A stretch of DNA of 39,025 nucleotides from an uncultured Bacteroidales bacterium (GTDB taxonomy: Bacteria > Bacteroidota > Bacteroidia > Bacteroidales > UBA932). Below the pieces are notes generated by a model. It was not told where the DNA came from. It saw only the letters and a list, made by a program, of their open reading frames with translations, and did not search any database. This document shows positions 1 to 39,025 of the stretch, piece by piece. The stretch's first letter is position 1; every line of letters begins with the position of its first letter. The translations under genes and the position numbers were made by a program. The DNA is taken from the NCBI GenBank assembly GCA_905235995.1, contig CAJONI010000003.1, positions 1-39,025 of the forward strand, in the 5' to 3' direction.

Positions 1-907
1 GGTTCGGGGTGCGGATACCGGCGACCACATCCTCGCCCTGGGCGTTGATGAGCCATTCGCCGTAGAATTTGTTGTCACCGTTGGCCGGGTTGCGGGAGAA
101 GGCCACGCCGGTGGCGGAGGTGTCGCCCATGTTGCCGAAGACCATCGATTGCACGTTGACAGCGGTGCCCCAGTCATCGGGAATGCCTTCGATCTGGCGA
201 TACTTGATGGCGCGCTTGCCGTTCCAGGACTTGAACACGCCGCCGATGGAACCCCAGAGCTGGGCTTCGGCCGTGTCGGGGAACTCGACGCCGAGCACCT
301 CCTTGATACGGACCTTGAAACGTTCGGCGAGATCCTTCAGCTCTTCGGCCGTGATCTCGGTGTCGGACTTGTAGCCCCTGGCTTCCTTGAGGTCCTCCAT
401 CATCTTGTCGAGCTGCTGGCGGATGGCCTTGCCGTCCTCGGGTTCGATGCCCTCGGCCTTCTCCATCACCACGTCGGAATACATCATGATGAGGCGACGG
501 TAGGCGTCGTACACGAAACGGGGATTCTGCGTCTTTTCGATCATGCCCGGGATGGTGGCCGAGCAGAGACCGATGTTGAGGATGGTGTCCATCATGCCCG
601 GCATCGAGCTGCGGGCGCCGCTGCGGCAGCTTACCAGAAGGGGGTTCTTCGGATCTCCGAACTTCTTGCCCATGATGGCCTCGGTGGCCTTGAGGGCCGC
701 GGCCACGTCGCGGCGAAGTTCTTCAGTATATCCGCCGCCCAGTGCGTAATACTCTGTGCAGCATTCCGTTGTAATGGTGAAACCTGCGGGGACCGGAATG
801 CCTAAAGTGCACATTTCCGCGAGATTGGCGCCTTTACCGCCCAGGAGGTTGCGCATCTGGCCGTTGCCTTCAGCTTCCTTGCCTCCGAATCGATAGACTC
901 TTTTCAT
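1..907 (-). CDS. ppdK: Pyruvate, phosphate dikinase, N-terminal part (runs off the left edge)
   Basis: The first 302 residues are visible. The enzyme interconverts pyruvate, ATP and phosphate with phosphoenolpyruvate, AMP and pyrophosphate in the cytoplasm, at the glycolysis/gluconeogenesis node. The start MKRVYRFGGKEAEG is followed by LLGGKGANLAEM near residues 22-33, then SCRSGARSSMPGMMDT around residue 92, which are hallmark segments of the ATP-grasp nucleotide-binding domain. Near the cut the sequence reads GVAFSRNPANGDN, also typical of the family. The phosphohistidine and PEP-binding domains lie outside the window. The ATG at 907 follows a TAnnTTTG box at 961-954, giving a leader of about 40 nt. 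It is divergent from the CBM9-like gene. The identification is secure; only the truncation limits it. Confidence 0.95.
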   Translation of the reverse strand, partial: MKRVYRFGGKEAEGNGQMRNLLGGKGANLAEMCTLGIPVPAGFTITTECCTEYYALGGGYTEELRRDVAAALKATEAIMGKKFGDPKNPLLVSCRSGARSSMPGMMDTILNIGLCSATIPGMIEKTQNPRFVYDAYRRLIMMYSDVVMEKAEGIEPEDGKAIRQQLDKMMEDLKEARGYKSDTEITAEELKDLAERFKVRIKEVLGVEFPDTAEAQLWGSIGGVFKSWNGKRAIKYRQIEGIPDDWGTAVNVQSMVFGNMGDTSATGVAFSRNPANGDNKFYGEWLINAQGEDVVAGIRTPN

Positions 908-953
908 AGACTTATAGTAGTAATTAATTGTTTGGATTCTTTGATTTATCGTA

Positions 954-990
954 CAAATATACGGGTTTTATCCTTAATTTCCTAACTTTG
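954..990. promoter_or_regulatory. Divergent promoter pair between ppdK and the CBM9-like gene
   Basis: Two Bacteroidota -7 boxes of type TAnnTTTG lie back to back. TATATTTG reads leftward (961 to 954) toward ppdK, and TAACTTTG reads rightward (983-990) toward the CBM9-like gene. I see no convincing TTG -33 element for either. The rightward box is so close to the gene that transcription would begin around 993-998. This argues against the GTG at 992 as translation start. Confidence 0.55.
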
Positions 991-1003
991 TGTGGTGAAA
1001 CTG

Positions 1004-1675
1004 ATGCTTATGACACTCATCGTCGCCCGCGTGGCTTTTTCCACGCCTGCCCCTCCGATAGAAGAGGTGGCCGCCCGCTTCGAACAGGAAGCGATACCCT
1101 GGAACCCCATCGACCAGGTAAACTGGCCGGAATTCCCCGCCCGTCCGGAAGTCCGCTTCCGCATCATGCACTCCGACAGCGAGATCTATCTCCAGTTCCA
1201 TGTGCGCCAGGAAGGCCTTACAGCCACATTCGACTACGACTATGGGGGCCAGCCATACAAGGATGACTGCGTGGAGTTCTTCATGATCCCCTCGCCCTCC
1301 GACCCCAGCTATTTCAACCTGGAGATGAACTGCATAGGCCACGGCACCTTCGACTACGGCCCGCTCGGGGGCGAGCGCGTGCACGGCGACGACTCCGTCA
1401 TCAGCCGGATACGCAGGCTCTCCTCCCTCGGAAGCGAAGCCTTCGGCAGGCGCGGGGGCATGCACGATTGGACCCTCACCATCGCCATTCCGAAGGAACT
1501 CTACGCCCTGGTCGACAAGGACCTGCCCGGCTTCAGCGGCAGGACCGTCAAGGCCAACTTCTACAAGTGCGGCGACGAGACTGCGGTTCCCCACTACCTC
1601 AGCTGGAACCCTGTAGTCTGGCCCAAGCCCAGTTTTCACCGTCCGGAATGCTTCGGAGACCTTTATTTTGAATAA
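1004..1675 (+). CDS. CBM9-like carbohydrate-binding domain protein, cytoplasmic
   Basis: About 223 residues forming one CBM9-like beta-sandwich domain. Typical phrases are WNPIDQVNWPEFPARPEV near the N-terminus, DDCVEFFMIPS in the middle, FNLEMNCIGH, and SWNPVVWPKPSFHRPECFG at the end. Proteins of this kind are common in Bacteroidota, often as domains beside glycoside hydrolases; here the domain stands alone and its ligand is unknown. There is no signal peptide or lipobox, so it is probably cytoplasmic. A frame-compatible GTG lies at 992 and ATGs at 1004 and 1010. I chose 1004 because the TAACTTTG promoter box at 983-990 would start the transcript downstream of 992. The mRNA would be nearly leaderless. 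Confidence 0.7.
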   Translation: MLMTLIVARVAFSTPAPPIEEVAARFEQEAIPWNPIDQVNWPEFPARPEVRFRIMHSDSEIYLQFHVRQEGLTATFDYDYGGQPYKDDCVEFFMIPSPSDPSYFNLEMNCIGHGTFDYGPLGGERVHGDDSVISRIRRLSSLGSEAFGRRGGMHDWTLTIAIPKELYALVDKDLPGFSGRTVKANFYKCGDETAVPHYLSWNPVVWPKPSFHRPECFGDLYFE

Positions 1676-1690
1676 AAAAGCGAAAAAAAA

Positions 1691-1720
1691 TTGCAGGTAA
1701 GAAAATAATTAGTATTTTTG
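1691..1720 (+). promoter_or_regulatory. rplS promoter (-33 TTG / -7 TATTTTTG)
   Basis: TTG at 1691-1693, a 19-bp spacer, then TATTTTTG at 1713-1720. This is a full match to the Bacteroidota housekeeping promoter layout. It precedes the structured rplS leader, and the next stable gene, tRNA-Arg, probably depends on it too. Confidence 0.8.
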
Positions 1721-1725
1721 CAGTC

Positions 1726-1795
1726 CCGAAAACGAAGCAACCTCTTGCGAAAGAGATGAGAGACAATCCAGCAACGTTGCACTGAAGAGTTTCGG
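1726..1795 (+). promoter_or_regulatory. Structured 5' leader of rplS (candidate L19 autoregulatory RNA)
   Basis: The 5' UTR folds into nested helices by eye. An outer helix pairs CCGAAA (1726-1731) with TTTCGG (1790-1795). An inner helix pairs GCAAC (1737-1741) with GTTGC (1776-1780). Stacked directly on it is a hairpin, CTCTT (1742-1746) with AAGAG (1751-1755), closed by a GCGA GNRA tetraloop. Ribosomal-protein leaders commonly bind their own product to repress translation or transcription, and L19 leaders are known in other bacteria. Autoregulation here is inferred from position and structure only. Confidence 0.55.
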
Positions 1796-1810
1796 TTAAT
1801 ACTTAAGACT

Positions 1811-2206
1811 ATGGATTTGATGAAAGTTGCCTGCGATGCGCTGGCACAAGAAAAAAAGGGTTTTCCCGAGTTCAAGGCCGGTGACACCGTGACCGTGGCT
1901 TACAAGATCAAGGAAGTCTCCGCCAAGGGCGAAGTGAAGGAACGTATCCAGAATTTCCGCGGCATCGTGCTCCAGAAGCGCGGCGCCGGCATCTCCAAGA
2001 CCTTCACGGTCCGCAAGATGTCCAACGGAATCGGCGTGGAACGTATTTTCCCCTTCGACTCCCCCTTCATCGACTCGATCGAGGTCAACAAGGTTGGTAA
2101 GGTCCGTCGCGCACGTATCTTCTACCTCCGCGGCCTGACCGGCAAGAAAGCCCGTATCAAGGAGAAAAAGCGCGGCTCCGCCGCCAAGGCCGAAGCCGCA
2201 GAGTAG
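1811..2206 (+). CDS. rplS: 50S ribosomal protein L19
   Basis: A 131-residue protein of the bacterial L19 family, a component of the large subunit near the 30S-50S interface. Diagnostic stretches are [13 protein letters not shown] near residue 20, [10 protein letters not shown] near residue 50, [17 protein letters not shown] near residue 65, and [25 protein letters not shown] toward the end (only key parts quoted in sequence order). The C-terminal tail is Lys/Ala-rich and slightly longer than the minimal family length. The start [11 protein letters not shown] matches the usual Bacteroidota L19 N-terminus. The tRNA-Arg begins 17 nt after the stop with no promoter between, so the two are probably one transcript processed by RNase P. 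Confidence 0.97.
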
Positions 2207-2222
2207 CCCAGGGCTACAACCT

Positions 2223-2296
2223 GGCTCCCTAGCTCAACTGAATAGAGCATCTGACTACGGATCAGAAGGTTATGGGTTTGAATCCCGTGGGAGTCA
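2223..2296 (+). tRNA. tRNA-Arg (anticodon ACG)
   Basis: A 74-nt cloverleaf. Acceptor strand GGCTCCC (2223-2229) pairs with GGGAGTC (2289-2295), including one G-U pair, and the discriminator base is A. The anticodon stem TCTGA/TCAGA holds the loop CTACGGA, giving anticodon ACG, presumably edited to ICG to read CGU/CGC/CGA. CCA is not encoded. It lies immediately after rplS. Its 3' acceptor strand is also the first part of the downstream terminator inverted repeat. Confidence 0.93.
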
Positions 2297-2340
2297 CAAA
2301 AAAGAAGGAAAAGCCAAGGCTTTTCCTTCTTTTTTGTGAC
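2293..2340 (+). terminator. Long perfect inverted repeat after tRNA-Arg, overlapping its 3' end
   Basis: A 23-bp perfect stem with a 2-nt AA loop. The left arm begins inside the tRNA (GTCACAAAAAAG..., 2293-2315) and the right arm ends at 2340 (...CTTTTTTGTGAC). The inner part, GGAAAAGCC/GGCTTTTCC followed by CTTCTTTTTT, is a standard intrinsic terminator. The outer part mirrors the last four bases of the tRNA plus the tail. A second hairpin with a T-run follows at 2343-2365. Confidence 0.8.
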
Positions 2341-2678
2341 TGGGGCGGCTATGCCGCCCTTTTTTATCTGGGGCACATCCCCAGACCCCTCGGCCTTCGG
2401 CCGCCCCGCAAAAGCGGGGTTCTTTCAGGCCCCACCGGCTCCTTGATTTTCAATACTTTGCAATAGATGAAGGCCGTAGGCCCGGGGACCTGAGGCCCTT
2501 TGGGCCGAAAGCAGCGACCACAGGGAGCTAATGCGCAGGCGCCCCCGGCGCCGAGCACAATCCCGAGCACTCCCATCTGAATTCATCTGTCTTCCAACTG
2601 CTCCTTCCGGTCCAGCAGTTGGACCGGAAGGAGCACCAGCATGTTCCGATTTATCTGACTGCCAAATTACCTAATTCA
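2341..2678. other. Hairpin-rich non-coding gap between tRNA-Arg and the ATPase gene
   Basis: I see no gene in these 338 bases. A second terminator-like hairpin GGGCGGC-TAT-GCCGCCC (2343-2359) is followed by a T-run to 2365. Next come CTGGGG/CCCCAG (about 2368-2384), CGGCC-TT-CGGCCG and CCCCGC-AAAA-GCGGGG. At 2599-2614 and 2620-2635 lies a perfect 16-bp inverted repeat around GCAGT, overlapped by an alternative pairing CCAACTGC (2594-2601) with GCAGTTGG (2615-2622). The latter lies just downstream of the leftward ATPase gene but has no T-run, so a terminator role is uncertain. Confidence 0.6.
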
Positions 2679-4004
2679 TTATTCACCTTTCTCCGGGACC
2701 GGGAATCCTTCAGCCCGGAGGTAACCTTCTATGGCATAAAGCGGAAGGTTCTCCATCCATCCCTGGTCGATGTAGTTCTTCATCGAGACACGCAGCCCTT
2801 TCAGGTCTGGATTCTCGTCAATATAGGTCCTGAGGGATTTGGACTTGACATTCTCTTCCGCCTTGGCCTCCATGGGGATGACTCGTTTCTCAGTCTGGAC
2901 AGCAAAATCAATCTCAACTTCCGACTCGTTGGACGAATAGTAGAAGGTCGGTATCTGGATACGGGCCAGCTGCTCATTGACATAGCACTCCGTGAAAGCG
3001 CCCTTGAATTCCTTGAAAATATTATCGCCCACCATCATCTGGGATGCCGGCACATCGGCCATGGCACCCAGCAGGCCCACGTCCAGTGGGAATACCTTGA
3101 AAACGTCGAAGTCCTCATAAAACTTGAGCGGGTATTCAATCTTGGAAACGCGGTGAATCTTATAGATGAGCCCGGCGTCCTTCAGCCAGGTGATGGCCAC
3201 CTCGAAATCCTTGGCACGTGCCCCTTTGCGGATCGCGCCATAGATGAGTTTCTTGTTTTCTTTGGCCAGATGCGAAGGGAGCGAGTCCCAGACCATTTCA
3301 ATACGGGGCACCTCCCTCTTCGGCGCATGCTTGGAAAAGTCTTTACGGTACCCTGCCAGTATGTCTTTGTGGATCTTGCGGACGGCATTCAACCCCTTCC
3401 CCTCTATGTATCCAGCCACAGCCTCCGGCATTCCTCCGACATAATAGTATTGGCGCAGGAGGTCGATATACTTTTGGCTGAGGGGGTTCACGCCAGCCCA
3501 GTCACAGTTGAGAAGCAACTGGGACAGCTGTTCGTTGCCCGTGGCATCCAGAAATTCATGCAGTGACATCGGAAACATCCGGACCAGCTCCACCATACCC
3601 ACGGGGAAGGACTGGCCCTGATGGATGGAGATACCGAGTAGTGAGCCCGCGACGGCCACATCATACTGCGGAAAGTCTTCCTTGAAATACTTCAGGCAGC
3701 CGAGGGCAGCGGCACTCTCCTGGATTTCGTCGATGATGAGGAGGGTGTCTTTCGGCACAATGTCCACGCCCGTATGGGCGGAAAGGGTACGGAGAATCCG
3801 TGAAATGTCATGGTCCGGTTCGAAAATAGACTTTGCCACGGCATCCCTGTCCAAGTTGACATAGGAAACGCTTTTATACTCCTTTGACCCGAACTCTTTG
3901 AGAATGTATGTCTTCCCTACCTGGCGGGCTCCATCCAAAACCAGGGGCTTATGGTCTTTGCGAGATTTCCATTCAAGCAGTTTCGCGTATACTTCTCTCT
4001 TCAT
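2679..4004 (-). CDS. AAA_14 / DUF4143 family ATP-binding protein
   Basis: A 441-residue P-loop ATPase. Walker A is GARQVGKT at residues 25-32 and Walker B is LLIIDEIQES near residue 88. The N-terminal AAA_14 half is followed by a DUF4143 C-terminal half. This ends in EVEIDFAVQ...VIPMEAKA, a spacing reminiscent of PD-(D/E)xK nuclease-like folds. The family is very common and often multicopy in Bacteroidota, and its function is not established. The length is normal and the gene looks intact. It stands alone and points left. Just upstream are four repeats with a 33-bp period, the first beginning 11 bp before the start codon, which may control it. I see no good TAnnTTTG box; GATTTTTG (complement of 4033-4040) is the nearest match. 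Confidence 0.88.
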   Translation of the reverse strand: MKREVYAKLLEWKSRKDHKPLVLDGARQVGKTYILKEFGSKEYKSVSYVNLDRDAVAKSIFEPDHDISRILRTLSAHTGVDIVPKDTLLIIDEIQESAAALGCLKYFKEDFPQYDVAVAGSLLGISIHQGQSFPVGMVELVRMFPMSLHEFLDATGNEQLSQLLLNCDWAGVNPLSQKYIDLLRQYYYVGGMPEAVAGYIEGKGLNAVRKIHKDILAGYRKDFSKHAPKREVPRIEMVWDSLPSHLAKENKKLIYGAIRKGARAKDFEVAITWLKDAGLIYKIHRVSKIEYPLKFYEDFDVFKVFPLDVGLLGAMADVPASQMMVGDNIFKEFKGAFTECYVNEQLARIQIPTFYYSSNESEVEIDFAVQTEKRVIPMEAKAEENVKSKSLRTYIDENPDLKGLRVSMKNYIDQGWMENLPLYAIEGYLRAEGFPVPEKGE

Positions 4005-4014
4005 TGCACATTGA

Positions 4015-4125
4015 TTATGACGAATCCTACTACAAAAATCACAAAAATTCTGACGAATCAGAAAACAAATTCAACGGAAATTCCGACGAATCGCAAGAGC
4101 AAATATACACTAATTCCGACGAAAC
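4015..4125. repeat. Four TTCYGACGAATC repeats with exact 33-bp period
   Basis: The core GACGAATC occurs at 4019-4026, 4052-4059 and 4085-4092, with GACGAAAC at 4118-4125, each exactly 33 bp apart. The 12-bp consensus is TTCYGACGAATC; the 21 bp between cores is AT-rich and not conserved. Copy 2 is a dyad, TTCTGA-CGAA-TCAGAA, and copy 3 is nearly one. The array sits directly upstream of the leftward ATPase gene. Two reading frames stay open through it because 33 is a multiple of 3. One is a 41-codon ORF (4017-4142) with 11-residue repeats. A cis-regulatory iteron-like array is my preferred reading. A coding repeat is possible. Confidence 0.75.
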
Positions 4126-4249
4126 GTCATCAATTTTACTGATTTTTCTTATCTTTATCTCAAATTTGTACCATCAAACATATCCTGCCCGTCTTTCCAT
4201 GCCTGATTCTGCTGCTGGCTCTCGCTACAATATGCTGACTCCTTTTGTT

Positions 4250-4617
4250 ATGAATAAGAATCAATACGTAGTCGGACTTGGTGAAATCCTATGGGATAAG
4301 TTCGGGGACAGCAAGCGCCTGGGCGGCGCACCTGCAGGGACGTGATGGTCATGGCCGGCTGTCGGATTCTCATCGTGACGATGGGAGCCGAAGGCAGCGA
4401 GATACTCTGGGAAGGAGGTCATTCATTCCTGCAAACCCCTACCGTAAAGGTAAAAAGCACGGTAGGCGCTGGAGATGCCTTCACGGGAGCTTTCGTAGTA
4501 AGCCTCCTAAAAGGTGCATCCAGCCGCGAGGCGCACGGCGTCGCCGTCCACGTGGCCGCCTATGTCTGCACCCGCGAGGGCGCCATGCCGCCGATTCCGG
4601 ATGGAATGCCAATCTAA
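4250..4617 (+). pseudogene. PfkB-family sugar kinase (fructokinase-like) remnant with internal deletion
   Basis: The N-terminal strand of a fructokinase is present (MNKNQYVVGLGEILWDKFGD, then KRLGGAPAG, ending near 4335). It is followed almost at once, in another frame, by the family's C-terminal region from about 4342: CRILIVTMGAEGSEI, then VKVKSTVGAGDAFTGAFVVS, which carries the catalytic GAGD motif, and a normal stop at 4617. About 24 N-terminal and 90 C-terminal residues remain of a usual protein of roughly 300. The middle, with lid and substrate-binding parts, is gone and the frame has shifted. It cannot make an active kinase. A promoter is not evident. Confidence 0.85.
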
Positions 4618-4641
4618 CGATAAATCCGAATTTAACAAAGA

Positions 4642-4678
4642 AGTCCCCTGGTTTACGTATTAAGGAAGCCAGGGGACT
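4642..4678. terminator. Bidirectional terminator-like hairpin
   Basis: AGTCCCCTGG (4642-4651) pairs with CCAGGGGACT (4669-4678), a perfect 10-bp stem around a 17-nt loop. It lies between the rightward PfkB remnant and the 3' end of the leftward rubredoxin operon. Short T-rich sequence follows on both strands. Confidence 0.55.
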
Positions 4679-4702
4679 GTTTGTTCGCCTCAATAAAAGG
4701 GT

Positions 4703-4858
4703 TTATGCCGGATTGAACCTTGCTTTGGGCTGTTTGCAACGCGGGCATCGCCAGTCGTCGGGAAGGTCCTCGAAAGGCGTTCCCGGAGGGATGTTCTGTT
4801 TGGGGTCTCCCTTCTCAGGGTCATAGGTGTATTTGCAGGGGCATTTGAACTTGGTCAT
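4703..4858 (-). CDS. Rubredoxin with a variant CxC first knuckle
   Basis: A 51-residue rubredoxin, a one-electron carrier with a single iron, probably feeding electrons to peroxide- or oxygen-detoxifying proteins. The body is typical: [10 protein letters not shown], then [19 protein letters not shown]. The second metal knuckle CPRC is at residues 38-41. The first knuckle reads K-C-P-C-K-Y (Cys6, Cys8), CxC instead of the usual CxxC-G. One residue is missing and Gly is replaced by Lys. It is the last gene of the peroxide-defence operon, 20 nt after the mini winged-helix gene. The start MTKFKC gives standard rubredoxin length. A canonical rubredoxin is encoded at 30220-30378. Confidence 0.88.
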
Positions 4859-4878
4859 ATCGTAAGTGCTTTGAAGGC

Positions 4879-5055
4879 TTACTTCTGGGCGGGCTCCCAC
4901 TTGCAGCGGACGGGAGAGACGATGGCGCCTTCCTTCTTGAGTTCAGCGAACACCTTGTCAACATCTTTGCGGTCGATACCGGTGATTTCGGCGATCCTAC
5001 CGGCGTTCACGGGTGCGCCGAATTCGCGCATGGCCTGTAATACTTTTTCTTTCAT
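4879..5055 (-). CDS. Small winged-helix-like DNA-binding protein (58 aa)
   Basis: A 58-residue protein starting [13 protein letters not shown], then [20 protein letters not shown], which fits a helix-turn-helix with recognition helix. It ends [19 protein letters not shown], which fits the wing of a minimal winged helix. I recognise the fold type but no named family; similar tiny proteins are often annotated as transcriptional regulators. It has a single Cys (residue 51) in the wing. It lies 16 nt after the OhrR-like gene and 20 nt before rubredoxin, so it is co-transcribed with peroxide-defence genes. It could be a second regulator of the operon or a partner of the MarR protein; no function is established. 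Confidence 0.7.
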
Positions 5056-5071
5056 GATGAGAGGGATTTGG

Positions 5072-5509
5072 TTATTGTTTGAGTTGTTCGATGATGTCGT
5101 CCAGCATGCCGAAGAGACCGGGGACGGTTTCCGGAGTTACACTTTCGCAAATGACGGCGTTGCCCACAGTCTCGGGGACATCGGTCAACTTCTTCTGAAG
5201 GTCGCGTCCCTTCTTGGTGAGCTTTACAATCATCTGCCGGGCGTCTTCTTTGCCTTTGCTCCTTGACACAATACCTTCGGTCTCCATCCGCTTGAGAAGC
5301 GGCGTGACGGTATTGGTCTCCAGCAGCAGGCGCTTGGCAATGTCATTTACCGGCTGCGCGTCCTTCTCCCACAGCACCAGCAGCACCAGGTACTGCGGAT
5401 ACGTGAGTCCATACTCGCCCAGCAACGGATGATACGCCTGGGTTATCAGACGGGAAGCAGTGTACAGCCGGAAACAGAGCTGGTTTTCCAGTTTGAACTT
5501 TTCTTCCAT
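5072..5509 (-). CDS. OhrR-type MarR-family peroxide-sensing repressor
   Basis: A 145-residue MarR winged-helix regulator. The N-terminus ENQLCFRLYTASR closely matches OhrR, whose reactive cysteine in this motif (Cys12 here) is oxidised by organic hydroperoxides and releases DNA. The sequence continues YPQYLVLLVLWEKD, then a DNA-binding helix region NTVTPLLKRMETEGIVSR with the wing KGKEDARQMIVKLT. The ATG at 5509 overlaps the stop of the glutathione peroxidase gene by one base (TGATG), which indicates translational coupling. Inferred target: the palindromes in the promoter of its own operon. No second conserved Cys is obvious, suggesting a one-Cys sensor. Confidence 0.85.
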   Translation of the reverse strand: MEEKFKLENQLCFRLYTASRLITQAYHPLLGEYGLTYPQYLVLLVLWEKDAQPVNDIAKRLLLETNTVTPLLKRMETEGIVSRSKGKEDARQMIVKLTKKGRDLQKKLTDVPETVGNAVICESVTPETVPGLFGMLDDIIEQLKQ

Positions 5510-6051
5510 CAGAGCATTTCTTCGATGTCCTTCTCGAACGAAGCCGGTTCTGCCACAGGCGCAAAGCGCTTGACGATGGTGCCGTCGCGATTGATCAGGA
5601 ACTTGGTGAAGTTCCAAAGGATATCGCTGTCCTTTTCCACGCTCTTGCTCAGACCCTTAAGCAACTTCTGCGTCGCCTTGGCCTTCAGACCCTTGTACTC
5701 CTCGGTGGGAGCGGCCGATTTCAGATAGGTATATACCGGATGCTCATCGGGACCATTCACTTCAATCTTGCGCATCAGCTGGAAGGTGACGCCGTGATTG
5801 ATGCGGCAGAACTCCGCAATCTCCTCGTCAGAGCCGGGCTCCTGGTGGGCGAACTGGTCGCAGGGGAATCCCACTATGGCCAGTCCCCTATCCTTATACT
5901 TCTGGTACAGAGCCTCGAGGCCGTCGTACTGAGGAGTAAAGCCACACTTGGATGCGGTGTTGACAATCAGCAGAACCTTGCCTTCGAACTGTGCGAAGTC
6001 AAATTCTTCGCCCCTGTTATTCAGGGCCTTGAAATCGTAAATCTTTGCCAT
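5509..6051 (-). CDS. Glutathione peroxidase family (Cys type, probably thioredoxin-dependent)
   Basis: A 180-residue peroxidase. The peroxidatic Cys36 is in NTASKCGFTPQY. The second motif GFPCDQFAHQEPG holds Cys64 and the catalytic Gln, and WNFTKFLINRDG near residue 145 contributes the Trp and Asn. Cys82 (EEIAEFCR) is where thioredoxin-dependent Cys-GPx proteins carry the resolving cysteine. Most bacterial members reduce alkyl hydroperoxides using thioredoxin rather than glutathione. There is no signal peptide, so it is cytoplasmic. It lies one base after the ferritin-like gene and overlaps the OhrR-type gene by one base. The pairing of an organic-peroxide sensor with a lipid-peroxide reductase makes functional sense. 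Confidence 0.93.
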   Translation of the reverse strand: MAKIYDFKALNNRGEEFDFAQFEGKVLLIVNTASKCGFTPQYDGLEALYQKYKDRGLAIVGFPCDQFAHQEPGSDEEIAEFCRINHGVTFQLMRKIEVNGPDEHPVYTYLKSAAPTEEYKGLKAKATQKLLKGLSKSVEKDSDILWNFTKFLINRDGTIVKRFAPVAEPASFEKDIEEML

Positions 6052-6052
6052 A

Positions 6053-6508
6053 TTACAGCTGCTTTACAAGCCAGTTCTGATAACCGATCTTCTCGATAAG
6101 GTCGAGCTGCTCCTCGTCCCAGTACTGATCCTCTTCCTCGTCCAGCAGATATGCCTTGGTAAGGTCATAGGTGGTGGGGTCGCCAGCAAGAGCGGGCATG
6201 GCCTTGTAGAGCGTTTCCACACCTTCTTTCTGCAGCTTGTGGTCGGCCTGAATATAAGCTTTAGGGTCTTCAATCAGTTTGGCTTCGCTGCACACCTTTA
6301 CTTCGGGGACTACACCGAGGTCCAGCAGGCGGTCGGTGTATTTCTCCACCCAGCCCATTTCCTCTGTATAGTGGCCGATGTACTTCTCACCAAGCTTGGT
6401 GAAGCCCTGGCTCTTGAAGAGTTGTCCCTGCATCTTGTGCACGAAAGCGCTGCCGGCAAGTTCATTGATGATCATCTGAGAGATCTTGATTGTAGTAGTA
6501 AAGTCCAT
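6053..6508 (-). CDS. Ferritin-like / bacterioferritin-like protein with altered metal ligands
   Basis: A 151-residue four-helix protein that aligns by eye with bacterioferritin across helices A and B (NELAGSAFVHKMQGQLFK, then HYTEEMGWVEKYTDRLLDLG). Bacterioferritin's first ligand Glu18 corresponds to Glu16 and Glu51 to Glu50. His54 would be Trp53, and the late E-x-x-H (Glu127/His130) reads DEEEDQYWDEE, with no His. The di-iron centre may therefore be altered or absent. As first gene of the peroxide operon it could store iron or protect against Fenton chemistry; another ferritin-like role is possible. The start at 6508 is preceded by a strong promoter with a roughly 35-nt leader. Confidence 0.75.
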   Translation of the reverse strand: MDFTTTIKISQMIINELAGSAFVHKMQGQLFKSQGFTKLGEKYIGHYTEEMGWVEKYTDRLLDLGVVPEVKVCSEAKLIEDPKAYIQADHKLQKEGVETLYKAMPALAGDPTTYDLTKAYLLDEEEDQYWDEEQLDLIEKIGYQNWLVKQL

Positions 6509-6531
6509 GATGTTTATTTTTTAGTTGTTAT

Positions 6532-6586
6532 TTGTATCGTTCACGATGCAAATATACGACTTTATTTTTATATCGCAAGCGATATT
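6532..6586 (-). promoter_or_regulatory. Promoter of the peroxide operon with two dyad operators
   Basis: On the minus strand TTG (complement of 6577-6579) and TATATTTG (complement of 6550-6557) are 19 bp apart. Dyad 1, ATATCGC-AA-GCGATAT (6571-6586), is perfect and contains the -33 element. Dyad 2, TTGTATCGT-TTC-ACGATGCAA (6532-6552), has one mismatch and overlaps the end of the -7 box and the presumed transcription start. They share the half-site TATCGY. Their centres are about 36 bp apart. Placement over core promoter elements is that expected for repressor sites; the OhrR-type gene in the operon is the likely binder. Confidence 0.75.
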
Positions 6587-6737
6587 TTAAAAAATGTAAA
6601 AAAAATCGGTAATTCTCCTGTTATAACTACCGAATGAGCGGCAATGGAGAAACGGACCGACGCAGAACCGTGAGAAACTGGAGTCCATCTGCCTTGGCCC
6701 GATACTTGCCTAATACCCGGCAAAAAATTAGTGTACT

Positions 6738-7205
6738 ATGAGAAAAACAATTCTTATCGCCGTTGCTCTTACCGTCGCATTGAGTGCGGCAGCCCAGCCA
6801 AAACCACAGCTTACTGTGGAACAGGAAGCCCAGCTCAAGGTTGACCGTATGGCGGAAGAACTTCCTCTGACCGACAAGCAGGTAAAGAAACTGCTCAAAT
6901 TCTACAAAAGTGACATCAATTACCGTCGCGAGAACTTCGAATTCCCCGGCGGATCCCGTCCCGATTTCCAGGGCCAAAGACCTCAAGGCCCGCCTCCCGG
7001 TGGCCGTCCGCCGCAGGGTGGTATGGGTCCTCAGGGAGGCCGTCCGCCGATGATGGCAGGCGAAGTCGATATCGAGGAGATAGAGAAGTACAACCAGAAT
7101 CAGGAGAAGAAACTTAAGAAGATCCTCGGCGACGACCTCTACACCCAGTGGCGAGCCAGCCATCCGATGGAAGCCCCGAAGCTTCCCGAACCCGGATTCG
7201 AGTAA
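6738..7205 (+). CDS. Secreted Pro/Gly-rich protein, DUF4890-like
   Basis: A 155-residue exported protein. A clear signal peptide (MRKTILIAVALTVALSAAAQ, cleavage after AQ) is followed by a helical region resembling Spy/CpxP-type or DUF4890 proteins: KVDRMAEELPLTDKQVKKLLKFYKSD. A Pro/Gly/Gln-rich linker (residues about 72-105, repeats of RPPQGG type) leads to a second helix, EIEKYNQNQEKKLKKILGDDLYTQW. The two helices, each with an 'L-x-x-x-Q' character, suggest a periplasmic chaperone-like or sensor role, but this is only a family resemblance. It stands alone, divergent from the peroxide operon. I see no convincing TAnnTTTG box upstream. Confidence 0.75.
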   Translation: MRKTILIAVALTVALSAAAQPKPQLTVEQEAQLKVDRMAEELPLTDKQVKKLLKFYKSDINYRRENFEFPGGSRPDFQGQRPQGPPPGGRPPQGGMGPQGGRPPMMAGEVDIEEIEKYNQNQEKKLKKILGDDLYTQWRASHPMEAPKLPEPGFE

Positions 7206-7254
7206 GAAACCTGATATTTACTACGGTTGGCCTATGCAAACAGGCACTCGACCA

Positions 7255-7350
7255 GGGGTCTGCTCCGGAATAAGCCCTCATGAATGCCTGCCAGAAATTG
7301 AGGGCCGTACTCTTGTCCATATGATAGAGTTCGTGTTCCGGCTCACGATC
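7255..7350 (-). pseudogene. Fragment of an APH-like kinase (C-terminal part)
   Basis: The translation reads DREPEHELYHMDKSTALNFW then QAFMRAYSG. This matches the C-terminal motif of the two intact kinases here (DLTHMTREQMVSFWQEFAKAYTG at 7599-8453 and DIAHMTGEQMARFWNSFALAYNG at 16953-17810). About 30 residues survive. Before it the frame runs into unrelated sequence from the PCMD fragment, and after AYSG the similarity is lost. It is a relic of a third family member, next to an intact copy. Confidence 0.65.
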
Positions 7351-7574
7351 TTCGCGGCCGCTTTGCCAGGTCCGGGTACAGCCAGGTGTTCGTATTCAGG
7401 CATGGTGGTATTAATCCCCAATACCTTCATGCCGCGGTTGGCGCTATCCCATACACGCTGTTCTTCACTTGCTCCTTTGGGAAAAGGATTCCAGGCTGAA
7501 CCCTGCCTGGACCATTCGTCCAGGCTCATATTGTACAGCTGCTGTGCCTGGGTCGATTGACACAGACATAACAC
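7345..7574 (-). pseudogene. Fragment of a PCMD-type surface protein
   Basis: The translation contains QAQQLYNMSLDEWSRQGSAW, then NPFPKGASEEQRVWDSANRG and TTMPEYEHLAVPGPGKAAAK ending at IVSR. This is the start of the PCMD (putative carbohydrate metabolism) domain found in secreted Bacteroidota proteins. The signal peptide is almost gone, because a TGA lies right before the first in-frame GTG. After IVSR the reading switches into the kinase fragment. Only about 65 of the expected several hundred residues remain. Confidence 0.55.
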
Positions 7575-7598
7575 TTTTCATGAGTCTCCTGGACTCGG

Positions 7599-8453
7599 TC
7601 AGCCCAACAACGTATCCATCCGGCCCCGGCAGAAAGCAAGGAACTGCGGATTCTCATTTGGATGGAAGAAGTATGTGCGCACCACATCCAGAGCGGCGTA
7701 GGGACGCATTCTCTGCTCCAGGGCCGAAACATCGGCCTGTCCGGTATAGGCCTTGGCAAATTCCTGCCAGAAGGAAACCATCTGTTCCCGGGTCATATGG
7801 GTCAGGTCCTGTACCGCAGGGATGACGCTGTCTTCCATCATCATCTTGTACAGATGGGCCAGGTCTATCACCGGGTCTCCCACGCAGAGCCAGCCCAGGT
7901 CTATCCAGTATGGCTTGTCATGCGACAGGATCAGGTTTCCCGGCTGGAAGTCTCCGTGCACGACGGTGGCCGTATCGGCCATTTCCTCCACCAGGGAAGC
8001 CAGGCGGCTTCTCTGGGACTCTGTCACAAACGGCGCATAGGCCACGGCCTCCCGCAGGAGAGATTTGAGGGAAGGGACATAGCGGCTCACGGAGAGCGGA
8101 TGCGCGTGCAGTTCGTGGCCATGCCGGGCCATCAGGGCGGCATATTCGGGGATACGCTCCGGGGCATCGGCACAAAGGCGGGACAAGGATATCTTGTCAT
8201 CTATCCTTTCGGAGATATAGCCGTGCTCCTGCCCGTTCCTTACTATCTCATATACCCGGGGCACGGGCAGACCGGCCTCCAACGCCGCCTGAGAGGCATG
8301 GAATTCCTGTTCAACCTTTTCGGCTGATGCCAGGGTGCCGTGCACCAGCTTCAGCAGTTTCCCCGGATGGGCATCCGAGATGAAGGCCTGCCCGTTGTAC
8401 CCTTCGCCAACTTGCGTCCAGGCCGACAGGTCTATTTGCGGATAATCTTGCAT
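7599..8453 (-). CDS. APH-fold small-molecule kinase (TIGR02172-like phosphotransferase)
   Basis: A 284-residue protein of the aminoglycoside-phosphotransferase / choline-kinase fold. The Brenner-type catalytic loop is VVHGDFQPGNLIL near residue 165, with Asp and Asn in place. The metal-binding segment is WIDLGWLCVGDPVIDLAHL near residue 187. The N-lobe holds GEGYNGQAFISD as glycine-rich loop and LLKLV as ATP-binding lysine strand. These proteins transfer phosphate from ATP to a small hydroxyl or amine substrate; the substrate is unknown. The gene starts 18 nt after the SDR stop, so it is probably the fourth gene of the steroid-type operon. A paralogue is at 16953-17810 and a fragment at 7255-7350. 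A resistance role is not supported by anything here. Confidence 0.82.
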   Translation of the reverse strand: MQDYPQIDLSAWTQVGEGYNGQAFISDAHPGKLLKLVHGTLASAEKVEQEFHASQAALEAGLPVPRVYEIVRNGQEHGYISERIDDKISLSRLCADAPERIPEYAALMARHGHELHAHPLSVSRYVPSLKSLLREAVAYAPFVTESQRSRLASLVEEMADTATVVHGDFQPGNLILSHDKPYWIDLGWLCVGDPVIDLAHLYKMMMEDSVIPAVQDLTHMTREQMVSFWQEFAKAYTGQADVSALEQRMRPYAALDVVRTYFFHPNENPQFLAFCRGRMDTLLG

Positions 8454-8471
8454 TGGAAAATAGTTTTATCT

Positions 8472-9284
8472 TTACACATTGATCAGCGTTTGAGTCTTCT
8501 TCCAGATCGTTTCGTCCAGCGAAGGGTCGATATACCGGGACGGAATATCCCTGCTCTGCCTTCCCACATAATAGCGGTTGTGCGTTTCTTCCGCAAGGGC
8601 GCGCAGGGCCGGACTGACGCCGGCCTGCGGCGACTTGCACAGCGGCTTGAACAACACGTCGGCCAGCGGATCGTACCAGTGGCCCAGGTCGATCATGTCG
8701 GATGCGACGACGTCCGGATCGGCCAGGTTGACATGCAGGTCCGGATACCGCCGCGCCAGCTCCATGGAAAACGACAGCAGCGCGCGCTTGGACCGGGCAT
8801 AGGTGCCGAGCTGGCTGAATTCTTTTTCGCCCGGCTGCAGGGCTCCCTCGTCCAGCGAAACGAAGCGGCAGGTAAGCGACACCATATTCACGATATGAGC
8901 GTCCTTTGGCAGTTTCGGCAGCAGGAGCAGCGTCAGCAGCCATGGGCCGAAGTAATTGACAGAGAATGTGTTCTCAAATCCGTCTTCCGTCAGGCGGAAG
9001 CCTTTCGATATGACGCCGGCGTTGTTGAAGAGCGCGGTGACCGAGCCGGGTTCGACGCTTTCAGCGAAAGCCCGCACTGAGGCCATGGAGGCCAGGTCCA
9101 ACGGCCGTACCTCGATGTCGGCGCCGGGAACGCGATGGAGGATGTCCGCACGCACTGCCGCGGCCTTGTCAAGATTACGGCAGGCCATCAGCACAGGAAT
9201 CCCCTGGCGGGCCAGGGCCTCTGTCGCTGCGGACCCCATGCTTCCCGTAGCGCCGGTCACGATGATCCTTCCCTTCATTTCCAT
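8472..9284 (-). CDS. Short-chain dehydrogenase/reductase (candidate hydroxysteroid dehydrogenase)
   Basis: A 270-residue classical SDR. The Rossmann glycine motif is TGATGSMG (residues about 9-16), with NNAGVISKGF near 90. The catalytic Ser is in NMVSLTCR and the YxxxK motif is YARSK near residue 168. It resembles retinol-dehydrogenase-like SDRs. CRNLDKA after beta-2 has an Arg typical of NADP preference. The ATG at 9284 has a GGAGG six bases upstream; the next ATG (9278) overlaps the upstream stop as ATGA. Placed directly after 5-alpha-reductase and OYE-type genes, a 3-hydroxysteroid (3-alpha or 3-beta) dehydrogenase is the best inference. The direction and position on a steroid cannot be read from sequence. 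Confidence 0.85.
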   Translation of the reverse strand: MEMKGRIIVTGATGSMGSAATEALARQGIPVLMACRNLDKAAAVRADILHRVPGADIEVRPLDLASMASVRAFAESVEPGSVTALFNNAGVISKGFRLTEDGFENTFSVNYFGPWLLTLLLLPKLPKDAHIVNMVSLTCRFVSLDEGALQPGEKEFSQLGTYARSKRALLSFSMELARRYPDLHVNLADPDVVASDMIDLGHWYDPLADVLFKPLCKSPQAGVSPALRALAEETHNRYYVGRQSRDIPSRYIDPSLDETIWKKTQTLINV

Positions 9285-10510
9285 CGTTCCTCCGCCGCTT
9301 CCACCTCCCGGCGCAGCCGCCCGGGCAGCTCGGGCACGCAGCGGTTGCATTTCATTTCAAGGGTAAACATCCGCCCGATACAGTAGTTCGAATGTCCGCA
9401 CGGGCTCCGGTCGACTGCTCCGCTTTGGAGCTTGTTGACGAAATCGGTGTCGCGGATCAGCGCCCGGGCCATCTGCAGGCCATCGAAGCCCGCGGCGAGC
9501 ACTTCTTCCATCTTCTGCCGGGAAACCATGCCGCCCACGTAGATCAGGGGCAGCTTGACCGCGGCGCGGAACTTCAGCGCATCCTCCAGGAAATAGGCTT
9601 CCCGGTATGGGACGGTCGGAATGATCCTCCTTCCGGCCAGCAAAAGCAATGGCTTGAACCACAAGTATTTGAAAAATGGAACATAGTGGGCCATCGTGCG
9701 GAGCGGCATGGCGCCGCGCATGACTTCCATCGGCGCCCTGCTCACAAAACCAGCTGAAAGCACAATCGCGTGCACTCCCAGCCGCTCCAGCTCATGTGCC
9801 ACCTCAAGGCACTCGTCCTCCTGCATGCCTCCGCGGAAACCATCGTGCATGTTCATTTTCACGAGTACGCCAATGTCGTTGCCCGCCGCTTCCATGACAC
9901 GCCGCATCACGCGCCGCATCAGCCGCATCCGGTTTTCCAGCGGACCGCCGTACTCATCGCGGCGGTGGTTGGTATAAGGCGAAAGGAACTGGCTGATAAG
10001 GTAGCCGTGCCCTGCATGGATCTCCACGCAGTCGAAACCCGCTTCCCTGGCCAGTTCCACGGCATGTCCGAAATCTTCCACCAGCGCATCAATCTCAGGA
10101 ACCTTGAGTGCACGCACGAAGGTCGGCGAGTACAGGTTGAAGCCGCCCGAAGCGCCGACGGGCATACAGCCGCAGGTGGAGCGGTGCGTCATATTGCCGC
10201 AGTGGCCCAGCTGGATGGAGCATTTTGCACCGGCGGCATGCACGGCATCGGTAATCCGCTTCAGCTCGGGGACAATCTCCTCCCTCATCCAGAGCTGCCC
10301 TTCGAACGAAAGGCCGCTCCGGTTCACTGACGCGTAGGCCAGCGTGGTCATCCCCACCCCGCCACGGGCTACCGCCACATGGTAGTCGTACAGGTCCTGA
10401 GAGGGTCTGTTGCCATACGCCATGTTCTCGAAGGCGGCCGAGCGGATGATACGGTTCCGCAGGGTCACGGGGCCGATGTTGAAGGGAGTGAATATCGGGG
10501 ATTCCATCAT
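9275..10510 (-). CDS. Old-yellow-enzyme family NADH:flavin oxidoreductase (candidate steroid reductase)
   Basis: A 411-residue FMN-dependent TIM barrel. It starts FTPFNIGPVTLRNRIIRSA. The active-site region EIHAGHGYLISQFLSPYTNH is followed by RRDEYGGPLENRMRL, typical of the 2,4-dienoyl-CoA reductase/BaiCD branch. The phosphate-binding end is YVGGMVSRQKMEEVL and then DGLQMARALI. A Cys cluster SPCGHSNYC...KCNRC lies at the C-terminus, where related enzymes bind a 4Fe-4S cluster. It lacks the extra C-terminal NAD(P)H domain of full DCR/BaiCD proteins. OYE members of this branch reduce delta4 or delta1 bonds of 3-oxosteroids, including 5-beta-reductases of gut bacteria. It starts one base after the 5-alpha-reductase stop and overlaps the SDR gene. 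Confidence 0.88.
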   Translation of the reverse strand: MMESPIFTPFNIGPVTLRNRIIRSAAFENMAYGNRPSQDLYDYHVAVARGGVGMTTLAYASVNRSGLSFEGQLWMREEIVPELKRITDAVHAAGAKCSIQLGHCGNMTHRSTCGCMPVGASGGFNLYSPTFVRALKVPEIDALVEDFGHAVELAREAGFDCVEIHAGHGYLISQFLSPYTNHRRDEYGGPLENRMRLMRRVMRRVMEAAGNDIGVLVKMNMHDGFRGGMQEDECLEVAHELERLGVHAIVLSAGFVSRAPMEVMRGAMPLRTMAHYVPFFKYLWFKPLLLLAGRRIIPTVPYREAYFLEDALKFRAAVKLPLIYVGGMVSRQKMEEVLAAGFDGLQMARALIRDTDFVNKLQSGAVDRSPCGHSNYCIGRMFTLEMKCNRCVPELPGRLRREVEAAEERWK

Positions 10511-10511
10511 A

Positions 10512-11282
10512 TCAATAGATGAAGGGAATCATGCACTTGGTGTGCGCGGTATCGAGTTCTTCGGGGAATTCGCGCTGGTAGAGCTCATGGATGCGTGCGG
10601 CGCGCGGCGCCAGGTTGGCGAAGGTCCAGAGCGCGAAGACAGCACCCGCCCACGACCATGTGAGGATGGCAAAGCCCACCCATTCCATGAACTCCCCGAA
10701 ATAATTGGCGCTGGTCACATAGCGGAACATCCCGCCCCGGGGCAGGTAGTGCGACGTGTCGCCGGGCTGCCGCAGGTGCCGGATGATACTGTCGGACTGG
10801 ATGTTGATAAACATGCCGGCGGCGAAGACCATTGTTCCGCACAGGAACGGCGCACTTGTGAGCCATGACAGTGGATACCGGTCCGCCGGGGAAACGTAGA
10901 ATATCCAGCCGCCCTGCATCAGGGCGTTCAGCGTATTGAACACCATGCCCATCAGCACGATGGAGAGAGGCATACGGCTGTGTCCGCGCAACTGCAGAGG
11001 GAAAATGAACGAACGGTGGAAATAGTGGATCTCGAACAGGAGCAGGAAGACCAGCCGGACCACGTCGCCAAGCCGGTCGGAGAACCACCAGAGCAGCAGC
11101 ATCGCCACGAATACCGGCGCCTCCATCAGGAACCAGCCCATGTGGTTGTCGAGCGAAGGACCCCATTTTTCCGTATAGAACTTCCCGTATCCGGCATTCA
11201 CGCGGTACAGCGCGATGCACACTGCCACCGCGATGACGGCCATTACCGCCAGGAAGATATTGAATGTATGCGGAGATAACAT
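10512..11282 (-). CDS. Steroid 5-alpha-reductase homologue (3-oxo-5-alpha-steroid 4-dehydrogenase)
   Basis: A 256-residue integral membrane protein, the length of human SRD5A enzymes, with several hydrophobic helices. Alignment by eye with SRD5A2 is clear over most of the length. FLMEAPVF (Glu54) matches the catalytic Glu57 and EIHYFHRSF (Tyr87) matches Tyr91. Later INIQSDSIIRHLRQPG and LPRGGMFRYVTSANYFGEFM then EWVGFAILTWS match the NADPH-binding C-terminal half, and the end KCMIPFIY matches the conserved terminus. The family reduces the delta4 bond of 3-oxosteroids to the 5-alpha product with NADPH. It is the first gene of a four-gene leftward operon. The start at 11282 follows a promoter candidate at 11307-11337. 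Confidence 0.92.
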   Translation of the reverse strand: MLSPHTFNIFLAVMAVIAVAVCIALYRVNAGYGKFYTEKWGPSLDNHMGWFLMEAPVFVAMLLLWWFSDRLGDVVRLVFLLLFEIHYFHRSFIFPLQLRGHSRMPLSIVLMGMVFNTLNALMQGGWIFYVSPADRYPLSWLTSAPFLCGTMVFAAGMFINIQSDSIIRHLRQPGDTSHYLPRGGMFRYVTSANYFGEFMEWVGFAILTWSWAGAVFALWTFANLAPRAARIHELYQREFPEELDTAHTKCMIPFIY

Positions 11283-11306
11283 CCCACCTTTATATCTATC
11301 GTCCTG

Positions 11307-11337
11307 CGAAGTTACCGAAATAATCCCAAATGACCAA
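11307..11337 (-). promoter_or_regulatory. Promoter candidate of the steroid-type operon
   Basis: On the minus strand TTG (complement of 11335-11337), a 20-bp spacer, then TAACTTCG (complement of 11307-11314). The latter has one mismatch to TAnnTTTG. It lies about 25 bp before the start of the 5-alpha-reductase gene. Confidence 0.4.
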
Positions 11338-11386
11338 TAGGCCAGGCGCCGGATTCCTGCGGCTCCGTGTATTTCAATTTTTTATA

Positions 11387-11394
11387 TATCTTTG
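11387..11394 (+). promoter_or_regulatory. -7 box of the secreted hydrolase gene
   Basis: TATCTTTG at 11387-11394 fits TAnnTTTG perfectly and lies 23 bp before the ATG at 11418. No TTG is found at the expected -33 distance, so it may need an activator. Confidence 0.5.
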
Positions 11395-11417
11395 TAAATC
11401 ACCTAATTTTAAGATCC

Positions 11418-12467
11418 ATGAAAGCTTTATTACCACTCATGACATTGTGTCTGCTGCTAGTAAGCTCGCATGCGACCGGCCAGGAGAACAACTCCGGTTT
11501 CGCCACGCAAACCGTGGACCGGAAGGTCGAGTCGCTGCTGCTGATGGAACGACTGGACGACATCGCATATGTGGACGTTGTACGTCTTGCAGGGCCCGCG
11601 CCGGCATACCAGAAACAGACGGGTATCGCTTTCAACGACTCACTGCTCGACAACCAGCTGAAATTCCAGGCCTATGTATTCATCCCGAAGGCTGTGAAGC
11701 AGAACAGGAAGTATCCGCTGCTCGTGTTTCCGCACGGCGGCGTACACAGCAACTTCTCCTCGGGCTCCGTCCATCCCTTGCGGGAAATGGTGGCGCAGGG
11801 CTATATAGTCATCGCGCCGGACTACCGCGGCAGCACCGGGTACGGACGCAGTTTCTACGAGAACATCGACTACGGAGGCCTGGAGAACGAAGATGTGATG
11901 GCGGCTCGCGATTACATGGTGGAGAGCTATGACATCGTAGACCCGGAGCGCGTGGGCATCATCGGCTGGAGCCACGGCGGCATGATCACGCTGATGAACA
12001 TCCTGCGCTACCCGGAGAAGTTCGCCTGCGGCTATGCCGGCGTGCCCGTGAGCGACGTGGGCTACCGGCTAAGCTACCAGCATCCGGACTATTCCAAGAA
12101 TTTCACGGTGGAGTATCACATTGGGGCTACGCCGGAAGAGAAGCCGGAGGAATATGCCCGCCGCTCCCCTGTCACCTACGCCAGACAACTGACGCGGCCG
12201 CTGCGCATCGTCACCTGCGCGAACGACGACGACGTGAGCGTCACGGAGGTTCAGCGGATGATCGACTCCCTCTCCTACCATCACCGTGACTTCGAGTACA
12301 AGGTCTTCCCGAAGATGCCCGGCGCCCATTCATTCGAGCGCATCGACACGATGGAAGCCTGCGGGATCCGCTTCGAGACATACGCCTTCCTGGCCCGCTA
12401 TCTCAAGCCGCCCAAGCCCTTCCGCAACCTGAAGGACCTGCGCAAGGCCAGTTATCTGTATCATTGA
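11418..12467 (+). CDS. Secreted S9-like (prolyl-oligopeptidase family) alpha/beta hydrolase
   Basis: A 349-residue exported hydrolase. The signal peptide is MKALLPLMTLCLLLVSSHAT, with cleavage probably at TGQ. The oxyanion/strand region is YPLLVFPHGGVHSNF, followed by APDYRGSTGYGRSFYENIDY, typical of S9 peptidases. The nucleophile elbow is GWSHGG with Ser near residue 179. The Asp is likely in CANDDDVSV and the His in GAHSFERID. The usual N-terminal beta-propeller is absent, so it is the catalytic domain alone and may be an esterase or a small peptidase. The start was set at 11418 because an upstream in-frame ATG (11367) precedes the -7 box and would spoil the signal peptide. It is divergent from the steroid-type operon; a joint role such as releasing a substrate outside the cell is speculation. 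Confidence 0.82.
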   Translation: MKALLPLMTLCLLLVSSHATGQENNSGFATQTVDRKVESLLLMERLDDIAYVDVVRLAGPAPAYQKQTGIAFNDSLLDNQLKFQAYVFIPKAVKQNRKYPLLVFPHGGVHSNFSSGSVHPLREMVAQGYIVIAPDYRGSTGYGRSFYENIDYGGLENEDVMAARDYMVESYDIVDPERVGIIGWSHGGMITLMNILRYPEKFACGYAGVPVSDVGYRLSYQHPDYSKNFTVEYHIGATPEEKPEEYARRSPVTYARQLTRPLRIVTCANDDDVSVTEVQRMIDSLSYHHRDFEYKVFPKMPGAHSFERIDTMEACGIRFETYAFLARYLKPPKPFRNLKDLRKASYLYH

Positions 12468-12501
12468 CCGGGACGGCGGGTGAAATCCACCCGGACGCCG
12501 G
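12468..12501. terminator. Hairpin between convergent genes
   Basis: Inner stem CGGGTG (12477-12482) pairs with CACCCG (12488-12493) around AAATC; outer CCGG pairs CCGG with an internal loop. It fills the 34-bp gap between two convergent genes. There is no clear T-run, so it is a weak call as a terminator. Confidence 0.35.
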
Positions 12502-13212
12502 TTATTTCAGGCTATGTTGCCGGAGATATTGCTCGAAGGCGGGGCGATAGCTGTCGGTGACGGGAATGAGGCGGGCGGCGATGACCAGGTCACCGTCACG
12601 GGTCACGGAATCGATCTTGTCGAGCGCCACTACAAAGGAGCGGTGAACCCGCATGAAACCCTCGGCAGGGAGCTGTTCCTCCATCGATTTCATCGTGTTG
12701 TGGGTCACGAGCGGCTGCGGTTCCGATGCCAGATGGATCAGGACGTAGTCTTTCATCCCTTCAACATACAGGATATCCGACAGTTCGACCTTCCGCATCC
12801 GGCCTTCCACCTTGACAAAGAAGGAGCGCGAATCCGCCGGGATCTCAGTCAGGGCGAACCACTGCTGCGCCTTCCCCACCGCCTCCAGGAACTTCTGGTA
12901 GCGTATGGGCTTGAGCAGGAAGTCGAGCGCAGAGACCTCGTAGCTCTCGAAGGCGTACTGCTTGAACGCCGTGGTGAAGATGATGCGAGTCGCCGAAGGC
13001 ACCATCCGGGAAAGCGAAAGCCCGTCCAGATCGGGCATCTGGATGTCCAGGAACAGGATATGCGGTTTCAGTTCGTTCAACTGGGACAGCGCCTCCACCG
13101 GATCGGTGAAAGAGGCGGCCAGAGAGAGAAACGGCGTCCGCTCCACATAGTTCTCCAGCATCCTGACGGCCAGCGGCTCGTCGTCCACGATGACACAGCG
13201 CAGCGACTCCAT
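12502..13212 (-). CDS. LytTR-family response regulator
   Basis: A 236-residue two-domain regulator. The receiver domain (residues 1-120) shows VIVDDEPLAVRML with the acidic pocket, the phospho-acceptor Asp in ILFLDIQMPDLDGL, TTAFKQYAFESYEV with the conserved Thr, and DFLLKPI with the Lys. The C-terminal LytTR DNA-binding domain (about 130-236) reads FFVKVEGRMRKVELSDILYV, then MKDYVLIH and FMRVHRSFVVALDKI. It is encoded with its sensor kinase: the ATG at 13212 overlaps the kinase stop by one base (TGATG). A GTG at 13215 is an alternative start. The nearest candidate target is the outer-membrane receptor gene upstream of the pair. Confidence 0.93.
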   Translation of the reverse strand: MESLRCVIVDDEPLAVRMLENYVERTPFLSLAASFTDPVEALSQLNELKPHILFLDIQMPDLDGLSLSRMVPSATRIIFTTAFKQYAFESYEVSALDFLLKPIRYQKFLEAVGKAQQWFALTEIPADSRSFFVKVEGRMRKVELSDILYVEGMKDYVLIHLASEPQPLVTHNTMKSMEEQLPAEGFMRVHRSFVVALDKIDSVTRDGDLVIAARLIPVTDSYRPAFEQYLRQHSLK

Positions 13213-14267
13213 CACAACTGGTTTTTGAGGCGTACCTCCGCCCGGTACAGGCCGTCAACGACCTGCTGGTCATAGGAGTAGGAAGCCGGATAGATGAGTT
13301 CCAGACGCCGCTTGAGGTTGGCAAGGCCGATGCCGGAACCGCTGCGGTCCTCCGCCGTATTCTCAAGCAGGGAGTTCTCGCACACGAAGCACAGATCCGA
13401 TCCTTCAGTGTGGAGGTCGACCCTCACCAGCGAATCGTTGCGCGCGCTCACGCCATGCTTGAAGGCATTCTCTATCAGCGAGATGAACAGCAGCGGCGCG
13501 ATCATCACCTCGTGGTCGGGCAGCGTGAACGAGCGGCTCACCTGCGTCTTCTCGTTGCAGCGCAGCGCCATCAGGTCGATGTAGTTCTCCATGAACGCCA
13601 CCTCGCCGGACAGCGGCACCTTCTCCGCATTGCTGTCGTAGAGCGCGTAGCGGAGCGCTTCGCTGAGCTGGCCTATGCGGTCCTGGGCCTGCTCCGGGTC
13701 GATCTGCGTGAGCGAGGAGATGTTGTTGAGCGTATTGAAGAGGAAATGCGGGTTCAGCTGGTTCTTGAGCCAGGTCAGCTCGGCCTCGGCGCTCTTGCGG
13801 CGCTCCTCCTCCGCCCGCACCAGCGCCTCACGCGTCCGGACCGCGTAGCAGACGCCGACAGCGGCCAGGACCACCAGGCACTGGAAAAAGATCAGCCCCA
13901 CAAATCCTCCCACAAAGATCGTCCAGAACTTATCCCCGAACTGCTCCATGACCTCCACTGGAAGGGCTTCCCGTCCATGCAGGACGAAAGGATAGAAGTT
14001 CCACCCTGCGATCAGCAGGAAGTTGATGACATAGAACCAGGCCTTCCGTCCACCATATAGGAACTTCGGGGCCAGCAGGTAATAGTTCAGGAAATATAGC
14101 ACCGCCATCGGCGCCACCATCTTGGCTATCGCCTTGAGAACGCTCAACACCGCAGGCAGGGAACTCTGCATCGTCCAGGTTACCAGGGACGGGATGATAA
14201 AGACGCCTGCCCAGACGATGAGCTGGATTATGTCGACGATAAAATTGTTTCGGCTTCGAGTCTGCAT
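13212..14267 (-). CDS. LytS/YehU-type sensor histidine kinase
   Basis: A 351-residue membrane kinase. Four hydrophobic segments fill residues about 10-150 (for example LIVWAGVFIIPSLVTW and FVGLIFFQCLVVLAAVGVCY). A helical linker follows (RTREALVRAEEERRKSAEAE). The His_kinase domain carries the phospho-acceptor His in WLKNQLNPHFLFNTLNNISS. The ATPase domain has the N-box region SLIENAFKHGVSARND and the G-box GSGIGLANLKRRLELIY. It partners the LytTR regulator. The start MQTRSRNN at 14267 lies only 4 bases after a TATCTTTG box, so the mRNA is probably leaderless or nearly so. A terminator for the upstream receptor gene lies just before this promoter, giving the pair its own transcript. Confidence 0.9.
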   Translation of the reverse strand: MQTRSRNNFIVDIIQLIVWAGVFIIPSLVTWTMQSSLPAVLSVLKAIAKMVAPMAVLYFLNYYLLAPKFLYGGRKAWFYVINFLLIAGWNFYPFVLHGREALPVEVMEQFGDKFWTIFVGGFVGLIFFQCLVVLAAVGVCYAVRTREALVRAEEERRKSAEAELTWLKNQLNPHFLFNTLNNISSLTQIDPEQAQDRIGQLSEALRYALYDSNAEKVPLSGEVAFMENYIDLMALRCNEKTQVSRSFTLPDHEVMIAPLLFISLIENAFKHGVSARNDSLVRVDLHTEGSDLCFVCENSLLENTAEDRSGSGIGLANLKRRLELIYPASYSYDQQVVDGLYRAEVRLKNQL

Positions 14268-14271
14268 GTTG

Positions 14272-14279
14272 CAAAGATA
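14272..14279 (-). promoter_or_regulatory. -7 box of the LytS/LytTR pair, leaderless geometry
   Basis: TATCTTTG on the minus strand (complement of CAAAGATA), ending 4 bases before the kinase ATG at 14267. Transcription would start at or next to the start codon. No TTG is seen at -33, where the terminator hairpin of the upstream gene sits. Confidence 0.5.
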
Positions 14280-14281
14280 CG

Positions 14282-14310
14282 AAAAAGATGCCCGGCCGGA
14301 GCCGGGCATC
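14282..14310 (-). terminator. Intrinsic terminator of the outer-membrane receptor gene
   Basis: A perfect 10-bp stem, GATGCCCGGC (14287-14296) with GCCGGGCATC (14301-14310), and a 4-nt loop. On the minus strand it is followed by TTTTT (complement of 14282-14286). It starts 12 bases after the receptor stop codon and precedes the kinase promoter. Confidence 0.85.
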
Positions 14311-14321
14311 CGAAGATTCTG

Positions 14322-16793
14322 CTAAAGGAGCACCGAACCCATCGACTCGGCGGTGGAAGTCGTGTTGAGCTGGCTTTCGTTCTCGATGGAGCGGCGGGTA
14401 CGCTTCGTGGTGTAGTTGCCCTGCTTGCCGAAACTCCAGCTGATCTGGAAGGTGACGGCGCTCATCGGGATGCGGGTGGTCATGTCGGAGGTGAAGCCGG
14501 CGCCGGCGGTGTGCGAGCTCATCGTCATCCGGAAGCCCCTGGCAAGCGGCACCATGCCGTTTACGGAGAGGCTCAGGCGGTCGTCGAGGAAAGACTTCGT
14601 CAGGCCGAGCGTACCGATCGACAAGCCCGTCGACCATCCCTGCAGGGTGATCTGCTTCCCGATCGTGATGACGTTGGCGCTCAGGCGGAGATTCCAGGGC
14701 AGCGTCTGCTGCACGCCCAGCAGCGCGTTGTAGTTCCAGCCGGAATTCTGCTGGCCCAGCTGGGCGCTGCGCAGGTCGCCGTAGCCGAAGCCTCCGTTGA
14801 GCATGATGCGCGTCGTGCCGGTCGGGGTGAGCATCACGAACATGTTCAGGCCGAGGTTGCGGTTCTGGACGATATTGCCGTAGGTGGTGTTCAGGATGTT
14901 GTCGGCGTCATAGAAACTGTAGGACGAGATGCCGTTGCCGGTATGATTGTAGCGCAGGGTCGCGTTGACCATCGCCTTGGGCGAATAGAAGTTGTACACC
15001 AGCGAGACTGTGTGGCCGCGCTCCGCCTCGAGATCCGGATCGCCGTAGGTGCGGGCGGTCGGGTCGGAGGTGTCGACGTAGGGATTCAGGTACGAGATGC
15101 CGGGGCGCGAGATGCGCATGTTGTAGCTCAGGCCCAGATTCTGCGTGGGAGTCAGGTTCCACTGGAAGCTGGCGCTCGGGACGAGATTGCCGTAGTTCAC
15201 GCTGAATTTGCCGGCTTGCGCGGAGGAGGAGTAGGACTGCCAGGTATGCTCGTAGCGTACGCCCGCTTTCAGGCTGACGGCCCCGTAGCTGCCGGTGAGT
15301 TCCGTGTAGGCCGCCGCGATGCGGTTGTAGAAGTCATACTTGAGGCTGCTGACGGGATTGTGGCGCCAGGAGCCGCCTTCCCACAGGTAGTCGTCCTGGT
15401 CGGAGGAATTGTGACGGTTCAGGAACTTGGCGCCGGTGGAAAGGGTGTGTTTGCCGCCGAGCGGCGTGGTGAAGTCAAGTTGTACTGTGTGGTCGTTCGA
15501 GCCGGTGCGGCCGTCGCTCTTGCGGTCGGTGAAATCGAAGCCGGCGAACGAAGTGGCGTCCATCCGCGTGATGCTGTTGTTGACGGCGGGCGCACCGCTG
15601 TACTGGTAGCTCAGCACGAGACTGCGGCCCGGGGCGTTGGCCCAGAGATGCTGGTAGTCGGCGCCCACGGTGATGTTGTTGCGGTTGTTGGTATTCGACA
15701 TAGTACCGGTGTAGCTGTAAGAACCGGCATCCTGAGCAAAGAGGATGGTGTTGGTGAACGCGCTTTCGTTCTTCATGCCGAACGACATGAATCCGAGCGA
15801 AGCCGACACGAGGTTCAGGCTGTCGATCTCGTAGCTGGCGCTGCCGTTGACCATCGCAATGGGCATCTTCATGTCGGAAGATGTGTTCATGGTCGTGGAG
15901 AAGCCATTGTCCTGCTGGCGCACCTGTTCGGTCTCAGTGCCCTTCATCATGTTGTACATGCCGTTGGCACTGAGGCTCATCGCAAACTTGCCCTTCTGCA
16001 TGCTGGCCGTCACGCCGCCACCGCCGCCGCGGGTGGATCCTATCCCCATCACTGTGCCATAGAAGCCGTCGGCTGCCGAAGCGCCGCCAGTGGCCTCGCG
16101 GTTGGTGGTGATGTTGAGCACGCCGCCCACGCCTTCCGCGTCATATCTGGCACCCGGGTTGGTCACCACCTCGATGTCCTTGACGGTCGAGGCGGGCATC
16201 ATCTTGAAGACAGTAGATGCATTCTGCGTCATCATGGGATTGGGCTTGCCGTCCACGTACACCTGGAAGCTGCTGCTTCCGTTCACGGTGATGTTGTCCT
16301 GTCCGTCCACGGAGACCATCGGCACCTTGCGGAGCATGTCGAGCACGGTGGACGTCTTGGAATCGACGTCTTCGGCCACGTTGTAGACCATCTTGTCGAC
16401 CTCCATCTTCACGAGCGGGCGCTGAGCCACGACCAGGCCGGCCGAGAGCATCTCCACGTCGTCCCTGATCAGGATCTCGCCCAGGTCGAGCGTGTCCGTC
16501 TGTCCCGGGATGATGAAAGCCCGGCGCTCGGAAATGCGTCCTACGCCGCTGAACAGCAGCTCGTAGCGGCCGCTGCCGTCGAGCCGCTGCCAGAAGCGGC
16601 CCTCCTCGTCGGCCGTGGTATAGGCCACCGGCTTCTCCAGACCCTGGGCCTGGAAGAACTGCAGAACGGCGGAAGGTTCGCCCTCCCGCGTCAGGGAATC
16701 CAGCACCCGGCCGGTAACGATGGTAGTCTGTGCAAAAGTCGGCACGCTGCCGAGCAGCAGGACCGACAAAAGAATCATCACGTTGGTTTTCAT
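14322..16793 (-). CDS. Outer-membrane beta-barrel receptor (OMP_b-brl_3, TonB-dependent-receptor-like)
   Basis: An 823-residue outer-membrane protein. The signal peptide is MKTNVMILLSVLLLGSVPTF then AQ. A carboxypeptidase-regulatory-like beta-sandwich (about 22-105) starts TTIVTGRVLDSLTREGEPSA. A plug-like region (about 120-220) includes VLDMLRKVPMVSVDGQDNIT, then FQVYVDGKPNPMM and VVTNPGARYDAEGVGGVLNI. A beta-barrel of alternating aromatic strands follows, with PTQNLGLSYNMRISRPGISY. These families sit in the outer membrane; many import substrates with TonB, others are of unknown function. No SusD partner is nearby. The C-terminus (RTRRSIENESQLNT and beyond) extends past the last barrel strand, which is unusual. 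A LytTR two-component pair follows after a terminator. Confidence 0.88.
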   Translation of the reverse strand: MKTNVMILLSVLLLGSVPTFAQTTIVTGRVLDSLTREGEPSAVLQFFQAQGLEKPVAYTTADEEGRFWQRLDGSGRYELLFSGVGRISERRAFIIPGQTDTLDLGEILIRDDVEMLSAGLVVAQRPLVKMEVDKMVYNVAEDVDSKTSTVLDMLRKVPMVSVDGQDNITVNGSSSFQVYVDGKPNPMMTQNASTVFKMMPASTVKDIEVVTNPGARYDAEGVGGVLNITTNREATGGASAADGFYGTVMGIGSTRGGGGGVTASMQKGKFAMSLSANGMYNMMKGTETEQVRQQDNGFSTTMNTSSDMKMPIAMVNGSASYEIDSLNLVSASLGFMSFGMKNESAFTNTILFAQDAGSYSYTGTMSNTNNRNNITVGADYQHLWANAPGRSLVLSYQYSGAPAVNNSITRMDATSFAGFDFTDRKSDGRTGSNDHTVQLDFTTPLGGKHTLSTGAKFLNRHNSSDQDDYLWEGGSWRHNPVSSLKYDFYNRIAAAYTELTGSYGAVSLKAGVRYEHTWQSYSSSAQAGKFSVNYGNLVPSASFQWNLTPTQNLGLSYNMRISRPGISYLNPYVDTSDPTARTYGDPDLEAERGHTVSLVYNFYSPKAMVNATLRYNHTGNGISSYSFYDADNILNTTYGNIVQNRNLGLNMFVMLTPTGTTRIMLNGGFGYGDLRSAQLGQQNSGWNYNALLGVQQTLPWNLRLSANVITIGKQITLQGWSTGLSIGTLGLTKSFLDDRLSLSVNGMVPLARGFRMTMSSHTAGAGFTSDMTTRIPMSAVTFQISWSFGKQGNYTTKRTRRSIENESQLNTTSTAESMGSVLL

Positions 16794-16816
16794 GGCTTGT
16801 CGCTTTTTCTCGGTAG

Positions 16817-16846
16817 CAAAAGTACCATGCGACAGCCACGGCTGTC
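16817..16846 (-). promoter_or_regulatory. Promoter of the outer-membrane receptor gene with a palindrome
   Basis: The -7 box TACTTTTG (complement of 16817-16824) lies 23 bp before the ATG at 16793. Upstream, across the spacer and -33 position, is the perfect palindrome GACAGCC-AC-GGCTGTC (16831-16846). There is no TTG at -33. Such a site overlapping the core promoter suggests control by a dimeric regulator; which one is unknown. Confidence 0.5.
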
Positions 16847-16952
16847 CGTCTTTTCGACCAAGCGGTCGTTTTCTTCGACGAAAACCTGCTTTACGAAGAC
16901 CGGCTATACCTGGCAGGCAGGCCCCTGTTCCTGCTGCTTCGTCTGGCGATAT

Positions 16953-17810
16953 CTATTTCGTCAGCATCTTGGCCAGCTGGCCGAGGAAGAAGCGCTCCGA
17001 GAAGGAAAGGTGCTGCACGAAGCCCAGCAGGAGCACGTCCAGGCCGGCGAAGCGCCTGCACTGTGCCGTGAATCCTTCGAGGCCTTCCGGGCCGTTGTAT
17101 GCCAGGGCGAAGCTGTTCCAGAACCGCGCCATCTGCTCCCCGGTCATGTGGGCGATGTCCTGCACGCGCTGCTTCTTCGCGAAGATATTGCAGAAGAGAT
17201 AGAAGTGCCCGAGGTCGAACATCGGGAGTCCGTGCGTGGCGCGGCCCAGGTCGATCCAGTAGGGTTTGTCGTCGGCAAAGATGATATTGCTGAAGGTGAA
17301 GTCGCCGTGCAGGAGGGTGGGCGCGTCTTCCAGCCCTTCCACGAAGGAACGCACGCGCTTGAGCGTCTTGCCGCCTATCATTTCGGTCTTGTCGAGGGCT
17401 TCCAGCATGAGGGCCTTCATGGACGGAATCCATTCGCAGCCTGTGGCCGGGGTGCCGTGCATCTGCTTCGCCAGTCCGGCCATCCTTGCCGCGTAACTGT
17501 CGATGGCTTCGGGATTCTCCCCGCTCATCTTCGACAGGGACTTCTTCCCTTCTATCAGTTCGCTCTTGATGCCGTAGTCTTCTCCCACGCGCACGATCTC
17601 ATGCATCTTCGGGGTCGGAATCCCCAGGTCGCAGATGGCCTTCGAGGTATTGAATTCCTTGGAAACGGCTTCAAGGGTGCCGTCGGAAAGGGTGTGGTTG
17701 CTCGTCTTGAGCAGTATCCCCGGTTCTTCGGGATTGACGTAAGTGGAACCGTTCCCGCCTTCGCCCACCTTGGTCCAGGCGCTGATGTCCACTGTTTTGT
17801 ATCCTTCCAT
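16953..17810 (-). CDS. APH-fold small-molecule kinase, second paralogue
   Basis: A 285-residue kinase of the same family as the one at 7599-8453. The glycine-rich loop is GEGGNGSTYVN and the ATP lysine is in ILLKTSN. The catalytic loop is TLLHGDFTFSNIIF near residue 170, and the metal-binding segment WIDLGRATHGLPMFDLGHFY near 193. The C-terminal motif is AHMTGEQMARFWNSFALAYN. Its substrate is unknown. It is monocistronic: its own TATTTTTG box (complement of 17839-17846) lies about 29 bp before the ATG, giving a leader of roughly 20 nt. Downstream, between it and the receptor gene, are hairpins (CGACC-AAGC-GGTCG at about 16856-16869) but no clear leftward terminator. Confidence 0.82.
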   Translation of the reverse strand: MEGYKTVDISAWTKVGEGGNGSTYVNPEEPGILLKTSNHTLSDGTLEAVSKEFNTSKAICDLGIPTPKMHEIVRVGEDYGIKSELIEGKKSLSKMSGENPEAIDSYAARMAGLAKQMHGTPATGCEWIPSMKALMLEALDKTEMIGGKTLKRVRSFVEGLEDAPTLLHGDFTFSNIIFADDKPYWIDLGRATHGLPMFDLGHFYLFCNIFAKKQRVQDIAHMTGEQMARFWNSFALAYNGPEGLEGFTAQCRRFAGLDVLLLGFVQHLSFSERFFLGQLAKMLTK

Positions 17811-17838
17811 ACAACTATATTATTTAAGATTGACCGCG

Positions 17839-17846
17839 CAAAAATA
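17839..17846 (-). promoter_or_regulatory. -7 box of the second kinase gene
   Basis: TATTTTTG on the minus strand fits TAnnTTTG and ends 28 bp before the ATG at 17810. The -33 region is AT-rich without a TTG at 19 bp. Confidence 0.5.
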
Positions 17847-17866
17847 TAAAATTTCGGAAATATCGT

Positions 17867-18889
17867 CTATCCCAGCCAGGCCTTCGCCTTGTCGACCGCA
17901 TCGAGCACCCGGTCGCACCAGGCGTCGAAGTCCGGGTCCTCGACCTGTAGTTCAGGATGGGAGAGGATATGGTCGATGGTGCGGGACACACCCTCTTCGA
18001 AACGGACAGTGGCCTGGAACCCGGGCACGGCACGCTTCAGCTTGCTGTTGTCAAACAGGACAGTGACAGCCTTGTCGCCGATGAGCCCGCCACGGAAGTC
18101 GTAGGGCCCCACAGCATCCAGGAATTCCGAAGAGATGTGGACGGCCTTGAGCTCCACGCCCAGCTTCCCGGCTATCACCTCATATATCTGGTTCCAGGTG
18201 AGCGTCTCGTCGGAGGTGATCTGGAAAGCGTTGCCCAGCGCGTGCGGGTTGCCCATCAGGCCGATGAAGCCTTTGGCGAAGTCGGTATTGTGGGTGAGAG
18301 TCCACTGGGAGCTGCCGTCTCCGTGGATGATGACCCTCTTCCCGTCCAGCATACGCTTCAGCACCTGCCATGAGCCATTGTCGCCGTGGACCCCCAGGGG
18401 GACGGAACGGTCGCCATAGGTGTGGCTGGGGCGGATGATGGTCACGGGGAAGCCTTCCTGACGGTGTTTCTCCATCAGGAAATCCTCGCAGGCGATCTTG
18501 TTGCGGGAATACTCCCAGTAGGGATTGACCAGCGGCGTACCTTCGGTGATGAACGGGCTTGCGGCGGGTTTCTGGTAGGCCGAGGCGGAACTTATATACA
18601 TGTACTGCCGCGTCCTGCCGCGGAACAGCCGCCAGTCCCTCTCCACCTGCGCCGGCACGAAGCCTATGAAGTCGCAGACACAGTCCCAGGAGCTGCCTTC
18701 CAGCAAGCCGGCCACTTGCGCTTCGTCGTTGATGTCGGCCTGTATGACTTTAACTCCTTGAGGGACTTCATTGCTGCGGGAACCACGGTTGAGAAGGGTC
18801 AGTTCCCATTTTCCTTCGGCAGCCAGGGCTGCGGTGATGGCGGTACTGATGGTCCCGGTCCCGCCGATGAACAGTGCTTTAGGTTTCAT
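17867..18889 (-). CDS. NAD-dependent epimerase/dehydratase-type SDR
   Basis: A 340-residue extended SDR. The Rossmann motif is FIGGTGTISTAI (residues 7-18), followed by TLLNRGSR, whose Arg suggests NADP, and VIQADINDEAQV. Ser in YISSASAYQK and the YxxxK motif in WEYSRNKIACED near residue 143 form the catalytic set. IRPSHTYGDR is the usual substrate-side motif. The GGTGTIS variant places it near atypical SDRs related to nucleotide-sugar epimerases and to chloroplast RNA-binding SDRs. The substrate cannot be deduced. It has its own promoter with almost no leader, is divergent from the thioredoxin-fold gene, and lies 56 bp upstream of the second kinase gene. Confidence 0.83.
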   Translation of the reverse strand: MKPKALFIGGTGTISTAITAALAAEGKWELTLLNRGSRSNEVPQGVKVIQADINDEAQVAGLLEGSSWDCVCDFIGFVPAQVERDWRLFRGRTRQYMYISSASAYQKPAASPFITEGTPLVNPYWEYSRNKIACEDFLMEKHRQEGFPVTIIRPSHTYGDRSVPLGVHGDNGSWQVLKRMLDGKRVIIHGDGSSQWTLTHNTDFAKGFIGLMGNPHALGNAFQITSDETLTWNQIYEVIAGKLGVELKAVHISSEFLDAVGPYDFRGGLIGDKAVTVLFDNSKLKRAVPGFQATVRFEEGVSRTIDHILSHPELQVEDPDFDAWCDRVLDAVDKAKAWLG

Positions 18890-18893
18890 TCTG

Positions 18894-18944
18894 CCAAGAT
18901 ATCAAAAAACTCCTTCAATCCCAAACAATAAAACACTATATTTG
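18894..18944. promoter_or_regulatory. Divergent promoters between the SDR and the envelope operon
   Basis: Leftward: TATCTTGG (complement of 18894-18901, one mismatch to TAnnTTTG) with a TTG about 20 bp upstream. It ends 4 bases before the SDR ATG at 18889, so that mRNA would be leaderless. Rightward: TATATTTG at 18937-18944, a full match, 59 bp before the ATG at 19004, without a clear TTG. Confidence 0.5.
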
Positions 18945-19003
18945 TGGTTTATAGAAGAATGAATGCCGGCCAAACTGTGAATTATTTATTTAAACAATTA
19001 GAT

Positions 19004-20116
19004 ATGAAAAACTTATCAATCATCATCCTGGCTCTTGCAGCTGCCTGCACCATCGCCTGCAGCGGCAACGAGGCAAAGTATGAAGTGTCGGGAAACAACG
19101 CTCCGGACGACGGCTCCGTCGTCTATCTCATGGACAGACTCAGCGAAACGCCCATCGACAGCGCCGTCATCGCCGACGGCAGCTTCAAGATGAAGGGCAA
19201 GGCCGAAAAGGACGCCTTCCTCTCGGTCAAGATCGAAGGCTGGGACTGGACCTTCCCTATCTTCAACGACGGCAAGCCCGTGCAGATCAACCTGGCCGAC
19301 AGCACCGTGACCGGCTCCGAGCTCAACACCAGACTCTCGGAGTACGACAGGCAGGAAGCCGCCGTCATCAACGGATTCAACGACTTCGCCAAAGCCTACA
19401 TGGCCCTTCCCGCTGAAGAAAGGGAGGCAGGCGAGGCCGAGTTCATCGCCCAGTACCAGGAAAGGCTTGAGAGCATCGGAGAGGACTATGTGACCATCAT
19501 CGAGGACAACATGGACAACCTCATCCCCGTGGCCTTCATCCAGAACATCCCCGTGCTCGCCGGCGATGAGGAATTCAACGAACTCATGAACTCCGGCGCA
19601 CCCTTCACCACGCATCCTTACGTTCAGGCCTTCAGGACTGAATATGAGGAAGCTACGGCACTCGAGCGTGCAGCCGAGGAAAGTAAGCAGGCCATCGTCG
19701 GACAGAAATTCCTCGAACTCGAACAGCCCGACCCCAGCGGAAAGATGCACAAGCTCAGCGAGTACGTGGGCCAGGGCAAATGGGTCCTGGTGGACTTCTG
19801 GGCCTCCTGGTGCGGCCCCTGCAAGGCCGAGATGCCCAACGTCACCGCTGCCTACAAGAAATATCACGACAAGGGCTTCGAGATCGTGGGCATCTCCTTC
19901 GACAGGGAGAAGGAGCCCTGGATGAAGGCCATCACCGACTGGGACATGCCCTGGATCCATCTCTCCGACCTCCAGTACTGGAACAACGCCGCCTCCGACA
20001 TCTACTCGGTCAAAGCGATTCCCGACAACCTGCTCATCGATCCCAACGGCTTCATAGTGGCCCGCGGCCTGCGCGGCTCGAAACTTGAGGCCAGGCTCGC
20101 TGAGATTTTCAAATAA
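19004..20116 (+). CDS. Thioredoxin-fold lipoprotein (DUF4369 plus TlpA/AhpC-type domain)
   Basis: A 370-residue lipoprotein. The signal peptide ends in a lipobox TIAC-S (Cys19). The N-terminal half resembles DUF4369: YEVSGN then GSVVYLMDRL and SFKMKGKAEKDAFLSV. The C-terminal half (from about 230) is a TlpA-like thioredoxin domain. Its redox motif WASWCGPCKAEMP is followed by GFEIVGISFDRE and a cis-Pro segment SVKAIPDNLLIDPNGFI. Such proteins reduce disulfides at the periplasmic face and are abundant in Bacteroidota. The ATG at 19004 was chosen for its lipoprotein signal; an upstream in-frame start at 18944 overlaps the promoter box. It lies 9 nt before the CsgG-like gene and probably leads that operon. 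Confidence 0.9.
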   Translation: MKNLSIIILALAAACTIACSGNEAKYEVSGNNAPDDGSVVYLMDRLSETPIDSAVIADGSFKMKGKAEKDAFLSVKIEGWDWTFPIFNDGKPVQINLADSTVTGSELNTRLSEYDRQEAAVINGFNDFAKAYMALPAEEREAGEAEFIAQYQERLESIGEDYVTIIEDNMDNLIPVAFIQNIPVLAGDEEFNELMNSGAPFTTHPYVQAFRTEYEEATALERAAEESKQAIVGQKFLELEQPDPSGKMHKLSEYVGQGKWVLVDFWASWCGPCKAEMPNVTAAYKKYHDKGFEIVGISFDREKEPWMKAITDWDMPWIHLSDLQYWNNAASDIYSVKAIPDNLLIDPNGFIVARGLRGSKLEARLAEIFK

Positions 20117-20125
20117 TATCTGATC

Positions 20126-21004
20126 ATGAAAAGGATACTGACATGCATCGCGCTGGCCGCACTGGCATTCGCCTTCGTCGCGCCGGCATCCGCACAGGAA
20201 AAGACCATCAAGCGCAAGGTGGCCATAGGCCGCTTCACCAACGAAACCCAATACGGAAAGGGCATCTTCTACGACAAGGACAACGATCCCATGCGCAAGC
20301 AGGCCCTCGACATCCTCTCCTCCAAGCTCGCGCAGAGCGGCAAGTTCATCCTGCTCGAGCGTGAGGACCTCGACGTGCTCGTGGCCGAGGCCGGCGGGCA
20401 GATGAACAAGATCGGCGCCGACTACATCATCCTCGGCTCTATCACCGAGTTCGGACGCAAGAACGAAGGCAACGAGGGAGTGTTCTCATCCTCGAAGACC
20501 CAGACCGTGGAAGCGGGCGTCAGCGTGCGCCTGGTCGAAGCCGCCACCGGCCTTATCATCTACTCCGACGAGGCCAAGGGCTACGCCGAAACCACCACCA
20601 AGCAGACCCTCGGACTCGGCGGCACCGCCGGATTCGACGCCACCCTCAGCGACAAGGCCATCTCCGCAGCGCTCTCGCAGCTCGTGGAGAACATCATCAA
20701 CAAGTGCCTCGACAAGCCCTGGCGCTCCTACATCCTCGCGGAGGACGGCGGCAGCTACATCATCGCCGGCGGCGCCTCCCAGGGCCTGGCCACGGGCGAC
20801 AAGTTCAACGTCTACAAGAAGGGCCGCAAGGTGAAGAACCCCCAGACCGGCATGGACATCGAGCTTCCCGGCTCCCTGATCGGAGTGGTCACCGTCCAGC
20901 TCTCGGTGGGCGACACCCCCGAAACGGAGATTTCCTTCTGCTCCTACAGCGGACAGGACATCGACGAGCAAAATCTTGAAAACTACTATATCCTGGACGA
21001 GTAA
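20126..21004 (+). CDS. CsgG/HfaB-family secretion or assembly protein
   Basis: A 292-residue exported protein. The signal peptide ends at PASAQ. The CsgG domain reads VAIGRFTNETQYGKGIFYDK, then ALDILSSKLAQSGKFILLER and EDLDVLVAEAGGQ, ADYIILGSITEFGRK, and ATGLIIYSDEAKGYAET. CsgG in curli systems forms a nine-fold outer-membrane pore, but it is a lipoprotein; here the signal is Sec-type without a lipobox Cys. A C-terminal extension of about 90 residues (ILAEDGGSYIIAGGASQGLA then GDKFNVYKKGRKV) resembles a small beta-barrel of FlgT/TolB-accessory type. No curlin genes are near. It is grouped with DUF4810- and DUF799-like lipoproteins, a conserved envelope set of unknown function. Confidence 0.88.
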   Translation: MKRILTCIALAALAFAFVAPASAQEKTIKRKVAIGRFTNETQYGKGIFYDKDNDPMRKQALDILSSKLAQSGKFILLEREDLDVLVAEAGGQMNKIGADYIILGSITEFGRKNEGNEGVFSSSKTQTVEAGVSVRLVEAATGLIIYSDEAKGYAETTTKQTLGLGGTAGFDATLSDKAISAALSQLVENIINKCLDKPWRSYILAEDGGSYIIAGGASQGLATGDKFNVYKKGRKVKNPQTGMDIELPGSLIGVVTVQLSVGDTPETEISFCSYSGQDIDEQNLENYYILDE

Positions 21005-21006
21005 CC

Positions 21007-21351
21007 ATGAAAAAGATTCTGTTTGTACTCTTCGCGGCGGCGGCCCTCATGCTCGCCGGCTGCGGCACCGGCTCCCACACCGTGGTTTCCGGAAGCCCCG
21101 ACGACTCGGGCATAGTGTTCTTCGCCGACAAGACCCAGAACATACAGGTCAACATCGACGGCAAGGTCTACAACGTCAAGACCGTCAAGGACGTCGACTA
21201 CAAGAGCATGCGCAACATCAAGAGGACGGCGCAGAACATGATCGTCATCAAGCCCGGCAACCACGACATCTCCGTCAAGTCGAACGGACGAACCATCCTC
21301 ACCCAGAAGATATTCGTCTCAGCCGGCGACACAAAGGTCATCAATCTATGA
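21007..21351 (+). CDS. Small lipoprotein in the CsgG operon, unknown function
   Basis: A 114-residue lipoprotein: MKKILFVLFAAAALMLAGC, with lipobox LAGC (Cys19). After it come IVFFADKTQNIQVNIDGKVY and a C-terminal segment IVIKPGNHDISVKSNGRTIL then TQKIFVSAGDTKVINL. This last part resembles PEGA-like or carboxypeptidase-regulatory-like beta-domains that recur in Bacteroidota surface lipoproteins. I do not recognise a named family. It starts 2 nt after the CsgG-like stop, and its stop overlaps the next gene by 4 bases, so it is tightly coupled to the envelope set. Confidence 0.78.
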   Translation: MKKILFVLFAAAALMLAGCGTGSHTVVSGSPDDSGIVFFADKTQNIQVNIDGKVYNVKTVKDVDYKSMRNIKRTAQNMIVIKPGNHDISVKSNGRTILTQKIFVSAGDTKVINL

Positions 21352-21788
21352 GAATCCGCCTGACAATCACCGTTTTAGTCGCCGGGCTGCTGCTTTGCTC
21401 ATGCGGCCCGACGGCTGAGGTGCTCTACTACTGGGGCGGCGAGTCGGACGGCGTGACCGAATACGAGCGCCTGGCCTACCGCAGCTCCGACAAGCAGAGC
21501 CCCGAGAGCGTCTGTGCCATGCTCGTCATGTACGAGAAGCTGGTCAGCAATCCCGGAGGATACCGCCAGGTTCCGCCGCCCGGCATCTGCGCCGAGTACG
21601 GCTGGCTCCTCGTGCAGCCCGAGACCGCGGCGGCTTTCGAAGAACACGCCTCGGCATCGCAGCGCAGGATCCTGGGCAGCAGCGAGCAGTTCCGGGAGCG
21701 CGGCCGCAAGCTCTTCGAGATGGAAATGAATTATTACCCCGAGTCGGTCGTCTTCCTCGGCCCCCTCGCCAAGAAACTGTTCCGCTGA
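21348..21788 (+). CDS. DUF4810-family lipoprotein
   Basis: A 146-residue lipoprotein with lipobox LCSC (about residue 19). The mature part starts GPTAEVLYYWGGESDGVTEY. It continues into helical segments (ESVCAMLVMYEKLVSNPGG), then PPPGICAEYGWLLVQPETAA, and ends ERGRKLFEMEMNYYPESVVF. The YYWGGYE/Y...EYG.LL layout is that of DUF4810, usually encoded between CsgG-like and DUF799 genes, as here. ATGA overlap with the previous gene sets the start at 21348. The biochemical role is unknown; an outer-membrane-anchored complex with its neighbours is the usual inference. Confidence 0.82.
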   Translation: MRIRLTITVLVAGLLLCSCGPTAEVLYYWGGESDGVTEYERLAYRSSDKQSPESVCAMLVMYEKLVSNPGGYRQVPPPGICAEYGWLLVQPETAAAFEEHASASQRRILGSSEQFRERGRKLFEMEMNYYPESVVFLGPLAKKLFR

Positions 21789-21789
21789 C

Positions 21790-22467
21790 ATGAAAAAGCT
21801 CATTCCATTGCTCGTGGCGGCGCTCGCCCTCACAGCCTGCGGAACACCCAGCCGCACCCGCGCCAGCCTCTATCCCGAGATGTACAATGAACGGCCGCTC
21901 ACCCTGCTGATCATGCCGCCCATCAACAACACCGCCACGGTGGAGGCCAAGGAACTGCTCTACACTTCCATCAGCCGTCCTCTCGCCGAGGCGGGCTACT
22001 ATGTGATCTCCCCCACCCTGTCAATGGACGTGCTCCGTCAGGAGAGCGCCTACGACGCAGAACTCTTCATCGACAGGCCGCTCAAGCAGTTCCGGGAATT
22101 CTTCGGAGCCGACGCGGTGGTTTTCTCGGTCATAGACAAATGGGCGAAACAGGGAGTGGGAATCCAGACGAAGATACGCTACATCATCAGGTCGGCGGTC
22201 ACCGACCAGGTGCTCTTCGACCGTACCTGCGACCTCTACCTCGACCTTTCGGTCAATTCCGGGAGCAACAACCAGGGACTGCTCGGCGCACTGGTCGACC
22301 TCGCGGCCGGCATGCTCAACACTGCGCTCACCGAACGCATAGAAGCGGCCCGGAAGGCCAATTACTACATCTTCCAGGATTTGCCTGTAGGCAAGTACGA
22401 CAACCTGTACGACCAGGACCGCGACTTCTACGCAGATCCCCAGAACATAAGCAGGACCGTCAAATGA
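21790..22467 (+). CDS. DUF799 / GNA1162-family lipoprotein
   Basis: A 225-residue lipoprotein: MKKLIPLLVAALALTACGTP with lipobox LTAC. The mature part reads ERPLTLLIMPPINNTATVEA, KELLYTSISRPLAEAGYYVI and FFGADAVVFSVIDKWAK, the fold of GNA1162 (structurally like the TolB N-domain / CsgG-type alpha-beta domain). It ends ALVDLAAGMLNTALTERIEA with a short tail. It completes the CsgG-DUF4810-DUF799 order seen in many Gram-negatives. It begins one base after the preceding stop. Its stop codon lies inside the terminator hairpin. Confidence 0.88.
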   Translation: MKKLIPLLVAALALTACGTPSRTRASLYPEMYNERPLTLLIMPPINNTATVEAKELLYTSISRPLAEAGYYVISPTLSMDVLRQESAYDAELFIDRPLKQFREFFGADAVVFSVIDKWAKQGVGIQTKIRYIIRSAVTDQVLFDRTCDLYLDLSVNSGSNNQGLLGALVDLAAGMLNTALTERIEAARKANYYIFQDLPVGKYDNLYDQDRDFYADPQNISRTVK

Positions 22468-22481
22468 CGGCCCTGCTTTTT
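22451..22481 (+). terminator. Intrinsic terminator of the CsgG operon
   Basis: GCAGG-A-CCGTCA pairs with TGACGG-C-CCTGC around AA (22451-22476, one A-C mismatch), followed by TTTTT. The left arm is coding sequence of the last gene and its stop codon is in the stem, so the operon ends very economically. The convergent HD gene ends at 22483. Confidence 0.85.
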
Positions 22482-22482
22482 A

Positions 22483-23067
22483 TCACGCTTTCTTTCCGAA
22501 CACCTGGTCTATCAGCCCTTCGAATTCCTTGAAGGCGAAGGTGTCCGACAGTTCCCTCAGCGAATCGGCCAGGCCCCTGTAGTGCCACTCGTGGTCCTTG
22601 GGATCGCTGGCATGGAATATCTTCCAGAGTTCATCGCCTTTCATGGCGTAGTCGCGGGCTATGGCCCTCATGTTGGAGAGCTTGTCGCCCAGGGCAACTA
22701 TCTTGGCGTCGTGCGTGGCGGCGGCGAGCCGGTCGATGGCCGCCTGCTTGCGGTCGTGCCAGCTGTCTTCCTCGCTGACGCCGTCCACCATCTCGTCGCT
22801 CTCCGAGGCCACCAGCGAGGCGATTCTCTCGCCGAATTCGGCCCGGAGCTGTTCCACTGTCACTTCGGTGTCTTCCACCGTGTCGTGCAGGGCCGCGGCG
22901 GCCAGGAGTTCCTGGTCTGGGGTGATGGTCGCGACGATCTCGACGGCTTCCATGGGATGGACTATGTAAGGGAAGCCCTTGCCGCGGCGCTCGGTCCCGG
23001 CGTGGGCGTTGACCGCGAAGATGATGGCGCGGTCGAGCAGTTCTGTGTTCAGGGGTTTGTTGGCCAT
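22483..23067 (-). CDS. HD-domain hydrolase, MESH1/SpoT-like
   Basis: A 194-residue HD-family phosphohydrolase. AIIFAVNAHAGTERRGKGFP then YIVHPMEAVEIV gives the first His. The HD pair is in LLAAAALHDTVEDTEVTVEQL, and ALGDKLSNMRAIARDY supplies the later Asp of the metal site. This is the order seen in single-domain (p)ppGpp hydrolases related to MESH1 and the SpoT hydrolase domain. No synthetase domain is present. Whether it hydrolyses (p)ppGpp or another nucleotide is unproven. It lies 10 nt after the DUF4301 stop, so it is co-transcribed. Confidence 0.82.
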   Translation of the reverse strand: MANKPLNTELLDRAIIFAVNAHAGTERRGKGFPYIVHPMEAVEIVATITPDQELLAAAALHDTVEDTEVTVEQLRAEFGERIASLVASESDEMVDGVSEEDSWHDRKQAAIDRLAAATHDAKIVALGDKLSNMRAIARDYAMKGDELWKIFHASDPKDHEWHYRGLADSLRELSDTFAFKEFEGLIDQVFGKKA

Positions 23068-23077
23068 TGTATCAGGT

Positions 23078-24568
23078 TCAGGCTTGGTGGGCGGGGCGGA
23101 GCAGGTCGAGCACGACCTTTACGGGGTTGAAGGTGTCGAGGGGCACTTCCACGAACATGGTGTTCCAGTCGCTCATCGCGCCGTTCCACAGGCCGGGCAT
23201 CTCGAGGGCCTTGAGTTCGCGGCCCTGGTAGCTCTTGCTGCTCATGAAGCCGGCGTCGGGGTCGACGTGCTTCAGCAGGTCGAAGGGCTCGCCGTTGACG
23301 TCGCGCAGGATGCACACCAGGTCCACGGGGTTGAAGTGCGTGGCCCCGGACATCGCGCGGACTGCGTCAGGGTCGTCCTTGTTGATCTGCACGCTCTCCA
23401 GAATCTGGAGCGAGGAGCTGCCGTCCTTGCCTTCTATGATATACGGGCCGCCGCCGGGCTCGCCTTCGTTGCGCACCATGCCGCAGACGCGGATGGGGCG
23501 GTTGAGCTTGGCGCGGAGCATCGCCACGCGACCCTGCGGGTCGAAGGCGGGCGCCACTTTCACGCAGAGGGTGTTTTCGAGGAAGTCTTCGATCTCGCCG
23601 CAAACGGCGGGAGAGGGATATTCATCCAGTTTGCGCAGGTATTCGAAGATCCGGTCGCGGAGCCTGAGGGCCTCGCCCATGAGCACCTGCTTGTAGAGAG
23701 AGGTGGCGGGCAGGAGCTTTTCGTGGGCTACGTTGTCTATGTTCTTGATCGACACGAGCTCGGCGTCCACCTTGTTCAGGTTGTGGATCAGCGCGCCGTG
23801 GCCTGCGGGACGGAAGAGCAGCGTGCCGTCTTCCTTGCGGAAGGGCTCGTTGGCCGGGTCGACCGCGATGGTGTCGGTGGCCTTGTCCTGGTAGGTGAAG
23901 CTGACGTTGTAGCGGACTCCGTATTTCTTTTCATACACGGGCTGGACCTCGGCCAGGGCGGCTTCGAAGAGGCTGCGGTGTTCCGGGGAGATGGTCACCA
24001 CGAGATTGCAGCTGCCGTCGGCTTCGCGCATGTATTCCTGCGCTTCCACCAGATGCTCGGCGATGGCGGTGCGCACTTCGTCGGGATAGCGGTGGAACTT
24101 GAGCACGCCCTTGGGCTTGGAACCGTAGTCCAGGCCGTCTTCGCCGAGGAGCTTGCGGAGGGTCGCGCGGCGGTACGAGGCGCTGTCTTCCGGCACTCCG
24201 AAGAGGGCTTCGTCGTAGAAGGCGAATTCGCGGATATGGGCTGCCAGACGGGCTCCGGGGGCGTCTGCGGAAAGGTCCTTGCCTTCCTCGAGCTTCTCCA
24301 GGCCGGAGAACATGTCCTTGAACATGCGGGATGCGGCGCCGGAAGCGGGCACGAACTTGCACTTGCCGTTGACCTTGGCGGCGCGGTAATACTGGGCGGA
24401 GGCCTGCGCTTCAGCGGGCGAGAGGACGCGGATGCCGTGTCCGGGGGTGGCGGGAGCGATGATCTTCAACCAGGGGAATCCCTTGCGGAAGCGTTCGACC
24501 TGCTCTTCGATTTGCGAGATTTCGGCGCCCCGCGCCTCTATCTGCCGGATGTCGTTCGGTGTAAACAT
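23078..24568 (-). CDS. DUF4301 family protein
   Basis: A 496-residue cytoplasmic protein starting MFTPNDIRQIEARGAEISQI. Family-typical stretches are FVPASGAASRMFKDMF near residue 75, PKGVLKFHRYPDEVRTA near 150, FRPAGHGALIHNLNKVDAEL near 255, and PAFDPQGRVAMLRAKLNRPI followed by RVCGMVRNEGEPGGGP near 345. PASGAASRMFK and RPAGHGAL are reminiscent of nucleotide-binding loops of nucleotidyltransferase-like or UDP-sugar pyrophosphorylase-like proteins, but no function is assigned. It heads a two-gene operon with the HD hydrolase. The promoter on the minus strand is TTG - 18 bp - TATTTTTG with almost no leader. Antisense open frames extend upstream but are shadows of the barrel gene. Confidence 0.85.
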   Translation of the reverse strand: MFTPNDIRQIEARGAEISQIEEQVERFRKGFPWLKIIAPATPGHGIRVLSPAEAQASAQYYRAAKVNGKCKFVPASGAASRMFKDMFSGLEKLEEGKDLSADAPGARLAAHIREFAFYDEALFGVPEDSASYRRATLRKLLGEDGLDYGSKPKGVLKFHRYPDEVRTAIAEHLVEAQEYMREADGSCNLVVTISPEHRSLFEAALAEVQPVYEKKYGVRYNVSFTYQDKATDTIAVDPANEPFRKEDGTLLFRPAGHGALIHNLNKVDAELVSIKNIDNVAHEKLLPATSLYKQVLMGEALRLRDRIFEYLRKLDEYPSPAVCGEIEDFLENTLCVKVAPAFDPQGRVAMLRAKLNRPIRVCGMVRNEGEPGGGPYIIEGKDGSSSLQILESVQINKDDPDAVRAMSGATHFNPVDLVCILRDVNGEPFDLLKHVDPDAGFMSSKSYQGRELKALEMPGLWNGAMSDWNTMFVEVPLDTFNPVKVVLDLLRPAHQA

Positions 24569-24573
24569 AAGTA

Positions 24574-24632
24574 CAAAAATACAAAAAACATCAGCAAGGC
24601 AATTGCCATTTGGCAAGTTTTTCATACATTTG
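24574..24632. promoter_or_regulatory. Divergent promoters sharing a palindromic -33 element
   Basis: The palindrome GGCAATTGCC (24598-24607) supplies TTG on both strands. Rightward: TTG 24603-24605, 19 bp, TACATTTG 24625-24632, toward the barrel gene. Leftward: TTG (complement of 24600-24602), 18 bp, TATTTTTG (complement of 24574-24581), toward the DUF4301 gene. A second perfect dyad, TTGCCA-TT-TGGCAA (24603-24616), overlaps the first. Three GGCAA half-sites thus cover both -33 regions. Confidence 0.7.
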
Positions 24633-24664
24633 TAGGTAAGAGAAACCAATACGAACCTATAACC

Positions 24665-26062
24665 ATGAAAAAACTTCTCACGCTGGCGCTGCTTCTCTCC
24701 ATGGCGGCAGGCGTCTTCGCACAGGAAAAAGAAAAGGAAATAGTCAAGACGGGCCTCAATTTCGGTCCCCTGCCGGCCATCGGCTATTCCTCCGACTACG
24801 GCTGGCACTACGGAGCCCTGCTCAACATCTTCAACTACGGGGACGGTTCGGTCTACCCCGACTACCGCTGGCTCCTGAAGACCGAGGCTTCCTGGTATTC
24901 CAAGGGCAACTCCGTCTACCACCTCTACTACGACAGCAAATACCTGATCCCGGGCATCCGCGTCGCGGCGGCTGTGTCGTATTTCGGCAACAAGACCTCG
25001 GCCTTCTACGGCTTCAACGGAGCACCCTCGCTCTACGTGCCGACTCTCGACAAGATCACTTCCGCCGGCCAGGGCTTCTATCTCATGCGCCGCGACATCT
25101 TCCGCGTGGTCACGGGCTTCCAGGGCCAGATCGGCGACAGCCACTGGAGCTGGGCCGCCGGCCTGAACTTCTACAGCATCAAGACCGGGCATGCTGAAAA
25201 CAAAGGTCTCAAGGGCTACGACAAGAAGGCAAAGAAACCTGCCGAGGACTACTCGCTCTACGACATGTATATCGACTACGGGATCATTCCGGAAGCGGAA
25301 GCCAAGGGCGGAAGGCATCTCGAGGGCTTGGTGGGTCTGGTGTTCGACACTCGCGACCACGAGAACAACCCTACCCGCGGTACCAACCTTGAGGTCATGT
25401 TCTACGGTTCTCCCGACATCGTCAACGGGCGTTCCGGTGCTGACTGGCGCAACCACTATCTGAAGGCAGCGGTCCACTTCAAGCAGTTCTTCCCTCTGGT
25501 TAAAGACCGTCTGGTATTCGGCGGACATCTGGCCTATCAGGGGACGATCGCCGGCCACACTCCCTACTACATGCTGCAGACCATCCAGTTCATCAACATG
25601 AAGCAGAACCTTAACGAGGGTCTGGGTTCGACCTCGACCCTGCGTGGTACGGTGTTCAACCGTCTGCAGGGCGAGGGCTATGCCTGGGGCAACTTCGAGC
25701 TTCGCTGGAACTTCGTGCGTTTCAAGCTCTTCAAGCAGAACTTCATCCTGGCGCTGAACCCGTTCTTCGACCTGGGTGCGGTGGTGCAGCCCTACAGGCT
25801 TGAGGAGATGAAGAGACTGAGCGACCAGGATGCGGATTATTACCTTTACCCGGCTCCTGTGGCCATAGACGACGATGGTCAGGGCTACTGGCCGCACCAG
25901 TTCTACACGGGCAATAAGGAGAAGCTCCACATGAGCGCCGGTTCGGGTCTCCACATCATCATGAACCAGAACTTCAACATCAACTTTGAAGTGGGCAAGT
26001 GCTTCGACAAGAACGACGGCTCCGGCCTCGGCATCAACGTCGGCCTGAACTATATCTTCTAA
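24665..26062 (+). CDS. Omp85-like outer-membrane barrel (surface antigen D15 domain)
   Basis: A 465-residue exported protein. The signal peptide MKKLLTLALLLSMAAGVFAQ is followed by a barrel built of aromatic, alternating strands. Early strands read TGLNFGPLPAIGYSSDYGWH. The central GLVGLVFDTRDHENNPTRGT is the classic D15/Omp85 start of the surface-antigen domain (D-T-R-x-x-x-x-P-x-x-G). Later LGSTSTLRGTVFNRLQGEGY then AWGNFELRWNFVRFKLFKQN carries the L-RGY-like motif and lid-loop equivalent. It ends GLGINVGLNYIF with a terminal Phe, as outer-membrane barrels do. No POTRA domains are present, so it is a short Omp85 relative of unknown cargo. Its promoter has TTG-19-TACATTTG. Confidence 0.85.
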   Translation: MKKLLTLALLLSMAAGVFAQEKEKEIVKTGLNFGPLPAIGYSSDYGWHYGALLNIFNYGDGSVYPDYRWLLKTEASWYSKGNSVYHLYYDSKYLIPGIRVAAAVSYFGNKTSAFYGFNGAPSLYVPTLDKITSAGQGFYLMRRDIFRVVTGFQGQIGDSHWSWAAGLNFYSIKTGHAENKGLKGYDKKAKKPAEDYSLYDMYIDYGIIPEAEAKGGRHLEGLVGLVFDTRDHENNPTRGTNLEVMFYGSPDIVNGRSGADWRNHYLKAAVHFKQFFPLVKDRLVFGGHLAYQGTIAGHTPYYMLQTIQFINMKQNLNEGLGSTSTLRGTVFNRLQGEGYAWGNFELRWNFVRFKLFKQNFILALNPFFDLGAVVQPYRLEEMKRLSDQDADYYLYPAPVAIDDDGQGYWPHQFYTGNKEKLHMSAGSGLHIIMNQNFNINFEVGKCFDKNDGSGLGINVGLNYIF

Positions 26063-26116
26063 CAGGACAGAAAAACGTCACATAAGTCAGCCACCAACTG
26101 ACCCCTAGGGCGTAGC

Positions 26117-26214
26117 GGCGGGCGTGGGTTCGCCTGGTGGAGCGGCACGGTTTTTTTCGGGACAGCGCCTGCGCTGTCCCGAAAAAGGTTCTGCCGCGCG
26201 ACGGGTAAGCCCGC
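26117..26214. repeat. Nested palindromic element between convergent genes
   Basis: Three nested inverted repeats lie in about 100 bp. The inner one is TTTTTCGGGACAGCGC (26153-26168) with its complement (26171-26186), a perfect 16-bp stem and a 2-nt loop. A middle one pairs GCGGCA with TGCCGC. An outer one pairs GGCGGGC (26117-26123) with GCCCGCC (26208-26214). The T-run precedes and the A-run follows the stem on both strands, so it is not a standard intrinsic terminator. It may act as a REP-like element or convergent transcription barrier. Confidence 0.6.
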
Positions 26215-26240
26215 CTTAGCGAAGCCCGCAATCTATTGAA

Positions 26241-28724
26241 TCAGAATTGGATGTCGAAGCCGACGGTGACGCGGAAGTTGCGGCGGTCGGGGTGGCGGTG
26301 GGTGAGGCGCCAGGTGGCGTCGACGCGGAGCACGCGCAGGATGTTCGAAAGCCCCACTCCCGCTTCCACATACGGAATCTCCAGGGTCCCCATCCCCTCT
26401 ATCGGCAGAATCTCCCCATCGCGATTCCTCTGAGAGAGCGTCCCCCACGCCGCCTTCACCGTCACTATCTCCCTCAGGTCCAACTTCTTGACCAACGGGA
26501 TGTGCCCCAGGATCAGACCATCCAGATTGTGCTCGTACATCATCGACACCCATGAGTCCGAAGCGAACTCATAGTAGTCCATGCAGGTGAAGGCCGTCTT
26601 GTCGAGGAAGATCGACTGGTTGCCCTCGTGCAGCTTCAGGAAAGGATAGGGCACCGAGCCACGGATTATGCCAGCATCCATATGTACCGAAGCAAAACCC
26701 AGCAGCCCCGAAGGGATCTTCCAGTCGAAGGTCAGATCACCCCGGAAGAAACCGAAATCATCGTGCGTCACACCCTTCACGCCCCAACGAAGGTCGACGC
26801 CGACCACAGGGTAGCGCGTGAAGATGTGCGCCTTGTCGTAGCGCCCGCGGTTGATGCGCTCGCCCCAGGAGAAACGCGCCGCATAGCGTATCTGGTTGAC
26901 CGACACGCTCGGCGCAAGGGAGCTGTCGCGACGGTAGAGCGGCACCGAAGCGTTGCCCGTCAGGCGCTGCGACTCCAGTCGGAAATAGCTCGTGAAACTG
27001 GTCGAGAACTCGTGCTCGTACTCCGCCGAAAACTCACGCATCAGCGTCTGCTTGTCGCCGCTGCGCCCAGCCAGCAGCGAATTGAGCATGTTGGGCTGGG
27101 TGATCACCGCACTCCCCTGCCCCAGCTGCCTGTAGTCGTAACTCCCGCTGACAGTGAGCTTTCGAGTCTTGTCGCGACGGAACATGTATTCCATCTTGCC
27201 GCCACCCTTCACCAGATGGTCCCGGAACCCGTAGCCAAGGTTGCCGCTGAGCCTAAGCTTCGGATGGTAGAACCTCGTGGTACGGAATCCCCCGCCGATA
27301 TGCCAGCCCTCCGTGGAATTGTACTTCACCATCTGCGCCCATGGGCCGAAAGCCACGTCGGTCGTCTCCCCTTCCACGTAACCCACCACCAGCGTGCGCG
27401 CCAGCGTGTACCAGGCCTTGTAGGAAGGCTTCAGCTGTATCGCCGCCACGGTGGCGTAGATGGCCGCTTCCCGAGGCGAAAGCGGCACCGGCCGGTGCGA
27501 CTCCCACACCTCCTCTTCCAGCTCCATCGCCTGCGAAGTCACCACCACGTCCGGGCTTTTCAGCACCTCCGTCGGCATCTCCCGCCTCGTCGGCTCGCCG
27601 TAGTGAAGCTCTCGATTGCCCAGGAAAGAGAGTATCCTGGAACTGTCACGCACCGCTATCGAAAAGTCGATGAAGAGCTTCTCTTCGCGCGGAAACCACC
27701 GCCCCTCGCCCGTCCTGCGGTTCTCCGTGTCGATGTTGATGTGGCGTATCCAGTTGACATTGGAACCTTTGGAGAGCGCCACGTGCGCGCTGCGGATGCC
27801 GAAATCCTCGGCGTCGATGAAGAGTTCGCCGTCGAAGGCCGGGGAGGTCACCCCGCGCTTCGGGTGGAAGCGCAGGCAGTAGCTCTTCCGCCCGTCAAGT
27901 TCCAGGCTGTCCACCAGGAAATAGTTGTAGAATGCATGGCCGTAGGCCGCTGCGGGCGAAGGCACGTCGAGGTTGAAAAGGTTGATGGTGCTCTTGTAGA
28001 AATTGGTTTTCAGCAGATACGACCCTGTGTACTGCTTCATGAAATTGTCTGGCCCCACGCCAGAGATGCGGTTGGCCAGGATCACTTCCCTGTCGACGTC
28101 CGGCTCGCTGGAATGGTATTTCTGCGAGAAGGTCTCCGAGATCATGAATGGGATGTACGATACGCCCGTGACAGCCGAAGTGTCACGAAGGGCCGCGGCG
28201 TCGCCCAGCAGTTTGGCGAAAGGGGGCTTCTCCACCAGCCAGTCGGCATGGGTGGCGTCGAGCTCGATCTTCGAATACACGCGCACCGTCCAGGGATCGC
28301 CCAGCTCATAGTCGTGAAGCGCGCGGTGCTCGTCTATCTGCTTGAGTATCCAGCGGATGTAGGTGTCGTCGGGCACGATGCGGGCGGCAGTAAGCCCCTC
28401 GACAGCGGGCCGGAGCGAGAAGTCGAGGGTCGAGAAGGCGCCCGGCGACACTCGGCCCGTGGCGGTATGGTAGCCCAGCAGTTCCGCCGTCAGCAGGATC
28501 GCGGAACTGTCGCGCGTCTCGATGTAGTAGCGCCCCTGTTCGTCGGTGGTAGTGCCTACGCTCGTACCGTAGAAGAATACTGATACATAAGGCATTGGCT
28601 CGCCGGTCGAATCGTCGACCACACGGCCGCGCACCTTGGTGGCCTGGGCGTCCAGCGCCACCGGCAGCAGGACCGTCAGCAGGAAAAGTAAAAGTTTGGG
28701 GACGTATGGCCTACAGCAGAGCAT
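26241..28724 (-). CDS. DUF5686 outer-membrane protein with N-terminal carboxypeptidase-regulatory-like domain
   Basis: An 827-residue exported protein. The signal peptide is KLLLFLLTVLLPVALDAQ. A CarboxypepD_reg-like domain follows (residues about 28-110: RGRVVDDSTGEPMPYVSVFF, GTTTDEQGRYYIET). The DUF5686 body includes WILKQIDEHRALHDYELGDP, FLGNRELHYGEP, and a C-terminal beta-barrel ending RNFRVTVGFDIQF with terminal Phe. Residues such as FYNYFLVDSLELDGRKSYCL are typical of the family. Its function is unknown; an outer-membrane location is implied by the last strand. The start at 28724 overlaps the permease gene by 14 bases, indicating an operon. The length is normal for the family. Confidence 0.87.
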   Translation of the reverse strand: MLCCRPYVPKLLLFLLTVLLPVALDAQATKVRGRVVDDSTGEPMPYVSVFFYGTSVGTTTDEQGRYYIETRDSSAILLTAELLGYHTATGRVSPGAFSTLDFSLRPAVEGLTAARIVPDDTYIRWILKQIDEHRALHDYELGDPWTVRVYSKIELDATHADWLVEKPPFAKLLGDAAALRDTSAVTGVSYIPFMISETFSQKYHSSEPDVDREVILANRISGVGPDNFMKQYTGSYLLKTNFYKSTINLFNLDVPSPAAAYGHAFYNYFLVDSLELDGRKSYCLRFHPKRGVTSPAFDGELFIDAEDFGIRSAHVALSKGSNVNWIRHINIDTENRRTGEGRWFPREEKLFIDFSIAVRDSSRILSFLGNRELHYGEPTRREMPTEVLKSPDVVVTSQAMELEEEVWESHRPVPLSPREAAIYATVAAIQLKPSYKAWYTLARTLVVGYVEGETTDVAFGPWAQMVKYNSTEGWHIGGGFRTTRFYHPKLRLSGNLGYGFRDHLVKGGGKMEYMFRRDKTRKLTVSGSYDYRQLGQGSAVITQPNMLNSLLAGRSGDKQTLMREFSAEYEHEFSTSFTSYFRLESQRLTGNASVPLYRRDSSLAPSVSVNQIRYAARFSWGERINRGRYDKAHIFTRYPVVGVDLRWGVKGVTHDDFGFFRGDLTFDWKIPSGLLGFASVHMDAGIIRGSVPYPFLKLHEGNQSIFLDKTAFTCMDYYEFASDSWVSMMYEHNLDGLILGHIPLVKKLDLREIVTVKAAWGTLSQRNRDGEILPIEGMGTLEIPYVEAGVGLSNILRVLRVDATWRLTHRHPDRRNFRVTVGFDIQF

Positions 28725-29862
28725 CTGTATTCTCCTGCTCGATGCCCGGCATGAGCCTCTTCACTATCTTGTTCTCCGCAAAGAACCTGGCTGCTATAAC
28801 ACGCACCACGGTGTAGGCAGGCACGCCCACGATCAGGCCCACCGTGCCGCCGATGTTGCCCGCCATCAGCAGGACTATGAAGATCTCGAGCGGCGAGGCC
28901 TTGATGCTGGTGGAATAGATCACGGGCTGCAGGACCATGTTGTCGATGAGCTGCGCGAAGAGCATGATTGCCAGCACTATGAGCATGAAGGCCAGTACAG
29001 GCACGTCGAGGCCCACGCCAGCGCCGTATTTGAGCACCAGGCAGAGCAGCACGCCCATCACCTCGCCCACCAGCGGGCCCACGTAGGGGATGATGTTGAG
29101 CAGGCCTGCCATAAACGCGATGCCGAGGGCGTAACCCACTCCGATGCGGGCTATCAGCCAGAGGCCCAGGAAGTCGATGATGGCCACTGCCAACACTTCT
29201 ATGATGATTCCTACGAAATAGCGGGAGAGCAGGTGGGTGATGTCTTCTATGGTGCTGAAAACCGAAGCTTCAATCCTGTCGGGCACCAGGGCGCAGATGA
29301 TCTTGCCGAAAAGCAGTTCGTCCTTGATGAAGAAGAAGGAGATGAAGAACACCGAGAAGAGCCCCACTCCCAGAGAGGAGGCCAAGGTGGTCACTGAGCC
29401 CAGCATCGACGAGACGCTGGAGAAGCTAAGTACGCCCTTGAACTGGTCGAGAAGGAAGTTCACCAGGTTGAAATCGCCGCCCAGGGAGGGGAAAATGCTT
29501 ATCAGCCAGAGGTCCAGCTGGTCAAGAAGGCTGTTGTAGGGCAGGTCCTGGGCGTTCATCAACGAGGTATCGTGGATGATGCCGGTCACCACCGGGATGA
29601 ACTGCGCGATGAGCAGCAGGATGGTCGCCAGGATTATGATTATCGCCACTACCGTCAGCAGCGCGTCGGGAAGCGACTTGCCGCGGATCTTGATCTTGCG
29701 GAGCAGGCGGACAAGCGGATGTCCGATGAGAGATACCACGAATGCGCCTATCACATAGACCAATACGCTGCGAAAATACCAGCACATCAGTGCGATTACC
29801 GCAAAGATGCCTACTTTGATGAGGATGCCGGCAAGACGGTCGACGTTTCTTTCTTGTTCCAT
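28711..29862 (-). CDS. AI-2E family (TqsA/PerM-like) permease
   Basis: A 383-residue inner-membrane protein with about eight hydrophobic helices. The N-terminal pair (IFAVIALMCWYFRSVLVYVI) is followed by a long amphipathic insert (LPYNSLLDQLDLWLISIFPS). The conserved C-terminal block reads GVGYALGIAFMAGLLNIIPY, then VGPLVGEVMGVLL and LIDNMVLQPVIYSTSIKASP, the family signature. Members transport varied substrates, and autoinducer-2 export is only one example, so the cargo is unknown. The start MEQERNVDRL at 29862 was chosen because it follows the -7 box TAATTTTG (complement of 29890-29897). The downstream gene overlaps by 14 bases. Confidence 0.9.
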   Translation of the reverse strand: MEQERNVDRLAGILIKVGIFAVIALMCWYFRSVLVYVIGAFVVSLIGHPLVRLLRKIKIRGKSLPDALLTVVAIIIILATILLLIAQFIPVVTGIIHDTSLMNAQDLPYNSLLDQLDLWLISIFPSLGGDFNLVNFLLDQFKGVLSFSSVSSMLGSVTTLASSLGVGLFSVFFISFFFIKDELLFGKIICALVPDRIEASVFSTIEDITHLLSRYFVGIIIEVLAVAIIDFLGLWLIARIGVGYALGIAFMAGLLNIIPYVGPLVGEVMGVLLCLVLKYGAGVGLDVPVLAFMLIVLAIMLFAQLIDNMVLQPVIYSTSIKASPLEIFIVLLMAGNIGGTVGLIVGVPAYTVVRVIAARFFAENKIVKRLMPGIEQENTDALL

Positions 29863-29889
29863 CGGGAAGAAAACTGTTGAATGAGGACC

Positions 29890-29897
29890 CAAAATTA
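29890..29897 (-). promoter_or_regulatory. -7 box of the permease-DUF5686 operon
   Basis: TAATTTTG on the minus strand, matching TAnnTTTG, ends 27 bp before the ATG at 29862. The nearest TTG is about 22 bp upstream, longer than the usual 19. The promoter is divergent from the tRNA-Ala promoter. Confidence 0.45.
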
Positions 29898-29916
29898 AGA
29901 AAAAGTTGAGGAAATT

Positions 29917-29946
29917 TTGCAAAATCCAAAAATTGCCTTACCTTTG
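29917..29946 (+). promoter_or_regulatory. tRNA-Ala promoter
   Basis: TTG at 29917-29919, exactly 19 bp, then TACCTTTG at 29939-29946. This is a full match to the Bacteroidota promoter. The tRNA begins 12 bases after the -7 box. Confidence 0.8.
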
Positions 29947-29957
29947 CAGTGTCGAAT

Positions 29958-30030
29958 GGGGTATTAGCTCAGTTGGTAGAGCGTTTGAATGGCATTCAAA
30001 AGGTCAGGAGTCCGATTCTCCTATACTCCA
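29958..30030 (+). tRNA. tRNA-Ala (anticodon GGC)
   Basis: A 73-nt cloverleaf. Acceptor GGGGTAT (29958-29964) pairs with ATACTCC (30023-30029), including one G-U pair, and the discriminator is A. The D arm reads AGCTCAGTTGGTAGAGC. Anticodon stem TTTGA/TCAAA encloses ATGGCAT, giving anticodon GGC for alanine GCC/GCU codons. CCA is not encoded. The tRNA's 3' acceptor strand starts the downstream inverted repeat. Confidence 0.94.
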
Positions 30031-30080
30031 CAGAAATAAAAAGCAGCCCGAGGGCTGCTTTTTTGATTTCTGTGGAGTAT
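30023..30080 (+). terminator. Terminator after tRNA-Ala whose outer stem mirrors the tRNA 3' end
   Basis: The left arm (30023-30049) runs from the tRNA acceptor strand ATACTCC through CACAGAAAT to AAAAAGCAGCCC. The right arm (30052-30080) is its complement with a 2-nt bulge, ending GTGGAGTAT. The inner GCAGCCC-GA-GGGCTGC followed by TTTTTT is a standard intrinsic terminator. The outer 15 bp would pair with the tRNA's own 3' end if transcribed through. Confidence 0.8.
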
Positions 30081-30213
30081 GGCGCTGCAAGCAGCGCCTT
30101 CCTTACCGAGGGGGCGGACCCCCTCGGGCTCCCCTGAGCGCTTCGCGCGAAATAAAAAGCAGCCCAGGGGCTGCTTTTTTGATTTCTGTGGAGTATGGCG
30201 CTGCAAGCAGCGC
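30033..30213. repeat. 65-bp direct duplication carrying a bidirectional terminator
   Basis: Positions 30033-30097 and 30149-30213 are 65-bp copies that differ only at the two loop bases (GA versus AG). Each holds AAAAAGCAGCCC/GGGCTGCTTTTTT, the mirrored tRNA tail GTGGAGTAT, and a GGCGCTGC-AA-GCAGCGC hairpin. The first serves tRNA-Ala. The second, read leftward, lies just past the rubredoxin stop and can end that transcript. Between them is the hairpin CCGAGGGGG-CGGA-CCCCCTCGG (30106-30127). Confidence 0.8.
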
Positions 30214-30219
30214 TGATTC

Positions 30220-30378
30220 CTACGCTTCGTTGAATTCATCTTTGCCGACACCGCAGAGAGGGCAGACCCAGTCGGCGGGAAGTTCTTCGAAAGGAGTTCC
30301 GGGAGCGATGCCTGCATCAGGATCGCCAGCTGCGGGATCGTATTCATAACCGCAGACGCCACATACGTATTTTTTCAT
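30220..30378 (-). CDS. Rubredoxin (canonical)
   Basis: A 52-residue rubredoxin, a single-iron electron carrier in the cytoplasm. Both knuckles are standard: [10 protein letters not shown] (Cys6, Cys9) and CPLCG (Cys39, Cys42). [15 protein letters not shown] lies between. Length and residues match classical anaerobe rubredoxins. The start MKKYVC at 30378 lies 24 bp after the dehydratase stop, so it may share that transcript; no good TAnnTTTG box is seen in the gap. It contrasts with the CxC variant at 4703-4858. A terminator in the 65-bp repeat follows. Confidence 0.93.
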
Positions 30379-30402
30379 GGTCAAAAAAGATTGATTAATT
30401 AA

Positions 30403-32447
30403 TTAATTATTTTCGTTGATTTCCAGTAATTTATCGCCCTCCCCCATTTCAGAATCCAGCACCTCGTAGGGAGAGTTGTTGCTCTTGTATTCGGGCACTA
30501 TCTGCTTCATCTTCCGCACCGTAGCCATATTGTCGTAGTGCTTGGCAATCTCCACCAGCTCATCGACCTCGCGCGACACCTCGTCGAAATCGTACTCTCG
30601 CACCTGCGCTATCCTTATCTTCTCATGGAAGGTCGGCTTGGTGCCCTCCATCTCGTTGAGCACCTCCTCGTAGAGTTTTTCGCCCTCGCGCAGGCCGGTG
30701 AACTTTATCTCCACATCCTTCGCGCCCGAAAGCGCTATCATGCGCCTCGCCAGGTCGGCTATCTTCACGGGCTGGCCCATGTCGAACACGAAGATCTCAC
30801 CTCCGTTGCCCTTCGTGCCGGCTTCCAGCACGAGCTTGCAGGCCTCGGGTATCAGCATGAAGAAGCGCACTATGTCCTCGTGCGTCACCGTCACTGGGCC
30901 TCCCTGCTTGATCTGCTCGCGGAAGAGCGGAATCACTGAGCCGTTGGATCCCAGCACGTTGCCGAAACGCGTGGTCACGAACTGGGTGTAGTCGGGAGAC
31001 ACTTTTTTTCCGCCGACGCCGCTGACCTGCTCCTTGCGCTTTTCCAGCGCGTCCATCTTGAGCTTGCGGTCGAGGCTCTGCACGTAGATCTCGCAGATGC
31101 GCTTGCTGCAGCCCATCACGTTGGTGGGTTCACGGCTTTGTCGGTGGAGATCATCACGAATTTCTTCACCCCGTATTTCACGCTGAGGTCGGCCAGGATG
31201 CGGGTCCCCTGGATGTTGTCGAGCACAGCCTCGCTGGGGTTGTCTTCCATCATGGGCACGTGCTTGTAGGCTGCGGCGTGGAACACGTATTCGGGACGGT
31301 AGCTCTCGAAGATGTATTGCATGCGGGTCCTGCGGTCGACGCTCGTGACGACTGTCTGGGCGGGAACGTCGGGGAATTCGCGGGCCATCATCAGCCTGAG
31401 GTCGTGCTGCGGAGTCTCGGCCTGGTCGATGAGCATCATGCTGGCAGGCTTGAACGCGGCCACCTGGCGCACTATCTCCAAGCCTATGCTGCCGGCGGAG
31501 CCGGTTATCATCACGCGCTTGCCTTCGAGCTGCTCGCCCACCGACTTCAGGTCGACCCTGATCTGCGAGCGGGGCAGCAGGTCCTCCACGCTCACCTCGT
31601 GCATCTGCATGTTCGACACCTCCTCTTCGGAGAGTTCGCCGTTGCGTATGCTCGCCTCCCTGGCCTGCTGGCCCATGAATATCTTGCACCCGGCGGCTAT
31701 GGCTATGTCCTGTATCTTCTGGTTTTCACGGAACTCATTGACCCTCAGCGGGCTCACAAGGATTGCCTGGATACGGCGCTTACGGATGATCTCGGCGAGG
31801 TCCTGGTCGAGGGTGTAGACGGGCACGCCCATCAGCTGCATGTCCCTGATGCGGCGCTCGTGGGTGATGAAGCCCCTGAGATCAAACTGCTTGGGCTCCT
31901 GGGAACGGATGGACTTGGCTACACCTATCCCGCCGGTCAGCGCTCCGTAGATGAGCGCGCGCATGGCCTTTGAGTCATAGTTCACCGAGTCGTAGAGCAG
32001 TTTCACCATCACACGCACCCCCCACATGGCCAGCGTGCCTATGCCGGCTGCGGCAAGGAGTTCCATGGGAGACATCGCCCATAGGCTCTCGACGTCCAGA
32101 TATCTGAAGATATAGTATGACACGACGGCCAGGGCCAGGGTGACGATATTGGCCTGGGCCACTTTCAGCAGGTCGACGAAGCTGGAGTAGCGCACCACGC
32201 CCGAATAGGTCTTGAAGATGCGGGCGCCCACCAGGCTCAGGGCTGCGATGTAGAGAGCGTCATAGAAAACCGCGACGTGGTTTTCGTACATGACGGCCGA
32301 ACGGTTGCTGAGCCAATATGTAAACAGGCATGACAGGAAGACTATCAGGACGTCCAGCATTATGAGAGCCCAATAGGGCAGCACCCTCTTGCTGAAATAC
32401 CATCCCGACAATCTCCTCAGCAGGCTCCCATCTCGGACAGAACTCAT
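30403..32447 (-). pseudogene. FlaA1/CapD-type nucleotide-sugar dehydratase, split by a one-base frameshift
   Basis: If repaired this would be a 681-residue membrane enzyme. Four N-terminal transmembrane helices (for example LPYWALIMLDVLIVFLSCLF) lead to a CoA-binding-like domain (ALIYGALTGGIGVAKSIRSQ). The SDR dehydratase domain follows: GKRVMITGSAGSIGLEIVRQ, HAAAYKHVPMMEDNP, STDKAVNP. The first frame then ends at a TGA at 31116. The family sequence continues in another frame as TNVMGCSKRICEIY, NVLGSNGSVIPLFREQI and FTGLREGEKLYEE to the stop at 30403. One base is missing in the CCC-ACC run near 31126-31128. The family converts UDP-GlcNAc-type sugars to 4-keto-6-deoxy forms for glycans. The MxxxK in place of YxxxK is normal in this subfamily. 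It is either a real mutation or an assembly error. Confidence 0.85.
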
Positions 32448-32471
32448 AATTGCGTACAGTTTTTTCTCTTT

Positions 32472-32501
32472 CAAAGTTAAGCAGAAATAACTGAAGCACA
32501 A
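32472..32501 (-). promoter_or_regulatory. Promoter of the dehydratase gene
   Basis: On the minus strand TTG (complement of 32499-32501), exactly 19 bp, then TAACTTTG (complement of 32472-32479). The ATG at 32447 lies 24 bp downstream. Confidence 0.75.
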
Positions 32502-32590
32502 AAATTTTTATAGTCCAAATCGGTTCATTTTTTTATTTGGCCCTTTTTGCGGAAAAAGCCTTAACTTTACTCTAAGATTTTACTTGGGGC

Positions 32591-33166
32591 ATGGATATCG
32601 AGAAGCATCCGTTCGAGCCGTTTCTTCCGCCCGGGGCGCGCATACTGTTCCTCGGCAGCTTCCCGCCGCCGGAGCGCCGATGGTGCATGCCGTTCTACTA
32701 CCCGAATTGGATCAACGATTTCTGGCGGATCATGGGGCTGCTCTTCTTTGAGGACAAGGACCACTTCTGCCGGCCGGCCGAGAAGCGCTTCGACGAGGCC
32801 GAGATCAGGCTTTTTTGCGAGCTCGAAGGCCTGGCTTTCTACGATACGGCCTGCGAAGTGCGGCGGCTCCGCGACAACGCCTCCGACGCCTTCCTCGAAG
32901 TGGTAAAGCCGACAAATATCCCTGATTTACTGCACAATATACCGCTTTGTAACAACCTTGTTACAACAGGCGAGAAGGCCACATCCGTCATTTCCAAGAC
33001 CTTCGACTGCCCAATTCCGCCGGTCGGCGGCAGCGTCCCGCTCGAGATCCCGGGTCAAGGCCCAATCCGCTTCTGGCGCATGCCCTCGACCTCCCGCGCC
33101 TACCCCCTCCCCCTCCATCAAAAAGCCGAATTCTACCGGCGGCTGTTCGACTCACTCCGAAGATGA
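32591..33166 (+). CDS. Uracil-DNA-glycosylase-family-like protein
   Basis: A 191-residue protein of the UDG-like superfamily common in Bacteroidota. ARILFLGSFPPPERRWCMPF then YYPNWINDFWRI matches the strand and catalytic loop region, where canonical enzymes have GxxPG and a following aromatic. LAFYDTACEVRRLRDNASDA and VVTTGEKA-like (LVTTGEKATSVISKTF) form the core strands. FWRMPSTSRAYPLPLHQKAE corresponds to the MPSTSAR DNA-contact loop. Substrate specificity is unproven. A weak -7 box TAACTTTA lies at 32562-32569. The 3' end overlaps the convergent fimbrillin gene by 15 bases. Confidence 0.65.
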   Translation: MDIEKHPFEPFLPPGARILFLGSFPPPERRWCMPFYYPNWINDFWRIMGLLFFEDKDHFCRPAEKRFDEAEIRLFCELEGLAFYDTACEVRRLRDNASDAFLEVVKPTNIPDLLHNIPLCNNLVTTGEKATSVISKTFDCPIPPVGGSVPLEIPGQGPIRFWRMPSTSRAYPLPLHQKAEFYRRLFDSLRR

Positions 33167-35377
33167 ATCTCGGACGAGACGGCACGAGTAGTAGTAGGTT
33201 TCCTTTTCGATACTGTTGGCAGGATTGACACTGGACGAGTGGAAGGACAGCATATAACCTATGGACCAGCTGCTAGTACTCGACCTATAATACCCTTCCT
33301 CGCCACCAGCGTACCAGTTGCCAATGTAGCAGAAGCCGGACGCAGGGAGAAATACGCAACCCTGATTCAGGTAGGCTTCAAGTTCGGAGCCGGTCACGCC
33401 AGTCGTACAGGTGGTGTTGTTGATGCCGGACAGCGCCTTGCCGGTGATGGTGAGGCTGTCGGGGAAGAGCAGCAGGCCGACGGGAGTGCTTGAGCCGGCA
33501 TGTGCGACGCCCGTTAGCTCGACGATGGCATACTTGGAACCACTGTTGCCGTTGACCGTGGAGCCGGCACGGGAAGTGCCGGGATATTCACCGGTAGTAA
33601 TGGTGCACCAGTCGGCTCGCGTCGGCATCCGCCAGTCGTCATAACCTCCATACGAAACTCCGGAGACGCCTTGGCATTCGTTCCAGTTGAAATAGTAGCT
33701 ACCGCCGACAGCGCCGTATGTGGTGCCGTAAGAATCGAGGTTCCAGTCTGGATCCTTGATGACGAATCCCGAGCCGTCATGGTATAGAGGAGCATTGGCG
33801 ATATACAGGTTTCCGAACTTGAAGAAGGATGGCTTCCTGGCCACGGTGATGGTGGATGTTCCTGAAAGCAGAACGCTCTGGCCTCCGATGTGGCTTGTCC
33901 ATGAACCGGTTATAGTGACGTCGTGGGCGGATTCCGTATCCTCGTTGGTCCCGGTCACCAGGCCTGAGGCGTTGACGGAAGCGTATGTGGAACCTCCGTC
34001 GGACCACGTCGGCATCAACGTGGCGCAGGTGGACCAGTCGCCCCATCCTCCGGCCACGCCGCCGGACCAGGTGCGGGTGCGGTGCTGCAGGAAGGCCGAG
34101 AGCTGCTGCGTCCCGGAAGCCGATATGCTTGCCGATGAAGGCGATACGAAAAGCTGATAGCCGTATTCGGTCCTGTCCTTGGATACATATGACACCGTAT
34201 ATGTCGACCCGCTCCTGGTCACGGTGACATAATAGTCGGCCGACGAATATGTGACGGCCGACCCGTAGGTACCTGAATGGTAAGTAAGCTGCTCATAGGC
34301 ACCGCTGCCGCCCGGGCGCCAGAACACCGGCTGGCCGGAAGCCAGGGTGAAGTCCGTGCCCACGCGCGTCACGACGTTGCCGTCGGCATAGAACCAGGTC
34401 TTTGCCGTGTCGGACCAGTCCTCGACGCCCGCCATCACGCTTATCTCGTTGCCGGCACTTATCTCGATCGCGTAAACATGTTTCTTGCCCATCTCCCAGG
34501 AGCCGGAATTCGTATGGGTATACGATTTCGAAGTCGCGACACCGCCGCTCCATTCCTTGTAGTTGATGGTGAAGTCCACCGCGCCCTGAGGGGGAAGCAT
34601 GATGCCGTCGCCGAGGGCCGCTGCGGAGGTGGTCAGGCCCTGCGAGGAGATGCCCGGCACCTCCGCTCCGTCGTAAGGGTCGCCGAGGCTCCACGACATC
34701 GTGCCGATCTCGCTGCCGGAGCGGGTCACGATGCAAGTACCTCCGTAATAGGCGCTTGCCAGGGTGATGCTCTCGATGGTGATGCCGTTGCCTCCGCCAT
34801 GGGACATGTCGGGGCAGCGTCCGGTGAACGATACCAGGGCCAGGGCGTGCTTGAAGGCAATGCCGGGCTTGGAAGAGGGAGAGTACGAACATCCGGCGGC
34901 GGCACCGAAGAGGATGTCGTCCTGGACGGTGCGGTTGCGGCCCGTTGCGTCCGTGCCTACGGTGAACGTCATCTGATAGGACGCGTTGGTGTTCCAGGAA
35001 ACGCTTGGCGTGAGGTCGGGGCAGGAATATGCCAGGAAATCGAGCGTGCCTTCCTGCGGCCAGTACTCGGCGCTTCCGGCCTCCCATCCCCCGGCGGTCT
35101 CGTCATAGGAAAACTCTATGCCGGAGAAGTAGGTCGAGGAAGAGGAGCTGGCATATGCCGACACGACCATCGGCCGGGAAGTGGGGAACGTTGTCCCCAC
35201 AAGCGGAGCCTTGGTGTCAGAGGACACCGTAACCTGCTGTGCGGCAAGGACCAGGGGGTCGTTGGAAGGAACCGCCTGCCGGGGGTATTCCTCGACACAC
35301 GACACGAAGGGAAGGACCGCCGTGGCGAGACACAGCAGGAATGCCGGGAGGCTTGCGCGATCGATCAGCCTGTTCAT
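33152..35377 (-). CDS. Large fimbrillin-like lipoprotein with C-terminal Fib_succ_major domain
   Basis: A 741-residue surface protein. The signal peptide has lipobox FVSC (Cys27). Residues about 45-330 are a fimbrillin (Mfa-like) region: YWPQEGTLDFLAYSCPDLTP, IAFKHALALVSFTGRCP, KHVYAIEISAGNEISV then GVEDWSD. A Big2-like Ig domain follows (QLFVSPSSASISASGTQQLS; VNASGLVTGTNEDTESAH). The C-terminus (about 545-741) is a Fibrobacter succinogenes major domain: SYGGYDDWRMPTRADWCTIT, LLLFPDSLTITG, FLPASGFCYIGNWYAGGEEG and ending YYYSCRLVRD. It looks like a tip or adhesive subunit at the end of the fimbria-like operon. ATGA overlap links it to the preceding fimbrillin gene. Ser/Thr/Gly-rich composition fits an extracellular protein. 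Confidence 0.83.
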   Translation of the reverse strand: MNRLIDRASLPAFLLCLATAVLPFVSCVEEYPRQAVPSNDPLVLAAQQVTVSSDTKAPLVGTTFPTSRPMVVSAYASSSSSTYFSGIEFSYDETAGGWEAGSAEYWPQEGTLDFLAYSCPDLTPSVSWNTNASYQMTFTVGTDATGRNRTVQDDILFGAAAGCSYSPSSKPGIAFKHALALVSFTGRCPDMSHGGGNGITIESITLASAYYGGTCIVTRSGSEIGTMSWSLGDPYDGAEVPGISSQGLTTSAAALGDGIMLPPQGAVDFTINYKEWSGGVATSKSYTHTNSGSWEMGKKHVYAIEISAGNEISVMAGVEDWSDTAKTWFYADGNVVTRVGTDFTLASGQPVFWRPGGSGAYEQLTYHSGTYGSAVTYSSADYYVTVTRSGSTYTVSYVSKDRTEYGYQLFVSPSSASISASGTQQLSAFLQHRTRTWSGGVAGGWGDWSTCATLMPTWSDGGSTYASVNASGLVTGTNEDTESAHDVTITGSWTSHIGGQSVLLSGTSTITVARKPSFFKFGNLYIANAPLYHDGSGFVIKDPDWNLDSYGTTYGAVGGSYYFNWNECQGVSGVSYGGYDDWRMPTRADWCTITTGEYPGTSRAGSTVNGNSGSKYAIVELTGVAHAGSSTPVGLLLFPDSLTITGKALSGINNTTCTTGVTGSELEAYLNQGCVFLPASGFCYIGNWYAGGEEGYYRSSTSSWSIGYMLSFHSSSVNPANSIEKETYYYSCRLVRDSSSE

Positions 35378-36573
35378 ATATACAGGGCTGCCTCGGGCTG
35401 CTCTATCCAGTTGTCGACGGTGACGGTGGCGAAGCGGATCACTGCTCCCTCGAGGATAGGATCCAGTTCGGCGTCTCCGTCGTCGGTGTTCTGCTCAAAG
35501 TATCCGCCGCCGGCAAGGTCGATGGTGTAGGTGTACTGCTTGCCGGGGGCCCAGCTGAGGGCCACTGGCCAGATGGCCCATACCTTCGACTGGATGACGG
35601 TACCTGCGGACTGCATGGTCGAGCCGTCCCACGTTGCGTCGGCGTTGTTGTAGATGATGATCTCGGCCGCGATGTAACTGCCGTTCACAAGGGCGTTTTC
35701 AGCTGTGGATGAGTACGCCGACGCGGCTGTTGTGGTCTGCGGGATGAGTATCATCTCGCCCGTGAGCTGCGAGGCGCTGGAGCTGCCGGCCTTGACGTTC
35801 ACGGCGCTGGCGGTGAAGTCCGAGGTGTAGTGGTTCGTGGCCAGCGCGTCGGTATTGGCGCTCCACATGCCGGCATCGAGGGTACCTGCACCATTGGTGG
35901 CAGCGGCATACGGGTTGTTCTCGTTGCCGTTGTAGGTAAACACGGCGGCGGTGTCGAGATAGCCGACCCTCCAGCCCGAGACGGTGAAGTCAAGGCTTTC
36001 GGAGGTGTTCAGGACCTTCACGACAATCTTGCTCATCGCATGGCGGAAGTTCAGCGGAGCGGCACCTGCGATGGAGCCGGCGTTTGCACCGGCGCGGCTA
36101 AGGCCAAGGTTGCAGGCATACAGCAGGTCGGTCTGGGTATCCGGAGAACAGCTCGCGTCGGCGGCGGGGCTCACCCAGAAGGTGCGGTAGTCCCGCTTGG
36201 CGATGGTCGCGTCGCCGGTGTTCCAGGTGCCTGAGGCGTTCTTGAACGCATAGGCGTAGAAGTCCAGGTTGTTGGCGGGCCAATAGTATTTGTTCGCGGA
36301 GTTGTAGACCAATGGAGTGCCGCTGCCGGTGAAGGTCACTGCGCTGAAATACGGGGTGTCGTAGGAATCGCCCGCCTGGGCGACCTCGTTGAACGCCTCG
36401 ACGACGAAGCACTCAAGGCCGGACGCGACGATGTCCTGCGCCTTGGTCTGCATTCCGGCCGTAGCGGTGAAGCTGATGGCCTTGCCGGCTGAGTTGAACT
36501 GAGTGACCTCGTTGAGTTCGCAGCTGGTGATTGCCATCACGATTGCTGCCATTGCAAGAATAGACTTCTTCAT
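35374..36573 (-). CDS. Fimbrillin family lipoprotein (Mfa-like)
   Basis: A 399-residue fimbrillin. The signal peptide MKKSILAMAAIVMAITSC has lipobox ITSC (Cys18). The N-terminal domain carries AISFTATAGMQTKAQDIV, the usual start of the mature subunit, with KYYWPANNLDFYAYAF. The middle APLNFRHAMSKIVVKVLNTS is the most recognisable fimbrillin phrase. The C-terminal domain reads LTGEMILIPQTTT and then LSWAPGKQYTYTIDLAGGGY, ending VTVDNWIEQ. Bacteroidales fimbrillins are lipidated, exported, cleaved by an Arg/Lys protease and polymerised by strand exchange. It follows the DUF5119 gene after 57 bp and couples to the large tip-like protein by ATGA overlap. Confidence 0.86.
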   Translation of the reverse strand: MKKSILAMAAIVMAITSCELNEVTQFNSAGKAISFTATAGMQTKAQDIVASGLECFVVEAFNEVAQAGDSYDTPYFSAVTFTGSGTPLVYNSANKYYWPANNLDFYAYAFKNASGTWNTGDATIAKRDYRTFWVSPAADASCSPDTQTDLLYACNLGLSRAGANAGSIAGAAPLNFRHAMSKIVVKVLNTSESLDFTVSGWRVGYLDTAAVFTYNGNENNPYAAATNGAGTLDAGMWSANTDALATNHYTSDFTASAVNVKAGSSSASQLTGEMILIPQTTTAASAYSSTAENALVNGSYIAAEIIIYNNADATWDGSTMQSAGTVIQSKVWAIWPVALSWAPGKQYTYTIDLAGGGYFEQNTDDGDAELDPILEGAVIRFATVTVDNWIEQPEAALYI

Positions 36574-36630
36574 GCTGAAAATGGATTTAAAAGGGTTAGG
36601 AATAGTTATGATATGTATTGGTATTCAGGG

Positions 36631-37602
36631 TTATTCGGGAGACATGCTCAGGTCTATTTCCACCCCCACCCAGTCGTCAACGGACGGGTGGAAGCCGGAG
36701 TCGGCATTCACGGGTACCGGAATGGGCACGCCGCCGATGACTACGACCGTCATCAGGCGGCGGTTTTCATCAAACGGGGCGTTGCGGAGGATGTCGGTAA
36801 TATCCTGCACGCAATACCACTTGGTGCCGTTATTCAGGTACACGTAGGTTACAAGATGGTTTCTGGGATAAGTTCCCTCATGCTCAGGACACAGCCCGAA
36901 CGAAACGATGCGCGCCACGAGAGTCGAATCCTCCGGCGAGTACATGTAGAACGCATGTGTTGCTGGCTCAGTCAGAGGAATGCCTGAAGCGCAGTCCACC
37001 CCCGATGCCAGACCCGAGAGGCATCCTCCGAACCGCGTGGCCCATGCGAGGTTCGGAACTCCCCTGATGACCAGCTCTATCTCAATGGTGCGGGGCTCCA
37101 TCTCCACGGTCTGCTCCTTGGGGTCGGCGTTGGCCGGCATGTACATCGGAGCTCCCAGGGCGAACCAGAACAGGTCGGGTTCCAGGATGACGGGCTCGTT
37201 CTCCGAGGCCTTGGTCCGGGGCATCGCGCCGCCGCCGGCCATCCCGGTCGCCTTCTGGATGGAGGTCACGCGGGTGGTGGCCACATAGTTGTCGGGCCGG
37301 TCGTCGGAGATGAACTGTATCGTACAGGTTGCGTTGAACGCCACCGGCGTCCACGTCCCCGGGTTGACACGTACATATCCTCCGTCCTTTGAAAGCTCGA
37401 AGCGTACGATACCCGCCTCCCCCACCTGATGCATGACGGTCATCATGTAGGCCACCTCGGCGTAGGGAGCCTTGCTCCAGTCGAAGGTCAGGTGACCCTT
37501 GCCGGCATAGTCGAAATCGTATTCGAGGGGTTTATATTCGCAGGAAGAGGCCGAAAGCAGGATGGCCACAGCAAACGTCAGGCGCAGAACTATCTTCCCC
37601 AT
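36631..37602 (-). CDS. DUF5119 lipoprotein (fimbrial accessory / anchor candidate)
   Basis: A 323-residue lipoprotein: signal peptide with lipobox SSC (Cys21) followed by EYKPLEYDFDYAGKGHLTFD then WSKAPYAEVAYMM, a DUF5119 hallmark. Further family segments are FNATCTIQFISDDRPDNYVA, and ELVIRGVPNLAWATRFGGCL then SGLASGV, close to FimB/Mfa2-type anchor proteins. The end reads VPIPVPVNADSGFHPSVDDW. Members occur with DUF3575 and fimbrillin genes, as here, and are thought to anchor or assemble the fimbria. It starts 4 nt after the DUF3575 stop. Confidence 0.85.
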   Translation of the reverse strand: MGKIVLRLTFAVAILLSASSCEYKPLEYDFDYAGKGHLTFDWSKAPYAEVAYMMTVMHQVGEAGIVRFELSKDGGYVRVNPGTWTPVAFNATCTIQFISDDRPDNYVATTRVTSIQKATGMAGGGAMPRTKASENEPVILEPDLFWFALGAPMYMPANADPKEQTVEMEPRTIEIELVIRGVPNLAWATRFGGCLSGLASGVDCASGIPLTEPATHAFYMYSPEDSTLVARIVSFGLCPEHEGTYPRNHLVTYVYLNNGTKWYCVQDITDILRNAPFDENRRLMTVVVIGGVPIPVPVNADSGFHPSVDDWVGVEIDLSMSPE

Positions 37603-37606
37603 GGTG

Positions 37607-38203
37607 CTAACGGTTTTTGGATGGACGCAGCAGCCATACCAGCGTCACTCCGCCCTGGGTCGGGCCGATCCAGCGGCGGTTGAGCGTCTCTTTCCAGACA
37701 TAGTATCCGTATTCCGGGTCGTAGCGCTCGAAGCGCCCGCCCATGTACCCCACGCCCAGGTGAAGGTCCAGACGCAGGTTTTCTGCTATCTTGAAGGCGT
37801 ATCCATATTCCAGGCCCGCGGCCCACTGCCATGAGGCAGCCTGCTCGCCGCGCCCCCCGAACTCGAAGTCATAGGTCAGGACCTGGCCGTAGAGGCCGAC
37901 GTGGTGTCCGCAGAGACGGTCCTTCGCCTTCATCGGGAAATATCTCCTCAGGGTCAGGACCCCGCCGTAGGTCTGCCAGTAGTAGTGCGGCTCGTCCTTC
38001 GCCCACCAGGCGTAATGCCACGTCGCCGAGAGCGACCAGCGGCCCATCGGGAACTCGATGCCGAGGTTCGGCGTGAGGCCCGCGTCGTAGAGCAGGTTCG
38101 TTGTCAGGGCGGGGGCCCAGCTCTCATCCTTTTCCGAGGAAGCAGCAAGGGGCGGCGACGACAGGCCGAGAAGCAGCAGCGATGAGAGCAGGACGAGTTT
38201 CAT
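37607..38203 (-). CDS. DUF3575 outer-membrane protein, first gene of the fimbria-like operon
   Basis: A 198-residue exported protein. The signal peptide MKLVLLSSLLLLGLSSPPLA is followed by ALTTNLLYDAGLTPNLGIEF then PMGRWSLSATWHYAWW, the DUF3575 core. It continues LTLRRYFPMKAKDRLCGHHV, AAGLEYGYAFKIAENLRLDL, then HLGVGYMGGRFERYDPEYGY. It is probably a small beta-barrel in the outer membrane. It heads the order DUF3575, DUF5119, fimbrillin, large fimbrillin, a set repeated in many Bacteroidales. Its leader is unusually long, about 240 nt. Confidence 0.87.
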   Translation of the reverse strand: MKLVLLSSLLLLGLSSPPLAASSEKDESWAPALTTNLLYDAGLTPNLGIEFPMGRWSLSATWHYAWWAKDEPHYYWQTYGGVLTLRRYFPMKAKDRLCGHHVGLYGQVLTYDFEFGGRGEQAASWQWAAGLEYGYAFKIAENLRLDLHLGVGYMGGRFERYDPEYGYYVWKETLNRRWIGPTQGGVTLVWLLRPSKNR

Positions 38204-38479
38204 ATATTGGAACCATATTCGTTGGACACTGCAGTCCGGGCTATGGCAGCTGTGTCCCTAAGACCGGACACAGTGATGCCAGGATGGAGGTGCAGCAGGA
38301 TTTAAGATTGCGTTCTTTGGGGATCGCTCCTTGGAGGTCGCAGTGCTAGTCGAGATCAGGGTACCCGACAGTGAGGGGAAGCTTTCGCTGAGGCCGTTTC
38401 TTAGTCAGTAATGCTTGACAAATCGAAACGTATAAATTGTCTTTCTGCGCAAAAATAACAAATTTAAAACCAAAAGCAA
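38204..38479 (-). promoter_or_regulatory. Promoter and long leader of the fimbria-like operon
   Basis: On the minus strand TTG (complement of 38477-38479), exactly 19 bp, then TATTTTTG (complement of 38450-38457). Transcription should start near 38443, leaving about 240 nt before the ATG at 38203. No gene is seen in the leader. It contains the hairpin CTGTGTCC (38250-38257) with GGACACAG (38264-38271) and a smaller GGAC-GTCC stem near 38224-38237. A regulatory leader is possible. I find no strong inverted repeats flanking the promoter of the invertible type. Confidence 0.65.
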
Positions 38480-38514
38480 CAATTTATTAACAAACTAAGG
38501 TGAAATAATTCCAA

Positions 38515-38820
38515 ATAAGAAGGCTTCCTTTTGCCGTCGATAGTTCAGTAACGGAAGGAAAACTCGCCATAAAAGTCCAGGGACGGGTAGACACCCTCAC
38601 GGCAACGCAGCTGCTGAAAGTCTTCCAGGATGCGTCGCCTCAGACCGATTCAATAGAACTGGACGTGGAGAAAATGCCTTATATATCATCGGCCGGTCTC
38701 CGTGTGCTGTTGATCATGTGGAAGTCCGTAAAGGACCCGAGCTGCTTTAAGTTATTCCATGTCCAGCCCGGGGTGGAACAAATCTTGAAAATAACAGGAT
38801 TTGATATGCTTCTGCATTGA
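38515..38820 (+). CDS. STAS-domain (anti-sigma-factor-antagonist-like) ORF without a standard start codon
   Basis: A 101-codon open frame encoding a complete STAS domain: VTEGKLAIKVQGRVDTLTAT, then SIELDVEKMPYISSAGLRVL, then QPGVEQILKITGFDMLLH. The phospho-acceptor Ser of SpoIIAA-like proteins is in YISSAGLRVL. The frame opens after a TAA at 38506-38508, and no ATG, GTG or TTG precedes the domain; ATA at 38515 is the only near-cognate codon in a sensible place. Either translation starts at a rare codon or this is a recently disabled gene. STAS proteins usually bind anti-sigma kinases in partner-switching; no such kinase is visible nearby. It is divergent from the fimbria-like operon. Confidence 0.6.
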   Translation: MRRLPFAVDSSVTEGKLAIKVQGRVDTLTATQLLKVFQDASPQTDSIELDVEKMPYISSAGLRVLLIMWKSVKDPSCFKLFHVQPGVEQILKITGFDMLLH

Positions 38821-38827
38821 TGGACAC

Positions 38828-38857
38828 AAAAAAGGCCGATGCCCGCAGGCACCGGCC
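38828..38857 (-). terminator. Terminator of the leftward gene at the right edge
   Basis: GGCCGATGCC (38834-38843) and GGCACCGGCC (38848-38857) form a 10-bp stem around CGCA. On the minus strand the one non-Watson-Crick position becomes a G-U pair, and TTTTTT (complement of 38828-38833) follows. The T-run direction fits the gene ending at 38923. Confidence 0.8.
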
Positions 38858-38922
38858 GTCATTCATGCTATTCTTGTACTACTTCATCCTTGTCGTGTCT
38901 TTTCCCCGAAGCAGACAAACAA

Positions 38923-39025
38923 TCAAACAGCTATTCCGCCTTCACGAATCAACACGCCTTTTTCACGAAGACGTTTCGTATGGTAGTACACTCCATCAGG
39001 AGTCATATCACACACACGAGCCAAC
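38923..39025 (-). CDS. C-terminal fragment of a winged-helix-ending protein (runs off the right edge)
   Basis: Only the last 33 residues are visible: LARVCDMTPDGVYYHTKRLR, then EKGVLIREGGIAV. DMTPDGVYYHTKRLREKG is the recognition helix and wing start of a winged helix of the kind that ends AlbA_2/RecG-like ATP-binding regulators and some ArsR-like proteins. The rest lies outside the window, so the family cannot be fixed. A good terminator follows about 65 bp after its stop. The stretch 38858-38922 holds no other feature I can see. Confidence 0.6.
   Translation of the reverse strand, partial: LARVCDMTPDGVYYHTKRLREKGVLIREGGIAV

What the first reader, a model, noticed from the sequence alone, without database searches (positions are those of the whole stretch)
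7599..11282. Compact operon of 5-alpha-reductase, OYE reductase, SDR and a kinase: candidate bile-acid or steroid reduction locus
Seen: four leftward genes with gaps of 1, -10 and 18 bases. The first is a true SRD5A homologue with Glu54 and Tyr87 matching the human catalytic pair; the second is a DCR/BaiCD-branch OYE; the third a classical SDR. Known: gut Odoribacteraceae and relatives make isoallolithocholic-type products with 5-alpha-reductase, an OYE-type 5-beta-reductase and a 3-beta-hydroxysteroid dehydrogenase encoded near one another. Inferred: this organism reduces 3-oxo-delta4 bile acids or steroid hormones. The fourth gene, a kinase, is not part of the described pathways.
Basis: partly seen in the sequence, partly recalled or inferred. 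Interest (0 to 1): 0.78.

Follow-up and report, generated by a model that had tools for sequence, protein, structure and literature searches.

The report
Steroid-reduction gene trio beside unrelated kinase
A gut-type bacterium carries three adjacent genes that together probably reshape the first ring of steroid molecules, a gene set already known from human gut bacteria, while the fourth gene beside them is most likely an unrelated neighbour moved there by DNA rearrangement.

Summary
The first three (SRD5A-type 5-alpha-reductase, Old Yellow Enzyme, SDR) are 86.6% identical in DNA to a cluster in a related species, are under purifying selection, and belong to a Bacteroidales module. The fullest form has 5AR, OYE, a classical SDR ("SDR1") and a second SDR ("SDR2"). 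The window keeps SDR2 but lacks SDR1, which the 12 other same-genus loci with 5AR-OYE-SDR2 have. The kinase is probably not part of the module: its closest homologue lies about 7 kb from the cluster in one relative, another is in a genome with no detected 5AR, and none was found in 80 named loci. It stands directly before a fragment of the gene that follows SDR2 in that relative. A 5AR / flavin reductase / 3-beta-HSDH cluster acting on bile acids is published for gut Bacteroidota, so this is a new member of a known kind. Two points add interest. The OYE has no FAD/NAD half but a conserved Cys-His-Cys-Cys site. Relatives include ruminant forestomach species, where bile acids are normally absent, so the natural substrate may be another steroid. 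The locus type is a candidate for the allo- and 3-beta-epimerisation reported when bile acids are added to rumen.

The parts
10512..11282 (-). [quoted passage not shown]
   Evidence: PF02544 149.9 bits; 7c83 2e-49, human SRD5A2 6e-43; E54, Y87 invariant 108/108; 88-90% identical in the three nearest same-genus loci L042-L044
9275..10510 (-). Old Yellow Enzyme family reductase (candidate 5BR), 411 aa, without FAD/NAD half, with C371-x-H373-x3-C377-x10-C388
   Evidence: PF00724; 88-sequence alignment: C371, C377 88/88, C388 87/88 (one gap), H373 83/88, H165/H168/Y170 88/88; barrel model, mean pLDDT 85.8
8472..9284 (-). SDR2, candidate hydroxysteroid dehydrogenase, LPOR/PRK06197-like SDR, 270 aa; start at 9284 overlaps OYE by 10 bases
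   Evidence: PF00106; N110, S136, Y162, K166 invariant in 25/25; best structural matches LPOR and 3rd5
11307..11337 (-). Promoter-like TTG-N20-TAACTTCG (Bacteroidetes -33/-7 pattern, recalled) 55 to 25 bases before the 5AR ATG
   Evidence: 11 matches to the pattern in both strands of the 39-kb window
7599..8453 (-). APH-type small-molecule kinase (TIGR02172-like); adjacent but NOT considered part of the module
   Evidence: 205 bits, cut-off 228; 89% and 88% identical homologues elsewhere in G024 and G027; collinearity with the G024 cluster breaks at 8465-8472
7334..7551 (-). Fragment of the PCMD-domain gene that directly follows SDR2 in the relative G024; in the window the kinase lies between SDR2 and this fragment
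   Evidence: 84.9% over 218 bases to L192:18704-18921; PF13201 in L042:8645-9403
7227..7333 (-). Fragments: 7257-7333 matches the broken TIGR02172 kinase stretch of G027, 7227-7296 matches a stretch of G024
   Evidence: L193:13988-14064; L192:12729-12802; broken G027 copy

Best explanation
A three-gene steroid A-ring redox operon, perhaps read from a promoter just before the 5AR. (1) The OYE interconverts a 5-beta 3-oxo steroid and the 3-oxo-delta4 steroid. (2) The membrane 5AR reduces the delta4 bond to the 5-alpha side with NADPH, giving the flat (allo) 3-oxo steroid. (3) SDR2 reduces the 3-oxo group, probably to the 3-beta alcohol. The net result is reduction of 3-oxo-delta4 steroids and/or A/B-ring and C3 epimerisation. 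Shown: gene identities, catalytic residues, conservation of the module, purifying selection. Inferred from the published Bacteroidota bile-acid pathway: reaction order, the OYE as 5BR, cofactors, the stereochemistry of SDR2. Unknown: the natural substrate. The kinase is a neighbour placed there by a rearrangement and does something else.
For: Family and active-site evidence. Module in 80 named loci, any place in the fetched stretch: 38 have 5AR+OYE+SDR1+SDR2, 23 lack SDR2, 2 lack SDR1, 8 have 5AR+OYE, 9 have 5AR only; some stretches are cut by contig ends. In 295 Bacteroidales genomes 24 have a strong SDR2 match (230 bits or more, my cut), and in 18 of these it lies within 3 kb of the OYE (read by eye; at least three of the 18 also gave rows to the query profile). 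Collinearity of 8465-11283 with G024 at 86.6% and dN/dS of 0.085-0.151. Published: 5AR clustered with a predicted 3-beta-HSDH and a flavin oxidoreductase; disruption of 5AR in P. merdae prevents alloLCA derivatives (PMC10382948 passages). Kinase dissociation.
Against: No activity, transcript or substrate evidence. PF02544 also rings in 3 of 14 control genomes not known here as steroid users, so the domain alone does not prove a steroid substrate. The window lacks SDR1, and which SDR is the characterised 3-beta-HSDH was not established. In 6 of the 24 genomes with a strong SDR2 it is not near the OYE. The OYE is not BaiCD by NCBIfam's cut-off; taking Y170 as the match of Y166 of 1ps9, its G169 and Q174 fit neither the bile-acid nor the hormone clade residues of Arp et al. 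(PMC12238238 section 9). SDR2's nearest structural family is LPOR, a C=C reductase, so another reaction is possible. The window is a contig of an 88%-complete draft assembly; the junctions at 8465-8472 and 11283 could in principle be assembly errors.
Confidence: 0.6

Rival explanations
1. Four-gene unit: the kinase phosphorylates the 3-hydroxyl formed by the SDR, giving a steroid phosphate, as insect ecdysteroid kinases do (recalled analogy).
For: Gap of only 18 bases and same strand; HGDFQPGN and WIDLG motifs of APH-type kinases present; dN/dS 0.107.
Against: 1 of 13 same-genus 5AR-OYE-SDR2 loci (the window) has it adjacent; none in the fetched stretches of 80 named loci; 88% identical homologue in G027, where no 5AR was found; G024 homologue about 7 kb from its cluster, between a GDSL lipase and a glycosidase gene; multi-copy paralogous family, 4 copies in this genome; in the window the kinase stands where the start of the PCMD gene would be, before a fragment of it.
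Confidence: 0.04
2. The module does not act on bile acids or hormones in this organism but on another 3-oxo-delta4 lipid: diet-derived sterol enones or triterpenoids in herbivore guts, or a lipid of the bacterium's own.
Against: Published activity of related Bacteroidota 5AR on 3-oxo-delta4-LCA; 10 of the 25 titles are hindgut or faeces; forestomach species may also live in the hindgut; the source of the window itself is unknown.
Confidence: 0.3
3. Decaying remnant: losing SDR1 (and the AraC-type regulator seen in one relative) at the 5AR start, and gaining a foreign gene behind SDR2, means the operon is no longer used.
For: Collinearity with G024 stops at 11283, one base before the 5AR start codon, and SDR1 is not found in the own genome (best match 33% identity, best-scoring 32%).
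Against: All three frames intact with dN/dS well below 1; catalytic residues kept; promoter-like site before the 5AR; forms without SDR1 in the fetched stretch also occur in L093 and L116.
Confidence: 0.06

Closest known systems
Bacteroidota indirect allo-bile-acid pathway: 5AR, 5BR and 3-beta-HSDH cluster of Parabacteroides merdae and relatives (as told in PMC10382948, passages)
   Same: Same three protein types, adjacent: SRD5A-type 5AR, BaiCD/BaiH-like flavin oxidoreductase, SDR
BaiCD / 2,4-dienoyl-CoA reductase (DCR) type Fe-S OYE
   Same: OYE barrel; C371 and C377 align with cysteines of the DCR cysteine cluster
   Different: 411 aa instead of 642 (BaiCD model) or 671 (1ps9), no FAD/NAD(P)H domain; H373 stands against the second DCR cysteine; YqjM-like H165/H168 pair (recalled)
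BaiP/BaiJ 5-alpha-reductases of Firmicutes (PMC9645264, passages)
   Same: Same predicted reaction on 3-oxo-delta4 bile acids
   Different: Stated there to differ from the membrane-associated Bacteroidetes 5-alpha-reductases; the window has the SRD5A type
Clostridium innocuum 5-beta-reductase ci2350 (PMC12238238, sections 4 and 9)
   Same: Delta4-3-ketosteroid 5-beta-reductase related to 1PS9 and BaiCD
   Different: Different residues at the active-site positions discussed there
TIGR02172 APH-type kinases
   Same: Window kinase matches over the whole model (1-226)
   Different: 205 bits, below the 228-bit family cut-off

Membership tests
SRD5A steroid 5-alpha-reductase family | Steroid_dh domain PF02544 above cut-off | tested here: met
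   149.9 bits, cut-off 22.6
SRD5A steroid 5-alpha-reductase family | Catalytic Glu/Tyr pair of human SRD5A2 (pair recalled) | tested here: met
   E54 and Y87 aligned, 108/108 invariant
SRD5A steroid 5-alpha-reductase family | 5-alpha reduction of a 3-oxo-delta4 steroid | not testable with these tools
   needs an enzyme assay
BaiCD | NCBIfam NF041087 equivalog cut-off | tested here: not met
   187.4 against 825 bits, best stretch 4-257 of 642
BaiCD / DCR-type Fe-S OYE | C-terminal FAD/NAD(P)H domain | tested here: not met
   protein ends at 411 aa; PF00724 is the only Pfam match at E 0.001
BaiCD / DCR-type Fe-S OYE | Four-Cys [4Fe-4S] motif after the barrel | tested here: inconclusive
   three conserved Cys plus one mostly conserved His; one-residue gap against DCR; region modelled with low confidence
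Bacteroidota 5AR / 5BR / 3-beta-HSDH cluster | 5AR adjacent to an NADH:flavin oxidoreductase and an SDR | tested here: met
   conserved in relatives
Bacteroidota 5AR / 5BR / 3-beta-HSDH cluster | Orthology of OYE and SDR with the characterised P. merdae / Odoribacter proteins | not tested
   no characterised sequence was obtained; Sanguibacteroides L143 has 5AR-OYE-SDR1-SDR2 with 62%, 60% and 39% identity for 5AR, OYE and SDR2
Hydroxysteroid dehydrogenase (SDR) | Cofactor motif and N-S-Y-K catalytic residues | tested here: met
   TGATGSMG in the sequence; N110, S136, Y162, K166 invariant in 25/25
Hydroxysteroid dehydrogenase (SDR) | Closest relationship to characterised HSDHs | tested here: inconclusive
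   nearest solved relatives are 3rd5 (uncharacterised) and LPOR; human 17-beta-HSD1 at rank 27
TIGR02172 | Score above family cut-off | tested here: not met
   205.1 against 228.2 bits

The most novel reading that the evidence does not exclude
The Bacteroidales OYE is a new two-cofactor subclass (FMN barrel plus a three-Cys-one-His metal or Fe-S site, no NAD(P)H domain) that takes its electrons from another protein and can run in the oxidising direction. With 5AR and an LPOR-like SDR it forms a ring-epimerising module used by forestomach bacteria on non-bile steroids. It would be the enzyme set behind the allo- and 3-beta-bile acids seen when bile acids are added to rumen.
Probability: 0.18. 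Interest if true: 0.65.

Novelty: new member of a known kind. Interest (0 to 1): 0.37.

Why it matters
IsoalloLCA, the 5-alpha 3-beta product of the published pathway, is reported to inhibit Gram-positive pathogens (PMC10382948 passage) and to promote regulatory T cells (PMC13008668 passage); the published enzymes come from human-gut genera. Finding the same module, in reduced form, in a small-genome Bacteroidales genus that includes forestomach species gives a concrete genetic candidate for a rumen reaction for which the passages I saw name no enzyme (alloCA by 5-alpha-epimerisation, 3-beta epimers; PMC11193847 section 20 and a passage of section 24). It also raises the question of what steroid these bacteria meet where bile is absent. 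The conserved Cys/His site of the OYE is a testable biochemical oddity. Showing that the kinase is probably not part of the pathway removes a false lead.

Tried and rejected
Steroid kinase: rejected on synteny. PDB matches of the kinase are weak (best E 0.001) and give no substrate. Literature on ecdysteroid kinases was seen as a search listing only.

SDR1 elsewhere in the own genome: six generic SDR matches of 23-33% identity, none close; the genome is 88% complete, so absence is not proof. G028, cut by a contig end inside its OYE, also shows no SDR1 in the 5.8 kb before its 5AR (L041); it was left out of the 13 because its SDR2 cannot be seen.

Bile-salt hydrolase in the own genome: one partial match of 64 bits to PF02275. 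This family also rings in 4 of 14 control genomes, so it was not used.

Structure of the OYE: the barrel is good, but blocks of the Cys/His region have pLDDT 55-59, so the metal-site geometry could not be judged. Foldseek's best matches mix Fe-S OYEs (6qkg, 1ps9; nature recalled) and plain OYEs (8pun, YqjM). The profile search ranks YqjM first, the single sequence ranks DCR first: branch unresolved.

The original Nature paper on centenarian bile acids is not held; reviews were used.

SDR1 or SDR2 as the published 3-beta-HSDH: undecided. None of 13 loci with Alistipes in the title shows an SDR2 (several are cut short), and a review table lists A. onderdonkii for 5-alpha-reduction, with O. laneus, Odoribacteraceae, P. 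distasonis and P. merdae for 3-beta-HSDH (PMC12692668, passage). This hints that SDR2 is the 3-beta enzyme, but A. onderdonkii itself was not examined.

Site tallies were not used: that script put records without an organ name into its hindgut group. The organ counts in this report were made by eye on the titles.
Full report
WHAT IS THERE. Four minus-strand genes: 5AR 10512-11282 (256 aa), OYE 9275-10510 (411 aa), SDR 8472-9284 (270 aa) and kinase 7599-8453 (284 aa). Gaps of 1, -10 and 18 bases hold, with the SDR start at 9284. The window is contig C3 (39,025 bases) of a 1.96-Mb, 78-contig, 88%-complete draft genome whose relatives in the tool's kinship groups are Bacteroidales.

THE 5AR. PF02544 149.9 bits; best solved relatives are 7c83 (E 2e-49) and human SRD5A2 7bw1 (E 6e-43). 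Glu54 and Tyr87 align with the human pair and are invariant in 108 of 108 sequences: the window, 27 from unnamed relatives' stretches and 80 from named loci; proteins under 200 aa or 200 bits were left out, and at least five named loci (L070, L103, L126, L138, L140) are the same contigs as unnamed ones, so some are counted twice (contig lengths). It is the only PF02544 match in its genome. The family also rings in 3 of 14 control genomes, so the domain alone does not prove a steroid substrate.

THE OYE. PF00724. NCBIfam ranks mycofactocin OYE-2 (212 bits), BaiCD (187) and NamA (152) as nearest, all far below their cut-offs. It lacks the FAD/NAD(P)H half of BaiCD and DCR. In 88 aligned sequences (window plus matches of 400 bits or more covering positions 15 to 360; same double counting), H165, H168 and Y170 are invariant, as in YqjM-type enzymes (recalled), and behind the barrel stand C371 (88/88), H373 (83/88, otherwise Gln), C377 (88/88) and C388 (87/88, one gap). 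In the DCR alignment C371, H373 and C377 fall on three of its cysteines, with a one-residue gap (that these bind Fe-S is recalled). So one ligand may be His, or the site may hold another metal: inference. The barrel is modelled well (mean pLDDT 85.8), this region poorly (55-59).

THE SDR. Catalytic N110, S136, Y162 and K166 are invariant in 25 of 25. Its nearest families are PRK06197/PRK05854, and by structure protochlorophyllide reductases and 3rd5 (model pLDDT 91.9). I call it SDR2 because many relatives have another, classical SDR (SDR1) beside it. Two profile HMMs separate the families cleanly.

THE MODULE. Named carriers include Heminiphilus faecis (L070), Barnesiella (L101, L126), Sanguibacteroides (L143) and, without SDR2, Alistipes (L128, L130) and Millionella (L147). 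In 295 Bacteroidales genomes the OYE is in 49 (E 1e-100 or better). Of 24 strong SDR2 matches (230 bits or more) 18 lie within 3 kb of the OYE and 6 do not; in 7 of the 18, the window included, SDR2 follows the OYE within 100 bases, so the direct OYE-SDR2 order is not peculiar to the window (read by eye).

IN THE SAME GENUS. Of 37 genomes (G000-G036), 22 have a strong 5AR match (E below 1e-30) and G023 a cut one. 13 carry 5AR-OYE-SDR2; 12 of these 13 also have SDR1 within 2 kb of the cluster, and the window is the exception. Seven (L031, L034-L039) have 5AR and OYE with neither SDR family in the fetched stretch; in the five whose genes I listed a 247-251-aa ORF precedes the 5AR, an acyl-ACP thioesterase in the one case checked, L031. 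G021 has 5AR-OYE-SDR1. G028 is cut inside its OYE and shows no SDR1 before its 5AR.

REARRANGEMENT. Window 8465-11283 matches G024 over 2820 columns at 86.6%, ending one base before the 5AR start codon; in G024 an AraC-type regulator and SDR1 lie before it. Window 7334-7551 matches the PCMD gene that follows SDR2 directly in G024. Between them the window has the kinase, whose best match in G024 (87.6% DNA, 89% protein) lies about 7 kb from that cluster, and whose next best (88%, G027) is in a genome where no 5AR was found (89% complete). No relative of this kinase was found in the fetched stretches of the 80 named loci. Of 33 stretches from unnamed relatives one other has one, L062, which was fetched for a weak, below-cut-off PF02544 match and not for a 5AR. 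TIGR02172 kinases are multi-copy in the genus: 35 of 61 searched genomes have a match at E 0.001 (21 over the cut-off), 4 in this genome. So the kinase is a recent neighbour by rearrangement (or, less likely, misassembly), not part of a conserved pathway. A promoter-like TTG-N20-TAACTTCG starts 55 bases before the 5AR ATG (pattern recalled), so the trio may have its own start.

SELECTION. dN/dS against G024: 5AR 0.119, OYE 0.085, SDR2 0.151; kinase 0.107.

FUNCTION. A review of the centenarian study tells that Bacteroidota strains convert 3-oxo-delta4-LCA to isoalloLCA, that disrupting 5AR in P. merdae prevented alloLCA derivatives, and that the 5AR is clustered with a predicted 3-beta-HSDH and a BaiCD/BaiH-like oxidoreductase (PMC10382948, passages). 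5AR annotation in most chicken-caecum Bacteroidetes isolates was noted earlier (PMC6069880, passages). The window trio has this content. The mechanism proposed (OYE: 5-beta/delta4 interconversion; 5AR: 5-alpha reduction; SDR2: C3 reduction) is inferred from it.

SUBSTRATE. Of the 80 named loci, 25 titles name an organ or faeces: 11 rumen, reticulum or omasum, 3 abomasum, 1 duodenum, 10 hindgut or faeces (by eye); 10 of the 11 forestomach loci carry both SDRs. The source of the window itself is unknown. Bile acids are stated not to be normally found in the rumen (PMC11193847 Introduction). Yet when bile acids were added, alloCA, 3-beta-CA and isoHDCA were among the new ones (section 20), with alloCA put down to 5-alpha-epimerisation (section 24 passage). 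The terms 5AR, 5alpha-reductase and 5beta-reductase gave no match in that paper's main text. The locus type is therefore a candidate for that chemistry, and its everyday substrate may be another steroid. Both are inference. I saw no paper on such a locus in rumen Bacteroidales in the listings of searches; these cover open-licence papers and show only the top rows.

VERDICT. Observation confirmed; interpretation right in kind for three genes, not supported in treating four as one locus; substrate open. A new member of a known kind.

Noticed in passing
L156:92-2319 (same-genus genome G015): A TIGR02172 kinase fused behind an HD domain (PF13328, 71 bits) directly follows an ORF with a weak RelA/SpoT match (26.4 bits, cut-off 27). 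Several other kinases of the family in the genus lie in open frames of about 470-520 aa.
   Followed up: partly
L031:4947-7709 and L034-L039: Another 5AR-OYE arrangement in the genus without SDR1 or SDR2; L031 has an acyl-ACP thioesterase just before the 5AR, and L034 has a 207-aa ORF without a Pfam match between 5AR and OYE.
   Followed up: partly
window 16953-17810: A second APH-type kinase, 41% identical to the first, beside an NAD-dependent epimerase gene.
   Followed up: partly
L072: Record titled Pseudoflavonifractor carries a 5AR-OYE-SDR1-SDR2 module with 72% identity of the 5AR to Heminiphilus: a possibly mislabelled MAG, or a transfer.
   Followed up: no
L192:14100-15050 (G024): AraC-type regulator directly before SDR1-5AR-OYE-SDR2, not in the window: possibly the substrate sensor of the operon.
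   Followed up: no
window 11367-12467: Divergent S9-type peptidase/hydrolase ORF whose first listed start lies 84 bases from the 5AR start.
   Followed up: no
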